NCBI RefSeq assembly: GCF_036322705.1
Contig: NZ_AP027270.1
Coordinates: forward strand, 310,001 to 374,000
Reading direction: 5' to 3'
Origin: Maricaulis maris
GTDB lineage: Bacteria; Pseudomonadota; Alphaproteobacteria; Caulobacterales; Maricaulaceae
Length of the DNA: 64,000 bases
A model generated the notes under the pieces. It worked only from the letters and a program-made list of their open reading frames with translations. It ran no database searches and was not told the DNA's origin. A program made the position numbers and the translations under genes. Of the stretch, positions 1-64,000 are shown piece after piece (positions within the stretch are counted from its first letter, which is position 1; the number at the start of each line of letters is the position of its first letter).

Positions 1-716
1 AGGCCGTCCCGGCGCAGGGCATTGATCCCAGCCTCGGTCGTGCCTTTCTTGCTCATCACCGAATTCCGCAGCTCGGCAACATCCTCGTCCGAGCGGGTCG
101 CCATTTCGATGGCGCCGCCAAGCGTCTCCAGGACCAGCTTGCGGGCGGTCTCCTTGGAAAAGCCGAGCGCCTGCGCAGCGGCGATATAGCTGCGAGTGAT
201 TTCGAAGACATAGCCGGGCCCGCTGCCGGCGACGGCGGTCAGGCGGTCGAGCTCGTCTTCGTCGTCAAGCCAGATCGCGGTGCCGGTGGTCTTCGCCAGC
301 TGGTCTGCGAGTTCGCGGTGACGGGTCTCACAGGCGGTATTGGCGTAGAGCCCGTTGACGCTGCGCCCGATCAGCGCGGGAAGGTTGGGCATGATCCGGA
401 TGATCGGCTTGTCGCCGACAAGTCCGGCAAGGGACGCCGCAGAATAGCCCGCGGCAATCGAGACGTAACAGCCATTTTCGGCCAGCAGGCCCGTATAGGC
501 CGGCAGGACCTCGGCGATCTGCTGTGGCTTGACTGCGATGATGATCGCATCGAAGCGGCGGCCGGCAAGGGCGTCGACACTGGCGGCGTGTTCGGTGCCC
601 GGCGGCAGCGCGCGACCACTCCGGTTCACGGCCGTGAACCGGGCCGGCATGGCATCGAGCCATCGCCGCAGCATCGCGCCACCCATCTTTCCGCATCCTA
701 CCAGCAGTATGTCCAT
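1..716 (-). CDS. proC: pyrroline-5-carboxylate reductase (C-terminus cut by window edge)
   Basis: Last step of proline synthesis: NAD(P)H-dependent reduction of pyrroline-5-carboxylate, in the cytoplasm. The first 238 codons are visible and the frame is still open at base 1, so only the C-terminal tail is missing (the family is about 270 residues). The N-terminus has the dinucleotide-binding glycine motif GCGKMG, followed by a Rossmann fold with IIIAVKPQ. The dimerisation domain carries VAGSGPGYVF and, near the visible end, the ProC signature region with KKGTTEAG, where most homologues have PGGTT. The gene is divergent from proB across 322 bases, so two proline genes share one control region. 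Identification is firm. Confidence 0.93.
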   Translation of the reverse strand, partial: MDILLVGCGKMGGAMLRRWLDAMPARFTAVNRSGRALPPGTEHAASVDALAGRRFDAIIIAVKPQQIAEVLPAYTGLLAENGCYVSIAAGYSAASLAGLVGDKPIIRIMPNLPALIGRSVNGLYANTACETRHRELADQLAKTTGTAIWLDDEDELDRLTAVAGSGPGYVFEITRSYIAAAQALGFSKETARKLVLETLGGAIEMATRSDEDVAELRNSVMSKKGTTEAGINALRRDG

Positions 717-1038
717 GCCTAGCCTGCTCCGTCTTCAGGGCGTGGCGCCGGACCGGCGATCCCTCATCCCACATGAAAATGCCCGATCCGCCGTAGCGTC
801 TCGAGCCTGTTTCTGGGGTATATAGCAACAACAATTTCGAGTTCAAATTATATATGCGGTTGTGTCTTCGGAGCCGAAAGGTCAGCGCCGCATAGAAAAA
901 TAAGACAATTAGGTCCCGATTAACGGCTTTCAGAGAGCATTTGCTCCAAGAATGGGGTTGAAAAATTTCGAATGCTAAATATTTTGCCCGCAGGTTTTGC
1001 GCTGCACCAAAAGTTGGCGCGCTATCCAGGAGAACCGT
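717..1038. promoter_or_regulatory. proC-proB divergent intergenic region
   Basis: This 322-base stretch has no gene. Bases about 825-1000 are clearly AT-richer than the flanks, as expected for promoters firing both ways. On the minus strand a perfect TATAAT lies at 852-847, but no good -35 is visible at 16-18 bases. No clear inverted repeat or terminator was found. Confidence 0.5.
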
Positions 1039-1041
1039 GTG
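1027..1041 (+). promoter_or_regulatory. proB ribosome-binding site and GTG start
   Basis: AGGAG at about 1027-1032 sits 7 bases before GTG at 1039. The upstream ATG at 997 is in frame but has no such site and would add a non-conserved leader, so GTG is chosen as the start. Confidence 0.75.
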
Positions 1042-2196
1042 AGCCAGCGTAAACGCATCGTCGTCAAGATCGGGTCCAGCCTGTTGGCCAATGACCGCCG
1101 GCTGACCCTCCGCTATGCCTTCATGAACGAGTTGCTGGCCGACATCGCGCGGCTCCGTGACGAGGGGTATGATGTTGTCCTGGCCTCTTCTGGCGCTGTC
1201 GCGCTGGGCCTGAATGCCATGCAGACCTCCCCCGAGGATGCCGGCGTGCTCGACAAGCAGGCCGCCGCGGCCTGTGGCCAGCCGCTGCTTCTCAACGCCT
1301 ACAAGCAGGTCGCCCACGAGCACGGCTTTGATATCGCCCAGATTCTGGTGACGCTGGAAGATCTCGAGGAGCGCCGCCGCTTCCTCAACACAAAGAACAC
1401 CATTCAGCGTCTGTTCGAGCGCGGCATGATGCCGATCGTCAATGAGAACGACACCGTGACGACCGAGGAAATCCGGGTCGGCGACAATGACCGCCTGGCC
1501 GCCAAGGTGGCGCAGATGATCCAGGCCGATCATCTTGTCATCCTGACCAGTATTGATGGCCTTTATGATCGCGATCCCTCGGATCCGGAAGCGCAATTCG
1601 TCGACACGATCGAGGATGTCACCGAGTATCTCGAAGTCACTTCGGGTACGAGCTCGCTCGGCTCGGGTGGCATGTTGACCAAGATCCAGGCCGCAAACCT
1701 GGCCCAGAATGCCGGGTGCACCACGCTGATCGCCGAGGGTAGGATTGACCGTCCGGTTTCGGCCGTGCTGAGCGGCGAGCGTCGCCACACCAAGTGCGTC
1801 GCCAAGGGCACGCCGGCCTCGTCGTGGGCGGTCTGGCTGACCAACCGCCTGCACCGCGCCGGCGGTCTTGTGATCACCGACGAGGCAGCCGAGGCACTGG
1901 CCACCAGCACCAGCGGCCTCAGCCGCGACTATGTCGTGAAGATCCATGGCGACTTTACCAAGGGCGATGTGCTGCACGTCTATTCGGAAAGCGGTGACGA
2001 GATCGCTCGCGGCCTGACCAATTTCTCGTCGGACGAGACCATGATGCTGGCCCGTCACACCGACCAGGACGTCAAGGCGTTGCTGGGCTATCAAGCCCGG
2101 CCGGAGATTGTGAACCGGGACAATATGGTCATGCTGGACCATCAGCATCTACCCTGGGATGCGCCGACCCAGTCCCTGCGTCTGGTCGCGTCCTGA
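1039..2196 (+). CDS. proB: glutamate 5-kinase
   Basis: Phosphorylates L-glutamate to gamma-glutamyl phosphate, the committed and usually proline-inhibited step of proline synthesis. The 385 residues match the full two-domain family. The amino-acid kinase domain (about residues 5-260) shows VVKIGSSLL, LASSGAVALG, VNENDTV, GDNDRLAAKVA and GSGGMLTKIQAA. A C-terminal PUA domain (about 280-365) includes IHGDFTKGDV and ARGL. The start is GTG at 1039. The usual partner proA is not in the window; proC lies divergently upstream. A strong hairpin follows the stop, so the gene is probably monocistronic. Confidence 0.95.
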   Translation: MSQRKRIVVKIGSSLLANDRRLTLRYAFMNELLADIARLRDEGYDVVLASSGAVALGLNAMQTSPEDAGVLDKQAAAACGQPLLLNAYKQVAHEHGFDIAQILVTLEDLEERRRFLNTKNTIQRLFERGMMPIVNENDTVTTEEIRVGDNDRLAAKVAQMIQADHLVILTSIDGLYDRDPSDPEAQFVDTIEDVTEYLEVTSGTSSLGSGGMLTKIQAANLAQNAGCTTLIAEGRIDRPVSAVLSGERRHTKCVAKGTPASSWAVWLTNRLHRAGGLVITDEAAEALATSTSGLSRDYVVKIHGDFTKGDVLHVYSESGDEIARGLTNFSSDETMMLARHTDQDVKALLGYQARPEIVNRDNMVMLDHQHLPWDAPTQSLRLVAS

Positions 2197-2236
2197 CGCC
2201 CGGCCGCATAGCGGCGTCAATCAGACTTGAATGACA

Positions 2237-2263
2237 GAAGCCGGCTCCATCGGAGCCGGCTTC
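2237..2263 (+). terminator. hairpin after proB
   Basis: A perfect 12-bp stem (2237-2248 with 2252-2263) closes a 3-base loop 40 bases after the proB stop. The stem is GC-rich but there is no long T-run, so termination may be partial. It separates proB from the thioesterase gene. Confidence 0.7.
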
Positions 2264-2311
2264 GCCTTGCCCGGGGTGCCTCTGCAAGGCACCGTACCGG
2301 AAGCTGGAATT

Positions 2312-2348
2312 TTGTGCAGACGCGGTCCACACTTGCTGTCCTGCACAA
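2312..2348. promoter_or_regulatory. widely spaced inverted repeat before tesB
   Basis: TTGTGCAG (2312-2319) and its exact complement CTGCACAA (2341-2348) are separated by 21 bases and end 18 bases before the thioesterase start. It could be a two-site operator for a looping or dimer-pair regulator, or an mRNA hairpin near the ribosome-binding site (GAGGGG, about 2356-2361). Confidence 0.4.
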
Positions 2349-2366
2349 TAAAATCGAGGGGCCATC

Positions 2367-3284
2367 ATGGACGGGGCTGACAAGACGCAAGACGAAGCCA
2401 AGGCGCGCCGGGTGTATACACCCGCCGAGTTGGCGGCCGGTCTGGTCCATCTGCTGGATGTCGAGGAGATTGATGTCGACCTTTATCGCGGCCGCCGCAA
2501 TCCGGGCGGCCGGGGTCGGGTGTTTGGCGGCCAGGTCATCGCCCAGGCGCTGACGGCGGCCGTTGCCTCGGTCGATACTGATCGCCAAATCCACTCCCTG
2601 CACGCCTATTTCATGCGGCCGGGCGATGAGGACTTTCCGATTGTCTACCGTGTCGAGCGCGATTACGACGGTGGCAGTTTCTCGAACCGGCGCGTCATCG
2701 CCATGCAGCGCGGCAAGCCGATCCTGAACATGACGGCATCCTTCCATCGGACCGAGACCGGGCTGTCTCACCAGGTCGATCTCGGTGATGTCCCGTCGCC
2801 TGATGATCTGCCAACCGAGGTCGAGCTTCTGCGCCGGATGAAGGACCAGGTGCCCGAACCCTTCTACCGGTTCATGACCCGTCCGCGGCCGATCGAGATG
2901 CGTCCCGTCGACCCCTGGTCGCCGGTCGATCCACGCAAGCGCGAGCCCAAGCGGCAGATCTGGATCCGCTGCACCGATCTGCAGAGCGATAACCAGGTCA
3001 TGCATCGCGCCGTGCTCGCCTTTGCCTCCGACATGGCGCTCCTGAGCACCTGCATGCAGCCGCACGGGGTCAGCTGGATCACGCAGAAGATGCAGTCGGC
3101 CAGCCTCGATCACGCGGTCTGGTTCCATGATGATGTCGATATGAGTGACTGGCTGCTTTACGACACGGACAGTCCGTGGTCGGGCGGCGCACGCGGCTTC
3201 AACCGCGGCCAGTTGTTCAATCGGGACGGCAAGCTGGTGGCATCAACGGCCCAGGAGGGTCTGATCCGTCTGCGCAACGACTAG
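2367..3284 (+). CDS. tesB: acyl-CoA thioesterase II
   Basis: Hydrolyses acyl-CoA to free fatty acid and CoA in the cytoplasm. The 305-residue protein has the double-hotdog TesB layout. The N-terminal hotdog has GGQVIAQAL and LHAYFMRPGD; the C-terminal hotdog has the catalytic set known from E. coli TesB: Asp222 (AFASDM), Ser246 in the SLDHAVWFH element (Thr in E. coli) and Gln296 (STAQEGLIR). ATG at 2367 follows GAGGGG. Its stop is 6 bases from the stop of the convergent CMD-family gene. It opens a long run of acyl-CoA genes, so an overflow or CoA-recycling role in lipid catabolism is likely. Confidence 0.9.
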   Translation: MDGADKTQDEAKARRVYTPAELAAGLVHLLDVEEIDVDLYRGRRNPGGRGRVFGGQVIAQALTAAVASVDTDRQIHSLHAYFMRPGDEDFPIVYRVERDYDGGSFSNRRVIAMQRGKPILNMTASFHRTETGLSHQVDLGDVPSPDDLPTEVELLRRMKDQVPEPFYRFMTRPRPIEMRPVDPWSPVDPRKREPKRQIWIRCTDLQSDNQVMHRAVLAFASDMALLSTCMQPHGVSWITQKMQSASLDHAVWFHDDVDMSDWLLYDTDSPWSGGARGFNRGQLFNRDGKLVASTAQEGLIRLRND

Positions 3285-3290
3285 GGTCGT

Positions 3291-3860
3291 CTAGCCGCGC
3301 CGGTCAAGATCCGGATCGAGGGTCTGTCCCTTGTCGAGCTGGACGCCGAACGTGTTCAGCATCATTGAGACCTGAGTGTACTGGCCGACGGTGAACACCA
3401 GGTCCATGCGCTGTTTTTCGGTCAGGAAGGCCAAGTCCGCCCAGCGGGCTTCGTTGACGAAGTGGTCGCCGACAAGATCATCGGTGGCCCGGATCAGGGC
3501 GGCGTCTTCGGCTGACCAGCCCGGGGCATCGGCGCCGGTCTTGATGGCTTCGACCTCGGCTTCGGTCAGGCCTGCGCGCAGGCCTATCTCGACATGCTGG
3601 GTCCACTCATAGCCGGACCCGCACAGATAGCCGGTCCGCAGAATGATGAGCTCGCGCTCACGCGGTGCGAGATCATTCTTGTCGGACAGGACATAGCCGC
3701 CCCAGACATTGAACCGTTTCAACGCCTTCGGGGCGCGGGCCAGGGTCTTGAAGATATTGATCACCCAGCCTGTTTTGAGAAACGGCCCGAGCGCCTCGCG
3801 CTGGTCTTCGGTCAGATTATCGAGATCGACCGGATCAATGCGCGGGGCGCCCAGCCGCAT
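3291..3860 (-). CDS. carboxymuconolactone decarboxylase-family protein
   Basis: A 189-residue all-helical CMD/AhpD-superfamily protein. The core element is ERELIILRTGYLCGSGYEW followed by TQHVEIG, with Cys and His in the places expected for gamma-CMD and AhpD-like proteins. Only one Cys of a CxxC pair is present, so a peroxidase role like AhpD is less likely. ATG at 3860 is preferred because it lies 4 bases after the stop of the upstream thiolase; a longer frame exists but runs into the thiolase gene. The tight spacing shows co-transcription with the thiolase. The substrate is unknown; such genes are common in aromatic and lipid degradation clusters. Confidence 0.82.
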   Translation of the reverse strand: MRLGAPRIDPVDLDNLTEDQREALGPFLKTGWVINIFKTLARAPKALKRFNVWGGYVLSDKNDLAPRERELIILRTGYLCGSGYEWTQHVEIGLRAGLTEAEVEAIKTGADAPGWSAEDAALIRATDDLVGDHFVNEARWADLAFLTEKQRMDLVFTVGQYTQVSMMLNTFGVQLDKGQTLDPDLDRRG

Positions 3861-3864
3861 CGGA

Positions 3865-5037
3865 CTACAGGACCTCGAACAGGCCGGCAGCGCCCATGCC
3901 GCCACCGACACACATGGTGACGATCACGTATTTGGCGCCCCGACGCTTGCCCTCGATGAGGGCGTGGCCGACCATGCGGGCACCGGACATGCCATAGGGG
4001 TGGCCGATCGAGATGGCGCCGCCATTGACGTTCAGCTTGTCGGCCGGAATGCCGAGGCGGTCGGCGCAGTAGAGAACCTGAACGGCGAACGCTTCATTGA
4101 GTTCCCACAGGCCGATATCGTCGGCCTTGAGGCCGAAGCGCTCGAGCAGTTTCGGCACGGCGAAGACTGGGCCGATACCCATTTCGTCCGGCTCGGTGCC
4201 GGCGACGGCCATGCCCATATAGCGACCGAGCGGGGCGAGGCCGCGCTTGGCCGCGACTTCCGCTTCCATGACGACACAGGCCGAGGCCCCGTCGGAGAGC
4301 TGGCTGGCATTGCCGGCGGTGATGGTGCCGCCTTCGATCACCGGCTTCAGGCTCTGCAGGCCGGCCAGGTCGGTGCTGGGGCGGTTGCCTTCGTCCTTCT
4401 GCAGGAAGGCTTCCTCATGGGAGGCTTCACCGGTCTCCTTGTTGATGACGATCTTCGTCGACTTCATCGGCACAATTTCGTCGTCGAACTTGCCGGCGTC
4501 CTGGGCCGCGGCGGTGCGCTGCTGCGACTGCAGGCCGTACTCGTCCATGCGGTCGCGCGAAATGCCATAGCGGCTGGCGACGATCTCGGCCGTCTGCAGC
4601 ATCGGCATGTAGATGTCCTTGTGCATCGCGACCAGTTCCGGGTCAGGCTGCACGCGCATTTCCTTGGTCTGGACCATCGAGATCGATTCGACGCCACCGG
4701 CCACGACCACGTCCATGCGGTCGACAATGACCTGCTTGGCGGCGGTGGCGATGGTCATCAGGCCGGACGAGCACTGGCGGTCCATCGACTGACCGGCCAC
4801 AGTGACCGGCAGGCCCGCGCGCAGCGCGGCGGTGCGGCCGATCGTGTGCTGGACACCCTGCTGCAGGGCGGCGCCGATGATCACGTCCTGGATTTCAGCC
4901 GGATCGACCTGGGAGCGCTCGACAGCCGCCTTGATGGCATGGCCGCACAGGGTCGGCGACGGGGTGGCATTGAAGGCGCCGCGATAGGCCTTGCCGATCG
5001 GGGTGCGGGCGGTGGAAACGATGACGGCATCACGCAT
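3865..5037 (-). CDS. acetyl-CoA C-acyltransferase (thiolase)
   Basis: Thiolytic cleavage of 3-ketoacyl-CoA, the last step of beta-oxidation, or the reverse condensation. The 390 residues cover a full thiolase. The nucleophilic Cys89 is in [15 protein letters not shown] is present, the catalytic His is in [10 protein letters not shown], and the second active-site Cys is in CVGGGMG near the C-terminus. Family level is secure; FadA-like degradative or AtoB-like biosynthetic use cannot be split by eye, but the neighbourhood argues for degradation. It is the first gene of a two-gene operon with the CMD protein. The ribosome-binding site before ATG is weak. Confidence 0.92.
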
Positions 5038-5536
5038 GAGTGTTTCTCTTTTCTGTCGGCAAACGGAGCTTGCGGGAAGGATTGACGGGCATGTCGGTCG
5101 GGCAGGGTGGCGCGGTGGTTGCGGTCGCTTCGAAGACCCGGCCTGTCGGGCCGGGGTGCGACCATCGCGGTCGGGTGCGCGCCGGGTTTTCCCTTTCTGT
5201 CGAAGGATTGTGCCGCAGTTTTAGTCGCCTGCACGGGTGTGGGGCAAGAGGAAACCGGACCGTTTCCTCAAATTTGGGCAGTCATGTTCAAATTTCGGAT
5301 GGTCGCCATTCAAAAGCGTCTGTTATTTCTCGCTCTTGTTGCTTTTCAAAAAGCAGGTATGCTCATACCGATAACATGAAAGGGCGGTGTCAAAGACGCT
5401 CCCAAAGCCCCGCAGTCAGTCATCAGGACAGGCTATCCGGCCCGGGACTGCGGGCCAAGGGGTTTGGTGGCGATCGGCGGCAAACGGCTGACACGATTGG
5501 GCAGACGCCAACAAGGCGCGCCTTCCGGGAGGATAA
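5038..5536. promoter_or_regulatory. divergent intergenic region, thiolase / MFS
   Basis: This is 499 bases without a convincing gene. A GC-rich hairpin (7-bp arms 5137-5143 and 5149-5155) lies near the thiolase side. Bases about 5270-5380 are AT-richer. The most notable element is the perfect palindrome GGTATG-CT-CATACC at 5356-5369. Its left part, read with upstream bases, is a weaker copy (11 of 15 fixed positions) of the ATCGAAT-N4-GGTATGCA motif found at 12388 and 22943. Confidence 0.5.
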
Positions 5537-7039
5537 ATGACTGACACCGCTTCGCCGGGTGGCCCGGCGGCTGCGCCGCCGCCGCTGAAATATGTCACCA
5601 AGCTGCTCTATGGCGTCGGCTCGATGGCTTACGGGGTCAAGGATGTCGCCTTCCGGGCCTACCTCCTGTGGTACTATAATTACGTGATTGGCGCCGATGC
5701 CGCGCTGGTCTCGCTGGCGATTCTGGTGGCGCTGGTCTTTGACGCGGTGTCCGACCCGATTGTCGGACAGATCTCCGACAGCTTGCGGACCCGGTGGGGG
5801 CGTCGGCATCCGCTGATGTATCTGTCTGCCATTCCGGCTGCCGCGTCCTTCTTCTTCCTGTGGCATCCACCGTCAGGGCTCGCGGGCTGGGATCTCTTCT
5901 TCTACCTGGCGATCCTCTCCTCGGCCGTGCGGACCTTCATCACGCTATATGAGATTCCGAGCTCGGCCTTGGCGCCGGAATTGTCGACCAGCTATGACGA
6001 CCGCACCTCGATTGCCAGCTACCGCTATTTCTTCGGCTATCTGGGCGGGATCGGCATGTCGGTCCTGGCCCTGTGGATCTGGCTTGCGCCAACGGAGGCG
6101 TACCCGATCGGCCAACTCAATCCGGCCGGTTACTACACCTTTGGCCTGGTCGGCTCCCTCCTGATGTTCGCGACGGTGATGATTTCGACCGCAGGCACGC
6201 ATCACCGCATCAAATACCTGCGCAAACTGCCGCCGCCTCAGCGCCGAAATCCGTTCGAGACCCTGATGCTGATGGGGCGGACTTTCGGCAGCAAGGCCTT
6301 CCTCGCGATCCTCGGCTTCGGCGTGCTCAAATACACCGCGATCGGCATGGCCTCCGCCCTCTCGCTTTATTTCGGCACGCTGTTCTGGGGCTTCAACGCC
6401 TTCGATCTGGGGATCATCGCCGCTGAACCGCTGATCGGTGCCCTCCTGGCGCTGATCTTCGCGCCGATCATTTCCAAGCAACTGGGCAAGCGTAATGCGG
6501 CCTTCGTGCTGTCCATCACGGCGGTTGTTTTCGGTCTGGCCCCCTTCGTCCTGCGTCTGAATGGATGGTTCTTCGAGAATGGCGATCCGTGGCTGCTGCC
6601 GACCCTCTTCATCATTCTCGCTGTCTATTCCGCGTGCGCGATTTCCTCGGCCATTCTCGTCCACGCCATGCTGGGCGATGTGATCGACGCCAGCCAGCTC
6701 AAGACCGGGCGGCGGGCCGAGGGGCTGTTCTACGCGGCCAATAGTTTCATGCAGAAATGCGTGACGGGCCTCGGCCTGATGGTGGCGGGTATCCTGCTGA
6801 CGATTGTCGACCTGCCCGAGCGGGCCCAGCCCGCTGATGTTGACCCGGCCTCGGTTGACCTTCTGGCCATTCTTTACGTGCCCAGCGTGGCCTTCCTTTA
6901 CATCGCCGGTGCGGGCTTCCTGTATTTCTACCGCATCGATCGCTCCAGCCATGAGGCCAATCTGGCTGCCCTGAAGCGGCAGGAAGAGGCCGCGCTCGAC
7001 GCCGGCAAGACGATTCAAAACCCGGGGGTCCAACCGTGA
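5537..7039 (+). CDS. MFS transporter, GPH (sugar:cation symporter)-like
   Basis: A 500-residue inner-membrane protein with about 12 hydrophobic segments. The start of the first bundle (GSMAYGVKDVAFRAYLLWYY), SDPIVGQISD and RTRWGRRHP resemble the glycoside-pentoside-hexuronide:cation symporter branch of MFS. GGAGG lies just before ATG at 5537. It is the first gene of an operon whose other members act on acyl-CoA thioesters, so the likely cargo is an organic acid, steroid or glycoside feeding that pathway rather than a simple sugar. The substrate is inferred from context only. The C-terminus (about 475-500) is a short polar tail. Confidence 0.82.
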   Translation: MTDTASPGGPAAAPPPLKYVTKLLYGVGSMAYGVKDVAFRAYLLWYYNYVIGADAALVSLAILVALVFDAVSDPIVGQISDSLRTRWGRRHPLMYLSAIPAAASFFFLWHPPSGLAGWDLFFYLAILSSAVRTFITLYEIPSSALAPELSTSYDDRTSIASYRYFFGYLGGIGMSVLALWIWLAPTEAYPIGQLNPAGYYTFGLVGSLLMFATVMISTAGTHHRIKYLRKLPPPQRRNPFETLMLMGRTFGSKAFLAILGFGVLKYTAIGMASALSLYFGTLFWGFNAFDLGIIAAEPLIGALLALIFAPIISKQLGKRNAAFVLSITAVVFGLAPFVLRLNGWFFENGDPWLLPTLFIILAVYSACAISSAILVHAMLGDVIDASQLKTGRRAEGLFYAANSFMQKCVTGLGLMVAGILLTIVDLPERAQPADVDPASVDLLAILYVPSVAFLYIAGAGFLYFYRIDRSSHEANLAALKRQEEAALDAGKTIQNPGVQP

Positions 7040-7063
7040 CGGCCACCGTATTCGGGAGTTTCC

Positions 7064-8221
7064 ATGAGTTTGCGTAACACTGCCTGCATCGCCGGCGCCT
7101 TCGAGCATCCCACCCGGCTCGCGCCGGATATGACGACGCCGCAACTGCATGCCGAGTGTGCGGCCGGCGCGTTGGCCGATGCCGGTCTCACGATCCGTGA
7201 GGTCGACGGGTATTTTTGCGCCACCGACGCGCCCGGCTTCGGGCCGATCTCGATGATCGACTATCTCGGTCTCGATGTCCGCCATACCGATTCAACCGAG
7301 CTGGGCGGCTGCACCTATATCGCCCATGTTGCCCACGCGGCAGCGGCCATTGCGGCGGGCAAGTGCTCGGTTGCGCTGATCACGCTGGCCGGTCGGCCGC
7401 GCTCGGAGGCGGTCCAGCGTTTCCGTCCGGGCGCGCCGGAAGCCGCGTTCGAGCAATGGGTCGGGCTGACCAACCACACCAGCTACGGCATGTGCGCCGC
7501 GCGCCACATGCATGAGTTCGGCACCACCTCCGAGCAGCTTGCCTGGATCAAGGTCGCGGCCTCGCAGCACGCCCAGCACAATCCGCATGCCATGTTGCCC
7601 AAGGTGGTGACGGTCGAGGAGGTACTGGACAGTCCGATGATCGCGGATCCGCTGCATCGGCTCGATTGCTGCGTGACGACGGATGGGGGTGGCGCGCTGG
7701 TCGTGGTCTCGCCGGAGATCGCAAAAACGCTCAATCGTCCGGTAATCTCGCTGCTCGGCGCCGGCGAGGCGACCAAGGGGCCGTCCGGCGGTCTCGGTCT
7801 GGATCTCACCTATACCGCTGCGGCGAAGTCGGGACCGCGAGCGTTCGAGGAGGCCGGCGTCACGCCGTCCGACATCAAATACGCGTCCATCTATGACAGC
7901 TTCACCATCACGGTCCTGCTGCAGCTCGAGGATCTCGGTTTCTGTGCCAAGGGCGAGGGCGGCAGGCTCGTCGCCGACGGCGGGCTGATCTCCGGGGTCG
8001 GCAAGCTGCCCTTCAACACCGATGGCGGCGGGCTCTGCAACAATCACCCCATGTTCCGCGGTGGCATCACCAAGGTGATCGAGGCCGTCCGGCAATTGCG
8101 CGGGGAAGCCCATCCGGCGGTTCAAGTGCCCAATTGCGATCTTGCCGTGGCCACCGGCATCGGCGGTTCGCTGGGTGCCCGGCACGGCGCCGCCACTATT
8201 GTCCTGGAGCGTCAGTCATGA
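7064..8221 (+). CDS. SCP2-type thiolase-like / lipid-transfer protein
   Basis: A 385-residue member of the non-classical thiolase branch (SCP-x thiolase, Ltp). Visible landmarks are VDGYFCATDAPG, ELGGCTYIAHVAHAA, DCCVTTDGGGALVV and NTDGGGLCNNHPMFRGG. The classical thiolase nucleophile context (CSSG) is absent. Several members of this branch, such as Ltp2, are retro-aldolases that work only with a DUF35 partner; here the DUF35 gene overlaps the stop codon (ATGA), which fits an obligate complex. A likely role is cleaving a C-C bond in the side chain of a sterol, bile acid or branched substrate. CGGGAG precedes ATG at 7064. Confidence 0.85.
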   Translation: MSLRNTACIAGAFEHPTRLAPDMTTPQLHAECAAGALADAGLTIREVDGYFCATDAPGFGPISMIDYLGLDVRHTDSTELGGCTYIAHVAHAAAAIAAGKCSVALITLAGRPRSEAVQRFRPGAPEAAFEQWVGLTNHTSYGMCAARHMHEFGTTSEQLAWIKVAASQHAQHNPHAMLPKVVTVEEVLDSPMIADPLHRLDCCVTTDGGGALVVVSPEIAKTLNRPVISLLGAGEATKGPSGGLGLDLTYTAAAKSGPRAFEEAGVTPSDIKYASIYDSFTITVLLQLEDLGFCAKGEGGRLVADGGLISGVGKLPFNTDGGGLCNNHPMFRGGITKVIEAVRQLRGEAHPAVQVPNCDLAVATGIGGSLGARHGAATIVLERQS

Positions 8222-8628
8222 GCGTACGCAAGCTTCCAGCCCCGCAGCCCAATCCCGAGACCCAGGCCTTCTGGGACGGCCTCGGCGCGGGGATCCTGCG
8301 GATCAAGACCTGCGGCGACTGCCGGCAGGGCCACTACTTTCCGCGCACCATCTGCCCGCATTGCGGCTCGGCCGACACGCGCTGGCTCGATACCAGGGGC
8401 GAGGGCGCAATCTATAGCCTGTCAGTCATGCGGCGCGGCGAGGGGGCGCCCTTCGCGGTGGCCTGGGTGACGCTCGATGAGGGGCCGTCGCTGATGACCA
8501 ACCTGGTCGCCGACGACCTCGATAGCCTGGCCATCGGCCAGCGTGTCCGCCTGCATCCGCAGGCCAGTGACAACACAGACGTCGGGGACGGACCATCCCT
8601 GCCCTTTTTCACCCCCAGTGGAGATTGA
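8218..8628 (+). CDS. DUF35 zinc-ribbon/OB-fold acyl-CoA-binding protein
   Basis: A 136-residue small partner protein. An N-terminal rubredoxin-like zinc ribbon uses Cys32, Cys35, Cys46 and Cys49 (CGDC and CPHC), followed by an OB-fold (about 55-125) with YSLSVMRRGE and VAWVTLDEG. DUF35 proteins pair with SCP2-type thiolases, aldolases or MaoC hydratases, often binding the acyl-CoA. ATG at 8218 overlaps the stop of the thiolase-like gene by 4 bases, and the next ATG (8631) lies 2 bases after its own stop, so all three are translationally coupled. A longer frame starts inside the upstream gene and is not used. Confidence 0.9.
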   Translation: MSVRKLPAPQPNPETQAFWDGLGAGILRIKTCGDCRQGHYFPRTICPHCGSADTRWLDTRGEGAIYSLSVMRRGEGAPFAVAWVTLDEGPSLMTNLVADDLDSLAIGQRVRLHPQASDNTDVGDGPSLPFFTPSGD

Positions 8629-8630
8629 TC

Positions 8631-9839
8631 ATGGCGACAACCGAATTGACCCCGCCCGAGGCAAGTCAGGACGACTTCCGCAAGGAGGTTGCCGACTGGC
8701 TGGCCGCCAATTTCCCGCAGACCTTGGTCGGCAAGCAGAACCTGCTCTCCGTGGTCGAGGGGGGCGGCAATCCCGATCCCGAGGCCGATGCCTGGAAAGC
8801 GGCGATGGGTGAGAAGGGCTGGGGCACGCCGACCTGGCCGAAAGCCTATGGCGGTGGCGGTCTCGATCGCCAGCAGGCAAAAATCCTGCAGGAGGAAATG
8901 GACAAGGTCGGGGCGTGGAACCCGATCGGCGGCCTCGGCGTGATGATGCTGGCGCCGACCCTGCTGGAGTTTGCTTCCGAGGAGCAAAAGCTCCGCTACA
9001 TCCCGCCGATCTGCCGCGGCGAGATCCGCTGGTGCCAGGGCTACTCGGAGCCGGGCGCCGGCTCCGACCTCGCCAGCCTGCAGACCAAGTGTGAGGACAA
9101 GGGCGATCACTGGCTGATCAATGGCCAGAAGACCTGGACCTCGGGCGGTCAGTGGGCCGACTGGTGCTTTGCCCTCGTTCGCACCGACTCCAGCAAGAAG
9201 CATGAGGGCATTTCCTTCATCCTGCTCGACATGAGATCGCCGGGAGTCGAGGTGAAGCCGATCCAGATGATTTCCGGCTCCTCGCCCTTCTGCGAGACCT
9301 TCTTCACCGATGTGAAAGTGCCCAAGGACCAGATCGTCGGCGAGATCGGCAATGGCTGGACGATTGGCAAGCGTCTGCTCCAGCACGAGCGAACCAACCT
9401 GTCCGGCGGTGGCCGGATGAGCCGCGGCGCCGGACCGTCGCTGGCCGACCTGGCCAAGCAATATGTCGGCGTAGACAGCGAGGGCCGTATCGCCGATGCC
9501 GATCTGCGCGGCCGTATCATCAAGCACGAGATGGAAGCCCGCGCCTTCCAGGCGACAGCGCGGCGGGTGACGGCGGAAGCCAAGAGCGGGTCGATCTCGC
9601 TAGCCTCCTCCATCCTCAAGAATGTCGGCGCCCGGATCACCCAGGAGCGCGCCGAGCTGACCATCGAGATCATGGGCATGAACGGCCTGGGCTGGGAGGG
9701 CGAGGGCTTCAACCCGCTTGAGCTTGGCACCACCCGCGGCTGGCTCTGGGGCAAGGCCGTGACGATCTATGGCGGCACCACCGAGATCCAGAACAATGTC
9801 GTCGCCAAACGCATCCTCGGTATGCTGGACCATCAATAG
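8631..9839 (+). CDS. acyl-CoA dehydrogenase, first of adjacent pair
   Basis: FAD-dependent alpha,beta-desaturation of an acyl-CoA. The 402 residues have the three-domain ACAD fold: the N-terminal helical domain, the middle beta domain (YSEPGAGSDLASLQ, NGQKTWTSGGQWADW) and the C-terminal domain ending YGGTTEIQNNVVAKRILG. The medium-chain catalytic Glu of YEGTxQ is Gly here; a Glu in LLQHERTNL, the isovaleryl-CoA-dehydrogenase-type position, could replace it. ATG at 8631 is chosen over an in-frame TTG at 8625 because GGAG (8620-8623) gives normal spacing. It is immediately followed by a second, dissimilar ACAD, as in heteromeric steroid-type enzymes. Confidence 0.92.
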   Translation: MATTELTPPEASQDDFRKEVADWLAANFPQTLVGKQNLLSVVEGGGNPDPEADAWKAAMGEKGWGTPTWPKAYGGGGLDRQQAKILQEEMDKVGAWNPIGGLGVMMLAPTLLEFASEEQKLRYIPPICRGEIRWCQGYSEPGAGSDLASLQTKCEDKGDHWLINGQKTWTSGGQWADWCFALVRTDSSKKHEGISFILLDMRSPGVEVKPIQMISGSSPFCETFFTDVKVPKDQIVGEIGNGWTIGKRLLQHERTNLSGGGRMSRGAGPSLADLAKQYVGVDSEGRIADADLRGRIIKHEMEARAFQATARRVTAEAKSGSISLASSILKNVGARITQERAELTIEIMGMNGLGWEGEGFNPLELGTTRGWLWGKAVTIYGGTTEIQNNVVAKRILGMLDHQ

Positions 9840-9857
9840 GGCTTGGGGGCGATCATC

Positions 9858-10970
9858 ATGGCAGTCCTGAACGAAGAACAGACGATGCTGCGCGACATGG
9901 CGCGTGACTGGGCTCGCACCAAGTCGCCGGTCAAGGCCTGGCGCAAGGTCCGCAACGACGGCTCCGCAATCGGGTTTGATCCTGAGGCCTTCGCGGCCAT
10001 GGCGGAGATGGGCTGGACCGGGGTCATCATCCCGGAAGCCCATGGCGGCTCGGATTTCGGTTATCTCAGCCTCGGGCTGGTGCTGGAGGAGTGCGCCAAG
10101 ACGCTGACCGCCAGCCCGCTCAACGCCTCCTGCCTGGCCGCGACCAGTGCGCTCCTGCTGGGTGGTTCCGAGGCCCAGAAGTCCGCCTGGCTGCCCGGTA
10201 TCGCCAGCGGCACGCTGATCGCCGCGCTCGCCGTCGATGAGGGGCCGCGCCACGATCCAGAGCGCATCGAGACCACGGCGGAACGCTCCGGCGACGGCTT
10301 TGTGCTTACGGGCACGAAAATGTTTGTCGCCGAGGGTGACAGCGCCGGCTTGCTGGTGGTTGCGGCGCGCGCGGAAGATGGCATTGGCCTCTTCCTGGTG
10401 CCGGCTGATGCCAAGGGCGTCTCGATCGCCCGTCGGAGGATGGTGGATGCGCGTTCGCATGCAGAGGTGACGCTGGACGCCGTGTCGGTCACAGCCGATT
10501 CCCGGCTCGAGGCGGGCGGTGCCGACTTGCTGGGGCAGGTTCTCGACCGGGCCCGTGCCGGTGTCGCGGCAGAAATGCTGGGGCTCGCCGTGCAGGCATT
10601 TGACGACACGCTGGCCTATCTCAAGACACGCTCGCAATTTGGCGAAATCCTGTCGCGCTTCCAGGCGCTGCAACACCGCATGGCGAACCTGTTCACCGAG
10701 ATCGAGCTGATGCGCTCGGTCGTCGAGGGCGCACTCGAAGCCATTGATGCCGGCCGCGATGATATCCCGGTCCGGGTGGCGCTGGCCAAGGCGACCGCCT
10801 GCCAGACCCTGCATCTGATGTCGCGCGAACTGATCCAGTTGCATGGCGGGATCGGCATGACCGACGAGCATGATGCCGGCTTCTATCTCAAGCGGGCTCG
10901 CATTCTGGAGGCCCAATACGGAAACGGCGCCTTCCATCGAGACCGCTTCGCGCGATTGAACGGCTATTGA
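9858..10970 (+). CDS. acyl-CoA dehydrogenase, second of adjacent pair
   Basis: A 370-residue ACAD-superfamily protein, shorter and poorly similar to its neighbour. The N-terminal helical domain begins MAVLNEEQTMLRDMARDWA. The C-terminal domain keeps the FAD-side residues in RSQFGEILSRFQALQHRMA and QLHGGIGMTDEHDA. The helix position that carries a catalytic Glu in the first protein reads RARAGVAAE, with no ER pair. This is consistent with a non-catalytic or FAD-supporting subunit of an alpha2-beta2 complex such as FadE28-FadE29 (family knowledge; the pairing here is inferred). ATG at 9858 is preferred to an in-frame TTG at 9843. The gap to the first ACAD is 18 bases. Confidence 0.88.
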   Translation: MAVLNEEQTMLRDMARDWARTKSPVKAWRKVRNDGSAIGFDPEAFAAMAEMGWTGVIIPEAHGGSDFGYLSLGLVLEECAKTLTASPLNASCLAATSALLLGGSEAQKSAWLPGIASGTLIAALAVDEGPRHDPERIETTAERSGDGFVLTGTKMFVAEGDSAGLLVVAARAEDGIGLFLVPADAKGVSIARRRMVDARSHAEVTLDAVSVTADSRLEAGGADLLGQVLDRARAGVAAEMLGLAVQAFDDTLAYLKTRSQFGEILSRFQALQHRMANLFTEIELMRSVVEGALEAIDAGRDDIPVRVALAKATACQTLHLMSRELIQLHGGIGMTDEHDAGFYLKRARILEAQYGNGAFHRDRFARLNGY

Positions 10971-12298
10971 GCGGGCCGGCGACGCCGCCAGCACCCATCG
11001 GCCAGCCCGTGGCCGGTGTGATGGTGGCGGATGATACGCAGGAGGGGCGTGAACAGGCTTATACCGATTTCGTCGAGGATAATCTGAGGCGGAACTATAT
11101 CGCCCATTTTGCCCACGGCATGTTGGGCATGACCGGTTTCCGGCTGATTTTCGCGCCGACCTTTGTGCCGGCCTATCTCTACATGCTGACCGGCTCCTCG
11201 GTCTTTGTCGGTCTCGGTCAGGCGCTGATCCAGCTCGGCGCGATCGCCTCGCCGGTCATGGGGGCCGCGCATATCGAGCATCGCCGGCTGGTCTTGCCGG
11301 CGGCGATGACGATCGGTGTGCTGATGCGTTTTCAGCTGCTCGGGCTCGCCGTTGCCGGCTGGTTCCTGACCGGCTCGGTCCTGGTGGCCGCGACCTTCTT
11401 CTTCCTGCTGTTGTTCGGCTTCTTCCTCGGATCACAGCGTGTGGCCTTCCAGGTCGTTCTCTCGAAGGTAATCCCGATCCGCATGCGGGGCCGGCTCCAG
11501 GCCTGGCGAAATATTGTCGGCGGGGCGATCGCGGCGGCCCTGTCCTGGTGGGCCGGGGCCCACCTCATCGAGAACAATGCCTTCGGCAATGGCTATGCAA
11601 CGACCTTCATGGTCGCTTTCGTGCTGACCAGCCTGGGGCTGGCGGCCCTGTGGATGTTCATGCGCGAGCCGGAGAGTCCGACCGTAAAGGTCCAGATGGG
11701 CGTGATGGCCCGGATCCGGGAATTCCCGCAGCTCCTGGTCGATCGCGACTATCGCAACTTCCTGATCGCCCAGATGCTGGCGACTTCCGGCCGGATCGTG
11801 ATCCCCTTCTGCATCATCTATGCAGGCCGCAAGATGGAGGTCGACGGCGCCGCTATCGGCCTGTTTTCGCTCGCCTTTCTGGGTGCCGACACCCTGACCA
11901 ACCTGATCTGGGGCACGCTGGGCGATCGTTATGGCTTCCGGCTGACCTTCATCCTGACCGTGGCGACCTGGATCGTCTCCCTGGTGGTCATGATTTTCGC
12001 CGACTCACCCTGGCACTTCCTGATCGCCTTCTTCGGTCTGGGGGCGGCGGCATCGGGCTACATGATGAGTTCCACGACCCTGGTCCTCGAGTTTGGAAAG
12101 CGCGACGACATTCCGATGCGCCTCGCCTTGTCGACGACGGTTGAAACCTCGATGGCGACGGTCGGACCGATCCTCGGCGGTGTGATTGCCAGCTTTGCCG
12201 GCCTTCTGCCGGTCTTCATCATTTCACTGCTCAGTCTTGTTGCGGCGCTTGCCGTTCTCGTTTCCGCAGTACGCGAACCGCGTCATCTTAAAGTGTGA
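10967..12298 (+). CDS. MFS transporter, last gene of operon
   Basis: An inner-membrane protein of up to 443 residues with about 11-12 hydrophobic segments and the loop LWGTLGDRYGFR (MFS motif-A-like) in the second half. It overlaps the stop of the second ACAD by 4 bases if the TTG at 10967 is the start (TTGA overlap); ATG at 11021 would give 425 residues and begins nearer the first conserved segment, so the start is uncertain. A second transporter at the end of an acyl-CoA operon suggests uptake of the substrate or release of an intermediate. The specific cargo is not visible from the sequence. Confidence 0.8.
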   Translation: MSGPATPPAPIGQPVAGVMVADDTQEGREQAYTDFVEDNLRRNYIAHFAHGMLGMTGFRLIFAPTFVPAYLYMLTGSSVFVGLGQALIQLGAIASPVMGAAHIEHRRLVLPAAMTIGVLMRFQLLGLAVAGWFLTGSVLVAATFFFLLLFGFFLGSQRVAFQVVLSKVIPIRMRGRLQAWRNIVGGAIAAALSWWAGAHLIENNAFGNGYATTFMVAFVLTSLGLAALWMFMREPESPTVKVQMGVMARIREFPQLLVDRDYRNFLIAQMLATSGRIVIPFCIIYAGRKMEVDGAAIGLFSLAFLGADTLTNLIWGTLGDRYGFRLTFILTVATWIVSLVVMIFADSPWHFLIAFFGLGAAASGYMMSSTTLVLEFGKRDDIPMRLALSTTVETSMATVGPILGGVIASFAGLLPVFIISLLSLVAALAVLVSAVREPRHLKV

Positions 12299-12360
12299 AA
12301 TCATGCCGCAGTGCAGTGACGATTTACCCTGTAAGCACTAGCTATCTGACTACCAGCTCC

Positions 12361-12389
12361 TTGACTTGCCAAAATCCGATTGTTCTAAT
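12361..12389 (+). promoter_or_regulatory. sigma-70-type promoter of TonB receptor 1
   Basis: TTGACT (12361-12366), a 17-base spacer and TCTAAT (12384-12389) form a near-consensus promoter about 55 bases before the start codon. A 5-bp inverted repeat CGATT-N5-AATCG (12377-12391) straddles the -10, and the shared motif ATCGAAT-N4-GGTATGCA begins at 12388, a position suited to repression. Confidence 0.7.
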
Positions 12390-12406
12390 CGAATATGCGG
12401 TATGCA
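12388..12406. promoter_or_regulatory. candidate operator, copy 1
   Basis: ATCGAAT (12388-12394), four bases, GGTATGCA (12399-12406). The same 15 fixed bases with the same 4-base gap occur at 22943-22961. Copy 1 overlaps the last bases of the -10 and the expected transcription start. Confidence 0.5.
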
Positions 12407-12442
12407 AAAAAATAGTGCGGCCGCGCAGTCTGGGAGGAAAGT

Positions 12443-15385
12443 ATGACTGTCAAAGGTCTGATGCGTGCGAGCAGTGCGCTGACAGCCCTTGCCGTGATGG
12501 CAAGCGCGTCGGCAGTGTCCTACGCACAACAGGACGATGTGATCATCGTGACGGGTTCCGTCATTCGCGGTACCCCGGAGGACGCGGCCCTGCCTGTCGA
12601 TGTCCTCTCTGCCGAAGAGCTCGCGCGTCTGGGCAATCCGTCACCGGTCGAGCTGATCAAGGCGCTGCCGGTTTCGAGCGGTGTGATCGGCGATACCAAC
12701 CAGTTCGACAGTCGCTCGCAGGCGACCGAGGGCATGGCGTCGGTCAACCTGCGTGGCCTGAGCCCGCAGCGGACACTCGTTCTGCTCAACAACCGGCGAT
12801 TGGTTCCGGCGGGGACGGGGGTCCCGTTTGTCGATCTCAACCTTCTGCCGGCTGCCGCAATCGGCCGCATCGAGATTCTCAAGGACGGCGCCGCAGCGAT
12901 CTACGGATCGGACGCAATCGGCGGCGTGGTCAACTTCATCACCCGCTCGGGCCAGGAAGGCTTCCGCTTTGGCGGCGACTATTCCTTCATCTCGGACACG
13001 GATGGCGATTACACCCTGCAGGGCAGCTTCGGTCACCAAGGCGACAATATGCGCCTGTTGATCGCGGCCGGCTATCAGCACCGTTCCGAACTGCTGGCAC
13101 AGGATCGCGACTTCGCGGTCCAGCCCTTCGAGGCCAACCCTGAGGGTGGCTGGACGGGCGGTGGCAATCCCGCAACCTTCCTGCCGCTCGGCATTATCCC
13201 GGGCGTTGGCTTCGGTCCGATCGGTGGCCTGCGGGCCGACCCTGACTGTGAAGTCCTGGGCGGTTTCGTCACCACCGCCGGCTGGTGCCGGACCCAGTAC
13301 ACCGGCTTTGATGCGCTGGTCGAAGAAGAGGACCGCTACCAGATCTGGGGCGAGCTGGGCATTGATCTTTCCGACAATGTCGAATGGGAAATCAGCCTGC
13401 TCTACGGCAATGACGAGGTGCCGCACTACCGGACCTCGCCGATGTACATTCTGACCCAGTCGCCGTCGGTCAGCGTTGGCGGCTCACCAAGCGGGTTCGT
13501 GGTGCCGGCCAACAATCCTGGCTTCATCCAGATGGTCACCGAGAATCCGGGTATCGTTCCGGCCGGGACCCTGGCGGCTCTGTTCCCGACCCTGCTTTTC
13601 CGTCCGCTTCTGGCGGGTGGCAACCCGGCCTTTGCCGGCAATCCGGACAATCTCGGGTCCTCAATCGGCCTGCGCCAGAATGAGAGCTTCCGTATTTCAA
13701 CCGGGCTCAATGGCGAGTTGAACGACACCACCTCGTTCGATTTCAACGTCACCTATCACCGCTATGAGCGCTACTATGATGGCTATGACAGCTTCGGAGA
13801 TCGCGTCCAGCTCGCGCTCGGCGGCCTGGGCGGCCCGAACTGTAATCCGGCAACGGGTACGCCCGGTGTCGGCGGCTGTCTGTGGCTGAACCCGTTCGGC
13901 AACCAGGCTCCGACCAATGCGGTTACCGGCGCCGAGCGCCCCGGCTCCGAACCGAACCAGAACAGCGCCGAGCTGATCAACTGGTTCTTCGTGCGCGGCT
14001 CGACCACGCTGGAGACCGAGTTGTTCGTGGCCGAGGGTACGCTGAGCGGCGAGACCGGGTGGGAGCTGGCCGGTGGCCAGGTCCTCTATGGTTTCGGCGG
14101 CCAGTACCGCCGCGAGACCTATTCGGCCGTCTATGGCGACAACAATAACATCGCCGTCAATCCCTGCCGGGACACGCCGGTCAATGGCAACACCACCTGC
14201 GACCCGCAGACGGGTGCCTGGGGCTTCCTCGGCTCCAACGCCAATGGCGACGCGGATGGTGATGTCTACGCCCTGTTCGGCGAGCTTCAGCTGCCGGTCA
14301 CCGACGATTTCAATGTCCAGCTGGCCGCACGCTATGAGGATTATGGCGGGCAGACCGGCTCGACCTTCGATCCGAAGATCACGGCGCGCTGGCAGATCAC
14401 CGAAGGATTCGCCCTGCGCGGCTCTGCCGGTACCACCTTCCGCGGCCCGCCGCCGCAGCAAACGGTCAACAGCAATGTGACCTCGCTGCAGGTGATCGCG
14501 TCCAGCTTCCGCCCGGTCGACGTGTTCGGCAATCCGGCCCTGGCGCCGGAATCGGCCACGAACTTCTCGGTGGGCGCGCTGTTCGCGACGGATAACTTCA
14601 CCGCCAGCGTGGACTATTTCCGCTACGACATTCAGGACACCATCAATACCGAGCCGCTCTCCGGCATGGTCGCCACAATGTTTGCTGATCCGGCGAATTG
14701 TACCGACCCGGCCTTCGACGGTCTGCGGGAACGCTTCCAGTTCAATGATGGTGGTGGCGTGCCGGGTGCTGGCACTTGTGCGGCCGCCAATATCGCCCGG
14801 GTTCGCACCCAGGTGGTCAATGGTGGCGACCTCACCAGCTCCGGTCTCGATTTCATCCTGAACTATGATTTCGGTGCGGTGCTCGGCGGCGACATGAATG
14901 TCGGCCTGACCGCGACCTACATGCTGGGCAATGAGCTCGGTGATGAGGTCGTGGAAGGCATCACGGTCCAGCAGGGCTTTGATGGCGTCGGCTTCATGAA
15001 CTTCCAGACCACCGCCTATCCGGTGCCGGCCTGGAAGGGGCGGGGCTTCGTGGAGTACACGATTGGCAATATCGATACCCGTCTCACCGTGACCTATTCG
15101 GACAGCTATCGTGACCAGCGGGCTGATCTCGGGACCGGGCCCTTTGCCCCGAACCCGTATCTCCCGGGCAATCCGGTGCTGATGCAGGGGGCGACGGTCG
15201 ACAGCCAGCTGACGACCGATTTCAACCTGCTCTATCACTTCGGTGACGCAACGACCTTCTCGTTCACGGCCATCAACCTGACCGACGAGGATCCGAGCTT
15301 TGCCCGTCAGGACTACAACTACGATCCGTTCACCGGTAACCCGGTCGGCCGGATCATCCGGGTCGGTTTCAACACCGAATTCTGA
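12443..15385 (+). CDS. TonB-dependent receptor 1
   Basis: A 980-residue outer-membrane active-uptake channel. A signal peptide (about 1-28, ending SYAQ) is followed by a TonB-box-like DDVIIVTGS, a plug domain (about 45-170, with VNLRGLSPQRTLVLLNNRR and IEILKDGAAAIYGSDAIGG split by a short linker) and a large beta-barrel ending in phenylalanine (VGFNTEF). This is the NosP/oar-like large class common in Caulobacterales rather than a classic siderophore receptor. GGGAGG lies before ATG at 12443. It has its own promoter at the end of the acyl-CoA operon and is closed by a terminator, so the probable ligand is a lipid, sterol or other hydrophobic substrate. The ligand is inferred. Confidence 0.92.
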   Translation: MTVKGLMRASSALTALAVMASASAVSYAQQDDVIIVTGSVIRGTPEDAALPVDVLSAEELARLGNPSPVELIKALPVSSGVIGDTNQFDSRSQATEGMASVNLRGLSPQRTLVLLNNRRLVPAGTGVPFVDLNLLPAAAIGRIEILKDGAAAIYGSDAIGGVVNFITRSGQEGFRFGGDYSFISDTDGDYTLQGSFGHQGDNMRLLIAAGYQHRSELLAQDRDFAVQPFEANPEGGWTGGGNPATFLPLGIIPGVGFGPIGGLRADPDCEVLGGFVTTAGWCRTQYTGFDALVEEEDRYQIWGELGIDLSDNVEWEISLLYGNDEVPHYRTSPMYILTQSPSVSVGGSPSGFVVPANNPGFIQMVTENPGIVPAGTLAALFPTLLFRPLLAGGNPAFAGNPDNLGSSIGLRQNESFRISTGLNGELNDTTSFDFNVTYHRYERYYDGYDSFGDRVQLALGGLGGPNCNPATGTPGVGGCLWLNPFGNQAPTNAVTGAERPGSEPNQNSAELINWFFVRGSTTLETELFVAEGTLSGETGWELAGGQVLYGFGGQYRRETYSAVYGDNNNIAVNPCRDTPVNGNTTCDPQTGAWGFLGSNANGDADGDVYALFGELQLPVTDDFNVQLAARYEDYGGQTGSTFDPKITARWQITEGFALRGSAGTTFRGPPPQQTVNSNVTSLQVIASSFRPVDVFGNPALAPESATNFSVGALFATDNFTASVDYFRYDIQDTINTEPLSGMVATMFADPANCTDPAFDGLRERFQFNDGGGVPGAGTCAAANIARVRTQVVNGGDLTSSGLDFILNYDFGAVLGGDMNVGLTATYMLGNELGDEVVEGITVQQGFDGVGFMNFQTTAYPVPAWKGRGFVEYTIGNIDTRLTVTYSDSYRDQRADLGTGPFAPNPYLPGNPVLMQGATVDSQLTTDFNLLYHFGDATTFSFTAINLTDEDPSFARQDYNYDPFTGNPVGRIIRVGFNTEF

Positions 15386-15407
15386 TCCGTCAGATCCGGA
15401 CCGGACG

Positions 15408-15438
15408 AGGGCTCCGACCGCTTGGTCGGGGCCCTTTT
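15408..15438 (+). terminator. rho-independent terminator after TonB receptor 1
   Basis: An 11-bp GC-rich stem (15409-15419 with 15424-15434, one G-T pair) with loop GCTT is followed directly by TTTT. It lies 23 bases after the stop of the receptor gene. Confidence 0.88.
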
Positions 15439-15582
15439 CTCTGGCTTGGGTCTCAGCGCAATCGCCCGTTTGTTCCCGGCGCCGCCCACATCATTTCCAG
15501 AGCAAGGCACACGCATGGTCCCTTGCACCCCTCACTGCCCAAGCTGCGAGGCGTTCGTTTCGTGGCGGTCCTGGTGGTCGGG

Positions 15583-16839
15583 TCAGCCCTGATAGGGCTT
15601 GGGCGGAGGGGAGAACAGGCCATAGGCCAGCGTCGAGGCATAATAGGCGAAGGCAGCGGCCGGCTCGACGCCCTGGATCCAGTCGCGCAGGTCATAGGCC
15701 GAGTTCAGGGCGCCCATGATGGCCTGGCTGGCGACCAGCGGGTCGACCGGACGTACCGAGCCTTCGGTGATCCCGTCGATCATCATGCCGGCAAAGCGAC
15801 GGGCCATGCGGTTGGAGCGCTCAAGCACGTCATTGCGCAACTCGGTCGGCAGGGCCTGGAGTGCGGTCGTGCGGAGCAGCGGGAACTCACTGTAGAGCTG
15901 GACATTGAGCAGGGTCGCCATCGAGGACGACAAGCGCTGCCACTGGCTGCCGCCGGCCTTGGTGGCGGCGCGCTGGACCAGCGAGACCCGGCCATAGGAG
16001 CGCCGGAAGCATTCCAGGACCAGCTCGTCCTTGGCTTCAAGGTGATGGTAGAAGCTGCCCTTGGTGACATTGAGCTCGGAGGCGATCTGCTCGACCGAGG
16101 CCCCGCGATAGCCGCGTTCGTTGATCAGGAAGGTGGCGGCGCGGGCGAAATTGCCCGGCATCCCCTCGATCCCGACCCGCAGCTCGGACTCGTTGATTGG
16201 CAGGAGCTCCGGCGTCCAGGCCGCGCCCTTGGGGGCGATGCCGTGTTCGAAGATCTCGATCATCCGGTGGATGACGCGGTCATAATCGCCGGTGGAATAT
16301 TGCGACAGCCAGGCCGGCAGCCAGAACATGTTCTGGACGAGAACATGGGCCCGGATCGTCCCGAGGATCTTGTCCTCGACCGATTTCGGTGCATCGAAAA
16401 ACGTCCGCAGCTTTCGAAAAACCTGCACATAACGCGTGGTGAGCTCGCTGCCATAGGGCTCGTTGAGGGCGCGAATATCCGAGATGACCGCGATCGGCCG
16501 TTCGACCTCGGCATTGATCCGGGCCTGGAGATCGAAATTAAGCCGGACATAGCGCTCGACCCGTGCTTGCGGTGTCGGTGCTGTCGCAGCTTCGGCAACC
16601 AGCGCCTCGATCCGCTCGAGGGCACGTTCGAGCACGGCCGCGGCGAGCAATTCCTTGCGCTTGAAATAGTAGGTGATGCTGGTGGTATTGAGTTCGACCA
16701 GCTGGGCGACGTCAACAAAGGTCATCCCGCGCACGCCATGCCGGTTGATCAGCGTGGCGGCGGCGTCGAGGATGAGCTCGCGCTTCTGGTGGAAGCGGCG
16801 TGTCTTCGCCGTGTCCATGTCTTTGGGAGTCGCATTCAT
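15583..16839 (-). CDS. tandem TetR-family regulator (two HTH units in one chain)
   Basis: A 418-residue protein, twice the usual TetR length (about 200). The first unit has a TetR helix-turn-helix at about residues 22-66 (AAATLINRHGVRGMTFVDVA, TSITYYFKRKELL) and a ligand domain to about 205. A second full helix-turn-helix follows at about 231-275 (FLINERGYRGASVEQIAS, GSFYHHLEAKDEL) with its own helical domain. One chain could therefore act like a pre-made dimer and read an asymmetric operator. It lies between TonB receptor 1 and a divergent kinase-SDR-thioesterase operon, so it probably controls lipid catabolism. No frameshift is seen; the frame is continuous. Confidence 0.88.
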   Translation of the reverse strand: MNATPKDMDTAKTRRFHQKRELILDAAATLINRHGVRGMTFVDVAQLVELNTTSITYYFKRKELLAAAVLERALERIEALVAEAATAPTPQARVERYVRLNFDLQARINAEVERPIAVISDIRALNEPYGSELTTRYVQVFRKLRTFFDAPKSVEDKILGTIRAHVLVQNMFWLPAWLSQYSTGDYDRVIHRMIEIFEHGIAPKGAAWTPELLPINESELRVGIEGMPGNFARAATFLINERGYRGASVEQIASELNVTKGSFYHHLEAKDELVLECFRRSYGRVSLVQRAATKAGGSQWQRLSSSMATLLNVQLYSEFPLLRTTALQALPTELRNDVLERSNRMARRFAGMMIDGITEGSVRPVDPLVASQAIMGALNSAYDLRDWIQGVEPAAAFAYYASTLAYGLFSPPPKPYQG

Positions 16840-17103
16840 ATCATTCGCTTAGCAGAGTTTGGTGATATCGTCACGCGATCGCGCAACCGCTCTGCCTTGG
16901 GCCCCTTCCCGGCGAGATAGCAAATCCGGTATGGATCGATCCGGTCCATGAGTTGCGCTCGAAATCATTGTCTTGAAACGATTTCATGTGCGGTTTGCAA
17001 GTCTGCCACAGAGCAGTCTAACCATTTACCGAGGAAACGGTATGGACTAGTTTTGCTGCACCGCGGGATATCCGCCTTCTGCCTTGCACACCCGGGATGG
17101 ACC
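16840..17103. promoter_or_regulatory. divergent control region, tandem TetR / kinase operon
   Basis: A 264-base region with several repeats: CGGTATGGA at 16927-16935 and again at 17038-17046; TACCG-N6-CGGTA at 17027-17042; GGATCGATCC at 16933-16942; GAAATC (16961-16966) facing GATTTC (16980-16985). Both CGGTATGGA copies align with the right half of the ATCGAAT-N4-GGTATGCA motif. These are plausible targets of the adjacent TetR protein, but no single one is decisive. Confidence 0.4.
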
Positions 17104-18150
17104 ATGACTGCAGCGCCTGACGCATCGCCGCGCGACGACATCGACCTCAATCGCCTCGAAGCCTGGCTGAAGGGTGAAATCGAGGGTCTGCAGGGGCCTT
17201 TGCGCCTGACCAAGTTTCCGGGCGGGCAGTCCAATCCGACCTATCGCCTCGACGCCGGAGGCGCGGCCTACGTGCTGCGCCGCAAGCCCTTTGGTCCGAC
17301 CTTGCCGTCGGCCCATGCCGTCGACCGGGAGCATCGTCTGATTGCCGCGCTCCATCCGACCGGATTCCCGGTCGCACGGCCTCTTGCGCTGTGCGAGGAC
17401 GACAGCGTCATCGGGTCGATCTTCTATGTCATGGAACTGGTTGATGGTCGCTCACTCGCTGACGGATCGCTGCCCGGCGAGACACCGAGGGCGCGCGGCG
17501 AGATGTATCGCGCACTGACTACCGCCCTCGCGGCGCTTCACAGTGTTGATCATGAGGAAGCCGGTCTCGCTGACTATGGCCGTCCGGGCAATTATTTCGA
17601 GCGCCAGGTCGGTCGCTGGACCAAGCAATATCGCGCCGCCCAGACCGACGATATTCCCGAGGTCGATGGCCTGATCGAATACCTGCCGCGCACCGTGCCG
17701 CAACAGACCCGCACCTCGATCATTCATGGCGACTACCGCATCGACAATGCGCTGTTCGAGCCGGACGGCACCCGCATCAAGGCAGTGCTGGACTGGGAGC
17801 TGTCCACGCTTGGCGATCCGCTGGCCGATTTTACCTATTACGCGATGCAATGGGCCATGCCGACCGGCGATGGCGGTGCCGGGCTGGATGGCGTCGACTT
17901 TGCTGCGAGCGGCATTCCGACGCTGGACGAGACTGTTGAGCTCTACTGCCAGCTCACCGGGCGCGATAGCGTGCCGACGATGGACTGGTATTTCGCCTAC
18001 AATCTCTTCCGCCTGGTCGGCATCGTCCAAGGCATCAAGAAGCGGATGATTGACGGCAACGCTTCAAGCGACAAGGCGGCGGCCACGGTCGCTCGGCTCG
18101 AGCCGCTGGCAATACGGGCATGGGAGTTTGCGCGCCGGGCCGGCGCCTGA
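17104..18150 (+). CDS. APH-family kinase (ACAD10/11 kinase-like)
   Basis: A 348-residue cytoplasmic phosphotransferase of the aminoglycoside-phosphotransferase fold. It has a glycine-rich [12 protein letters not shown] (about 38-49), Lys/Arg in [10 protein letters not shown], the catalytic loop [12 protein letters not shown] with Asp210, and [14 protein letters not shown] supplying the metal ligand. This pattern is that of the kinase domain of mammalian ACAD10/ACAD11, which phosphorylates 4-hydroxyacyl-CoA during hydroxy-acid breakdown, not of antibiotic resistance enzymes. ATG at 17104 is preferred; the longer frame would include promoter-like sequence. It leads an operon with SDR and thioesterase genes, supporting an acyl-CoA role. 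Confidence 0.85.
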
Positions 18151-18194
18151 CACAGCTCGGGGTCAGAGCAATGAAATCCGATGGGGGAGGGACA

Positions 18195-19025
18195 ATGTCC
18201 ATTTTCAGTCTGGCGGGAAAGACCGCCCTTGTCACCGGCGCCGCTTCCGGTATCGGCCGGGCCTCTGCCCTGCTGTTCGCCGAGGCGGGGGCTCGCATTG
18301 TCGCCTGCGACCGGGCCGATGCGGTTCGCGAAACCGTCGAGGCCATCGTCGCGGCGGGCGGTGAGGCCGAAGCCGTTATCATGGATGCCGGCGATGAGGA
18401 TGACGTCGCGCGTGCCGTTGCCAGAGCCCTCTCGGTCTATGGCCGGCTTGATGTGGTCTACGCCAATGCCGGCATCACCGGCGGTTTGCCGGAATTCTTC
18501 GACACGACGGCGGAGACCTGGGCGGATGTACTGCGGATCAACCTGATCGGGCCCTTTCTCGCCATCAAGCACGCGGCACCCGCGATCATGAAGGCCGGTG
18601 GTGGCTCGATCATCTGCACAGCCTCGGTTGCCGGGCTGCGCTACGGCGCCGGACCCGTTGCCTATTCGGCCTCCAAGGCCGGGGTGATCAACCTCGTCCA
18701 GCACGCCTGCCAGAGCCTGGTCGGGATCAATGTCCGGGTTAACGCGATCTGCCCGGGGCTCACCGAAACCGGTATGACGAAGCCGCTCTACGACCAGGTC
18801 CGCGCCGTCGGCAAGGAGGACCGGATCGGTCAGCTCAACCCGCTGCAGCGCGGCGGCGAGCCGGAAGAGATCGCGGCCATGGCCCTCTTCCTCGCATCGC
18901 CGGCATCCAGCTATGTCAATGGACAGGCGATCGCCGTTGATGGCGGATTGTCGACCTCCCATCCCGTGGCGCCTGCGACGCAGAACGCCGTCAGGAAAGC
19001 CCTCGCCCAGCTCAAGGACGATTGA
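18195..19025 (+). CDS. SDR-family NAD(P)-dependent oxidoreductase
   Basis: A 276-residue classical short-chain dehydrogenase. It has the cofactor motif TGAASGIG, an acidic Asp after the second strand (VACDRAD) favouring NAD, NAG in YANAGITG, and the catalytic Ser with YSASK (Tyr and Lys). DGGLS near the C-terminus is typical. It would oxidise a hydroxyl on a lipid, sterol or hydroxyacyl-CoA. ATG at 18195 follows GGGAGGG; longer in-frame starts overlap the kinase gene and are rejected. Its stop overlaps the start of the thioesterase (TGATG), so the two are coupled. Confidence 0.9.
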
Positions 19026-19801
19026 TGTCGTTACCCCAAATCCTCGCCGCCGCCACGACCGGCGACGACACCCTGACCGCCGTCATCCCGGATACCTGGA
19101 TGCAGGGTCGGACCGCCTATGGTGGACTGTCCGCCGCGATCGCGCTGGAAGCGGCGATGCGTTCGCAGGACGAGCTGCCTCCTTTGCGCTCAGCCCAGAT
19201 CGCCTTTGTCGGACCACTCGCCGGGGAGGTCACGGTGAAGACCGAGCTCCTACGTCGCGGCCGGACCGCCGCCTTTATCGAGGCCAATGTCTATGGCGAC
19301 GGCAAGCTGGGGCTGAAGGCGCTTTTCGTCTTCATGATCGGGCTCGAGTCGAGCATCGACTACGCCGCCGCTGTGAAGCCGGACGCGCCTGACCATGCCA
19401 GTGCAGCGCCGGCACCGACCCATCCGGATCCCAAATTCTTCACCAATAATCTGGAATTCCGGCACGCCCTGCCGATCGAGCAGCGCCATACGCCGGACTT
19501 CCTGCGCTGGGTGCGGCTGAACGAGCGGGGCGGGCTGCACCCGATGGTCGAGATGATGGCCATTGGTGACGCCATGCCGCCCGCCGCCATGGCATTGTTC
19601 GACAAGCCGGGTCCGATCAGCTCGATGACCTGGCAGGTCAATCTGCTGACCGATGCCCCGGTTACGACGGATGGCTGGTGGCTGACCCGCTCGACGGCGG
19701 ATCTGGCGCGGCACGGTTCGTCGAGCCAGGTGATGCAGGTCTGGAATGCCGACCGTGAGCCGGTCATCACTGGTATGCAGAGCGTCGCCATTTTCGTCTG
19801 A
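19025..19801 (+). CDS. acyl-CoA thioesterase-family (double hotdog) protein
   Basis: A 258-residue protein resembling the 4HBT_3/TesB-like double-hotdog thioesterases. The N-terminal hotdog has GRTAYGGLSAAIALEAA and AQIAFVGPLAGEV; the C-terminal hotdog includes SMTWQVNLL and ADLARHGSSSQVMQVWN. Probably hydrolyses an acyl-CoA made or released by the adjacent enzymes. ATG at 19025 shares bases with the SDR stop (TGATG). A strong bidirectional hairpin follows the stop. It is the second thioesterase of the region and differs from the TesB protein at 2367. The substrate is unknown. Confidence 0.82.
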   Translation: MSLPQILAAATTGDDTLTAVIPDTWMQGRTAYGGLSAAIALEAAMRSQDELPPLRSAQIAFVGPLAGEVTVKTELLRRGRTAAFIEANVYGDGKLGLKALFVFMIGLESSIDYAAAVKPDAPDHASAAPAPTHPDPKFFTNNLEFRHALPIEQRHTPDFLRWVRLNERGGLHPMVEMMAIGDAMPPAAMALFDKPGPISSMTWQVNLLTDAPVTTDGWWLTRSTADLARHGSSSQVMQVWNADREPVITGMQSVAIFV

Positions 19802-19808
19802 CGTGAAA

Positions 19809-19836
19809 GCGGGGCGGATCGTCTGATCCGCCCCGC
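19809..19836. terminator. bidirectional hairpin between convergent genes
   Basis: A perfect 12-bp GC-rich stem (19809-19820 with 19825-19836) with loop GTCT lies between the thioesterase stop (19801) and the DUF3089 gene stop (19881). It could end transcription from both sides; T-runs are short. Confidence 0.75.
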
Positions 19837-19880
19837 GTCCGTCAGCCACCCCAGCCCCGGGGCGGTGTCCTGTGACCGGT

Positions 19881-21017
19881 TTACTCGCTGTAGGCGTCGG
19901 CCTGGCGGGCAATGAGGTCGATCAGATCGCCTTGGGCAAGGCCGACATCAAGCAGGTGCAGGCCCCAATCCGCGAGGATCGTGCCATTGACCACCACGTC
20001 GCCGACAATGTCGTCGACCCGCGGATCGCTCGGGTCACCCGTCACGGTGATGGCGAGATAGCTGCCGTGTTCATTGTTGACACACTGGCCTGTCAGCATC
20101 CCGGGAATCTGGACGAAGTCCGTTGTGATCTCGGCGCCGCCCTCGACCCAGGGGGTGGGCTCGGCGGATGAGGTGAAGGCGCCGCCCGCCGACAGATAAG
20201 CATTCAGTGCAGCGTCACCATTGCCCACGAGGTCGGCCGGGTTGGTGCAGGCAACCTCGACGGACGGGTCCTCCAGATTGCCGAAGCGCGCGCCTTCCGG
20301 CGGCGGCGCGTCGGCGCGGAAAGAGACATAGCTGATCAGGCAGCCGGTCTGGTCGGCGGACTGGCAGGTCGGCACGGACTGGAAGGCGCCGCCGACGCGT
20401 TCGCCTGGCGGCAAGGCGACATTGTAGCCGATCAGCATGGCGGACAGCATGCGCTCCTGGATCGGCTGGCCATCAATCAGGCGAGCGACCAGCGGCTCCA
20501 GCATGCGTGCGCCCTGGGAATGTCCGATCAGGACGAAGGGGCGCCCGTTATTGTCATGCTCGAGATAGTGCTGGAAGGCAGTCTGAACGTCGAGATAGGC
20601 GGTCACGCCATCAACCTCGACCGGTTGACCGGCCATCATGGTCCGCAATGCGGTCAGGGTGATCTGGCGATACATCGGAGCGAAGGTCCGGCAGACTTCG
20701 CCAAAGCGCGCGAACTGGGCCGAGATCACACTGTTTTCCTCGGTATTCGCGATCATGTCCGAATTCGGTGTCAGATCATTGGACACGGTCGGATAGACGT
20801 AGAAGCAATCAACCCCGGGATCACTGGCGGCCGTGAAGGCATCGACGCGGGTCGACCCGTCCGCTTCCACCACCGTGCTGTCGAGGTCGACGGTGCAGGC
20901 GTCTTCCCGACCGGGCCGGCACAGCCAGGCGTCGGCGGCGTCGTAGTCGGGGGCTGAATAACCGGGTGGTTGGGCGAGCAGGCTGGTTCCCGCCATCATG
21001 AGTGTTGCGATCAGCAT
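19881..21017 (-). CDS. DUF3089 secreted alpha/beta-hydrolase
   Basis: A 378-residue protein with an N-terminal signal peptide (about 1-15, MLIATLMMAGTSLLAQ) and the DUF3089 fold, an alpha/beta-hydrolase variant. Visible motifs are VDCFYVYPTVSND near the start of the domain, the nucleophile elbow IGHSQGARML, and a late ITVTGDP...NNEHGSYL region likely to hold the acidic and His residues. It probably acts in the periplasm on an ester or lipid. It lies 41 bases downstream of the acyl-CoA synthetase in the same direction, so the pair may release and then activate a fatty or carboxylic acid. The substrate is not identifiable by eye. Confidence 0.87.
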   Translation of the reverse strand: MLIATLMMAGTSLLAQPPGYSAPDYDAADAWLCRPGREDACTVDLDSTVVEADGSTRVDAFTAASDPGVDCFYVYPTVSNDLTPNSDMIANTEENSVISAQFARFGEVCRTFAPMYRQITLTALRTMMAGQPVEVDGVTAYLDVQTAFQHYLEHDNNGRPFVLIGHSQGARMLEPLVARLIDGQPIQERMLSAMLIGYNVALPPGERVGGAFQSVPTCQSADQTGCLISYVSFRADAPPPEGARFGNLEDPSVEVACTNPADLVGNGDAALNAYLSAGGAFTSSAEPTPWVEGGAEITTDFVQIPGMLTGQCVNNEHGSYLAITVTGDPSDPRVDDIVGDVVVNGTILADWGLHLLDVGLAQGDLIDLIARQADAYSE

Positions 21018-21058
21018 TGTGTGTCTCCCGTTGAAAGGGCCGGTTGATCCGGCTCGGT

Positions 21059-22822
21059 TCAGGCGTGTTCCTTGGCAAACAGAGGTCTCAGCTCGGTCTT
21101 GATGATCTTGCCATTCGCATTGCGCGGCAGGGTCTCGTCGGAGAACAGGATGCGGACCGGCGTCTTGAAGACGGCGAGGCGTTCGCGAACCCAGGCCTTG
21201 AGTTCGTCCTCGCTGGCGCTGGCGCCGGGAGCGAGGTGGACCACAGCAGCCGGCTCTTCGCCGAGGGTGCGATGCGGGATGCCGACAAGGGCGGCGTCGG
21301 TGACGGCCGGGTGCGCGTAGAGAACATTCTCGACCTCGGTCGAATAGATGTTCTCGCCGCCCCGGATGATGATGTCCTTGGCGCGGTCGACGATGAAGCA
21401 GAAGCCTTCCTCATCGAGCCGCGCGAGATCGCCGGTACGGATCCAGCCATCCTGAAACGTCTCGGCTGTCGCCTCGGGATTATTCCAGTAACCAGCGACG
21501 ATCTGGGGTCCGCGCGCCCACAGTTCCCCGACCTCGCCGACGGGGAGCTCACGGTCGCCCTCCGGCGACATGATGCGCAAATCGGTGACAGCGACCGGCG
21601 GTCCACAGCTGTCCGGACGATTGAGGTAATCCTCGGCTGAGTGGCTGGTCGCGGTGCCGGCGGTCTCGGTCATGCCCCAGCCATTGCCGGGCAGGGCGCC
21701 GAACACGTCGCGAATTTTTCGGACAAGATCGGGCGCCGACGGGGCGCCGCCATAGGAGACGGTCTCCAGCGAGGACAGGTCATACTTGTCGCGATCCGGG
21801 TGCTCGATGAGCTGCCAGGCGATGGTCGGAACGCCGCCGGTCATGTTGACCTTTTCGCGCTCGATGATCTGGTAGGCTTTCACCACATCCCATTTGGCCA
21901 TGAAGACGAAGGCGTGACCGGCAAACATACCGCCCATCAGTCCGGCATTGCAGGCGGTGACGTGGAAGAGCGGTATGACAGTCAGCATCACCTTCGGCGT
22001 CGGCGCCGGTGGCGTCTCGCCGCGTCTCAGACAGGCCCGGGCAGCGGCATAGGAAGAGGACAGGATATTGGTGAGGATGTTGCGGTGGGTGCCCAGCGCG
22101 CCCTTGGGATTGCCGGTGGTCCCGCTGGTATAGAAGATCGTCGCGGCGTCATCCGTATCGATGTCGATATCCGGCAGGTCGCCATCGGGCAGCCCGGCAT
22201 AACGATCCGGCGTGCCGATCAGGTCTTCGAGGCGGCGGGCCGGTGTGGCTGGTGGCGTGTCGCAGCGGCTGACCAAGATATGGGCCAGATCGGGCAGGCC
22301 CGACATCTCCGGCGCGATCCTGTCCCAGCGATCTGCATCGCAGATCAGCGCTTTTGCGCCTGAATTGCTGAGGCCATACGCCAGCTCCGCCCCGGTCCAC
22401 CAGGCATTGAGCGGGACCACGACGGCACCGAGGCTGGTGATGGCGAAAAAGGCGACAGGCCATTCCGGGAGGTTGCGCATCGCGAGCCCGACACGGTCAC
22501 CCTTGGTGATCCCCATCGCGGCGAGTTCTGCGGCGAGGGCGCGGGTCGCGCGGAACCAGGCCTCATAGCTGACCCGCTCGTCCTCGTGGATGAGGAATGT
22601 CTGCTTGCCATGGCTGCGGGCGTGGCGAGCCAGGTCGGCAAGGCTGCCGAGGGCATGTTTCCAGACCCGGGTTTCGATACCGCGAACCCGTACGGTTTCC
22701 ATCTCGAACCGGGTTCCGGGCGCGCACAAGCGTGCCCGTGCCTGTTTCAGCGTGCAGGCCGGCCAGTTGGCTGGAACGCCTGACCCGGCGGATGCGGTGC
22801 CCGCCTCTGTGCTGTTTTCCAT
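21059..22822 (-). CDS. acyl-CoA synthetase (AMP-forming)
   Basis: Activates a carboxylic acid with ATP and CoA. The 587 residues contain the ANL-superfamily motifs in order: the ATP loop YTSGTTGNPKGA, GWGMTET, the hinge region TGDLARLDEEGF and DRAKDIIIRGGENI, and the C-terminal catalytic Lys in NANGKIIKTEL. An N-terminal stretch of about 60 residues precedes the adenylation core. It is the first gene of an operon with the DUF3089 hydrolase and diverges from the fused hydratase/dehydrogenase gene, so activation and beta-oxidation steps share one control region that contains copy 2 of the candidate operator. Chain length or ring specificity is unknown. Confidence 0.93.
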   Translation of the reverse strand: MENSTEAGTASAGSGVPANWPACTLKQARARLCAPGTRFEMETVRVRGIETRVWKHALGSLADLARHARSHGKQTFLIHEDERVSYEAWFRATRALAAELAAMGITKGDRVGLAMRNLPEWPVAFFAITSLGAVVVPLNAWWTGAELAYGLSNSGAKALICDADRWDRIAPEMSGLPDLAHILVSRCDTPPATPARRLEDLIGTPDRYAGLPDGDLPDIDIDTDDAATIFYTSGTTGNPKGALGTHRNILTNILSSSYAAARACLRRGETPPAPTPKVMLTVIPLFHVTACNAGLMGGMFAGHAFVFMAKWDVVKAYQIIEREKVNMTGGVPTIAWQLIEHPDRDKYDLSSLETVSYGGAPSAPDLVRKIRDVFGALPGNGWGMTETAGTATSHSAEDYLNRPDSCGPPVAVTDLRIMSPEGDRELPVGEVGELWARGPQIVAGYWNNPEATAETFQDGWIRTGDLARLDEEGFCFIVDRAKDIIIRGGENIYSTEVENVLYAHPAVTDAALVGIPHRTLGEEPAAVVHLAPGASASEDELKAWVRERLAVFKTPVRILFSDETLPRNANGKIIKTELRPLFAKEHA

Positions 22823-22942
22823 CCCCGACGAAATCCTGTTTTCGGTTTGCTGTTCTATTTGTTGTCTGGACGATAGTGGTGAACCTTATTTATCACAAGC
22901 GCTCAGCATATTGGTCTGGCACCCGGCGTGGTTGCCTACTAT

Positions 22943-22961
22943 ATCGAATGCAGGGTATGCA
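22943..22961. promoter_or_regulatory. candidate operator, copy 2
   Basis: ATCGAAT (22943-22949), four bases, GGTATGCA (22954-22961), identical at all 15 fixed positions to copy 1. A weak -10-like TACTAT (22937-22942) sits directly before it, mirroring the placement of copy 1. It lies between the acyl-CoA synthetase and the hydratase/dehydrogenase genes. Confidence 0.5.
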
Positions 22962-23036
22962 GCCTTTCGCAGCGGCCTACTGGCCTGTTCAGGCTATCAA
23001 GCGGCACAGTCAAGCGCCCGGTGAGGGCTGAAAAAA

Positions 23037-23049
23037 GGAGATGGGGATG
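23037..23049 (+). promoter_or_regulatory. ribosome-binding site fixing the 23047 start
   Basis: GGAG at 23037-23040 abuts a first ATG (23041) with no spacing, but is 6 bases from the second in-frame ATG (23047). The second is therefore taken as the start. Confidence 0.7.
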
Positions 23050-25086
23050 TCGGTTATCAGCACGCGCAAGGATGGGGATGTTCTGGTCGTCACGTCCAAG
23101 AATCCGCCGGTCAATGCGCTTGGTCAGGCTGTCCGTGCAGGACTGGCCGACGCGATCGCCCAGGCCGCTGCCGATGACACGATCAAGGCCATCGTGATTA
23201 CTTGTGAAGGCCGGACCTTCTTTGCCGGTGCCGACATCACCGAGTTCGGCAAGCCGCCCGTGGGCCCGTCACTGCCCGAAGTCATCGACGCCATCGAGGC
23301 GAGTGCCAAGCCGGTCGTTGCCGCCATCCACGGCACCGCGCTGGGCGGCGGGCTGGAAGTGGCGCTCGGGTGTCATTACCGGATCGCGGCCGCGTCGGCC
23401 AAGCTCGGCCTGCCCGAAGTGAAGCTCGGTCTCCTCCCCGGTGCCGGCGGAACCCAGCGACTGCCGCGCGTCGTCGGTGTCGAGGCGGCGCTGCCGATGG
23501 TGGTCAAGGGTGACCCGATCCCGGCCGCGACCGCCGAGCGGATTGGCCTGGTGGACAAGCTGGTCGCCGACGATCAGCTGACCGAGAGCGGGGTCGCCTT
23601 TGCGCGCAGCGTAATCGGTGCATCCAGTCATCCGGTCTCTAGCGCCCGCACCGACAAGATCGACACCAGCCTGGGTGACGCCTTCTTTGACGAGTTCCGC
23701 AAGACCGAGTTGCGCCGCCTGAAGGGTTTTGAGGCACCTGAAGCCTGCATCCAGGCCGTCCGCGCGGCCATTGACCTGCCCTTCGCGGACGGGATCAAGC
23801 GCGAGCGCGAACTGTTCGGTCAGTTGATGACAGGCACCCAGTCTGCGGCCTTGCGCCATGTCTTCTTCGCCGAGCGAGCGGCCAGCAAGATTGACGGTAT
23901 TCCGGCCGATACGCCGGTGCTCCCGATCGCCAAGGTCGGTATTCTCGGTGCTGGTACCATGGGCGGCGGCATTGCCATGAACTTCCTGACGGCGGGTATC
24001 CCGGTTACCATTCTTGAGCGCGAGCAGGCGGCTCTGGATCGCGGTGTCGCGATCATCCGCAAGAATTATGAGCGCTCGGCCGCGCGCGGCAAGTTCACCA
24101 CTGATCAGGTCGCCCAGTGCATGGACCGCCTGACCCCGACCCTCGAGATGACAGACCTGGCCGATTGCGATCTCGTGATCGAGGCGGTGTTCGAGCATAT
24201 GGAGGTCAAGAAAGAGGTCTTCACCAAGCTCGATGCGATCGTGAAGCCGGGGGCCATCCTCGCCTCGAACACCTCCTATCTCAATGTCGATGAAATGGCC
24301 GCGGTGACCAAGCGCCCGGAATATGTACTCGGCCTGCATTTCTTCTCGCCGGCCAATGTGATGCGCCTGCTTGAGATCGTGAAGGCCGCCAAGACCGCTC
24401 CGGCCGTCCTCAAGACGGCCATGGCGCTGTCCAAGAAGATCGGCAAGGTCGCGGTCGTGTCCGGGGTCTGCCATGGCTTTATTGGCAACCGCATGCTGTC
24501 GCCGCGGCAACAGGCGGCCAACGCCATGCTGATGCAGGGTATCGCGCCGTGGGCAGTCGATGACGCACTGACCGATTTCGGCATGCCGATGGGCCCGTTC
24601 CAGATGGCCGACCTCGCGGGTCTGGATCTGGGCTGGGACAAGGCGAACTCAAAGGGCGAGACCATCCGTGATGTGCTCTGCGAGCGCGACCGGCGGGGCC
24701 AGAAGACCGGCAAGGGCTTTTATGACTATGACGAGAACCGTCGCCGGACGCCGTCCAAAGAGGTCGAGGAGATCATCGCTGCCTTCGCTGCCAAGTCTGG
24801 TGGGGCCGCGCAGTCCTTCACGTCCGAAGAGATCCGCGACCGGCTGCTCTTCCCGATGGTCAATGAGGGCGCCAAGATCCTCGACGAGGGTATGGCCCAA
24901 CGTGCCTCCGACATCGATACGGTGTGGATCAACGGCTATGGCTGGCCGGCCTATACCGGCGGACCGATGTTCTGGGCCGACACGATCGGTCTCGATACGG
25001 TTGTTGCCGGTCTGAAGGCCTTCGGCCACGAAGTCTCGCCTTACCTCGCCGACAAGGCGGCCAAGGGCGAGCGTTTCAACGGCTAG
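23047..25086 (+). CDS. fused enoyl-CoA hydratase / 3-hydroxyacyl-CoA dehydrogenase
   Basis: Two consecutive beta-oxidation steps in one 679-residue chain. The N-terminal crotonase half (about 1-190) has the oxyanion-hole region HGTALGGGLEVALG and EVKLGLLPGAGGTQR, giving both catalytic Glu positions. The central NAD domain (about 295-475) has VGILGAGTMGGGIAM and the catalytic-His element LGLHFFSPANVM. The C-terminal helical repeats (about 480-670) include GFIGNRM and MGPFQMADLAGLD. The layout is FadB/FadJ-like. The downstream CaiB gene is convergent, and the two stop codons share CTAG. The expected partner thiolase is at 3865. Confidence 0.94.
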   Translation: MSVISTRKDGDVLVVTSKNPPVNALGQAVRAGLADAIAQAAADDTIKAIVITCEGRTFFAGADITEFGKPPVGPSLPEVIDAIEASAKPVVAAIHGTALGGGLEVALGCHYRIAAASAKLGLPEVKLGLLPGAGGTQRLPRVVGVEAALPMVVKGDPIPAATAERIGLVDKLVADDQLTESGVAFARSVIGASSHPVSSARTDKIDTSLGDAFFDEFRKTELRRLKGFEAPEACIQAVRAAIDLPFADGIKRERELFGQLMTGTQSAALRHVFFAERAASKIDGIPADTPVLPIAKVGILGAGTMGGGIAMNFLTAGIPVTILEREQAALDRGVAIIRKNYERSAARGKFTTDQVAQCMDRLTPTLEMTDLADCDLVIEAVFEHMEVKKEVFTKLDAIVKPGAILASNTSYLNVDEMAAVTKRPEYVLGLHFFSPANVMRLLEIVKAAKTAPAVLKTAMALSKKIGKVAVVSGVCHGFIGNRMLSPRQQAANAMLMQGIAPWAVDDALTDFGMPMGPFQMADLAGLDLGWDKANSKGETIRDVLCERDRRGQKTGKGFYDYDENRRRTPSKEVEEIIAAFAAKSGGAAQSFTSEEIRDRLLFPMVNEGAKILDEGMAQRASDIDTVWINGYGWPAYTGGPMFWADTIGLDTVVAGLKAFGHEVSPYLADKAAKGERFNG

Positions 25087-26270
25087 CCTTTGGCGGGCCA
25101 GCCGCCTTGTCGCAAGCCTGCCTTCACGGCCTCGGTGTGCTCACCGGGGCCGGGGGCTCGCGTCGTGGCGCCGGTTTCACTGCCGGTCATCCGGATGGGT
25201 GAGCGCAGGCCCGGAATGCCCTCGGAGGCAATCGCCATGCCGCGGTCCCGGACCTGCGGGTCGTCAAAGGCTTCAGCGACCGTATTGATCGGACCGCCGG
25301 GCACGCCATTGGCTTCCAGCAGGTCGAGCGCCTGCTTGCGGCTGAGGCTGACCAGCTTGTCGCTCATCAAGGCAGTCAGCGGGGCCCGATTGGCGACGCG
25401 TTGCGCATTCTTGCGGTTCGCGGCCAGCACATCGGGGTCGAGGCCGAGCGCTATCGCGAGGCGTTCGAACTGGCCGTCATTGCCGCAGGCGATGATGATG
25501 TGGCCGTCGCGGCAGGTGAATTCCTGATAGGGCACGATCGACGGGTGGGCATTGCCGATCCGGCGCGGCGCGACTCCTGTCGCGAAATAGTTCAGCGCTT
25601 GATTGCCCAGCACGCCGACCATCGAGTCCAGCAGTGACATGTCGATGTGCTGGCCCTGTCCTGTCCGCTCGCGCTGGGCCAGGGCGGCCTGGATGGCGAT
25701 GGTGGCATACAGGCCGGTGAAGATGTCGGCAAAGGCGACGCCGAGGCGTTGCGGCGGGCCGTCAGCCTCCCCGGTCAGGTCCATGATGCCGCTCATGGCC
25801 TGGATGGCGAGGTCATAGCCGGCCCGGTGGGCGTAGGGGCCGGTCTGACCGAACCCCGTGACCGAGCAATAGACGAGGCGCGGGTGATCGGCGGCAAGGC
25901 TGGCATGGTCAAGCCCGTATTTGGCCAGCCCGCCGACCTTGAAGTTCTCGACCACCACGTCGGCGTCAGCGATCAGGGCGCGGACGAAGTCCAGATCCTC
26001 GGTCTTTTGGAAGTCGGCCGTGACCGAGCGCTTGCCGCGATTGCAGGAGTGGTAATAGGCGGCTGCCCGTCCGCTCTCGTGCTCAATCCAGGGTGGGCCC
26101 CAGGTCCGGGTATCGTCCCCGGACGGGCTCTCGACCTTGATCACATCGGCCCCGAGATCGGCCAGCGTCTGACCGACCCATGGGCCGGCGAGGATGCGGG
26201 CGAGTTCGACAACCTTCAGCCCGGCAAGGGCGCGTTCCGGCGGCGCGCTCATGGCCGGGTCGTCGTTCAT
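25083..26270 (-). CDS. CaiB/BaiF-type family III CoA transferase
   Basis: A 395-residue protein that moves CoA from an acyl-CoA to a carboxylic acid without spending ATP. It shows LKVVELARILAGPW at the N-terminus, ADVIKVESP, RGKRSV, FGQTGPYAHRAGYD and the likely catalytic Asp182 in FADIFTGLYA, followed by TGQGQHIDMSLLDS. ATG at 26270 overlaps the MarR stop (ATGA), so the longer upstream frame is not used. Its own stop overlaps the stop of the convergent beta-oxidation gene by 4 bases. It is co-transcribed with the MarR regulator and probably feeds an acid, possibly a steroid or dicarboxylate, into the pathway. Confidence 0.92.
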   Translation of the reverse strand: MNDDPAMSAPPERALAGLKVVELARILAGPWVGQTLADLGADVIKVESPSGDDTRTWGPPWIEHESGRAAAYYHSCNRGKRSVTADFQKTEDLDFVRALIADADVVVENFKVGGLAKYGLDHASLAADHPRLVYCSVTGFGQTGPYAHRAGYDLAIQAMSGIMDLTGEADGPPQRLGVAFADIFTGLYATIAIQAALAQRERTGQGQHIDMSLLDSMVGVLGNQALNYFATGVAPRRIGNAHPSIVPYQEFTCRDGHIIIACGNDGQFERLAIALGLDPDVLAANRKNAQRVANRAPLTALMSDKLVSLSRKQALDLLEANGVPGGPINTVAEAFDDPQVRDRGMAIASEGIPGLRSPIRMTGSETGATTRAPGPGEHTEAVKAGLRQGGWPAKG

Positions 26271-26737
26271 CGGTTGATCTCGCCGGTATCGAGGAAGGGG
26301 GAGGCGTCGAGATCTTCGGCGTCCATCAGTTCGGCAATTCGCTGGAGCGAGGCAATCAGCATGTTCTGCTCCCAGGGCTGCAGCTTGCGGAATGATCGCA
26401 GAAAGCCGGCCTGGAGCAGCTCGGGTGCATTCTCGGAGGCGGCCTTGCCGGTCTCGGTCAGGCGAGCGGTCACGACGCGTTTGTCGGTATCGCTTTTCAC
26501 CCGTTCGACCAGGCCGGCATGGGTCAGTCGATCGAGGATCGAGGTGATCGTGGCCTGGCTGAGCGACACGGCCCGCGCGATGGCGCTGGGAGACAAGTCG
26601 CCACGCTTGTAGAGGGTGTCGATGACGACCAGCTGCGGGGCGGTCAGGCCGGTGGCTTTCACCAGCCGTTTTGATTGAAGGTCGATGGCGCGGGTTATGC
26701 GCCGCAGGGCCACAAGAATTTCGTCGTGATCGCTCAT
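26267..26737 (-). CDS. MarR-family transcriptional regulator
   Basis: A 156-residue winged-helix regulator. The DNA-binding part has LTAPQLVVIDTLYKRGDLSPSAIA, the recognition helix region VSLSQATITSILDRL and the wing VKSDTDKRVVTARLTETG. An in-frame ATG at 26854 would give 195 residues, but MarR proteins rarely carry 39 extra residues and ATG at 26737 begins just before the conserved core. It is first in an operon with the CaiB gene (ATGA overlap) and divergent from TonB receptor 2, so it likely senses a CoA or acid ligand and controls one or both. Confidence 0.9.
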   Translation of the reverse strand: MSDHDEILVALRRITRAIDLQSKRLVKATGLTAPQLVVIDTLYKRGDLSPSAIARAVSLSQATITSILDRLTHAGLVERVKSDTDKRVVTARLTETGKAASENAPELLQAGFLRSFRKLQPWEQNMLIASLQRIAELMDAEDLDASPFLDTGEINR

Positions 26738-27079
26738 GCCGCTCGCCTGTTGAGGGTCCGTTTCCGATGTACCCGCAGCCCACGATCTTTCCAACATGTT
26801 TGAGTGTGGCTGCGGATCGATGTTTTGTTCGATTTCGAATGACCTGTTCGGCAAACCTGGTGGACTGATGTCCGGCGGAATTTACCAAAACCTGTCACAT
26901 TCATGTAACGGTGTAAATATAATGCTTTTAAGACAGTGTGTTGTGGCCTTTCTGGGGCGATGCGGGGCGCATTTGGAGCTTTGAGCTCAAAGTTTCAATT
27001 CGAAGCATGGTGGTCAGTTCGTATCTGAAACTCTACACAGCCGTTCAACCGTAAAGCCACAAGGGACTGTCATCACGTC
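26738..27079. promoter_or_regulatory. divergent control region, marR / TonB receptor 2
   Basis: A 342-base gene-free region, AT-rich from about 26860 to 27060. It contains a perfect 14-bp palindrome CTTTGAGCTCAAAG at 26979-26992, 88 bases before the receptor start, and TTCG-ATTT-CGAA at 26828-26839 nearer the marR gene. Either could be a MarR site. No clear -35/-10 pair was found. Confidence 0.5.
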
Positions 27080-29668
27080 ATGCTGAAGCAACGGGCACTT
27101 ACCTCAACGATTCTGACTGCAGCCACGCTGTCGATCGCCGGAGCCGGAATGGCTGCCGCGCAGGTCGATGTCATCACCGTGACCGCGACCAAGCGCGAGC
27201 AAAGCACCCAGGACATTCCGGTCGCCGTTCAGGCGCTCGGCGAAGAGACGCTGGAAGAGCTCCGTGTCGATGTCTTCACGGACTACCTCCAGCAGCTGCC
27301 CGGTGTCACCGCCGGCGGTAGCGGCCCCGGCCAGAGCACGATCTATATCCGGGGCCTCGCCTCGACGACTCCGAACCTGACCACAGCCGGCGTTGCCGGT
27401 CTCGCGCCGAACGTGGCGCTGTATCTCGACGAGCAGCCGCTCTCGCAGCCGGGTCGTAACCTTGACGTCTACGCCGCCGACCTGCAGCGCGTCGAGGTCC
27501 TGTCGGGCCCACAGGGCACGCTGTTCGGCGCCTCCTCGCAGGCCGGTACGGTGCGTCTCATCACCAATCGTCCGGTCATTGGTGAATACTCTGCCTCGAC
27601 CAATTTCGGTGTCTCCTTCACCGAAAACGGTGAAATGAGCAACAAGGTGGAAGCCGTGGTCAACCTGCCGGTTGCCGACAATTTCGCGCTTCGCGGTGTG
27701 GTCTATGTCGACAATCAGGGCGGTTATATCGACAACGTGCCGGGCACGCGTGACGCGTCCGAATCGGCGCGCTTCCGCTCGGCCGGGACTGTCCGCGCCA
27801 ATGGCGTGCCGGTTTCGGCGACCCGTGAGGGTTTCCAGGCGGGTGACGACCTGTCGGGTGTGAACTTCCTTGAGGCCAACAACTCCGGTCTGCTGGAGAA
27901 GGATTTCAACGACACGACCTATGCCGGTTTCCGTCTGAGCGGCCTGTATGACTTCAATGCCGACTGGACGCTGACCGTGTCGCACGCCCGGCAGCGGCTG
28001 GAGTCGGAAGGCGTATTCTTCATGGATCCCGAACTGGGTGACCTGGAAATCCAGCGCTATGAAGCCGATGAGATCGAGGACAGCTTCCATAATACAAGCT
28101 GGACCGTGGAGGGCCGTCTCGGCGCTCTGGAAACCGTCTATACCGGCGCTTACACCGACCGCGAGACCAATCAGCGGATTGACTACTCCGACTATCTCTT
28201 TGTCGGCCAGTACCTGCCTTACTACATCTGTGACGGATCAGTGTCCTATCCGGGCGGTGCTCCGGCCGGAACCTGTCAGGCCCCGAACCTGTTCGTGGAC
28301 TCGGTGACCAATACCGAGGTCTTCACCCAGGAGCTGCGCTTCAATACGCCGGAAGACGCGCGCCTGCGGGCCACGTTCGGTGGTTTCTACTCCAGCCTGA
28401 CGCTGACCGAGCGCAATGACTTCACCTATCCGGGCTCAACCCAGGTCGATGGCTTCGGCGTTCAGACCGGTTTCTCGCCGAACTACCCGTTCACCACGGG
28501 CTTCACCTCGGATGCCGGGCCCTTCCCGCCGGGCGTGATCTTCCGCAACGATGTGGAGCGCACGGACGAACAGCTGGGTATTTTCGGTGAAACGACCTTT
28601 GATCTCACCGATACGTTTGCGGTGACGCTGGGGGCTCGCTACTACGACATCGAGGTTGACTTGGAAGGCAGCGCGAACGCGTCTTTCTGTAACCTGTTCC
28701 AGCCCGACGTTGATGCCTACGGCACTGATATTTCCGACCTCTACAATGGCGACGGCGAAGTCACTTTCCGCGGTTCTTGCGATCCGGCAGACCACATCAC
28801 CTATACCGCAGACACCGTCGACGCCTCGACGCCGGCATCCGTGGTGGCTGCCTTGCAGGCCCCGGATGCAGCCCGCACAGACGGCTTCATCTTCAAGCTG
28901 ACAGGGACGTGGACGCCGGCCGAAGGCCTGCTCTTCTACGGCACCATCTCCGAAGGCTTCCGTCCGGGTCTGCTCAATCGTCCCGGCGGTGCCGCGGGTC
29001 CCGGTGGCTATACCGTTCCCTTCGCGCTCGATACCGATGATGTGACGAATTACGAGTTCGGCTGGAAAACCGACATCTTCGACAACCAGGTGCGTTTCAA
29101 CGGCAGTGCCTTCTTCGTCGAGATCGAGCGTCTCCAGACCACGATCTTTGACCCGTCGATCACCAACCTCTTCTTCTCGGACAATGCGGCCAATGCCGAA
29201 ATCCGTGGCCTTGAAGGTGATGTGACCTGGGCTCCGGCCTCGATCGAAGGGCTGACTGTCACCGCGGCCTACTCCTTCCTCGACACCGAGATCACCGAAG
29301 TCCTGACGCCGACCAATGACGTCCTGGTCGGGTCAGAGCTGGCCTTTGCCCCGAGCTACCAGTTCAATATCCGGGCTCGCTATGAGTGGTTCCTGGAGAA
29401 CGGCTACACGGCTCACTTCATGCCGCAGATCGTTGTCTCCGATGACTCGGTCAGCGATGTGATCGAGATCAACAAGGCCGACATCGAAGGTTACACCACG
29501 CTGGCCCTGTCGGCCGGCATCACGGCAGACAACTGGTCTGTCGAGCTGTTCGCCGACAATGTGACCGACGAGCGTGGCGAGCTGGCGAACAATTTCGTCT
29601 TTGACCGCGAACGTGTGACGGTCATGCGTCCGCGGACCATCGGTGTTCGCGTCGGTGTTCAATACTGA
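27080..29668 (+). CDS. TonB-dependent receptor 2
   Basis: An 862-residue outer-membrane receptor. A signal peptide (about 1-28, ending MAAAQ), TonB-box-like DVITVTATKRE, plug domain (about 40-160: QDIPVAVQAL, TIYIRGLAS, VEVLSGPQGTLFGASSQAG) and a beta-barrel ending in aromatic Tyr (GVRVGVQY). The plug and the barrel motifs YGTISEGFRPGLLNRP and NVTDERGE are typical of the large alphaproteobacterial family used for hydrophobic or complex carbon sources. It is divergent from marR and followed, after a terminator, by a TPR-sulfotransferase. The ligand is unknown. Confidence 0.93.
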   Translation: MLKQRALTSTILTAATLSIAGAGMAAAQVDVITVTATKREQSTQDIPVAVQALGEETLEELRVDVFTDYLQQLPGVTAGGSGPGQSTIYIRGLASTTPNLTTAGVAGLAPNVALYLDEQPLSQPGRNLDVYAADLQRVEVLSGPQGTLFGASSQAGTVRLITNRPVIGEYSASTNFGVSFTENGEMSNKVEAVVNLPVADNFALRGVVYVDNQGGYIDNVPGTRDASESARFRSAGTVRANGVPVSATREGFQAGDDLSGVNFLEANNSGLLEKDFNDTTYAGFRLSGLYDFNADWTLTVSHARQRLESEGVFFMDPELGDLEIQRYEADEIEDSFHNTSWTVEGRLGALETVYTGAYTDRETNQRIDYSDYLFVGQYLPYYICDGSVSYPGGAPAGTCQAPNLFVDSVTNTEVFTQELRFNTPEDARLRATFGGFYSSLTLTERNDFTYPGSTQVDGFGVQTGFSPNYPFTTGFTSDAGPFPPGVIFRNDVERTDEQLGIFGETTFDLTDTFAVTLGARYYDIEVDLEGSANASFCNLFQPDVDAYGTDISDLYNGDGEVTFRGSCDPADHITYTADTVDASTPASVVAALQAPDAARTDGFIFKLTGTWTPAEGLLFYGTISEGFRPGLLNRPGGAAGPGGYTVPFALDTDDVTNYEFGWKTDIFDNQVRFNGSAFFVEIERLQTTIFDPSITNLFFSDNAANAEIRGLEGDVTWAPASIEGLTVTAAYSFLDTEITEVLTPTNDVLVGSELAFAPSYQFNIRARYEWFLENGYTAHFMPQIVVSDDSVSDVIEINKADIEGYTTLALSAGITADNWSVELFADNVTDERGELANNFVFDRERVTVMRPRTIGVRVGVQY

Positions 29669-29704
29669 TCATCGGTTGCGACCGTTGAACCCGTATCGAT
29701 AATG

Positions 29705-29742
29705 GAAGCGCCCTCGTTTGATCGGGGGCGCTTCACCGTTTT
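29705..29742 (+). terminator. rho-independent terminator after TonB receptor 2
   Basis: A 12-bp stem (29705-29716 with 29723-29734, one G-T pair) with loop TTTGAT is followed by ACCG and TTTT. It lies 36 bases after the receptor stop. The sulfotransferase start codon comes 20 bases further on, so downstream expression may depend on read-through. Confidence 0.8.
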
Positions 29743-29762
29743 CAAGAACGGAGACGCACCAC

Positions 29763-31772
29763 GTGCCCGAGGCGACTGACGCCACCGACGATCTGATGCG
29801 GACAGCTCAGGCTCACATGTATGAGGGCCGGTTCGACGCCGCGCTCGAGACGGTCCTGCCGCATCTCGAGGCGCAACCGGACGACCAGGACGCACTTTAC
29901 GTGGCCGCCGTCTGCGAACGCTATCTCGGGCACCCGGATGCGGCGCGGCGCCACTTGCAGGCGCTCAAGCGCGTTGCCCCCGATTTTGGCCGTGGACATC
30001 AGGAAGAAGGCCATCTCTTCCGTGCCGAGGGGGATGGCGAGCGGGCTTTGAGAGCCTATCAGCGCGCCTGTCAGTTCAATCCGGCGCTTACCGCCAGCTG
30101 GCGGGCCCGGGCCGACTTGCTGACGGCGTCGGGCCGCCGGGCGGAGGCCGCGATGGCGACCGCCCAGGCCGACAGGATCGAGGCCTTACCGCGTGAACTC
30201 GTGGCGGTCACCCATCTCCTGCATGAAGGCAAATTGCTCAAGGCGGAGCATTTGTGCCGCGCCTTTCTCCAGAAAACGCCGCACCATGTCGAGGCGATGC
30301 GCCTGCTGGCCGAGATCGGCTCGCGCTTTGGCGTGCTGGAAGATGCGGATTTCCTGCTCGAAAGTGCGATCGAGTTCGAGCCTGACAATACCCAGCTTCG
30401 GCTGGATCACATCCAAGTCCTGCGCAAGCGCCAGAAGTTCACGGCCGCCCTTGAACAGGCCCGGTATCTCTATGAACGCGACCCCGACAGTCCCATCTTC
30501 AAGTCGCACTACGCGATCGAATGCATGCAGACCGGCAGCTATGATGAGGCGCTGGCACTGTTCGAGGAAATCCTCGCCATTCTCCCGGAAGATCCGGCGA
30601 CGCTGACATCGCGGGGGCATGCGCTGAAAACGCTGGGGCGCCAGGACGAGGCCGTCGCCAGCTACCGGGCGGCCTTCGCCACAAAGCCCGATCATGGCGA
30701 TGCCTATTACGGTCTGGCCAATCTCAAGACGTATCGATTCTCCGACAGCGAAGTTGAGGCCATGCAGGCCCTCGAGGCCAGCCCTGATCTCGCTTTCCAG
30801 GATCGCGTCCATATCAGTTTCGCGCTCGCCAAGGCCTTCGAGGATCGCGACGAGATTGCCTCCGCCTTCGACTTCTACGAGCGCGGCAATACGCTCAAAC
30901 GCGTCCAGACCCGCTATACAACCGAGCAGATGCGGGCCGAGCTCGAGATGCAGGCCGAGATTTGCGATGCAGCGCTGTTCGAGGCGCAGGCCGGTAAGGG
31001 GGTTCCGGACCCCGATCCGATCTTCATCGTCGGGCTGCCGCGGGCGGGTTCAACCCTGCTGGAGCAGATCCTGGCCTCGCATAGCCAGGTCGACGGGACC
31101 CTCGAGCTGCCCAACATCCTGGCGCTATCCCACCGGCTGCGCGGCCGCCAGAAGCTGAGCGACAAGACCCGGTATCCGCGCGTCCTGCACGAGCTGACAG
31201 CCGAGCAGTTACAGGCGCTGGGGCAGGATTATCTCGACAATACCCGCATCCACCGTGCCGGCGCACCGCGCTTCACCGACAAGATGCCGAACAATTTCCG
31301 GCATATCGGCCTTATCAAGCTGATCCTGCCCAATGCCCGCATCATCGATGCCCGCCGGCATCCGATGGCCTGCTGCTTCTCCGGCTTCAAGCAATTGTTC
31401 GCGGAGGGCCAGGAGTTCACCTATGGCCTTGAGGAAATCGGGCACTACTATCGGGACTATGTCGCGCTGATGGATCATTGGGACCAGGTTCTGCCGGGCC
31501 AGATCCTGCGCGTGAACTACGAGGACGTTGTCGCCGACCTTGACGGGCAGGTGCGTCGGATCCTCGATTATTGCGGTTTGCCCTTCGAGCAGGCCTGCAT
31601 CGACTTCCATGCCACCGAGCGTGCGGTCCGCACGGCCAGCTCGGAACAGGTTCGCCAGCCTATTTTCGACAGTGGCGTGGCGCAGTGGAAGAAATTCGAA
31701 CCCCATCTCGATCCGCTCAGGCGTGCGCTTGGCGACGAGCTCCTGGCCAATGCCGGACAAGGGACGTCATGA
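29763..31772 (+). CDS. TPR-containing sulfotransferase
   Basis: A 669-residue protein with a long N-terminal tetratricopeptide array (about 1-330) and a C-terminal sulfotransferase domain. The PAPS-binding loop is FIVGLPRAGSTLLEQIL (about 420-437), followed by IIDARRHPMACCFS as the second (3'-phosphate) motif. It would move sulfate from PAPS to an unknown acceptor. GTG at 29763 has GGAG 8 bases upstream; the alternative start at 29718 lies inside the terminator stem and is rejected. Its stop overlaps the BCCT start (ATGA). TPR-sulfotransferases next to TonB receptors are familiar in Caulobacterales and sphingomonads; the functional link is not established. Confidence 0.88.
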   Translation: MPEATDATDDLMRTAQAHMYEGRFDAALETVLPHLEAQPDDQDALYVAAVCERYLGHPDAARRHLQALKRVAPDFGRGHQEEGHLFRAEGDGERALRAYQRACQFNPALTASWRARADLLTASGRRAEAAMATAQADRIEALPRELVAVTHLLHEGKLLKAEHLCRAFLQKTPHHVEAMRLLAEIGSRFGVLEDADFLLESAIEFEPDNTQLRLDHIQVLRKRQKFTAALEQARYLYERDPDSPIFKSHYAIECMQTGSYDEALALFEEILAILPEDPATLTSRGHALKTLGRQDEAVASYRAAFATKPDHGDAYYGLANLKTYRFSDSEVEAMQALEASPDLAFQDRVHISFALAKAFEDRDEIASAFDFYERGNTLKRVQTRYTTEQMRAELEMQAEICDAALFEAQAGKGVPDPDPIFIVGLPRAGSTLLEQILASHSQVDGTLELPNILALSHRLRGRQKLSDKTRYPRVLHELTAEQLQALGQDYLDNTRIHRAGAPRFTDKMPNNFRHIGLIKLILPNARIIDARRHPMACCFSGFKQLFAEGQEFTYGLEEIGHYYRDYVALMDHWDQVLPGQILRVNYEDVVADLDGQVRRILDYCGLPFEQACIDFHATERAVRTASSEQVRQPIFDSGVAQWKKFEPHLDPLRRALGDELLANAGQGTS

Positions 31773-33391
31773 CCAAACGTTTTTACAAGACCGATTATGA
31801 GACCGGGCAGGACAATATCTCCTGGTTCGGGCTGGATGTGCACAATCCTGTCTTCTTCATCGCTGCCGTATTGATGCTGTCCTTCGTCGGCGCCGCGGTT
31901 GTCGCGCCGGAGACGGTATCCGTGATGCTGTTCGCGGCGCGTGACTGGGTTCTGGAGACGTTCGACTGGTTCTTCGTGCTCGGGGTCAATATTGTCTTCG
32001 TGTTCTGTCTGGTGGTGCTGGTCTCACCGCTCGGGCGCCTGCGGATTGGCGGCAGCGAGGCCAGGCCCGACTTCTCGACTCCGTCCTGGCTCGCCATGCT
32101 GTTCTCGGCCGGCATCGGTATCGGTCTGATGTTCTGGGGGGCAGCCGAGCCTCTGGCCTATCACACGGACTGGTTCGGTACGCCCCTGGGCGTGGAGCCG
32201 GGGACGGAAGCCTCGGCCCGGCTTGCGCTCAGCGCGACCATGTTCCACTGGGGTCTCAACGCTTGGTCGATCTATGCCGTTCTTGGTCTGGCATTGGCCT
32301 ATTTTGCTTTCTCCAAAGGCCTGCCGCTGACCATGCGGTCCGCGTTTTATCCGCTTCTCGGCGAACGCATCTGGGGCTGGCCGGGGCATCTGATCGACAT
32401 TCTGGCGGTGATCGCAACCCTGTTCGGTCTGGCAACATCGCTCGGCCTCGGGGCCCAGCAGGTGGCCAGCGGGCTCGACTTCCTGTTCGGCATTGATCCC
32501 GGCATCATCACCCAGATCATCGTGATCGGCTGCATCACCTCGATCGCCATCCTCTCGGTCGTCCGCGGCCTTGATGGCGGCGTGAAGGTCCTGTCCAATA
32601 TCAACATGGTGATGGCGGGCGTCTTCCTGCTGTTCATCTTTATCGTCGGGCCGACCGCTGTGATCGCCAGCGGCTTCTGGGTGAACACCGTGGATTATGT
32701 CCGCGACTTCCTGCCGCTTTCCAACTGGGTCGGCCGTGATGATACCGAGTGGTTCCACGGCTGGACGATTTTCTACTGGGCCTGGTGGGTGTCCTGGTCG
32801 CCCTTCGTCGGCATGTTCATCGCGCGTGTCTCCAAGGGCCGGACGGTGCGGGAATTCCTGACCGCCGTGATCTTCGTACCGTTGCTGATCACCATCGCCT
32901 GGTTCTCGACTTTCGGTGAAACCGCGATCTTCCAATATGAAAACGGGATCGGGGAGCTGGCCGACGGCGTCGGTGAGGTTTCGCTGGTGCTTTTCCAGAT
33001 GCTCGACCATCTGCCCTTTGCCGCGATCACCTCCTTCCTCGCCATCGTCCTGGTCTTCGTCTTCTTCGTGACCTCCTCGGATTCCGGGTCTCTGGTCATC
33101 GATTCCATCACCGCGGGCGGCAAACTTCATGCCCCGGTTCCCCAGCGCATCTTCTGGGCGACGATCGAGGGTCTGGTGGCTGCAGTCCTGCTCTATGGCG
33201 GCGGCGCCCAGGCGCTGCAGGGCCTGCAGGCCGGTGCGATCACGGCGGGTCTGCCGTTCATGGTCGTACTTTTGGTGTGCTGTTACAGCCTCTGGAAAGG
33301 CCTGTGGTCGGATCTGCGGGCGCAGCGGGCGCTGGAGGCGGCACGCAAGGCCGCGACCGCGTCTGGGTCAGACGCAAACGCGAAGGCTTGA
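31769..33391 (+). CDS. BCCT-family betaine/choline/carnitine transporter
   Basis: A 540-residue inner-membrane secondary transporter with about 12 membrane segments. The family marks are the glycine-rich GIGIGLMFWGAAEPL in TM3 and the tryptophan-rich signature in FYWAWWVSWSPFVGMFIARVSKGR of TM8, which forms the quaternary-amine box. ATG at 31769 overlaps the sulfotransferase stop (ATGA), so translation is coupled. The likely substrate is glycine betaine, choline or a related zwitterion; choline sulfate is a speculative option given the neighbour. The C-terminal tail is short and polar, without the long basic osmosensing extension of BetP. Confidence 0.92.
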   Translation: MTKRFYKTDYETGQDNISWFGLDVHNPVFFIAAVLMLSFVGAAVVAPETVSVMLFAARDWVLETFDWFFVLGVNIVFVFCLVVLVSPLGRLRIGGSEARPDFSTPSWLAMLFSAGIGIGLMFWGAAEPLAYHTDWFGTPLGVEPGTEASARLALSATMFHWGLNAWSIYAVLGLALAYFAFSKGLPLTMRSAFYPLLGERIWGWPGHLIDILAVIATLFGLATSLGLGAQQVASGLDFLFGIDPGIITQIIVIGCITSIAILSVVRGLDGGVKVLSNINMVMAGVFLLFIFIVGPTAVIASGFWVNTVDYVRDFLPLSNWVGRDDTEWFHGWTIFYWAWWVSWSPFVGMFIARVSKGRTVREFLTAVIFVPLLITIAWFSTFGETAIFQYENGIGELADGVGEVSLVLFQMLDHLPFAAITSFLAIVLVFVFFVTSSDSGSLVIDSITAGGKLHAPVPQRIFWATIEGLVAAVLLYGGGAQALQGLQAGAITAGLPFMVVLLVCCYSLWKGLWSDLRAQRALEAARKAATASGSDANAKA

Positions 33392-33499
33392 GTGAGCGCC
33401 TGAGAAAGCCACCGCACACCTGCGGCATAAAGGAAATTTCAACGGGCCTCGGTTAACCCTGTTGCCATCCGGACTGCGCGTGGCGGCGCGCCAAGTGGC

Positions 33500-34387
33500 A
33501 TGTGGGTCCGAGTGTTGGGTAAATTTAGAACAGGCTTGGCCGCTCTGGCGCTGGGTTTGAGCCTTGCGACGCCAGTCCTGGCGCAAGGCTTCGAGACCGG
33601 CGGCAAGCTTCTGCTCACCCGGGGCATCAGCACTGTGGAAGGGGCCGGCGGCGGCGGGCTGTCGAGCTGGGCGCTCATCACCGGCAACGAGACTGACCGC
33701 GGTATTGGCGCAACGGCGCACGCGACGCAGGTCGAGCTCGATGATTTTCGGTTTCAGGCGGCCGGCTTTGCGGTCGGGCTGCATGATCGTTTCGAGTTTT
33801 CCTGGACTCGGCAGCGCTTTGACACCCGTGACGCCGGGGCGGCACTCGGCCTCGGTCAGGGCTTCACTTTCGAGCAGGATGTGATCGGCGTGAAGCTGCG
33901 GCTTCTTGGCGATGCCGTGTATGCGCAGGACAGCTGGGTTCCCCAGCTCGCACTGGGTATCCAGCACAAGTCCAATGACCAGGGCGCGATTGTTCGCGCG
34001 GTCGGCGCCGCCGATGACAGTGGCTATGACGTCTATCTGGCCGCGACCAAACTCTATCTCGACCATAGCCTCCTGCTGAACGCGACGGTGCGCTGGACCG
34101 AGGCCAACCAGACCGGCCTGCTTGGATTCAGCGGTCTCGATGACCATAGCCTGCAGGGCGAGTTCACGGCTGCCTACCTGGTTTCGCGTCGCCTTCTGGT
34201 CGGTGCGGAATACCGGTTCAAGCCGGACAATCTGGGCTTCGCCACAGAGGACGATTGGGTCGACCTGTTCGCGGCCTACGCGGTCAACGAGCACCTGACG
34301 GTCACGGCGGCCTGGGTCGATCTCGGCTCGATCGCGACCTTCGATGACCAGCGTGGTTTCTATCTCTCCCTTCAGGCCGGCTTCTAG
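33500..34387 (+). CDS. DUF3034 outer-membrane beta-barrel protein
   Basis: A 295-residue exported protein. A signal peptide (about 1-28, ending PVLAQ) precedes alternating hydrophobic/polar beta strands, and the chain ends with Phe (YLSLQAGF), as outer-membrane barrels do. The features GGKLLLTRGISTVEGAGGGGL and EYRFKPDNLGFA fit the DUF3034 family, which is repeatedly seen beside truncated haemoglobin, a methylamine-utilisation-like protein and an EAL protein (recalled context, not checked here). All three follow directly in this window. The molecular function is unknown; a pore or anchor for the periplasmic partners is possible. Start choice is moderately sure, as the ribosome-binding site is weak. 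Confidence 0.83.
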   Translation: MWVRVLGKFRTGLAALALGLSLATPVLAQGFETGGKLLLTRGISTVEGAGGGGLSSWALITGNETDRGIGATAHATQVELDDFRFQAAGFAVGLHDRFEFSWTRQRFDTRDAGAALGLGQGFTFEQDVIGVKLRLLGDAVYAQDSWVPQLALGIQHKSNDQGAIVRAVGAADDSGYDVYLAATKLYLDHSLLLNATVRWTEANQTGLLGFSGLDDHSLQGEFTAAYLVSRRLLVGAEYRFKPDNLGFATEDDWVDLFAAYAVNEHLTVTAAWVDLGSIATFDDQRGFYLSLQAGF

Positions 34388-34396
34388 GAGCGCGTG

Positions 34397-34906
34397 ATGA
34401 CCCGACTTTCCATCCCCATGGCCAGCCTCGCCATCCTTGCCATCGGCAGTGCCGCCCTGGCCATACAGCCACCCCATGCCCATCCCGGTGAGCTGGAGGT
34501 CGATCCCTACGAGGCGTCCAATGCCCATGCCGGAGCTGCTCCGATTTCGGATCCGGCTGTGTTGGCGGCCTTCAATGGCGAGGCCGGTATCGCCCGGATC
34601 GTTGACGGGCTCATCGCCGGCATCCAGCAGGATGAGCGCATCGAGGGGATCTTCCGCGCCACCGATTGGCCGCGCCTGCGCCGAACGCTGAACGAGCAGA
34701 TCTGCTACATCCTCGGCGGTCCGTGCGATTATACCGGTCGGTCGATGGCGTCCGTGCATGCCGATCATGGCATCACCACGGCCGAGTTCAACGCGCTGGT
34801 CGAGAACCTTCAGGACGCCATGGACGCGGAGGGTGTGCCATTCGGCATGCAGAACCGCCTGCTGGCGCGCCTGGCCCCGATGCATGGCGACGTCGTCACC
34901 CGCTAG
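34397..34906 (+). CDS. group 1 truncated haemoglobin, exported
   Basis: A 169-residue globin that binds haem, and through it O2 or NO. The 2-on-2 globin core (about 55-165) has GGPCDYTGR then MASVH, giving the proximal His121, as in TrHbN proteins. Unlike the usual cytoplasmic form, it starts with a hydrophobic leader (about 1-22, SLAILAIGSAALA) and a 30-residue polar linker, so it is predicted to be periplasmic. ATG at 34397 is chosen because AGGAG (34386-34390) gives 6-base spacing; GTG at 34394 is the alternative. It lies 9 bases after the DUF3034 stop, in the same operon as a cupredoxin-like protein and an EAL protein. Confidence 0.9.
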   Translation: MTRLSIPMASLAILAIGSAALAIQPPHAHPGELEVDPYEASNAHAGAAPISDPAVLAAFNGEAGIARIVDGLIAGIQQDERIEGIFRATDWPRLRRTLNEQICYILGGPCDYTGRSMASVHADHGITTAEFNALVENLQDAMDAEGVPFGMQNRLLARLAPMHGDVVTR

Positions 34907-34946
34907 AACCCGTTTCACCCCGAATGCGCGAGCGTTTACCGACATC

Positions 34947-35561
34947 ATGATCCAGAGCTGCCTCCGATCAATCCTGACCCTTCTTGTTCTGCCGATGCTC
35001 CTGTCAAGCGCGGCGGGGGCGGAGGATCTGCGCATCAGGGTGATCACCCCGGACGGGGAGCCGGTTGCCAACGCCGTGGTGAGCGTACCGGGCGAGCTGA
35101 CGGCAGGCGCGCTCCAGGTCGAGCCGCTGGAAATGGCCCAGGTCGATATCCAGTTCGACCCGTTCGTCCTGGTCGTGCCGCGCGGCGCCGATGTGGTCTT
35201 CCCCAATCGCGACCGGGTCCGCCACCACGTTTACTCCTTCGCCCGCGGCAATCGGTTCGAGCTTGAACTCTATGGCCGCGAGCAGGAACGTTCGGTCCGT
35301 TTCGACGTCGCCGGCCCGGTGCCGCTGGGCTGCAACATCCATGACCAAATGATCGCCTTTATCCGGGTCGTGGACACACCGTTCGCTGCCCGGACCGATG
35401 CCGATGGGCGCGCGGTCCTGGCCAGACTGCCGGCCGGTTCGACGACGCTGACCGTCTGGCATCCCTACGGCAATGCCGAAGACAATGTTGTCACGCTCGC
35501 CATCGATCCCGCCGACGGGATGGAGGCGACTGTCACGCTCGCCCTGCTCGGGCGGAACTGA
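34947..35561 (+). CDS. periplasmic cupredoxin-like (methylamine-utilisation type) protein
   Basis: A 204-residue exported protein with a signal peptide (about 1-25, ending AAGAE). A cupredoxin-like domain (about 25-145) supplies a full type 1 copper set: His93/His94 in RVRHHVY and Cys129, His132, Met135 in GCNIHDQM, with the CxxHxxM spacing of amicyanin. A carboxypeptidase-regulatory-like beta domain (about 145-204, ADGRAVLARLPAGSTTLTVWHP) follows. It could shuttle electrons to or from the exported globin encoded just upstream. The gap to the EAL gene is 5 bases. Copper loading and partners are inferred from residues and context. Confidence 0.86.
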   Translation: MIQSCLRSILTLLVLPMLLSSAAGAEDLRIRVITPDGEPVANAVVSVPGELTAGALQVEPLEMAQVDIQFDPFVLVVPRGADVVFPNRDRVRHHVYSFARGNRFELELYGREQERSVRFDVAGPVPLGCNIHDQMIAFIRVVDTPFAARTDADGRAVLARLPAGSTTLTVWHPYGNAEDNVVTLAIDPADGMEATVTLALLGRN

Positions 35562-35566
35562 AGCGC

Positions 35567-37930
35567 ATGTTCAACTTCCGCTCCCTCCGGACCAAGTTGG
35601 CGGTCATCTATGCCGCGCTGTTCAGTCTCGTCCTGATCGGCGTCGGGGGCGCGTCGCTCATGTCCGTTCAGAGCAATGCCACCGATCTGGTGCGCAGCGA
35701 GATGTCGGCCACAACCGCCGTCTTCAACCGGATCTGGGACATGCATGCCCGCCAGATGGGCGACGCGGCCGACATCCTTTCCCGCGACTTCGGTTTCCGC
35801 GCCGCGGTCGCGACGCGTGACGATCCCACCACCGAGTCGGCGCTTGAAAACCTGCGCCAGCGCTTTGACTTCGATCTGGCCTTTGTGATGGACGAAGCGG
35901 GTGGCATTGTCGGTGTTGAGCCCGGAAGCCTGGAAATGCCCGATGGCGCCCTGTTCGACATGCTGTCAGGCCGCGACAATGCCGGCGGCGTGCTCTTGAT
36001 CGCGGGGGCGCCGCATCATGCCGTTGCGCGACCGGTTCGGGCACCGACCCGGGTCGGCTGGGTTGTGTTTGCCTATCGCCTCTCCGGAGCGGGTCTTTCG
36101 GATCTGACCGAGCTGTCGGCGATACCGCTGGATGCGCGCCTGTACTGGCGTGAGCCGGACGGCGAATGGACTGCCCAGGACCCGACCGCCCCGTCACTGA
36201 CCCGGTTTACCAACGGCGAAACCGATATCGAGGCGTTCGATACCAGCGTCCGCTTTACGCCCGATGGCGACGCGCTCGCGAGCGTGATGCCGATCGGGGC
36301 CTTTGCCGATGGCCTGCCGGTGACCCTCGTCCTTGAATACCCGTTCGCATTGGCGATGGCGCCGTTTCGCAACATGCTGGTCTCGATCGCCGCAATGGGC
36401 CTTGTCGGTCTGGTCGCGCTCATTGTCGGGACGTGGATCCTGGCGCGTGGCCTGACCAATCCGCTCACCGCCCTCGAGTGGGCGGCACGGCGCCTGGCCG
36501 ATGGCGAGACCACCCGCGTCGAGCTGGCCGGCCGTGACGAGATCGCGCGACTGGCCACGAGCTTCAATACAATGGGCGAGACCATTGCCGCGCGTGAGCT
36601 GCGAATCCGGGAACTGGCCCTGCGCGATGGCGAAACCGGTCTGCCCAACCTGACGGCCCTGGAAGCCGAGGTCGAAACCCGTCTCCTGACCCATCCCGCC
36701 GGGCAGGTTTATGCCCTGACGCTGGGCATCGACCGTTTCGCGGAAATCCGCGCCGCGATCGGCTATCGGCTCGCCTCGCGCATCATCGGTCAGATCGAGC
36801 TTCGCCTGCGCACGGTTTGTCCGTCGGCGCTGGTCGGGCGGACCGCCTCGGACACGCTGGGACTGGTCCTGACCGCCTCAACCTATCGCGAGGCCCTGGG
36901 TCTCGCGGTCCAGGCCTGCGAAAGCGCCAACCAGGCGGTCACCATCGACGACGAGCGGATCGATGTGCACGCTGCTATTGGTCTGGCCTCGGCGGCCGGC
37001 GCCGACGGGGCAGGCCTGAGCGTGATCGAGTGTTCAGCCGTCGCGCTGGACCAGGCCCGCAAGGCGGATGTTCCGATCGCCTCCTTCGACCCGGAGAGCT
37101 ATGGCGATCCGACCGTCAAGCTGTCGCTGATGAGCCGGATGATGGAGGGCTTGGCAAAGGGCCATCTTTATCTCGCCTATCAGCCGAAATACGATTTTCG
37201 CAACCAGTCGATCACGGCCGTCGAGGCGCTCTTGCGCTGGCAGGACCCTGAACGGGGTTTCGTCGGTCCGGATGATTTCATCCCGCTGGCCGAGGAAACC
37301 GGGCATATCCTGCCCCTGACCGAATGGGTGCTGGATCGAGCGATTTCCGACCAGGTCCGGATGGGTGCGGCCGGTCATCATCTGCAAGTGGCCATCAATA
37401 TTTCCGGGCGTCTGGTCAGTGATGCGCGCTTTACCCAGCGCGCGCTGGATCGTCTGTCCCGTCATCGCGGCCGGATCTGTTTCGAGATCACCGAAACCGC
37501 CGTCATCAACAAGCCTGAGGCCGCGCTCGAGAATATCAGCGCGTTGCGCGATGCCGGCATTCCGATCTCGATCGACGATTATGGGTCCGGCCTGTCCTCG
37601 CTGGCCTATCTTCGGTCTATTCCGGCCGAGGAGCTGAAGATCGACAAGGCCTTTGTGCTTGAACTCGGCTCGGTGCAGGCCGACCGCCTTCTGGTTAAGT
37701 CGACCATCGACCTGGCCCACAGCCTCGGCATGAAGGTAACGGCCGAGGGCGTCGAAGATGCGGCCAGCATTGCGATCCTGGCCGGCATGGGAGCCGACTT
37801 TGCGCAAGGCTATCATATCGGTCGCCCGATGCCGCTGGACGGTTTCCTCGACTATATGCTCGAGCAGGGCGGTGTGTGTCGTGAAGACGACGCGGAGCCT
37901 GGCGCGGTCAAAGCCATTTCATCACCTTGA
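35567..37930 (+). CDS. membrane GGDEF(degenerate)-EAL c-di-GMP phosphodiesterase
   Basis: A 787-residue inner-membrane sensor. TM1 (about 10-32) and TM2 (about 270-292) frame a periplasmic sensing domain; a HAMP-like linker (about 293-345), GGDEF-like domain (about 355-505) and EAL domain (about 525-770) follow. The GGDEF signature is replaced by RTASDTL (about 425-431), so cyclase activity is not expected. The EAL domain is intact: YQPKYD, EALLRW (Glu553), ETA in FEITETA, DDYGSG, KIDKAFV and AEGVED. It should therefore hydrolyse c-di-GMP in response to a periplasmic signal. Its 3' end overlaps the convergent zntB gene by 23 bases. Confidence 0.93.
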   Translation: MFNFRSLRTKLAVIYAALFSLVLIGVGGASLMSVQSNATDLVRSEMSATTAVFNRIWDMHARQMGDAADILSRDFGFRAAVATRDDPTTESALENLRQRFDFDLAFVMDEAGGIVGVEPGSLEMPDGALFDMLSGRDNAGGVLLIAGAPHHAVARPVRAPTRVGWVVFAYRLSGAGLSDLTELSAIPLDARLYWREPDGEWTAQDPTAPSLTRFTNGETDIEAFDTSVRFTPDGDALASVMPIGAFADGLPVTLVLEYPFALAMAPFRNMLVSIAAMGLVGLVALIVGTWILARGLTNPLTALEWAARRLADGETTRVELAGRDEIARLATSFNTMGETIAARELRIRELALRDGETGLPNLTALEAEVETRLLTHPAGQVYALTLGIDRFAEIRAAIGYRLASRIIGQIELRLRTVCPSALVGRTASDTLGLVLTASTYREALGLAVQACESANQAVTIDDERIDVHAAIGLASAAGADGAGLSVIECSAVALDQARKADVPIASFDPESYGDPTVKLSLMSRMMEGLAKGHLYLAYQPKYDFRNQSITAVEALLRWQDPERGFVGPDDFIPLAEETGHILPLTEWVLDRAISDQVRMGAAGHHLQVAINISGRLVSDARFTQRALDRLSRHRGRICFEITETAVINKPEAALENISALRDAGIPISIDDYGSGLSSLAYLRSIPAEELKIDKAFVLELGSVQADRLLVKSTIDLAHSLGMKVTAEGVEDAASIAILAGMGADFAQGYHIGRPMPLDGFLDYMLEQGGVCREDDAEPGAVKAISSP

Positions 37931-38885
37931 AAAACCAGATCTGCGCGGCACTGACCGCCGTCAGAATGGCGAGGAAAATCCAGAAGGCGCTGGCCATGTC
38001 AGCGCCGGGTATGCCGCCCACATTGATCCCGAGCAGGCCGGTCAGAAAGCCGAGCGGCAGGAAGATCGCGGCGACCAGTGACAGCACGTAGAGGTTCTTG
38101 TTCATCCGGTCGGCGAGGGCATTGGCCAGCTCGTCCTTGACGATCTGCGCGCGCTCTCGGATGGCATCGAGGTCTTCCAGATAGCGTGTGATGCGATCGA
38201 GGTTTTCCTGCAGACGCCGGCGATGTCCGGTGGTCAGCCAGTCCATTTCCGAGGTTCGCAGATAGGCGATCACGTCGCGCTGCGGGGCGAAATAGCGACG
38301 GAAAATGATCGCCTGTTTGCGCAGCGAGGTGATTTCCTGCCGCTCGGCAATCGACGGCTCGTCCATGACCCGTTCCTCGACGTCGTCGAGCCGTTCGTGC
38401 ATTTCGGTCATCACCGGCTCCATACGCTCGAACAGGCGGGCGGAGATCTGTCCGATGAATTCGCCGGCATCTTTCGGGCCATTGCCCGCGGCCAGCCGGT
38501 CCTGGATATCGCGAACCGCCTTCAGGGGCCGTCTTTGCACGGTGATGATGCGGGACGGGTCGATCCAGAGCCGGATCGAGACCATGTCCTCGGGTTGGGC
38601 GTCGGCGTTCAGATTGACACCGCGCAGGATCATCAGGGCGCCCTTGTCAAACTCCACCAGGCGCGGGCGTGTCTCCTCGGCCAGCAGGGCATCGATGATC
38701 AAGGGGTCGAGATAGTCGAGCTCAGTCTCGATCCACTGACGGGCCGCCTCGTGCCTGCCGTCCAGATGGACCCAGGCGAGGGCGTTGTCCCGGATCTGGT
38801 CTGCGATGTCGTCGCCGCTGAGGGGGCGGCCCGTGCCGTCGCCGGTGAGCGCGGCGGCGAAGATGATGCCGGCGGTATGATCCAT
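37908..38885 (-). CDS. zntB: ZntB-type CorA-superfamily zinc transporter
   Basis: A 325-residue CorA-superfamily inner-membrane protein. A long cytoplasmic alpha/beta and coiled-coil domain (about 1-255, with the stretch MHERLDDVEERV) precedes two C-terminal membrane helices. The signature after the first helix is GIN (LLGINVGGIPG) rather than the GMN of magnesium CorA, which marks the ZntB branch. ATG at 38885 lies one base after the mscS stop, so it is the second gene of a pair with the channel. An in-frame ATG at 38933 lies inside mscS and is not favoured. The gene end overlaps the EAL gene by 23 bases. Confidence 0.9.
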   Translation of the reverse strand: MDHTAGIIFAAALTGDGTGRPLSGDDIADQIRDNALAWVHLDGRHEAARQWIETELDYLDPLIIDALLAEETRPRLVEFDKGALMILRGVNLNADAQPEDMVSIRLWIDPSRIITVQRRPLKAVRDIQDRLAAGNGPKDAGEFIGQISARLFERMEPVMTEMHERLDDVEERVMDEPSIAERQEITSLRKQAIIFRRYFAPQRDVIAYLRTSEMDWLTTGHRRRLQENLDRITRYLEDLDAIRERAQIVKDELANALADRMNKNLYVLSLVAAIFLPLGFLTGLLGINVGGIPGADMASAFWIFLAILTAVSAAQIWFFKVMKWL

Positions 38886-38886
38886 G

Positions 38887-39861
38887 TCAGCCCTCCATCG
38901 GTGATGCGGGTGAGGACGAGCGTATATGCACATCGCGCTGCGGGAAGGGGATCTCGATGCCGGCCTCGCGGAATTTGCGCCAGATCGCGAACATCACTTC
39001 GCTTTGTGGCGCCCAACGGCCTTTGACCACATCGGCGATCCAGAACAGCAGGGTGAAATCAACCGAGCTGTCGCCAAAATTGCGCAGGAAGCATTGCGGC
39101 GCAGGGTCCTCGATCGTCAGCGGGTGTTCACGCGCGGCTTCCAGAATGAGCGCCTGTGCCTTTTCGAGGTCGGAGCCATAGGCCACGCCGATGGCCACCT
39201 CGATCCGGCCGCGGGTATTGGTCAGGGTCCAGTTGGTGACGCGGTTGGTAATCAGATCCTCGTTCGGGACCAGGATTTCCTTGCCATCGAGGGTCTCGAT
39301 CAGTGTGTAGCGGGCGCTCGACCGGCGGACGAAGCCGGTGACGCCATCCGGCAGTTCAATCAGGTCATCCTGCTCGACTGATCGTTCGAGCAGCAGGATG
39401 AGGCCGGAGATGAAGTTCGAGGAGATCTTCTGCAGACCGAAGCCGAGGCCGATGCCCAGCGCCCCGGAGAAGACGGTCAGGGTAGTGAGGTCGAGGCCCA
39501 TCAGGTCCATGGTGACCAGGAAGGCCACCACATAGAGGGCGATCTGGAAGACCTTCGTGATCAGGATGCGGGTGGTCACGCGCATCCGGGTCAGCTTCTT
39601 GAGGCGCCCCTCGACAATCGCCGAGACAATGGCCGCAGCCCAGAAGACAACAGCCAGTACCAGGGCCCCTCGCAGAACGTCATAGGCACTGAAGGACAGG
39701 CTACCGACCGAGAAGGTCAGCATCGGCGCATCAAGATAGGCCTGCACCGGATCGAGATGGCCCGTCGTGCCGGCGAACAGGACGCCAGCCAGCGTCACGA
39801 ACAGCAGAATTCCGGCCCATGCGCCGTTTGGCTTGATCAGCGACAACAGGAAGGTCTTCAT
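38887..39861 (-). CDS. MscS-family mechanosensitive channel
   Basis: A 324-residue inner-membrane channel that releases solutes on osmotic downshock. Four or so hydrophobic segments lie in about residues 10-165; the pore helix and following region read GALGIGLGFGLQKISSNFISGL, the glycine/alanine-packed MscS TM3. The cytoplasmic beta domain begins LLERSVEQDDLIEL with GVTGFVRRSSARYT and VPNEDLITNRVTN. The protein is slightly longer than E. coli MscS at the N-terminus. It lies 105 bases downstream of tamB and one base before zntB. A structural role in envelope stress is plausible. Confidence 0.92.
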   Translation of the reverse strand: MKTFLLSLIKPNGAWAGILLFVTLAGVLFAGTTGHLDPVQAYLDAPMLTFSVGSLSFSAYDVLRGALVLAVVFWAAAIVSAIVEGRLKKLTRMRVTTRILITKVFQIALYVVAFLVTMDLMGLDLTTLTVFSGALGIGLGFGLQKISSNFISGLILLLERSVEQDDLIELPDGVTGFVRRSSARYTLIETLDGKEILVPNEDLITNRVTNWTLTNTRGRIEVAIGVAYGSDLEKAQALILEAAREHPLTIEDPAPQCFLRNFGDSSVDFTLLFWIADVVKGRWAPQSEVMFAIWRKFREAGIEIPFPQRDVHIRSSSPASPMEG

Positions 39862-39966
39862 GCTGGCAGGCTTCCTTGCTCGAGAGCTGCAGAGAGTGTG
39901 GCATCAGGGATCGGCATCCACCAGCCGTACTCCGCGTGCTTGTTTCAGGCAAGCGCTTGGCCAGCC

Positions 39967-42900
39967 TCAGTAATCGCGGCGCCAGCGTATCGCGACGGTG
40001 GCGTCGGTATCGGCAGAGACGCGGGACAGGACGCTGAGATCCGGGCTCAGCGACCATTCGATCAGGGCTTCGTTGATCGCGGCGGCACCATTGCTGCCAA
40101 CCTCGACATACACATTATCCCCGAAACGACGACCGCCGACCACCGCCAGGCCGCCGTCTTCGGTCGTCGAGATGTCGAGCCGATCGATCCCGGTCAGGTC
40201 GCGCAGCTGGCCGACCACGTCGAGCAGGCCCTGTCCCGAGAGCTGTGCCGCCAGCTGGGCGGCTTCAAACGCCCCGAGCTGGCTGACCGACTGGTCGAAC
40301 AGCAGCCGTGCGAGGATTTCATCCTCCGGCAGGGCAGGGTCGCTGGACAGGGTGATGGTCGGCGCCTGCACTGACCCTTCGACCCGCGCTGACGCCCGGA
40401 AGCCGGACCGGCTGTGGACGGCAGTCAGGTCGACGCGGGCATCGTCCGGGGACCCGTCAAAGGTGACGGTCCCGGAGGCGAGGGTAAAGCGCCGGTTGAA
40501 CACAAAGGCAGAACCGCCGACCAGCGTCGCTGTGCCGAACACGGAGGGTTTTGATTCGGGGCCTGTGACGTGCAGGTCCACACCCCATTCAGAGGTGAAG
40601 GCGCGCGACGAGACGAAGAGGCCATTCGCAGCCCGGACGCGGTAATCAATGCGGACCGGAATGCGCGGCTCGCCATTGCTGCGTCGGTCTTCGGGCAGGT
40701 TGATTTCCACGACCTGGAGCTGGGGAATCGAGGCGGCTCCGTTAAGGGTTGGCTGGATCCGCAACTGGTCGACCCGGCTCTCGCCGCCTACCAGCATCCC
40801 ATCGTCGTCCAGGGTCAGGTCCACCGCGCCGGTCGCCTGGAATGTCAGCGCAGGGCGCCGCACGGCGACAAAACGCTCATACTCAAGCCGTCCGCCCCCT
40901 GCGGGCCGTCCATCGGCGCCAAGATCGATCCGCCCGGTGCCGGACAGTGTGCCTTCACGACCATCCGAAGCCGCGAGACGGGTCAGCTCAATGCTGGTTT
41001 CGGACAGCGTCAGATCGACATCCAGACCGGTCACCAGGCTGCCGGCCGTTGTCGCATTGATGCGGCCGTCACGCAGTGCGACTGCGCCGTCGAGATGAGG
41101 CTCGCCGACGGTGCCCGAAATAGCCAGACGGCTTTCGATCTCGCCGGTTTCCAGCAGGATATCCGACGGCAGGAAGAGAGCCGCCAGCGCCATCAGCGCG
41201 CCATTGGCCTCGATCAGCCCGGACAGCGGCGTGTCGGCATCGCCTTGCAGGTGGGCAATGTCGGTGGTCGGACCAGCGCGTGTCACTTCGCCCCGCGCGA
41301 CAAGACCGCCTCCGGTCAGACGCAGGACGACGTGGGCCTCATCCTCGATCGAGGCGTTGGCACTGAGGGTCAGCTCGGGCATGTCAGGCAGGTCCGCGGC
41401 GAGCAGGCCGCTGGCTTCCAGCTGCGCGCTGCCGCGCCAGATGCCTTCACGCTCGCGCAGATCCGCAGCGCCGGAAATGACCCCTGCGGTCGAGGGCATG
41501 GCGGCGATGTCGGCGAGAACCCCGACCGGCAGGCTGTCGACGGTCAGGCTGGCGATCGGGCTCAGTCCCGCCGTCTGAAGGTCGAGCTCCACGCGCCCGC
41601 CGCCCAGCGTGAAAATCGCCGAGGCCGTCAGGCCGTCTGCTCCTGTTGCGACCCGGATCGGCTCCTGTGTCGCCCAGTTATGCGTGGCCCATTTGCCGGA
41701 CGGGGACAGGCTGACCGCGACGCCATCATCGCGCAGATTGACCTCCCCGGTTGCCGAAATGTCGAAATTGCTGCGCATCTGGCCGTCTGCCCGGGCGTTC
41801 ACCGCAATCTCCGAAAGCGGGCCGACAAGGGTGAGGGTCGCGGCATTGAGATCGGCCGCGCCGAGGCGCTGCGGGTCGAGCGACAGACTGGCGTCGAGCA
41901 CGCCGGTCATCAGATCGTCCAGCTGCCCGCCGAAGTTGGCTACCAGGGAGATGTAATCGGTCCGGTTGGCGTTCACGGTCACGGTGAGGGACTGGTCGGC
42001 AAGCCGGGCCGACCCGGTCAGCCGGACCGCACCGACCTGGCCACGGGCAAGGGTGAGCGTGGTCGCGTCGGTCGCCAGGCTCAGCTGGCCGTCCAGCGCA
42101 ATGGCCCCGGCCTCGCGGTCAGCCGTGAAGGCCCAGTCCAGCGTCGGCGGCTCATCCTCGGCGGGACCGAGCAACAGGCCCTCCACAGCCAGGCGTGGTG
42201 CGCCGAGCATCACAGGGCCAGCCTGCAATTGCCGGCTTGTGGTCACCGAGCGGAGGCTGAGTCCATCGGCGTCCCGGACCAGGCGGAATGCCGTCGCCAG
42301 GCCGCCATCAATCTCGATCGCAGCTACCGGCAGGGCGCCGACCAGCGCCAGATCGCCGCCGGCCTGCCAGTCAGTTGCATCATTGAAGCGACCCGTAAGG
42401 GTCAGATCGAGGGACGGACTGCGGGCATTGAAGGCGCTGATCTCCCACCCCTCGTCAGAGGGTGAGAGGCGCGCGTCGGCGACGAGGCCATCGAGGAGGG
42501 ATCGGGTGCTGTCCGGCCACAGCATGTCACGGCCATCGAGGCTCACCGCGATGGATCGGTCCGCCGCGAGCGTGACTGTTGCGCGCGCCGGGCCGCCAAT
42601 CCCGGCGCGCAAAAGGGCCGTGTCGCTGATCTCTGCCGACATCTCGCCAACCGGCCACTCCGATCCGCTCGGCAGGCGGGCGTCGACGGTGGCGCTCGCG
42701 ACGTCCGAGGTCAGGATAAGGCCCGGGCCGATCTGCCAGCCGGTCCCGGAGTCCGGATTGCTGACAATGCCGGACACCTGAAGCCTGTCCCCCGCCAGCC
42801 GATCAATCTCGGCCTGGCCGGTGCGCACGGCCTGCAGTCCGAGATCAAGGGCGAGGCGTGGATGCCCGCCGGGGAGGGTGATGCCGATAGCGCCTTCGAC

Positions 42901-44055
42901 CTGACCGATCTCGAGGCCGGGCAGTACCAGTCCTGCGATGTCGGGTCGAAGCTGGATATCGAGCCCCCCGACGCGGGCGATGGTCGCGGTGCCGGTCAGG
43001 GAGCGGGCTGCAACCCGCTGGTCCGACAACCGCTCCAGCAGCGCCGGGCTGATATCGAATTCAGCCTCGATCAGCGGCGCCATCACGTCCCGCAGCGATA
43101 GCCGGCTTTCGCCGGTCTCCAGGATCAGCCGGTCGATCGCGAATCCACCGGCCCGGCTGCCTTCGGCCCGGGCCTGGACTTCGGCGACTTCTGCGGCAAG
43201 GGGTTCGGGGACCAGACCCCAGCGCGCCGCGCGAATGTCCGCGTTGACGAGCCAGCTTGCCGGGTCCCAGCGGATTTCGGCATCCGCCCAGGCCTCATCG
43301 TCTCCCGACAGGGCGAGCTGGCCACCGCCGCTCTCCGGCGTGCCGCTCAACGTCCCGTCAATGCGTACGGCATGCCCCTCCATGCTCAGCAAGGCAGCCA
43401 GCGTTCCGCCTGCCTCCCCGGTCGCCGACAGGGTCCCGGAAACGCCGTCGGCATCAATGGTCAGGGCGGCTTCGACACGGTCGCCCGGGGCGTCGAGGCG
43501 TTCGGCGTTGAGGGCGAGGCGGCTGGTCCCGGGCCGGAGGCGGCCGCTGGCGTTGATCGAAAGTGCGGCTTGCGGACCGGCCACACCCTCGGCCAGCTCG
43601 AGCCGGGCGAGGGTGAATTGCGTGAGGTCGACCGGTGGCAGGGATGCCCGTCCGTTGCTGCCGGCATTGGCTGACGTCTCCGCCGCGCCGGTCAGGATCG
43701 GTCGCCGTGCAACGGCCAGGCGTTCGATGGTGAGCGCGTCAATCCGGACCGGTTGGGTGATGACGCTGCGGGCCCGCCATCCCAGAATGATGTCCTCGGC
43801 GATCAGCCAGACACCCTCGTCATCGCTCAGGGTCAGCCGCTCGATCCGCAGGCGCGAAAGCGGATCGCCCGACACGCCGGTGATGGAAATCCGCCCGGCG
43901 CCGGGAATATCCCGTCCGTCCAGCTGGCTGGTGATCAGCCAGCGCCCGGGCGCCTGCCCGGCAGCAAGACGCAAGCCCGCCGCCAGCAAGGCCAGCCCCA
44001 GAAGCACCACACCGGTCCAAATCGCCAGGCGACGTATCAGGGTGAGCGCGGGCAT
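39967..44055 (-). CDS. tamB: TamB, translocation and assembly module inner-membrane subunit
   Basis: A 1362-residue AsmA-like bridge protein. A single N-terminal membrane anchor (about 8-30) is followed by a very long beta-helical region and the conserved C-terminal TamB/DUF490 domain (about 1020-1362: SSRAFTSEWGVDLHVTG, EDEILARLLFDQSVSQLGAFEAAQLA, ending RWRRDY). It spans the periplasm and works with TamA in outer-membrane protein insertion or phospholipid transport. It starts 2 bases after the tamA stop, a firm operon. The size is typical for the family. Confidence 0.95.
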   Translation of the reverse strand: MPALTLIRRLAIWTGVVLLGLALLAAGLRLAAGQAPGRWLITSQLDGRDIPGAGRISITGVSGDPLSRLRIERLTLSDDEGVWLIAEDIILGWRARSVITQPVRIDALTIERLAVARRPILTGAAETSANAGSNGRASLPPVDLTQFTLARLELAEGVAGPQAALSINASGRLRPGTSRLALNAERLDAPGDRVEAALTIDADGVSGTLSATGEAGGTLAALLSMEGHAVRIDGTLSGTPESGGGQLALSGDDEAWADAEIRWDPASWLVNADIRAARWGLVPEPLAAEVAEVQARAEGSRAGGFAIDRLILETGESRLSLRDVMAPLIEAEFDISPALLERLSDQRVAARSLTGTATIARVGGLDIQLRPDIAGLVLPGLEIGQVEGAIGITLPGGHPRLALDLGLQAVRTGQAEIDRLAGDRLQVSGIVSNPDSGTGWQIGPGLILTSDVASATVDARLPSGSEWPVGEMSAEISDTALLRAGIGGPARATVTLAADRSIAVSLDGRDMLWPDSTRSLLDGLVADARLSPSDEGWEISAFNARSPSLDLTLTGRFNDATDWQAGGDLALVGALPVAAIEIDGGLATAFRLVRDADGLSLRSVTTSRQLQAGPVMLGAPRLAVEGLLLGPAEDEPPTLDWAFTADREAGAIALDGQLSLATDATTLTLARGQVGAVRLTGSARLADQSLTVTVNANRTDYISLVANFGGQLDDLMTGVLDASLSLDPQRLGAADLNAATLTLVGPLSEIAVNARADGQMRSNFDISATGEVNLRDDGVAVSLSPSGKWATHNWATQEPIRVATGADGLTASAIFTLGGGRVELDLQTAGLSPIASLTVDSLPVGVLADIAAMPSTAGVISGAADLREREGIWRGSAQLEASGLLAADLPDMPELTLSANASIEDEAHVVLRLTGGGLVARGEVTRAGPTTDIAHLQGDADTPLSGLIEANGALMALAALFLPSDILLETGEIESRLAISGTVGEPHLDGAVALRDGRINATTAGSLVTGLDVDLTLSETSIELTRLAASDGREGTLSGTGRIDLGADGRPAGGGRLEYERFVAVRRPALTFQATGAVDLTLDDDGMLVGGESRVDQLRIQPTLNGAASIPQLQVVEINLPEDRRSNGEPRIPVRIDYRVRAANGLFVSSRAFTSEWGVDLHVTGPESKPSVFGTATLVGGSAFVFNRRFTLASGTVTFDGSPDDARVDLTAVHSRSGFRASARVEGSVQAPTITLSSDPALPEDEILARLLFDQSVSQLGAFEAAQLAAQLSGQGLLDVVGQLRDLTGIDRLDISTTEDGGLAVVGGRRFGDNVYVEVGSNGAAAINEALIEWSLSPDLSVLSRVSADTDATVAIRWRRDY

Positions 44056-44057
44056 GG

Positions 44058-45773
44058 TCAGAAAGCCTGACCGAGACTGAGATAGATCTGGAAAGCCGGC
44101 TCGCCCGAGCGCCTTTCGATCGGCATGGCGAGGTCAATCCGGACCGGTGCAAAGTCGAAGTAATAGCGTCCACCAATCCCCACAGCATTCCGCAAGGTAT
44201 TGAAGTCCGGCGTATTCTGGTCCGACGCTATGGCGCTGTCGACAAAGGCGACCGCCCCCCATTTCGGCGTCACCCGCCACCGCAACTCGGTGCTGAGCTC
44301 GACGACGGACAGCCCGCCGAAGGGCCGGCCATCGCTGCCGATCGGGCTTAGAGACTGATATTCAAAACCGCGCGCCGACCCGCCCCCGCCGGCGAAGAAG
44401 CGCTGGTCAGCGCCGAGACGCGCGGCCGACGTGCCCAGGACCGAGCCGAGCCGGATCCGGGTCGCGGCCACGAGGGCATCGTTGAGCTGAAGGTAGCCGG
44501 CAGCGCGGGCATCGATCCGGACATAGCGGTCATCAGAGTCGCCGAAGGTCAGGGCCGGCGTAAGCTGCAGGGACGCGCGAAGGCCCTCGGTCGGGTCGAG
44601 TGGATCATTGCGACTGTCATAGCCTCCACTCAGGTCAAAGGCGGCCGTCACGATGTCGCGCTCGCCGGCGACATCGGTGACCCGAGAGGTGTCGAATGAC
44701 AGCCCCGCCCCGTAGGTCCGGCGCCCGTCCCGCCGATTGACGCCGATCCCGGCTTCGATCTCCTCCTGGTCGTAGGCATCCGTGGTTTCCCGGACCAGGC
44801 CGGAATGCAGGAAGAGGGTCTGTGCGTAGCGCCTCCAGTGCGGCCGATCGATCCGTGCTGTCGCGGACTGGTTCAGCGTCGCCAGCGTGGCGGACAGGGT
44901 GAGTGTCTCGTCACGCCCGAACATGTTGCGTCGGGTCCAGCGCACATCGCCGCCCGGCCCTTCGCTGGTCGAGTAGCTGAGGCCGGTCTCGATCGTGTGG
45001 CGGTTGGCTTCGGTGAGCGTAATTTCGATCGGTCTTTCGTCTGTGCCATCGACCGGTGCGCCGAGTGTCACCCGAGCCGAGCGGACGCTGGCCAGGCTGT
45101 CGAGCCGTCGCTGATAGGTTTGCATCTCCTCCCGGTTCGCCACGGCTCCTCGCTCCAGCGGCGAAATGCGGGCGATGAATTGCGGATCCCAGACCGCTGT
45201 GTCGCGGCTGACCTCGCCATAGCGCGAGTACGGGCCGGGCAGGAAGCGGAAGGTAATAAGGCCGTCCTGGCCGGCATGATCGACGATGACATCCCGCTCG
45301 AGCAGCTCGGCATCCGGCCAGCCCTCATTATGCAAGGCGCGGAGCGCACGGGCTTCGGCATCGATCACGGGTTGGGCCAGCAGGGGGGCACCGGGTGTCA
45401 GGGTTACCGCCTCGAGGGCATGGCTTCTGGCGGCATTGTCGCCGGCCGCGGCGGCATCGACCTGCCGGATAGTGAACTGCTGTCCGGGGAGCACGCGCAG
45501 GCTGGCGCCCTGGCGCTCGTCGACAAAAGGGTCAACCCGGGCCGCGTAATAGCCACGGGAGCGCAACAGGCGGCGCGCCCGCTCGGCGGCTGTGCGCGCG
45601 TCGCGCATGGCGCTGGTCGCCGGCGTATCAGCCGACATGTCCCGTTCGCCGATCGCGATCACCAGTGCCGCCTGCAGCTCGGCGTCGCGCATACCCGGTA
45701 TCTGCGCCAACGGTTCGGCGTTTGCCGCGGCACTGAACAGTATGACAAGGGCTGGGAGAAGGGCGGTTTTCAA
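44058..45773 (-). CDS. tamA: TamA, Omp85-family outer-membrane subunit
   Basis: A 571-residue outer-membrane protein. A signal peptide (about 1-19, ANAEP) is followed by POTRA-type repeats (about 25-245: LRSRGYYAARVDPFVDE, LHNEGWPDAELLERDV) and a 16-strand barrel (about 260-571). The Omp85 lid element appears as FFAGGGGSARGFEY, with Ala-Arg-Gly-Phe for the usual VRGF/Y. The chain ends in Phe. It is first in the tamA-tamB operon and lies 84 bases downstream of hemN on the same strand. Function in outer-membrane biogenesis is by family. Confidence 0.95.
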   Translation of the reverse strand: MKTALLPALVILFSAAANAEPLAQIPGMRDAELQAALVIAIGERDMSADTPATSAMRDARTAAERARRLLRSRGYYAARVDPFVDERQGASLRVLPGQQFTIRQVDAAAAGDNAARSHALEAVTLTPGAPLLAQPVIDAEARALRALHNEGWPDAELLERDVIVDHAGQDGLITFRFLPGPYSRYGEVSRDTAVWDPQFIARISPLERGAVANREEMQTYQRRLDSLASVRSARVTLGAPVDGTDERPIEITLTEANRHTIETGLSYSTSEGPGGDVRWTRRNMFGRDETLTLSATLATLNQSATARIDRPHWRRYAQTLFLHSGLVRETTDAYDQEEIEAGIGVNRRDGRRTYGAGLSFDTSRVTDVAGERDIVTAAFDLSGGYDSRNDPLDPTEGLRASLQLTPALTFGDSDDRYVRIDARAAGYLQLNDALVAATRIRLGSVLGTSAARLGADQRFFAGGGGSARGFEYQSLSPIGSDGRPFGGLSVVELSTELRWRVTPKWGAVAFVDSAIASDQNTPDFNTLRNAVGIGGRYYFDFAPVRIDLAMPIERRSGEPAFQIYLSLGQAF

Positions 45774-45857
45774 ACCGGGTCACCGTGGAACGCAATACGG
45801 TTTTATAGGCTTGGTACCGCGGGATGTCCTCCCCTTTATGGTGTCGGACCTATGGCG

Positions 45858-47183
45858 TCAGACCGCGACGCTGTGCTGTTGCGCCGCGACGCGGAAAGCC
45901 GGGTCGAGCCGGGCCGCCAGGTTGCGGACATAGGGTTTGCCCGCTGCGGTGACGGTGAGTTGGTCACCCATTCGCCTGACGAGGCCGTCAGCGATCATGT
46001 CGGCAAGGGCGTCGAGATCATCGTCGGGGCTGAGCGGCAGGGCAAAACGGCACAGGAGGTCCGCCAGTCGCAGGCCGGTCGCATAGTCATCTGGCGTACG
46101 GGCGACACCGCGTACCAGCATGTCCTGCCCCGAGCTTACCCGTTCGGCGTAGCGCACCGGGTCGGTCTCGGTCTGGACATATCCCTGCGCGCATTCGCTG
46201 ATGGCCGACGCTCCGAGGCCAATCAGAAGGTCGCTGGGGTCGGTAGTATAGCCCTGAAAGTTGCGCCGCAGTCCCCCGTCGCGGGCGGCGCGAGCCAGCG
46301 GGTCCTGCGGGCGCGCGAAATGGTCGAAACCGATGGCCTCGTAACCGCCTTCGGCAAGGGCATTCGCTGCCGCCATCATCTGGTCGAAGCGTTCTGATGC
46401 GCCGGGAAGCCGGTCTTCCGGAATGGCGCGCTGATGCTTCTTGAACCAAGGCACATGGGCGTAGCCGAAGACCGACACCCGGTCGGCCCCCATATCGGTG
46501 AGGGCCCTGGCGGTGGCCGTGACACCGTCACAGGTCTGCCCCGGCAGCCCGTACATCATGTCCATGTTGATCGCCCGAATTCCGGCGACGCGGAGCATAT
46601 CGGCAGCCGCCTCAACCGTGGCACGGGGCTGGATCCGGTGGATCAAGGCCTGAACCGCCTCCGACAGGTCCTGAACGCCGAGGCTGGCGCGCGTGACCCC
46701 GGCCTCTGCAACGGCGGCACACAAATCCGGAGTGACCCCGCGCGGATCGAGTTCAACGGCGATTTCGGCATCAGGCTCGACGGTGAAGCGGGTGCGGATC
46801 CGGTTCATGATGGCGATGAATTCCGCCGGGCGCAGCATGTCCGGCGATCCGCCGCCGAAGTGGATATGACACACGCGGGCATCGGCCGGCGCGAGCGCCG
46901 CCCGACGGCAGATGTCATGATCGAGGGCGTCCAGGTAGCGGGCAATGCGGTCGTGCCGATTGGGGATGGTCGTGTGGCAACCGCAATACCAGCACATCGT
47001 CTTGCAGAACGGGATGTGGACGTAAATCGATGTCTGCGGCGCGGGCGCCTGCCGGGACATCCAGTCTGCCCAGTCCGCGAGTCCGACACCCGCGTGAAAA
47101 TGCGTGGCTGGAGGGTAGGAGGTGTAGCGCGGCACGGCCTCCATTGCATATTTGGCGAGAAATTCGGGGGAAGCGCCTGCCAT
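45858..47183 (-). CDS. hemN: oxygen-independent coproporphyrinogen III oxidase (radical SAM)
   Basis: Converts coproporphyrinogen III to protoporphyrinogen IX without O2, for haem synthesis under low oxygen. The 441 residues include the radical-SAM cluster motif with Cys60, Cys64 and Cys67 (CKTMCWYC), FGGGSPDML, the N-terminal trip-wire region PRYTSYPPATHF, and the HemN C-terminal domain. ATG at 47183 is chosen; longer frames enter the control region shared with zwf. It is divergent from zwf. The exported globin at 34397 would consume haem, but no direct link is shown. Confidence 0.94.
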   Translation of the reverse strand: MAGASPEFLAKYAMEAVPRYTSYPPATHFHAGVGLADWADWMSRQAPAPQTSIYVHIPFCKTMCWYCGCHTTIPNRHDRIARYLDALDHDICRRAALAPADARVCHIHFGGGSPDMLRPAEFIAIMNRIRTRFTVEPDAEIAVELDPRGVTPDLCAAVAEAGVTRASLGVQDLSEAVQALIHRIQPRATVEAAADMLRVAGIRAINMDMMYGLPGQTCDGVTATARALTDMGADRVSVFGYAHVPWFKKHQRAIPEDRLPGASERFDQMMAAANALAEGGYEAIGFDHFARPQDPLARAARDGGLRRNFQGYTTDPSDLLIGLGASAISECAQGYVQTETDPVRYAERVSSGQDMLVRGVARTPDDYATGLRLADLLCRFALPLSPDDDLDALADMIADGLVRRMGDQLTVTAAGKPYVRNLAARLDPAFRVAAQQHSVAV

Positions 47184-47315
47184 GACCTCGGGTCTCCATA
47201 CTTTTATTGTGTCATTAGCGCGTCGCCGTGGATCGTGGCATGCGCCCAAAGCGCACAGGGGGCGGGGCGTGCGTGCGTGGCAGGATGGAGATCATGGTCG
47301 ACCGCCGCCGGTCTC

Positions 47316-47333
47316 CATGTTAGGGGTAACATG
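47316..47333. promoter_or_regulatory. GntR/LacI-type operator palindrome before zwf
   Basis: CATGTTA-GGGG-TAACATG is a perfect 18-base element with 7-bp arms, 56 bases before the zwf start. The arms equal the ATGTTA-N4-TAACAT consensus of the E. coli gluconate repressor GntR (LacI family), which controls edd-eda and gluconate uptake. Placement before zwf-pgl-edd makes the same type of control likely here. Confidence 0.72.
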
Positions 47334-47388
47334 CGTGGCGCGCATGCAGGCATCGGCGCGTTGAGGACCGTCAAGCAGGAAGCCAGAC

Positions 47389-48864
47389 ATGGCCGAACTC
47401 GTTCCCGTCGAACCCTTCGATATTGTTGTCTTCGGCGCCACGGGCGACCTTGCCTTGCGCAAGCTCATCCCGGCCTTGTTCCACCGCTGGTGTGATGGCC
47501 AGATCACGGACGACAGCCGCATTATCTGCGCATCCCGCGATGCGATGGAATCGTCAGCCTTCCAGGAAATGGCGGCCACCCATGTCATCGATGGCAAGAC
47601 GAAGGACCAGCGCAAGGACGCCTGGGCGACGTTTTCGCGGCGGCTCACCTATGTCTCGGTGGACGTCAGCAGCGAGACAGCCGGCTGGGGTGATCTTGCC
47701 GCCGCGCTCGATCCGGACGAGAGCAAGATCCGGCTCTACTATCTCGCCCTGCCGCCGTCGGTCTACGGGCCGGTCTGTGCCGGCCTCGCTGCACACAAGC
47801 TCAACACCCGCAATGCCCGCATTGTCCTGGAAAAGCCGATTGGCTCGAACTATCACACGGCCCGCGCCATCAATGACAAGGTCGGCGAGGTCTTCCCCGA
47901 GAACAATATTTTCCGGATCGACCACTATCTGGGCAAGGAGACTGTCCAGAACCTTCTGATCCTGCGCTTCGCCAACTACCTGTTCGAGCCGATCTGGAAT
48001 GCCAACGGGATCGATCATGTCCAGATCACGGTCGCGGAATCATTGGGAGCGGGCAAGCGCGCCAGCTATTATGACCGTTCCGGCGCCCTGCGCGACATGG
48101 TCCAGAACCATCTTCTACAGCTCGCCTGTCTGGTCGCCATGGAGCCGCCAGCCTCGCTGGAGCCGGACGCTGTGCGAACCGAGAAGCTCAAGGTGCTCAA
48201 GGCTTTGCGTCCGGTCACTGCCTCGAATGTGGGGCAGGACGTTGTGCGCGGCCAGTATCAGGCCGGCGCCGTCGATGGCGAGACCGTGCCCAGCTATGCG
48301 GAGGAAGTCGGCCACGATACCCAGACGGAGACCTTTGTCGGGGTGCGGGCACATGTCGACAACTGGCGCTGGGCCGGTGTCCCCTTCTATTTGCGCACAG
48401 GCAAGCGCATGGCGTCGCGGCGCTCTGAAATCATCGTCCAGTTCAAACCGATCCCGCATGATGTCGTGGGGGCGTCCGAGGGCGCCATGCACCCCAACCG
48501 ACTGGTGATCCGTCTGCAACCGGACGAGGGCGTGAAGCTGATGCTGATGACCAAGGATCCCGGTCCGGGTGGACTCAGGCTGCGCTATGTCCCGCTCAAT
48601 CTCGCCTATGCGGAGCATTTCGAGCAGGACTATCCGGACGCTTATGAGCGTCTCCTCATGGCCGTGGTGCGCGGTAATCTGAGTCTCTTCATGCGCCGTG
48701 ACGAGGTCGAGGCGGCCTGGCGATGGGTTGATGGCATCATCCAGTCCTGGGACGAAAGCCAGGCGAAGCTCTATGGCTATCAAGCCGGGACTGACGGCCC
48801 GACACAGTCGGCCCTCCTTCTGGCCCGAGAGGAAAGGGAGTGGTTTGATGCCCTTGGCACCTGA
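47389..48864 (+). CDS. zwf: glucose-6-phosphate 1-dehydrogenase
   Basis: Oxidises glucose-6-phosphate to 6-phosphogluconolactone with NAD(P)+, entry to the Entner-Doudoroff and pentose phosphate routes. The 491 residues carry the cofactor motif VVFGATGDLALRKL (Thr for the usual Ser) and the substrate-binding signature RIDHYLGKE (about 176-184) with the family's conserved His/Lys. GGAAG precedes ATG at 47389. It is first in an operon with pgl (17-base overlap) and edd, preceded by the GntR-type palindrome. Size is normal. Confidence 0.96.
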   Translation: MAELVPVEPFDIVVFGATGDLALRKLIPALFHRWCDGQITDDSRIICASRDAMESSAFQEMAATHVIDGKTKDQRKDAWATFSRRLTYVSVDVSSETAGWGDLAAALDPDESKIRLYYLALPPSVYGPVCAGLAAHKLNTRNARIVLEKPIGSNYHTARAINDKVGEVFPENNIFRIDHYLGKETVQNLLILRFANYLFEPIWNANGIDHVQITVAESLGAGKRASYYDRSGALRDMVQNHLLQLACLVAMEPPASLEPDAVRTEKLKVLKALRPVTASNVGQDVVRGQYQAGAVDGETVPSYAEEVGHDTQTETFVGVRAHVDNWRWAGVPFYLRTGKRMASRRSEIIVQFKPIPHDVVGASEGAMHPNRLVIRLQPDEGVKLMLMTKDPGPGGLRLRYVPLNLAYAEHFEQDYPDAYERLLMAVVRGNLSLFMRRDEVEAAWRWVDGIIQSWDESQAKLYGYQAGTDGPTQSALLLAREEREWFDALGT

Positions 48865-49576
48865 ACGCACGGCAAGCTTGCAGGAGTACGCTGACACCTC
48901 GGCGATGGCCGAGGCGCTTGCGAAGCCGATTGCGGTGGCCTTGGACGATGCGATCAAGCAGCGCGGCCAGGCCGTTCTCGCTGTCTCTGGAGGCTCGACG
49001 CCAACCGCCCTCTATCAGCGCCTGGCCCGGGTCGAGATCGACTGGTCACGAGTCACGGTTATTCTCGTCGATGAGCGCTGGGTTGAGCCGGGCGAGCCCG
49101 GATCGAACGAGACCTTCGTTCGCGAGACCTTGATGACCGGGCCTGCCGCCAACGCCCGCTTTGTCGGGCTGAAGGCACCGGGTGAAACGCCGCTGGATGG
49201 CCTGCCGGTGGTGGCCGCGCGGGTCGCGGATGTCACCTTCCCGCCCGACGTCGTCATTCTCGGGATTGGCGGTGACGGACATACCGCGTCCTGGTTCCCG
49301 CGCGCTGACGGGCTCGATGATGCCCTGGCCGAGACCGGTGCACCGGTCGCCGCGATCCGTGCCAAGCAGACCGTCGTCACGGGGGCGCTGACCGACCGTA
49401 TCACCCTGACCCGCGCCGCGCTGACGGGCTCACGAATGAGCCTTCTCCTGCTCGCCGGTCATGACAAGAAGGCCGCTCTGGACGCCGCGCTCGGCGCCGG
49501 GCCTGTTGCCGACATGCCGATACGGGCGCTGCTGCGTTCGGACAGGGATCGGCCGGACATTCACTGGGCGCACTAG
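48848..49576 (+). CDS. pgl: 6-phosphogluconolactonase
   Basis: Hydrolyses 6-phosphogluconolactone to 6-phosphogluconate in the cytoplasm. The 242-residue DevB-type protein shows AVSGGSTPTALYQRL, ILVDERWV, SNETFVRETL and LGIGGDGHTASWFP, all typical of the glucosamine-6-phosphate isomerase-like fold. ATG at 48848 lies 17 bases inside the zwf gene in another frame, with AAGGGAG upstream, so translation is coupled. The next gene, edd, starts 27 bases after the stop. Confidence 0.94.
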   Translation: MPLAPERTASLQEYADTSAMAEALAKPIAVALDDAIKQRGQAVLAVSGGSTPTALYQRLARVEIDWSRVTVILVDERWVEPGEPGSNETFVRETLMTGPAANARFVGLKAPGETPLDGLPVVAARVADVTFPPDVVILGIGGDGHTASWFPRADGLDDALAETGAPVAAIRAKQTVVTGALTDRITLTRAALTGSRMSLLLLAGHDKKAALDAALGAGPVADMPIRALLRSDRDRPDIHWAH

Positions 49577-49603
49577 GCGCGTCCGCACGCATGGAAGATG
49601 AGC

Positions 49604-51460
49604 ATGACCCAGACAATCCACGCGACCCTCCGCGCCGTCACTGACCGGATCCGTAACCGCAGCGCAGCCACGCGTCGCGCCTATCTCGCCCAGATCGAGG
49701 CGGCGCGGGAAACCGGCCGACACCGCTCGACCCTGTCCTGCGGAAACCTCGCCCACGGTTTTGCGGCCTGCGGCGGCGATGACAAGCGCGCGCTGAAAGA
49801 TGGCGGCTGGGCCAATGTCGGGATTATCACCGCTTACAACGACATGCTGTCGGCCCACCAGCCCTTCGCCCCCTATCCGGACCTGATCAAGAAAGCGCTC
49901 AACCAGGTCGGCGCTGTCGGGCAGGTTGCCGGCGGCGTCCCGGCCATGTGTGACGGCGTTACCCAGGGGCAGCCGGGGATGGAGCTGTCGCTCTTCAGTC
50001 GCGACGTGATCGCCATGTCGACGGCGGTCGCCCTGTCGCACAACATGTTCGACGCCGCCTTGTGTCTTGGCGTCTGCGACAAGATTGTGCCTGGCCTCAT
50101 GATCGGCGCCCTGCGCTTTGGCCACCTGCCGGTCATCTTTGTGCCGGCAGGACCGATGCGCTCCGGTCTGCCCAACCCGGAGAAGGCGCGGATTCGCCAG
50201 CTCTTTGCCGAGGGCAAGGTCGGCCGTGACGCCCTGCTGGATGCCGAAAGCAAGAGCTACCACTCACCGGGCACGTGTACGTTCTACGGGACCGCCAATT
50301 CCAACCAGATGCTGATGGAGATCATGGGGCTCCACATCCCCGGTTCTGCTTTCATCAATCCTGCGGATCCCATGCGCGCGGCCTTTACCCGAGCCGCTGC
50401 ACAGCGCGCTGCGGCCATTACCGCCGACAAGGCCGATTATGCCCCGATGGGCGAGATCGTGGATGAGCGGGCCATCGTCAACGCCATCGTGGGCCTGCAT
50501 GCAACCGGCGGGTCAACCAATCATACCATCCACCTGATTGCCATCGCCCGAGCGGCCGGCATTGTCATCGACTGGACCGACTTCGACGAACTGGCCTCGA
50601 TCACCCCGCTACTATGCCGGGTCTATCCAAATGGCCCCGCCGATGTGAACCATTTCCATGCCGCGGGCGGGCTGGGTTTCGTGATCCGTGAATTGCTCGA
50701 TGCCGGCCTGCTGCACGAGGATGTCAGGACGGTCATGGGCCAGGGTCTGCGCGCCTATGCCAGCGACGCCCTGCCGGACGGCGATGGTCTGATGTGGCAA
50801 CCGGCGGCCGAGGTTTCGGCCGACCTGTCCATTGTCCGTCCGGTCTCCGATCCGTTTTCCGCCGATGGCGGGCTGAAACTGCTCGAGGGACCGCTCGGCC
50901 GTGCCGTGATCAAGGTCTCGGCGGTCAAGCCGGAACATCGCGTGGTCCACGCCCCGGCCGTTGTGTTCGAGAGCCAGGAAAGCTTCATGGATCGTTTCAA
51001 GGCCGGCGAACTTGATCGTGACTTCATCGCGGTCCTGCGCTTCCAGGGGCCGCGCGCCAATGGCATGCCGGAACTCCACAAGCTGACCCCGGCGCTCGGA
51101 TCGCTGCAGGATCGCGGTTTCAAGGTGGCGCTGGTCACCGATGGCCGCATGTCGGGCGCCTCCGGCAAAGTCCCCGCTGCCATCCATGTCAGCCCGGAGG
51201 CCGCGCTCGGCGGACCGCTGGCCCGTGTCCGCGATGGCGATGTCATCCGCCTCGACGCGAACACCGGCGAACTGGCGATCGTGGCGGACGGATTTGAGGC
51301 GCGGGATCTGGCGACCGCGCCGGCGATGGTCCAGGCCGGTATGGGCCGGGAACTCTTCTCCGGGTTCCGGCAGCTGGCCGGGCCGGCAGAGGAGGGCGCG
51401 CTTGCCATCCCGGGCCTCGTTTCGGCGTCCCGGGTCGAGGCCGGATTGATTCCCGCCTGA
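49604..51460 (+). CDS. edd: 6-phosphogluconate dehydratase
   Basis: Dehydrates 6-phosphogluconate to KDPG, the key Entner-Doudoroff step. The 618 residues match the IlvD/Edd family, with iron-sulfur ligand regions around [25 protein letters not shown] and [13 protein letters not shown], and [17 protein letters not shown] late in the chain. ATG at 49604 is favoured over 49598 because GGAAG (49593-49597) needs the extra spacing. It completes a zwf-pgl-edd operon. The aldolase eda is not in the window, so it is encoded elsewhere. The next gene on the strand is a DUF3108 protein 65 bases later. Confidence 0.95.
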
Positions 51461-51525
51461 CCTGCCATCATCCTGCCGCAGCGGCCCGATAGTTTCGGCT
51501 GTCTCGGAGTGTGCGGAAGGATGCC

Positions 51526-52359
51526 ATGCGAGTTTCCCTCTTGGTCGTTGCGACCTGTGTCGGTCTTTCTTTGGGGCTCGGTGCGTCGAGGAGTGGCGCT
51601 GATGCGGATGCGCGTGACCCGGCGCCGCCTGTCGGCGTGTCGGGCGTTCAGCTGTCCGCGCGCTATGCGTCGTCGGTCCTGGTCTTCAAGGTCGGAGAGA
51701 TCACGCTCAACGCGCAGCTTGGCCCAAATGGCTATGCGGCAGACGGCTATATCGAAGCCGCCGGTCTTGCCGCGCTTTTCACCGATTTTGACATCCGCGC
51801 CGAGGTGCGTGGCTCGGGCGTAAACGGTGAACGCGAGCCGGCGGTGTATGGTCATGTGGAGCGGACCGGATCGAAAATTCGCTCGGTCCGCGTCGACTTT
51901 GCCGGCCCAGTGGCCCGATCCGAGGTCGAGCCGCCGTTTGGATCCCTTGGCGTTCCGCCGGCCAGCGAGGCTGACCGGACCCGTGTGATCGACCCGATAA
52001 CGGCCTTTTTCGAGCTATCGAGACGACTGGAGGGCGGTGAAGGCTGCACAGGGCGTCTACCGGTCTTTGATGGCAAGGCGCGCTATGACCTTCGTCTGGA
52101 AACGGTAGGGCGCGAGCGCGTCCGGACCCGCGGTTGGCGCGGCGAGGCGCTGATCTGCCAAGCTTGGTATGAGCCCATATCGGGCTATGACCCGGAGGAC
52201 TACCCGAGCGAATCAGAGCTGCGGCACCCTCTGGTCCTGTGGCTGGCACCGGTCGCCGGGGACGGCGCTTATCTTCCGGTGCGGCTGCATACCCGGGCCG
52301 GGTTCGGTGGCGTGACCATCGAGCTCATCGAGCTTGAGGTGTCGCAACGGGCTTCCTGA
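51526..52359 (+). CDS. DUF3108 exported protein
   Basis: A 277-residue protein with an N-terminal signal peptide (about 1-27, [21 protein letters not shown]) and a beta-rich body. [28 protein letters not shown] near the start and [11 protein letters not shown] later resemble DUF3108 (predicted periplasmic, lipocalin- or barrel-like, unknown function). ATG at 51526 with AAGGA (51516-51520) is chosen over GTG at 51511. It follows edd by 65 bases but has no clear metabolic link; read-through is possible. Cysteines at about 176 and 214 may form a disulfide. Confidence 0.72.
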
Positions 52360-52793
52360 TCCAAAATATTTGAGATCGTGACCGTCATCACAGGCGGCAG
52401 GGTCGCAGGGGGATAGTCTTTCCCCACCGCTCTGCGAGCGGCCCCAAACTCCCGCCTCCGGTCGGCCGGAGCGGGATGGGCGGGGCGCACGACCTTGCCC
52501 AAGCGAAGCCCCAACTTCGCCTTGCGCCCCGCCGCCCCCGGTCTTCGACAGCTCTTGGCTGGACGAAGGTGTGTCGATACGCCGTCGGCAGCCGTCCCAA
52601 CCGGAATATCAGCGAAACGATTGGCCTTGGGCTCACGTACTCGCCATCCTGGCAAGGAAAACGTGTTGAAAGCTGAGTTTGCCAAGTGTGAACGCGACCT
52701 CCAGCGGTTGCACGCGATCCGGTAAGCGCCAATGATGGGCGGGGCAGTGTTGGGGGCCGGGTCTTTTCGGGTCGGGCGCTTCGGGGAGAGGGC
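52360..52793. other. 434-base gene-free region before the TIR operon
   Basis: No gene with conserved features is visible on either strand. A GC-rich imperfect hairpin (52451-52461 with 52466-52475, one bulge at 52455) could act as a terminator for the DUF3108 gene, though no T-run follows. The rest is GC-rich and non-repetitive. A promoter for the TIR operon is expected here but no clear -35/-10 was found. Confidence 0.5.
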
Positions 52794-54839
52794 ATGAGTG
52801 CGGGGACACGCTATCGGGCGTTTATCAGCTACAGCCATCGGGATCAGGGCTTTGCCCGCTGGCTGCACCGCCAGCTTGAGACCTATGTGGTGCCGTCGCA
52901 CCTCGTCGGACGGGACGCGGCGCAGGGCCCCGTCCCGCGCCGTCTGACGCCGGTTTTCCGGGACCGTGAAGACCTCGCTGCAGCGGGCGATCTGACGGCC
53001 TCGGTCCGCGACGCGCTGACCCATTCCGACGCCCTCATCGTGGTTTGCTCACCCGCCGCTGCGGCGTCGCGCTGGGTGAATGAGGAGATCCGCGCTTACC
53101 GACATCTCAATCCCGCCGGAACAGTTCTGGCCGCCGTGCTCGAAGGCAACCCTGATGCAGGTCCGGATGCCGAACCGGGCGAGGCGTGTTTCCCCGAAGC
53201 CCTTCTTGAGGCAGGCGCCAACGGCGTGACCACCGAGCCGGTTGCAGCCGATATGCGTCGACAAGCCGATGGGCGCCGCATGGCCCTTCTCAAGCTTGTC
53301 GCGGGGCTTTTGGGTCTCAGTCTGGATGAGCTTATCCAGCGCGACCTCCAGAGACGACAACGCCGTGTGACCGCCATCACAGGTGGATTGATCCTGCTTT
53401 CGGTTATCATGTCTACACTGACGCTGCTCGCTGTCTCGGCGCGATCCGAGGCGGAGCGGCGCAAGGCCGAGGCCGAGGACCTCATTGAGTTCATGCTGAA
53501 TGACCTGAGAGACAATCTCGAACCCGTGGGCCGCCTGGACGCGCTCGATGCGGTCGGTGCCAAGGTGATCGAGTATTATGATCGTCAAAGCGAGGGGGCG
53601 ATGACGACTGACGAGCTTGGTCGACGGGCGCGAGCCTTCCATTTGCTGGGCGAGATCGACAGTGCGCAGGGCGATCTGGACAATGCCTACGAGCATTTTC
53701 GCATTGCCTACCAGTCGACCAGTCGCATTCTTGCGGTCGAGCCGACCATGCCGGCGCGGATTTATGAGCACGCTCAAAGCAGTTACTGGGTCGGGTATTT
53801 CGCCTGGCGCCGTGCCGATCTGGACATGGCCGAGCGCCGCTTTGTCGAGTATCGGGATCTCGCCAACCAGCTGATCGAAATCGATCCGGACAATCCCGAA
53901 TGGCAGGCTGAGGTCGCTTACGCCCACTCGAATATTGGAACCCTGCAGGTCGCCCAGCGGCGTTGGCATGATGCCCTCATTCCCGCGACGGCGGCCCTCG
54001 AGCAGTTTCGTGTGATTGCCGAGGCCCAGCCCGACAGCAATGCGGCGTGGATGGAGGTCGTCGAGACCCTGGCCTGGGTGGCGTCGATTTCGGAGATCAC
54101 GGACGGCCGGGACGCGGCCATCAGCATTCTTCGCGAACAGCTTGCCCTCTACGATAGCGGGCGCCCGGATCCGACCAATGACTGGCACGCAAGGCGCGGG
54201 GCGATCGCAGCAGAATATGCGCTGGCGCGTCTCCTGATCGCTACCGGTGACCAGACATCGCAGGACGATATTGAGGGCGCGCTTGAAATCCTTGAGCCGG
54301 CTTCGCTCGAAGCGGCGACCCTGATTGCCCATGATCCGGAGAACCTGGAATGGCGTCTTATCGGGGTGCGTCAACGCCTTTGGCTTGCCCAGGCCGAGAT
54401 CTATGGCGGTCGCATCGAAGCCGCGCGAGATGCTTACGTCGCCGCGACCGGTTTCATGGCCCATGATTCCTGGGGCTCGGCTGAAGGCGCCCGGTTTGCT
54501 GTAACCCGACTGCACGCAAGTCTGATCGAAGCCCGTATTTTTGCCGCCCGCGGTGATTACGCGGCCGCGCAGGCCTCGGTCGAGCACATGCTTGCGACGC
54601 TGGGGCAGGTCGATGATTGGGCCGGGGCGCTTGAGCGGGCTCCCTACTACTATTCCGCCGGTGCCAACACGCTCGCCGATGCGCTCGAAGCCCAGGGCCA
54701 ATTGGCACAGGCACGCCGTATCCGCGAAGATGTCGTGCGTCGGCTCGAGCCTATTCGTAACCGGATTCGCACGGATTCAACCTCGGAACTCGACTATGCG
54801 CGGCGCTCACTCGAGCGTGCGCTCCTGTCTGCTGACTAG
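52794..54839 (+). CDS. TIR-domain membrane protein with TPR-like C-terminus
   Basis: A 681-residue protein. An N-terminal TIR_2 domain (about 5-150) begins YRAFISYSHRDQGFARWL, includes FRDREDL, and has CSPAAAASRWVNEEIRAY, where Glu98 in WxxxE-I matches the NAD-hydrolysing Glu of SARM1-like TIR enzymes. A linker with basic residues (about 155-192) precedes one membrane helix (about 195-215). The rest (about 216-681) is a helical-repeat, TPR-like sensor. It is first in an operon with an unknown protein and a cyclase-homology protein. A role in NAD-based defence or in signalling scaffolds is inferred. GGGAGAGG precedes ATG. Confidence 0.88.
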   Translation: MSAGTRYRAFISYSHRDQGFARWLHRQLETYVVPSHLVGRDAAQGPVPRRLTPVFRDREDLAAAGDLTASVRDALTHSDALIVVCSPAAAASRWVNEEIRAYRHLNPAGTVLAAVLEGNPDAGPDAEPGEACFPEALLEAGANGVTTEPVAADMRRQADGRRMALLKLVAGLLGLSLDELIQRDLQRRQRRVTAITGGLILLSVIMSTLTLLAVSARSEAERRKAEAEDLIEFMLNDLRDNLEPVGRLDALDAVGAKVIEYYDRQSEGAMTTDELGRRARAFHLLGEIDSAQGDLDNAYEHFRIAYQSTSRILAVEPTMPARIYEHAQSSYWVGYFAWRRADLDMAERRFVEYRDLANQLIEIDPDNPEWQAEVAYAHSNIGTLQVAQRRWHDALIPATAALEQFRVIAEAQPDSNAAWMEVVETLAWVASISEITDGRDAAISILREQLALYDSGRPDPTNDWHARRGAIAAEYALARLLIATGDQTSQDDIEGALEILEPASLEAATLIAHDPENLEWRLIGVRQRLWLAQAEIYGGRIEAARDAYVAATGFMAHDSWGSAEGARFAVTRLHASLIEARIFAARGDYAAAQASVEHMLATLGQVDDWAGALERAPYYYSAGANTLADALEAQGQLAQARRIREDVVRRLEPIRNRIRTDSTSELDYARRSLERALLSAD

Positions 54840-54895
54840 AGACATTCGATCCGGATACCGGGTCAGGACCAGCCTACGCCTCAGAGGGAAACCCT

Positions 54896-55504
54896 ATGGC
54901 CGGAACGATCAAGGACGCGTTTGACGGGTCCATCATGCAGGAAGACCTGTCAGGCGCCTGCGGCCTGACCCCGACCCAGACACAAATCAGTCTTATCGCC
55001 CAGGCGACTGACGGTTTCACGGTCATGAACGGCAGCGATGTCGGTCGTGAGTTGTTTGATGATGCCGAGATTTCACAGATTTTCGTTGTCTTCGCCGAGA
55101 CTGTGAATGAGTTTCGAAATGCCGACGCCTCAACCTTGCGCACCGCCCTCGCCGCCGCCCTGGCGGGGCTGTGGACTCCCTGTTCTGCCGAGAATCCCTG
55201 TCCGTTCGACCAGAGCGTCCACGGGCGGACCCGCATCATCTTCAATCTTCATGTTTCCGGCTGGGGGTTCGAGAAGGCCCGCATGAAACTGCTCGATCCG
55301 GCCGCGGTAAGCCAGTTTTGCGGACTGGACTGGCTGACCCTGAATGGTGAAAGCTGCAAGCCTTACAGTTTTCAGATCCAGACCAGGCCGGTCGAAGCCG
55401 AAGCCGTTTATGAATTTGCGCTCTTCATCAATGCGTCCCAGGACGCGGGTAACCAGACCACACGGATCATCATCGATCCCGCAGTCCGCCTCTCGCCGCC
55501 CTGA
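54896..55504 (+). CDS. unknown protein in the TIR-cyclase operon
   Basis: A 202-residue protein I do not recognise. There is no signal peptide or membrane segment. The N-terminal half is helical and polar (DGSIMQEDLSGACGL, ELFDDAEISQIFVVFAETVNEF); the C-terminal half is beta-rich (RIIFNLHVSGWGFEK, YEFALFINAS, RIIIDPAV). There are six Cys, five of them in about 100-165. GAGGGAAA precedes ATG at 54896. The gene lies 56 bases after the TIR gene and 47 before the cyclase gene, so the three form one operon. It may be an adaptor or a ligand-binding subunit; this is a guess from context. Confidence 0.72.
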   Translation: MAGTIKDAFDGSIMQEDLSGACGLTPTQTQISLIAQATDGFTVMNGSDVGRELFDDAEISQIFVVFAETVNEFRNADASTLRTALAAALAGLWTPCSAENPCPFDQSVHGRTRIIFNLHVSGWGFEKARMKLLDPAAVSQFCGLDWLTLNGESCKPYSFQIQTRPVEAEAVYEFALFINASQDAGNQTTRIIIDPAVRLSPP

Positions 55505-55551
55505 TCCAGCGCCCACCCGGTTGCCGGCCGCTCCGGTCCGGGAGGTTCGTT

Positions 55552-57387
55552 GTGCGTGAACGGATCCTGGAGCGCTTCAATCAAGGCGACCTCGCCCGGG
55601 CTTACGATCTCTGCCAGGACGGTCTGCAGGACAGCCCCGGCGACATCTGGCTGCAACACCGCGCCGTCCTTTGCCTGATCCGGTCAGGTGCCCTGGAACG
55701 GGCGGCAAACGCCTATCATGATTATCGCCTCGCCGAGGTCAGGCACGATGAGGACTGCCTCGCGATCGGGGCACGCCTCGCGAAGGCGCTCACACTGGAA
55801 ACCTCGGGGTTTGAATTCGCGCGCCGCGCCCGCGACAGCGCCCGCAAATATGCCGATGTTCATACCCGGACCGGTGGGCATTATCCTGCAGTGAACGCCG
55901 CAAGCATGTTCATGCTCGCCGGTGAGCCGGGTCCGGCGGAAACCTATGCGCGGCAGGTCCTGTTCGGGGGATTTGAGGGGGCTGATGGGAGCGCGGAGCA
56001 GGCTTATTACCGACATGCGTCACAAGCCGAAGCCTATCTGCTGCTCGGAGACCTTTCGGCTGCGCGGTCGACCCTCCGCCATGCCTTCCGCCAGGATCCC
56101 GACAATCATCTCGCCCATGCGACGACCCTCCGCCAATTGCGCCTGCTGGTCGGTGTGCTGGGTCTGGATGCCGACTGGCTGACAGAGCTTGAGCCGCCGC
56201 GCCCCACCCATTTTGCCGGTCATATCTTCGGTCAGGGGCAGGGCGACGGGCAGCTTGATCCCGGGCAGGAAAACCGCTTGCGAGACGTGGTTGATGCGAT
56301 GCTGTCCCGCCATCATGTCGGACCGGTCCACGGGGCACTGGCGGCCGGCTCCGATATTGTGATTGCCGAGGCGGCACTGGCGCACGGCTGCGAACTGAAT
56401 GTCGTTCTGCCCGTTCCCGTGCCGGTTTTCATGGCAGCCTCCGTTCGCCCGTTCGGCGATGCCTGGGTCCGGCGCTTCGAGGCTTGCCTCGACCGGGCGG
56501 AGAAGGTCGTCGAGCTGACGACGGACCGCCGCATCCTGTCAGCGGCTGCGCTGAACTTCGCCAGCCTCGTGGCCATGGGCCTCGCCCGCATGCGGGCCGA
56601 CGTGCTTGCCACCGCGCCCTTGCAGCTGCTGGTCGCCGAGGCCCCGGGCATGGAACCGGTTGCCGGGTTCGGGACCCTTCATGATGGTGAAGTCTGGGCC
56701 GGTTGCGGGCTCGAGCAGGTTCGCATTGATTATCCGGGGGTCCGCGACCCGAACCCGGGCAAGCCGCTGCCGGCGGCTGATCTGGAACCCGGTTTCAAAC
56801 CTGTGATGCGCGCCATGCTTTTCCTCGATATTGCCGGCTCTTCGGCGGTGCCGGACGATCGGGTGCCTCATTTTGTGCAGACGGTCCTCAAGCCGCTCGC
56901 CCGCTGTTGCGACCAGTTGGCTGAACCCGCAGTCCATGCGGACAGCTGGGGCGACGGCATGTTTCTCGCGTTTGAAACCGTTGAGCAGGCAGCGCGCGCG
57001 GCCGAAGCCCTGCGCCAGGCTTTTGTTGCGATCAATATGCGTGATCTTCAATTGCCGACCTCGCTCGGTCTGCGGATTGCCGGGCATTTGGGGCCCGTGC
57101 ATGAGGGCGAGGATCCGTTGCAGAAGCGCCCGTCCCTGTTTGGCGGGCAGGTCGCGGTGGCGGCCCGGATCGAGGCGGTCACCGTTCCCGGATCGATCTT
57201 TGTGAGTGAAGCCTTTGCGGCAGCGCTTGCCATGTCGTCTGAGGCGTTTCGCAGCGAGTATGTCGGCCAGATCCGGATTGACGCGCTGATGCCGGAATAT
57301 CGCCTCTACGCCCTCAGGGCCTTGCCGCTCAATGCCGCCGCCAATCTACGCCGGAGCCGATCAGCTCGAGCCGCGCAGTCGATCTAG
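55552..57387 (+). CDS. TPR / SLOG-like / class III cyclase-homology protein
   Basis: A 611-residue cytoplasmic protein in three parts. The first 200 residues are helical TPR-like repeats. The middle (about 215-370) has GALAAGSDIVIAEAALAHG and VVLPVPVPVFMAASVRPFG, like SLOG-type nucleotide-sensing domains. The C-terminal class III cyclase-homology domain (about 418-590) keeps both metal Asp residues (Asp426 in FLDIAGSS, Asp468 in SWGDGMF) and Arg539, but the transition-state Asn is Ala535 (VAVAAR) and the purine-selecting Lys position is Asp464. Activity is therefore uncertain. GTG at 55552 has GGAGG 6 bases upstream. Its end overlaps the convergent Crp-family gene by 27 bases. Confidence 0.83.
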   Translation: MRERILERFNQGDLARAYDLCQDGLQDSPGDIWLQHRAVLCLIRSGALERAANAYHDYRLAEVRHDEDCLAIGARLAKALTLETSGFEFARRARDSARKYADVHTRTGGHYPAVNAASMFMLAGEPGPAETYARQVLFGGFEGADGSAEQAYYRHASQAEAYLLLGDLSAARSTLRHAFRQDPDNHLAHATTLRQLRLLVGVLGLDADWLTELEPPRPTHFAGHIFGQGQGDGQLDPGQENRLRDVVDAMLSRHHVGPVHGALAAGSDIVIAEAALAHGCELNVVLPVPVPVFMAASVRPFGDAWVRRFEACLDRAEKVVELTTDRRILSAAALNFASLVAMGLARMRADVLATAPLQLLVAEAPGMEPVAGFGTLHDGEVWAGCGLEQVRIDYPGVRDPNPGKPLPAADLEPGFKPVMRAMLFLDIAGSSAVPDDRVPHFVQTVLKPLARCCDQLAEPAVHADSWGDGMFLAFETVEQAARAAEALRQAFVAINMRDLQLPTSLGLRIAGHLGPVHEGEDPLQKRPSLFGGQVAVAARIEAVTVPGSIFVSEAFAAALAMSSEAFRSEYVGQIRIDALMPEYRLYALRALPLNAAANLRRSRSARAAQSI

Positions 57388-58047
57388 CTGGTCAGGATCC
57401 ACAAGCTCGATCCTGTCCTTGACCTTGTCCAGCAGACCTTTGCGTTGCAGGTCGTTGACCGTGCGAGACGCGGTCTCGCGGGTCGAGTTGACCCGCATTG
57501 CCAGCTCCTTCATTGACGGCGCCGGTGTGATCGTCCGGGCCCGGCCATCGGACCCGACCGGCCGCGACATGCGCAGCAGCTCGGCATAGATGCGGCCGGG
57601 CGCTGACAGGGCAGACAATTCGAACATGCGCTGGGTTGTGTGCTGGACCCGTCGGGCCAGTATGCGCGAGAGCGCCAGGCCCAACTCGCCATGAGCCCGC
57701 ATCAGCTCGAAGAAGGCCTTGCCCTCGTAGACCGCAAGATCGCACGCCGTTTCTGCGATGATACCCGAGATCCTGGGCTGCCCTGTCAGCGCCGCCAGTT
57801 CACCGAAGACGGTGCCGGCTTCAAAGGCGTCAAGCCAGATCTCCTGGCCATTCTCGGAGAGCAGGACAACACGCGCGCGGCCATCAAGAAGCAGAAAGAC
57901 CCTGTCGTCAGCCTCGTCTTGCGAGATGATGACTGACCCGGCGGAGACCCGGTTCCGTTCCGCCTGGCGGGTCAGGTCCAGGCGCGCCGCACCGTTCTGG
58001 ATTCCCAGATCGGTGAGGGCAGCATTCCAGGCCGGATCGGGCGTCAT
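57361..58047 (-). CDS. Crp/Fnr-family transcriptional regulator
   Basis: A 228-residue regulator with a cyclic-nucleotide-binding domain (about 20-135) and a winged helix (about 150-228). The phosphate-binding cassette reads FGELAALTGQPRIS: Glu83 and Arg92 match CRP Glu72 and Arg82, but the next position is Ile rather than Ser. There are no Fnr-type cysteines. The recognition helix STRETASRTV has Arg190, Glu191 and Arg195 in the CRP pattern, so a TGTGA-like half-site is predicted. ATG at 58047 follows AGGAG. It is convergent with, and overlaps, the cyclase-homology gene, so the two may form one signalling circuit. Confidence 0.92.
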   Translation of the reverse strand: MTPDPAWNAALTDLGIQNGAARLDLTRQAERNRVSAGSVIISQDEADDRVFLLLDGRARVVLLSENGQEIWLDAFEAGTVFGELAALTGQPRISGIIAETACDLAVYEGKAFFELMRAHGELGLALSRILARRVQHTTQRMFELSALSAPGRIYAELLRMSRPVGSDGRARTITPAPSMKELAMRVNSTRETASRTVNDLQRKGLLDKVKDRIELVDPDQLDRLRGSS

Positions 58048-58227
58048 GCGGTCTCCTGCGGGGGGCGGCTGGCTCGTCTTGTCCGGAACCAACCACGCGA
58101 AGCCTAGTGAGCTTCGACGAAAATGCCAGCGAATTCGGTTGCTTGTCATCCAATCACTTGTGAATGGCATCGCCATTCGCGGAAAGGGTCGCTAAACTAA
58201 GGTGAACACTGTTCTCGGGAGGGGGCC
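58048..58227. promoter_or_regulatory. divergent control region, crp-like / alkylsulfatase-like
   Basis: This 180-base region has two perfect inverted repeats: CGAAGC-N7-GCTTCG (58098-58116) nearer the crp-like gene and GAATGGC-ATC-GCCATTC (58162-58178) nearer the lipoprotein gene. Either may be an operator. No CRP-type TGTGA-N6-TCACA site was found. Confidence 0.45.
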
Positions 58228-60207
58228 ATGCGGCCGATAACGCGTGTACTGGTGGGGCTTTGCCTGGTGCTGGCGAGTTGCGGGGAGGGTGTGTCCGTGC
58301 CCGCGCCGATGACCGACATGGCGGGCCCGGATGCGGCCGGATTCAATCCGGCGGACGCGTCCACAGCCCGTGCGAATTCTGCCGTGGCGGGGCGGATTGC
58401 GTCCATCGACAGCGATGACGAGGCACTGGCGATGCGCGGCTATATCGGTCGCGACGAAGCGCTCGAAATTCGTAATCCCGATGGCGAAATTATCTGGCGT
58501 CCGCAGGATTATGCCTTTTTGGAGAACGACCCCGCGGCCAGTGTCCATCCCGGTCTGTGGCGGCAGGCCGCGCTCAACCAAATACACGGCCTGTTCGAGG
58601 TGGTTCCGGGAATCTACCAGGTACGGGGCTATGACCTTGCCAACATGTCGGTGATCGACGGTGAGACCGGACGCATCATCATCGACCCCCTGACCTCGGT
58701 GGAGACAGCCCGGGCCGCCCTCGACCTGGTGAACCGGGAACTCGGTGAGCGCCCGATCAGTGCGGTCATCCTGACTCACTCTCATATCGACCATTTCGGC
58801 GGTGTCGGTGCTGTCGCGGGACCGGACACGCCGATCATCGCCCCGGCCGGTTTCCTGGAGGCTTCGGTCAGCGAAAACGTGATGGCCGGCATCGTGATGG
58901 GGCGGCGGGCCGGCTACATGTACGGAACGCAGCTACCCCGCTCGCCGCGTGGCCATGTCGGCGCAGGGCTGGGGAAACATCCCGCGTTGGGCACGCATAC
59001 AATCGCGCTGCCGACCCAGATCATCGATACGACCGGCCAGACGCTGGAGATTGATGGCATCAGGATGGAATTCCAATACGCCCCCGAAACCGAGGCGCCG
59101 GCCGAGTTGACGGTCTTCTTCCCGGACCTGCAGGCCTGGTGCGGGGCGGAGCTGGTGTCGCGGACCATGCACAATCTCTACACGCTCCGGGGCGCCCAGG
59201 TGCGCGATGCCGTGGCCTGGTCGGGGGCCATCGATGAGGCCCTCCGGCGCTTTGGCCCGCGCACCGAGGTCATCTTCAACAGCCATCACTGGCCGGTCTG
59301 GGGCGAGGCCGAGAGCGCCGACTTCCTCACGGCCCAGCGGGATGTCTACAAATACATCCATGACCAGACCCTCCGGCTGGCCGCCCAAGGTCTCGGGCCG
59401 GATGCGATCGCCGAGGCGATCACCCTGCCGGACAGTCTCGCCGACGTGTTTGCCGTGCAGGGGTATTACGGGACGTTGAAGCATAATTCCCGGGCCGTTT
59501 ATCAGCGCTATTTCGGTTGGTATGATGGCGTGCCCGCCCATCTCGACCCGCTTCCGCGCGTCGAGGCTGCGCAGCGCTATGTGGCGGCCATGGGCGGCGT
59601 TGAGGGTGTCAATGCGCGCGCCTTGGAGGCTCTCGAAGCGGGCGAGTATCGCTGGGCGGCGGAGCTGGCACAGCACGCAGTATTCGCCGAACCTGACAAT
59701 GAAACCGCTCGCGACACCCTGGCCCGGGCCTATGAGCAACTGGGTTATGCGGCGGAATCAGCGCCATGGCGGGACAACTATCTGACCGGCGCCTATGAAT
59801 TGCGGAATGGTGTGGAAGCCCTGGACGCCACGGCGGCCGGGACGGCCATGCTGCAGGCCATTCCGCTCGACCTGTTCTTCTCCGCCATGGCGACCCGTCT
59901 CGATGGCGAGCGTGCAGCCGGCCAGGACCGGGTGTTCAATTTCATCTTCTCCGATGTCGGCGAGACCCATGTCGTCAGCCTGTCGAACGGCGTCATGCAT
60001 CACCGTCGGGCCGATCCGGTTGAGGGCGCCGACGCCAGCGTCACCCTGACACGGGGCTTCTGGTTGCGGCTGCTGCAACAGCAGGCCGGGGTGATGGACA
60101 TGATCGGATCGGACGAGTTTTCTGTCCGCGGCGACCGGATCGCGCTGCTCGGCTTCTTTGCCATGCTGGAGCAACCGCAACCCGATTTTCCGATTGTCAC
60201 GCCCTGA
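58228..60207 (+). CDS. alkylsulfatase-type metallo-beta-lactamase lipoprotein
   Basis: A 659-residue SdsA1/YjcS-like enzyme, which cleaves sulfate from alkyl sulfates such as dodecyl sulfate. The leader ends LVLASC, a lipobox, so it is anchored as a lipoprotein (Cys18). The metallo-beta-lactamase zinc motif is THSHIDH (His184, His186, Asp188, His189) with further ligands in FNSHHWP. Then come an alpha-helical dimerisation domain (about 450-560) and an SCP2-like C-terminal domain (about 560-655). GGGAGGGGG precedes ATG. Family members also act on other sulfate or ester groups; the lipoprotein form suggests degrading external surfactants or sulfated lipids. Confidence 0.9.
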   Translation: MRPITRVLVGLCLVLASCGEGVSVPAPMTDMAGPDAAGFNPADASTARANSAVAGRIASIDSDDEALAMRGYIGRDEALEIRNPDGEIIWRPQDYAFLENDPAASVHPGLWRQAALNQIHGLFEVVPGIYQVRGYDLANMSVIDGETGRIIIDPLTSVETARAALDLVNRELGERPISAVILTHSHIDHFGGVGAVAGPDTPIIAPAGFLEASVSENVMAGIVMGRRAGYMYGTQLPRSPRGHVGAGLGKHPALGTHTIALPTQIIDTTGQTLEIDGIRMEFQYAPETEAPAELTVFFPDLQAWCGAELVSRTMHNLYTLRGAQVRDAVAWSGAIDEALRRFGPRTEVIFNSHHWPVWGEAESADFLTAQRDVYKYIHDQTLRLAAQGLGPDAIAEAITLPDSLADVFAVQGYYGTLKHNSRAVYQRYFGWYDGVPAHLDPLPRVEAAQRYVAAMGGVEGVNARALEALEAGEYRWAAELAQHAVFAEPDNETARDTLARAYEQLGYAAESAPWRDNYLTGAYELRNGVEALDATAAGTAMLQAIPLDLFFSAMATRLDGERAAGQDRVFNFIFSDVGETHVVSLSNGVMHHRRADPVEGADASVTLTRGFWLRLLQQQAGVMDMIGSDEFSVRGDRIALLGFFAMLEQPQPDFPIVTP

Positions 60208-60281
60208 TTTGCTGGGCCGGGGGCTTTCCCCGACGTGGCAAAACCGTATCTATTGAGGTCTTCGTTGTTCCGGGGAATTCC

Positions 60282-62945
60282 ATGTATCGCGCCATTCTGT
60301 CTGCCAGTCTTTTTCTGATCACCGCGACCGGAGCCGGATTGGCTCAGACGTCTCCCTTCGAGGTTCGCTATGATCCGGCGATCCCGGATTCCCGTACCGC
60401 GTTCGGCTATGATTTTGGCGAGGAGATCACCCCGCCTGAAGACGCGATCGACTATCTCTACACGCTCGAAGCGGCCGCCCCGGATCGCGTCAGCGTGGTC
60501 GAGTACGCGCGCAGCTGGGAAGGCCGCCCGCTGGCCTATGCCATTATCGCCAGCCCCGATGTGCTCGCCCGGGCCGATGATATTCGTGCGGGTCTGGCCA
60601 GTCTCGCGGATCCGCGCGGGCTCGATGCGGCCAGTCGCGAGGCGCTGATTGCGGACCTGCCCGCGGTCGTCTGGCTGTCCTATGGCGTCCACGGCAATGA
60701 GATTTCCTCGACCGACGCTGGCTTGCGCACCGCCTATCACCTGCTGGCGGCCCAGGACGATCCCATGGTCGACACCATTCTCGAGAACACGATTGTGGTC
60801 GTCGACCCGACCCAGAACCCGGATGGTCGCAATCGCTTCATCCAGTCCTTCCGCGCTGCCCGTGGTCTGGACTCCAGCGACGATCGCTATACGGCCGAGC
60901 ATGACGAGCCGTGGCCGGGCGGGCGCTATAATCACTACCTCTTCGACCTCAATCGTGACTGGTTCGCACGGACCCAGCCGGAGACCCGCGGACGGACCGA
61001 CGCCATTCTCGACTGGCGCCCGGTCGTCGTGGTCGACGCGCATGAGATGAGCGGTGACAGCACCTATTTCTTCGCGCCCTCGGCCGAACCCTTCAATCCG
61101 GAGATCGTCCAGTCGCAGCGCGATGCGCAGGCGCTGATTGGTCGCAATCACGGTGAGTGGTTCGACCGTTTCGGCTATGCCTATTTTACGCGCGAGGTCT
61201 ATGACGCCTTCTATCCGGGCTATGGTGACATGTGGCCGACCCTGCAGGGCGCGGTCGCCATGACTTACGAGCAGGGCTCAGCCCGTGGTCTGGAATGGCG
61301 TCGCCGCGATGGCTCGCTGCTGACCTATGCCGATGGTGTTGACCACCATTTCGTTGCCTCACTTTCCACCGCTCAGGTCGTGGCCGAGAACCGCGCCCGT
61401 TTCCTCTCGGATTTCGTCGCCTTCCGGGCCGGCGCGGCCTCGAGCTCGGATGATCCGCAGGCGATGATGCTGTCGATTGCCGGCAATCGCTGGGGTGCCG
61501 AGCGCATGGCTCGCAATCTGGCTGCCCAGGGGATCGAAGTCGGCCGGGTTGCCCCGGGCAGCTCCGCCTGTGGTGTAAGGTTTGAAGAGGGCGGCTTCCT
61601 GGTCCGCTTCGACCAGCCGTCTGGCCGTCTGGCCCGCACGCTTCTGGAAGCGACGACCGATCTGCCGGCCGACTTCATGGCGGAGCAGGAACGTCGCCGC
61701 GATGAGGGGCTCGGTCATGAACTCTACGATGTGACCGCCTGGTCGTTGCCACTGATGAATAATGTCGAGGCCACTACCTGCCGCCGCACGCCCTCGATCG
61801 CCACCGAGGCCGTCGAGCCGGAAATGCCGATCGAGCGTGTGACCACGACCGACAGCGCCGAGTGGGGGTATGTGATCCCGTGGACCGATGCCGGTCAGGC
61901 CCGCCTGGTTGCGGCGCTGGGGCAGGCTGGCGTCGCCATGCGCACGACGGATGCGCCTTTCCGTATCGGCGAACGTCGTTTCCCGCGCGGCTCCGTCGTG
62001 GTGCCGCGGCATGGCGCGCCGGATGATCTTGACGCCCTGATCAATCGCCTCGCCGCCGAGAGTGGTGCCCGCTTTGAAGGCATGGCCTCGAGCTGGGTCG
62101 ATGAAGGCCCCAATCCGGGCAGCGCCAATTTCCGCACCCTGCGCGCGCCCAGCGTCGCCATGCTGTGGGACGAGGGTACCGATCCGACGTCGGCTGGCGC
62201 CACGCGTTATGTGCTGGAACGCCGATACGATATTCCCGTCTCGGTGATCCGGACCTCGTCCGTCGGCCGGGCCCAGCTCGGCAATTACGATGTTCTGATC
62301 CTGCCCGAGCAGGGCTATGGCGGTTTGGCCGACGCGCTGGGCAGCTCCGGCGCCAGCGCGATCCGTGATTTCGTCCGTGAGGGCGGAGTCGTGGTCGGCC
62401 TCGGTGATGCCACGCGCTGGCTGGCCTCGGCCGATGTTGCGCTGATCCCGGCCCAGCGTGAGCGGGCTGCCGATGCGCCGCGCGACGGCGCGGCTCCCTC
62501 CGGACAGGTCATCGACGGAACGGTTCTGTCGGATGAGGCCGAGCTGCGGGTGCTCGAGGCGGAAACCGGCGCCCTGCCGGATAGTTCGCCCGGTGCCCTG
62601 GTCAGCGTAGTCGCCAATCCCGAGGCCTGGATGTCAGCCGGATATACCGGGGGGGCAACGGCCCTGGTGATGGGGTCCGATATCTATGCCCCGGTCTCGA
62701 TGGGCGATGCGACCACGGCGCTGCGCTTTGACGCGCGTGGCGCCCTGCTTGAGGGCGGGTATCTGTGGGACGAGTATGCCGACCAGCTGGCCCTGAAGCC
62801 CTTCGTCCTGTCGACCAGCCAGGGGGCCGGTCAGGTGGTTGCAATTACGCAGTCGCCGACCACGCGGGCTTATCTGGAAGGTCTGGACCTGCTGCTGCTG
62901 AACGCCGTTCTGCTGGGACCGGCGCAGTCACGCGCTTTGCGCTAG
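60282..62945 (+). CDS. M14-family zinc carboxypeptidase, secreted
   Basis: An 887-residue exported metallopeptidase. A signal peptide (about 1-21, GAGLAQ) precedes the M14 domain (about 45-370), with zinc ligands His137 and Glu140 in YGVHGNE, His254 in VDAHEMSG, and the catalytic Glu330 in MTYEQGSARG. PTQNPDGRNRF and FDLNRDWF are also typical. The rest (about 390-887) is a large C-terminal part with a glutamine-amidotransferase-like or alpha/beta section (NYDVLILPEQGYGG, VREGGVVVGLGDA). It likely degrades peptides outside the cytoplasm. A terminator hairpin follows the stop. It starts 74 bases after the alkylsulfatase-type gene. Confidence 0.92.
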   Translation: MYRAILSASLFLITATGAGLAQTSPFEVRYDPAIPDSRTAFGYDFGEEITPPEDAIDYLYTLEAAAPDRVSVVEYARSWEGRPLAYAIIASPDVLARADDIRAGLASLADPRGLDAASREALIADLPAVVWLSYGVHGNEISSTDAGLRTAYHLLAAQDDPMVDTILENTIVVVDPTQNPDGRNRFIQSFRAARGLDSSDDRYTAEHDEPWPGGRYNHYLFDLNRDWFARTQPETRGRTDAILDWRPVVVVDAHEMSGDSTYFFAPSAEPFNPEIVQSQRDAQALIGRNHGEWFDRFGYAYFTREVYDAFYPGYGDMWPTLQGAVAMTYEQGSARGLEWRRRDGSLLTYADGVDHHFVASLSTAQVVAENRARFLSDFVAFRAGAASSSDDPQAMMLSIAGNRWGAERMARNLAAQGIEVGRVAPGSSACGVRFEEGGFLVRFDQPSGRLARTLLEATTDLPADFMAEQERRRDEGLGHELYDVTAWSLPLMNNVEATTCRRTPSIATEAVEPEMPIERVTTTDSAEWGYVIPWTDAGQARLVAALGQAGVAMRTTDAPFRIGERRFPRGSVVVPRHGAPDDLDALINRLAAESGARFEGMASSWVDEGPNPGSANFRTLRAPSVAMLWDEGTDPTSAGATRYVLERRYDIPVSVIRTSSVGRAQLGNYDVLILPEQGYGGLADALGSSGASAIRDFVREGGVVVGLGDATRWLASADVALIPAQRERAADAPRDGAAPSGQVIDGTVLSDEAELRVLEAETGALPDSSPGALVSVVANPEAWMSAGYTGGATALVMGSDIYAPVSMGDATTALRFDARGALLEGGYLWDEYADQLALKPFVLSTSQGAGQVVAITQSPTTRAYLEGLDLLLLNAVLLGPAQSRALR

Positions 62946-62956
62946 GCGGACATCGC

Positions 62957-62990
62957 AAGGCGGATTGGTCTGGCATGGCCAATCCGCCGT
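62957..62990. terminator. bidirectional hairpin between M14 and Uup genes
   Basis: A stem of 10 perfect pairs (62959-62968 with 62979-62988), extendable by a G-T and a C-G pair, lies between two convergent genes. Loop TGGCAT. It could terminate both; T-runs are weak. Confidence 0.65.
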
Positions 62991-63034
62991 CCGTCCTGTT
63001 CGGGGTTCGGCGTCATCACCGCTGAGTGCGAAGG

Positions 63035-64000
63035 CTATCCTTCGATTTCCTCGCGCAAGGCTTCCAGCTCGAGCCAGCGGTCTTCCTTGTCGGAACGTTC
63101 CTGGATCGCGGCGCCGAGGCGCTTGGAGACCTGGGCGAAGCGCACGCTGTCGGAAAACAGCTTGGGGTCGGCCATGTCCTGCTCCAGTTGCGCGATCTCG
63201 CTGCTCAAGGCCTCGATTTCCGCCGGCAGGAGTTTGAGCGCGTAGCGATCCTTGTTGGCCATCCGGCGCCGTTCGGGTTTGGCCGCGGGGGCAGGTGTCG
63301 CAGCACTGCTCGAGGTTCTGCCAGCGGCCTTGCCACGCTTGTCGAGTGCCGAGACCCCGGCGCCGCGCTGGGCGACCATGTCCGAATATCCACCGGCATA
63401 TTCCTGCCAGACACCATCGCCTTCGGCGATGATCACAGAGGTGCAGCAGCGGTCGAGGAAATCGCGGTCGTGCGAGACGAGGAAGACCGTGCCGGCATAA
63501 TCCGCGATCAGGCCCTGCAGGAGATCCAGCGTCTCCAGGTCAAGGTCATTGGTCGGTTCGTCGAGCACGAGAAGGTTGGACGGCAGGGCGAGGGCGCGGG
63601 CCAGCATGATGCGGGCGCGCTCGCCGCCGGACAGGACATGGACCGGGGTGTTGGCCTGTTCCGGCGGGAACAGGAAGTCCTTCATATAGGCCATGACATG
63701 CTTGGTCTTGCCGCCGACCTCGACCTGCTGGCCGCTGCCCTGGGTGAGGGCCTCCGACAGGGTCCAGTCGTCCTTCAGGGCGAGACGTTTCTGGTCGAGC
63801 GAGGCAATCTCGAGCTTGGTGCCGAGACGGACGGAGCCTTCGTCGGGTTCAAGCTGGCCGGTCAGGATATTGAGCAGCGTGGTCTTGCCGGCGCCATTGG
63901 GACCGACGAGGCCGATACGGGCATTGCGGGCGATCTTGGTCGAGAAATCCTTGACGATGTCACGCTCGCCATAGCGCAGCGAGACCGACTTGGCCTCGGC
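63035..64000 (-). CDS. uup: ABC-F ATPase, Uup type (N-terminus cut by window edge)
   Basis: The last 321 residues of a soluble ABC-F protein; the reading frame is still open at base 64000, so the first ATPase domain and start are outside. The second ATPase domain shows Walker A GPNGAGKTT, the signature LSGGERARIMLARAL, Walker B LLVLDEPTNDLD and the switch His in SHDRDF. A charged, Ala/Pro-rich linker leads to a C-terminal coiled coil (last 75 residues, LPAEIEALSSEIAQLEQDM and WLELEALREEI) that marks Uup among ABC-F proteins and binds nucleic acids. ABC-F proteins act on ribosomes or, for Uup, also on DNA junctions. Identity is strong although partial. Confidence 0.88.
   Translation of the reverse strand, partial: AEAKSVSLRYGERDIVKDFSTKIARNARIGLVGPNGAGKTTLLNILTGQLEPDEGSVRLGTKLEIASLDQKRLALKDDWTLSEALTQGSGQQVEVGGKTKHVMAYMKDFLFPPEQANTPVHVLSGGERARIMLARALALPSNLLVLDEPTNDLDLETLDLLQGLIADYAGTVFLVSHDRDFLDRCCTSVIIAEGDGVWQEYAGGYSDMVAQRGAGVSALDKRGKAAGRTSSSAATPAPAAKPERRRMANKDRYALKLLPAEIEALSSEIAQLEQDMADPKLFSDSVRFAQVSKRLGAAIQERSDKEDRWLELEALREEIEG

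What the first reader, a model, noticed from the sequence alone, without database searches (positions are those of the whole stretch)
52794..58047. TIR-TM-TPR, unknown protein, SLOG-like/cyclase-homology protein and Crp regulator as one module
Seen: three genes in one operon (gaps of 56 and 47 bases) followed by a Crp-family gene that overlaps the last by 27 bases tail-to-tail. The TIR domain keeps the WxxxE glutamate (Glu98) of NAD-cleaving TIR proteins. The third protein joins TPR, a SLOG-like nucleotide-sensing region and a class III cyclase fold. Known: TIR, SLOG and cyclase domains recur in nucleotide-signal defence and stress systems. Inference: the TIR or cyclase product is sensed by the SLOG-like region or the Crp protein, with the unknown 202-residue protein as adaptor.
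Basis: partly seen in the sequence, partly recalled or inferred. Interest (0 to 1): 0.8.

Follow-up and report, generated by a model that had tools for sequence, protein, structure and literature searches.

The report
TIR receptor coupled to cyclase–CRP circuit
Four neighbouring genes of a marine bacterium look like a membrane-bound immune-type sensor wired to its own second-messenger enzyme and gene switch, an arrangement kept across many relatives but not yet tested at the bench.

Summary
In detail: TIR-TM-TPR, a 202-aa protein, a TPR/Rossmann/cyclase protein and a tail-to-tail Crp gene, with the stated gaps and overlap. The module is conserved: within five genes of the best 80 relatives of the cyclase protein lie TIR in 73, CRP in 51, a 202-aa-type gene in 38. 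New evidence on wiring: in 80 of 80 loci with both genes, the cyclase triad and the CRP phosphate-binding residues are both present (50) or not both complete together (30), though that is about three events on a tree, one forced. PF00211 finds no other class III cyclase in the genome. CRP boxes are enriched upstream of TIR genes. The 202-aa protein is no obvious adaptor: its model best matches SO1698, titled an aspartic peptidase, and its family follows the TPR half of the TIR protein (59 of 71 loci with it, 0 of 26 without). Pfam names (TPR-S, pNTSase1) show that parts were catalogued before; the probable source paper was not held. The TIR-to-cyclase step is inference; a defence role has no support here.

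The parts
52377..52392 (.). perfect CRP-type palindrome CGTGACCGTCATCACA in the intergenic region upstream of the TIR operon (417 bases before the TIR start, 18 bases after the end of the DUF3108 gene)
   Evidence: not followed by a T run
52794..54839 (+). TIR-TM-TPR protein, 681 aa: TIR domain 52821-53144 (Glu98 in WVNEE), TM 53385-53441 by hydropathy, TPR half about 53457-54473
54896..55504 (+). 202-aa beta-sandwich protein with SO1698/DP-EP-like model; its family overlaps Pfam pNTSase1; Asp194-Pro195 (55475-55480) the only invariant residues of 41 aligned members
55552..57387 (+). TPR-S / SLOG-like Rossmann-type / class III cyclase protein, 611 aa: TPR-S match 55600-55908, Rossmann-type domain 56200-56730, cyclase match 56812-57285 with Asp426, Asp468, Arg539
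57361..58047 (-). Crp-family regulator, 228 aa, cNMP-binding domain 57691-57951 with GE...PR cassette and RETASR helix; overlaps the cyclase gene by 27 bases tail to tail

Best explanation
A membrane signalling module made of two coupled units. Receptor unit: the TIR domain faces the cytoplasm, one TM helix leads to a TPR half (probably periplasmic), and the 202-aa SO1698/DP-EP-like beta-sandwich protein is the partner or ligand of that TPR half. Relay unit: the TPR-S/SLOG-like/cyclase protein makes a cyclic mononucleotide whose receptor is the adjacent CRP, and CRP acts on boxes upstream of the TIR operon (and in some relatives of its own gene), closing a feedback loop. Most likely order: stimulus at the TPR half and 202-aa protein, TIR makes an NAD-derived product, the TPR-S/SLOG-like region senses it and switches the cyclase, the cNMP loads CRP, transcription changes. 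Shown by comparison: module conservation, cyclase-CRP coupling, coupling of the 202-aa family to the TPR half, enrichment of CRP boxes. Inferred: TIR activity, cyclase activity, the TIR-to-cyclase step, topology, the nucleotide made, the stimulus.
For: Co-occurrence: TIR within five genes in 73 of 80 loci, CRP in 51, both in 48, with CRP on different sides (divergent before TIR in most Caulobacter loci, tail-to-tail after the cyclase gene in Maricaulis). Cyclase triad and CRP cassette: 50 both intact, 30 neither intact, 0 discordant of 80. CRP fused to the same protein in 7 loci (L090, L191-L196). In the genome, PF00211 (E <= 0.01) finds this cyclase alone, PF00027 (E <= 1e-4) finds this CRP and a patatin-like protein. 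Boxes [TC]GTGA-N6-TCAC[AG]: 15 in 14,104 bp upstream of TIR genes against 25 in 164,180 bp of other intergenic DNA (2.1 expected, Poisson p 1e-8, relatedness not corrected); 5 against 1.6 expected upstream of CRP genes (p 0.02). 202-aa-type protein in 59 of 71 loci whose TIR protein has the TPR half, 0 of 26 without. All 6 fetched DP-EP loci (three genera of other classes) lie directly beside a 1049-1112-aa protein whose TM-TPR part matches the TIR-protein profile at 4e-48 to 9e-53; the one scanned is Trans_reg_C plus nSTAND1 plus TPR. TIR Glu in all 71 rows that cover it. A profile of the third protein hits ASK1 (5ulm, 8qgy) at E 0.0018 and 0.0051.
Against: The co-loss is three changes on the best tree and only one forced by starred branches, so no sign test can reach 0.05; the TPR-half/202-aa link has two independent changes. 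The window's cyclase has Asp464 and Ala535 where, as I recall the class, Lys or Glu and Asn are usual; the solved adenylyl cyclase Ma1120 also has Ala at the second place. The cyclase is dispensable: 16 of 81 aligned relatives lack the full triad and one more is cut short. In the wider class sample L171-L190 my profiles found TIR in 4 of 20 and CRP in 4 of 20 loci. The seven fusions have no TIR in the fetched stretch (two stretches are under 4.1 kb). Only 4 of 70 202-aa-type proteins (three distinct) have a clear export signal, which sits badly with a periplasmic TPR partner. In Maricaulis the box is 210-417 bases from the TIR start.
Confidence: 0.5

Rival explanations
1. Anti-phage or suicide system of Thoeris/Pycsar type: phage triggers the TIR or cyclase, the product activates a killing step, CRP only tunes expression.
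For: TIR with ThsB_TIR match over cut-off and conserved Glu; SLOG-like fold; TPR-S and pNTSase1 are Pfam names that, as recalled, come from a survey of prokaryotic immune systems; extra trypsin-like membrane protein in 7 of 80 loci.
Against: Present in 18 of 19 genomes of the genus in a largely syntenic place; flat base composition; PADLOC profiles match only 48 residues of the TIR domain and the cNMP/HTH parts of CRP; Thoeris ThcB4 at 16.7 of 220 bits.
Confidence: 0.2
2. The cyclase domain is a dead or noncatalytic nucleotide-binding domain; CRP is controlled by direct contact with the TPR/SLOG-like protein, and the TIR product, not a cNMP, is the signal.
For: CRP fused to a degenerate-cyclase version in 7 loci; TIR Glu retained also in loci whose cyclase is degenerate; unusual substrate residues in the cyclase.
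Against: Two metal Asp and the Arg kept in 64 of 81, and the CRP cassette kept exactly where they are kept.
Confidence: 0.2
3. The 202-aa family is a nucleotide synthetase, as the Pfam name pNTSase1 predicts, making a messenger for the TPR-S protein.
For: A slot-equivalent protein (L085, 213 aa) matches PF20301 at 1.7e-44; 6 of 41 aligned members match it at E <= 0.1, best 1.3e-6.
Against: Predicted beta-sandwich with SO1698 then PixA as best PDB matches; only Asp-Pro invariant in 41 rows; a few members carry lipoprotein-type starts; it follows the TPR half and was found in none of 26 loci without it.
Confidence: 0.1

Closest known systems
TPR-S / pNTSase1 components (Pfam PF20308, PF20301)
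   Same: TPR-S match at the N terminus of the third protein; the small protein in the same slot of a relative (L085) is pNTSase1
   Different: the window's 202-aa protein has no Pfam hit and a beta-sandwich model; the coupled cyclase-CRP circuit is worked out here; the paper I recall as source (10.1128/JB.00365-20) was not held, so an earlier description of this gene order cannot be excluded
Thoeris (ThsB TIR + ThsA)
   Same: TIR protein beside a protein with a SLOG-like domain
   Different: no ThsA-type match in the four proteins; SLOG-like domain sits in a cyclase protein; near-core in the genus
Pycsar (cyclase + cNMP-binding effector such as PycTIR)
   Same: class III cyclase, cNMP-binding domain and TIR in one locus
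   Different: cNMP-binding domain is in a DNA-binding CRP, not fused to TIR; cyclase protein has no PADLOC match
Class III cyclase-CRP signalling (recalled)
   Same: cyclase with CRP receptor and CRP-type boxes
   Different: cyclase carries TPR-S and SLOG-like parts and is genetically tied to a membrane TIR protein
SO1698 / DP-EP family (PF08985)
   Same: best structural match (E 1.9e-6, TM 0.42 by query and 0.65 by target), C-terminal Asp-Pro in register, neighbour with the same TM-TPR part
   Different: sequence similarity not significant: HMM E 0.05 at best, hhalign single-comparison E 0.03-0.04 for the family and 1.4e-4 (probability 26%) for the short forms only
ASK1 (MAP3K5) TPR region
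   Same: profile match over the TPR part, 5ulm and 8qgy
   Different: weak E-values; cyclase instead of kinase

Membership tests
TIR domain, NAD-cleaving type | TIR profile and catalytic Glu | tested here: met
   52.4 bits over 28; Glu in 71 of 74 rows, gap in 3
TIR domain, NAD-cleaving type | NAD cleavage | not testable with these tools
   no assay
Class III nucleotidyl cyclase | profile over cut-off, two metal Asp, transition-state Arg | tested here: met
   D426, D468, R539
Class III nucleotidyl cyclase | usual substrate Lys/Glu and transition-state Asn (recalled) | tested here: not met
   D464, A535; Ma1120 also has Ala at the Asn position
SLOG superfamily | sequence profile | tested here: not met
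   11 members, Pfam, E <= 10; PDB sequences; hhalign with 9 of 25 fetched LOG loci
SLOG superfamily | Rossmann-type fold like DprA/LOG | tested here: inconclusive
   strand/helix order; DprA-like phage protein, TM 0.68 by target, E 4e-4; aligned range not shown
TPR-S (PF20308) | profile over cut-off | tested here: inconclusive
   window 26.4 of 27.6 bits; two relatives 46.8 and 39.1
pNTSase1 (PF20301) | profile over cut-off | tested here: inconclusive
   no match for the window protein; 6 of 41 members at E <= 0.1; L085 213-aa protein 152.1 bits
DP-EP (PF08985) | profile match | tested here: not met
   no Pfam hit; own genome no match; five family members (four distinct) rank next after true DP-EPs among 1756 proteins, at E 0.05-1.1
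DP-EP (PF08985) | self-cleavage at Asp-Pro (recalled) | not testable with these tools
   Asp-Pro in 41 of 41 rows, four of which I had added by slot and Asp-Pro ending
Crp family, cNMP-dependent | cNMP_binding plus HTH_Crp and intact phosphate-binding cassette | tested here: met
Thoeris | ThsB plus ThsA | tested here: not met
   no ThsA-type match in the four proteins
Pycsar | PycC cyclase plus cNMP-binding killing effector | tested here: not met
   CRP matches PycTIR only over the cNMP part; cyclase protein no match

The most novel reading that the evidence does not exclude
A two-messenger cascade in which a self-cleaving (or formerly self-cleaving) Asp-Pro beta-sandwich protein gates a membrane TPR receptor with a swappable cytoplasmic output (TIR here, wHTH-nSTAND1 in other classes), and in the TIR version an NAD-derived product drives a cyclase whose cNMP is read by a dedicated CRP that controls the receptor operon: a bacterial immune-type receptor used as a core transcriptional sensor.
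Probability: 0.2. Interest if true: 0.85.

Novelty: new variant of a known kind. Interest (0 to 1): 0.62.

Why it matters
It would join NAD-derived and cyclic-mononucleotide signalling in one near-core circuit outside phage defence, give a testable enzyme-receptor pair (cyclase and CRP) in a genome with one detected class III cyclase, and suggest that a family named as a nucleotide synthetase is a peptidase-like receptor partner shared by TIR and nSTAND receptors.

Tried and rejected
Adaptor reading of the 202-aa protein: set aside after its family was found to track the TPR half of the TIR protein. Horizontally acquired defence island: not supported. SLOG by sequence: nothing from Pfam, PDB sequences or hhalign with LOG proteins. 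DP-EP by PDB sequence profile: no match up to E 10. The CRP-type palindromes as terminators: the window's site has no T run behind it and the terminator scan of 52300-58300 did not list it. PF20301 genome search rang in none of 240 genomes nor in the 14 controls, so it shows nothing about absence. No match to the 202-aa protein in the plasmid collection. Literature: no held paper had 4 of the 5 terms TIR domain, Caulobacter, adenylate cyclase, Crp family, NADase; the word pNTSase was searched only as a whole word, which cannot find pNTSase1; searches for SO1698/DP-EP gave nothing on the point. The paper that I recall as the source of TPR-S and pNTSase1 is not held. VIA-align was not available.
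Full report
Identity and observation. The window lies in a one-contig 3.14 Mb genome. One relative of the same genus, G063, has its copy on a contig of 398,192 bases, the length of the Maricaulis maris DSM 4734 contig found by name, so the genus is taken to be Maricaulis (inference). TIR_2 finds this TIR gene alone in the genome.

The module is real. The 202-aa gene is in 18 of 19 genomes of the genus (own included) and in 1 of the 118 other genomes of the family searched (19 of 137). The one genome of the genus without it also gave no match for the cyclase protein. Flanking genes (dehydratase-like, DUF3108, alkyl-sulfatase-like, peptidase-like) are largely, not always, the same across the genus. 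Of 299 genomes of the order, 60 encode a relative of the third protein, some over part of it only. A scan of named genome contigs, seeded by one conserved peptide pattern, found 233 relatives and gave the best 80, among them Maricaulis, Caulobacter, Phenylobacterium, Hellea, Robiginitomaculum, Kordiimonas, Sphingomonas and Rhodospirillaceae. Within five genes lie TIR in 73 of 80, CRP in 51, a 202-aa-type gene in 38, a trypsin-like gene in 7; TIR and CRP in 48; TIR, CRP and 202-aa type in 35. Genes were called with my own codon-usage caller, so small genes can be missed. These 80 are the closest relatives. In a wider draw of the class 27 of 385 genomes have the family at E <= 1e-20, and of the 20 loci L171-L190 my profiles found TIR in 4 and CRP in 4; one more TIR neighbour (L171) was missed by the profile and seen by Pfam. 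So the full four-gene module belongs to part of the family's range.

The third protein. AlphaFold2 gave a confident model (pLDDT 90.1, pTM 0.91): helices to about 211, a Rossmann-type alpha/beta part 217-393, a cyclase part 416-590. The 50 PDB matches listed are all cyclases; the viral library also gives a DprA-like protein (E 4e-4, TM 0.68 by target), which supports SLOG-like by fold, though the listing shows no aligned range; sequence profiles do not support it. A profile of 20 relatives hits ASK1 over profile positions 63-172 at E 0.0018 and 0.0051. In 81 aligned proteins (window included) Asp426, Asp468 and Arg539 are all kept in 64; the substrate position is Asn in 32, Glu in 16, Asp in 12, Lys in 2, and the Asn position Ser in 25, Ala in 18, Val in 17, Asn in 2. 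Ma1120, the best PDB match by sequence (E 1.6e-8), also reads Ala there.

Cyclase and CRP go together. Of 133 deduplicated loci (identical C-terminal 300 residues removed, so near-copies remain; window included), 80 have a CRP within five genes or fused. Cyclase triad intact and CRP Glu and Arg intact: 50. Triad incomplete and cassette incomplete: 30. Discordant: 0. On a quick tree of the N-terminal part each trait needs three changes; only one is forced by starred branches, and three pairs at most are independent, all in agreement where counted. The pattern is strong, the count of events small. Seven loci carry CRP and this protein as one polypeptide, all with degenerate cyclase. In the genome PF00211 finds this cyclase alone and PF00027 this CRP and a patatin-like protein; other cyclase classes were not searched.

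CRP boxes. Perfect [TC]GTGA-N6-TCAC[AG] palindromes occur in 15 of 79 TIR upstream regions (window included), against 0.05 expected in mononucleotide shuffles of 78 of them. Without the window, 15 sites in 14,104 bp against 25 in 164,180 bp of other intergenic DNA of the same loci: sevenfold. Some of these loci are close kin (for instance L122 and L145 share the site), which the p-value ignores. In the window the only two perfect sites in 64 kb are at 52377 and at 53366, inside the TIR gene. In Maricaulis the box lies 210 to 417 bases before the TIR start, so its role there is less clear. A RE[TH]xxR-type recognition helix was found by a simple pattern in 52 of 80 CRPs; the other 28 were not examined.

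The 202-aa protein. Its model is confident (pLDDT 89.3). Best PDB matches are SO1698 mutants, titled an aspartic peptidase (E 1.9e-6, TM 0.42 by query), then PixA (E 4.4e-4). That SO1698 cleaves itself between Asp116 and a Pro is recalled, not read here. In 41 aligned members Asp194 and Pro195 are the only invariant residues; four of the 41 had been added by slot and Asp-Pro ending. A profile of seven true DP-EP proteins ranks five members of the family (four distinct) next after its own kin among 1756 proteins, at E 0.05 to 1.1; most members do not score. hhalign of the whole family gives E 0.01-0.04 with probability under 4%. Six of 41 members match Pfam pNTSase1 at E <= 0.1 (best 1.3e-6), and the protein in the same slot of L085 matches it at 1.7e-44, so the family has been catalogued under another prediction. 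Presence follows the TPR half of the TIR protein: 59 of 71 loci with that half, 0 of 26 without. Of the 59, 54 are by profile and 5 by an Asp-Pro-ending rule that 42 other proteins of that length among 922 also meet; two of the 12 misses (L154, L163) show such a protein by eye. Only two changes are independent on the tree. Separately, all 6 fetched DP-EP loci (six genomes, three genera) have directly downstream of a 1049-1112-aa protein the DP-EP gene; that protein's TM-TPR part matches the TIR profile at 4e-48 to 9e-53, and the one scanned is Trans_reg_C plus nSTAND1 plus TPR. Among 1756 called proteins no protein outside the TIR-profile set, which includes these six, matched the TPR-half profile at 1e-5.

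Topology is by hydropathy only: of 93 long TIR proteins (not deduplicated) with a TM at 150-330, 66 have more Lys/Arg before it than after, 13 the reverse, 14 equal; 15 more have none. This puts the TPR half outside the cytoplasm. Yet of 70 202-aa-type proteins only 4 (three distinct) have a clear signal or lipobox; three further flags of the script are starts of short Caulobacter-type proteins. Unresolved.

Function. Near-universal presence in the genus, synteny and flat composition speak for a standing signalling role; domain names speak for conflict systems. I hold a regulatory circuit as most likely (0.5) and a defence system at 0.2. Papers: PMC7159879, PMC8195603, PMC10972558 and PMC9503650 were seen as passages; they give the general scheme of TIR, SLOG, cyclase and ASK components in bacterial conflict systems. 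Burroughs and Aravind 2020 was seen only as a reference and was not held; what I say of its content is recalled.

Noticed in passing
L090 6009-8402 and L191-L196: CRP, TPR-S/SLOG-like and degenerate cyclase in one protein of 773-803 aa; in L090 the neighbours look by eye like CysN/CysC and CysD, which suggests a one-component regulator of sulfate activation.
   Followed up: partly
L105 11590-15080: A second TIR (822 aa) and 202-aa-type (335 aa) pair near the TIR-cyclase-CRP genes of an uncultured Kordiimonas, with a CRP-type box upstream at 11456.
   Followed up: no
L069, L081, L084, L086, L087, L116, L152, L160, L164, L165, L166, L170 (some are the same locus twice): Membrane trypsin-like protein between TIR and the cyclase gene in Hellea-like genomes, beside the 202-aa-type gene except in L164.
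   Followed up: partly
L079 5092-5913, L126 6051-6878, L132 5288-6097, L134 6086-6910: Hellea versions of the 202-aa family begin with signal- or lipoprotein-type starts.
   Followed up: partly
G000:C1:963042-963299 (L219): The only other PF00027 protein found in the genome is a patatin-like protein of 580 aa.
   Followed up: no
L213-L218: A wHTH-nSTAND1-TM-TPR type protein (one scanned by Pfam) with a DP-EP gene directly downstream in 6 of 6 loci.
   Followed up: partly
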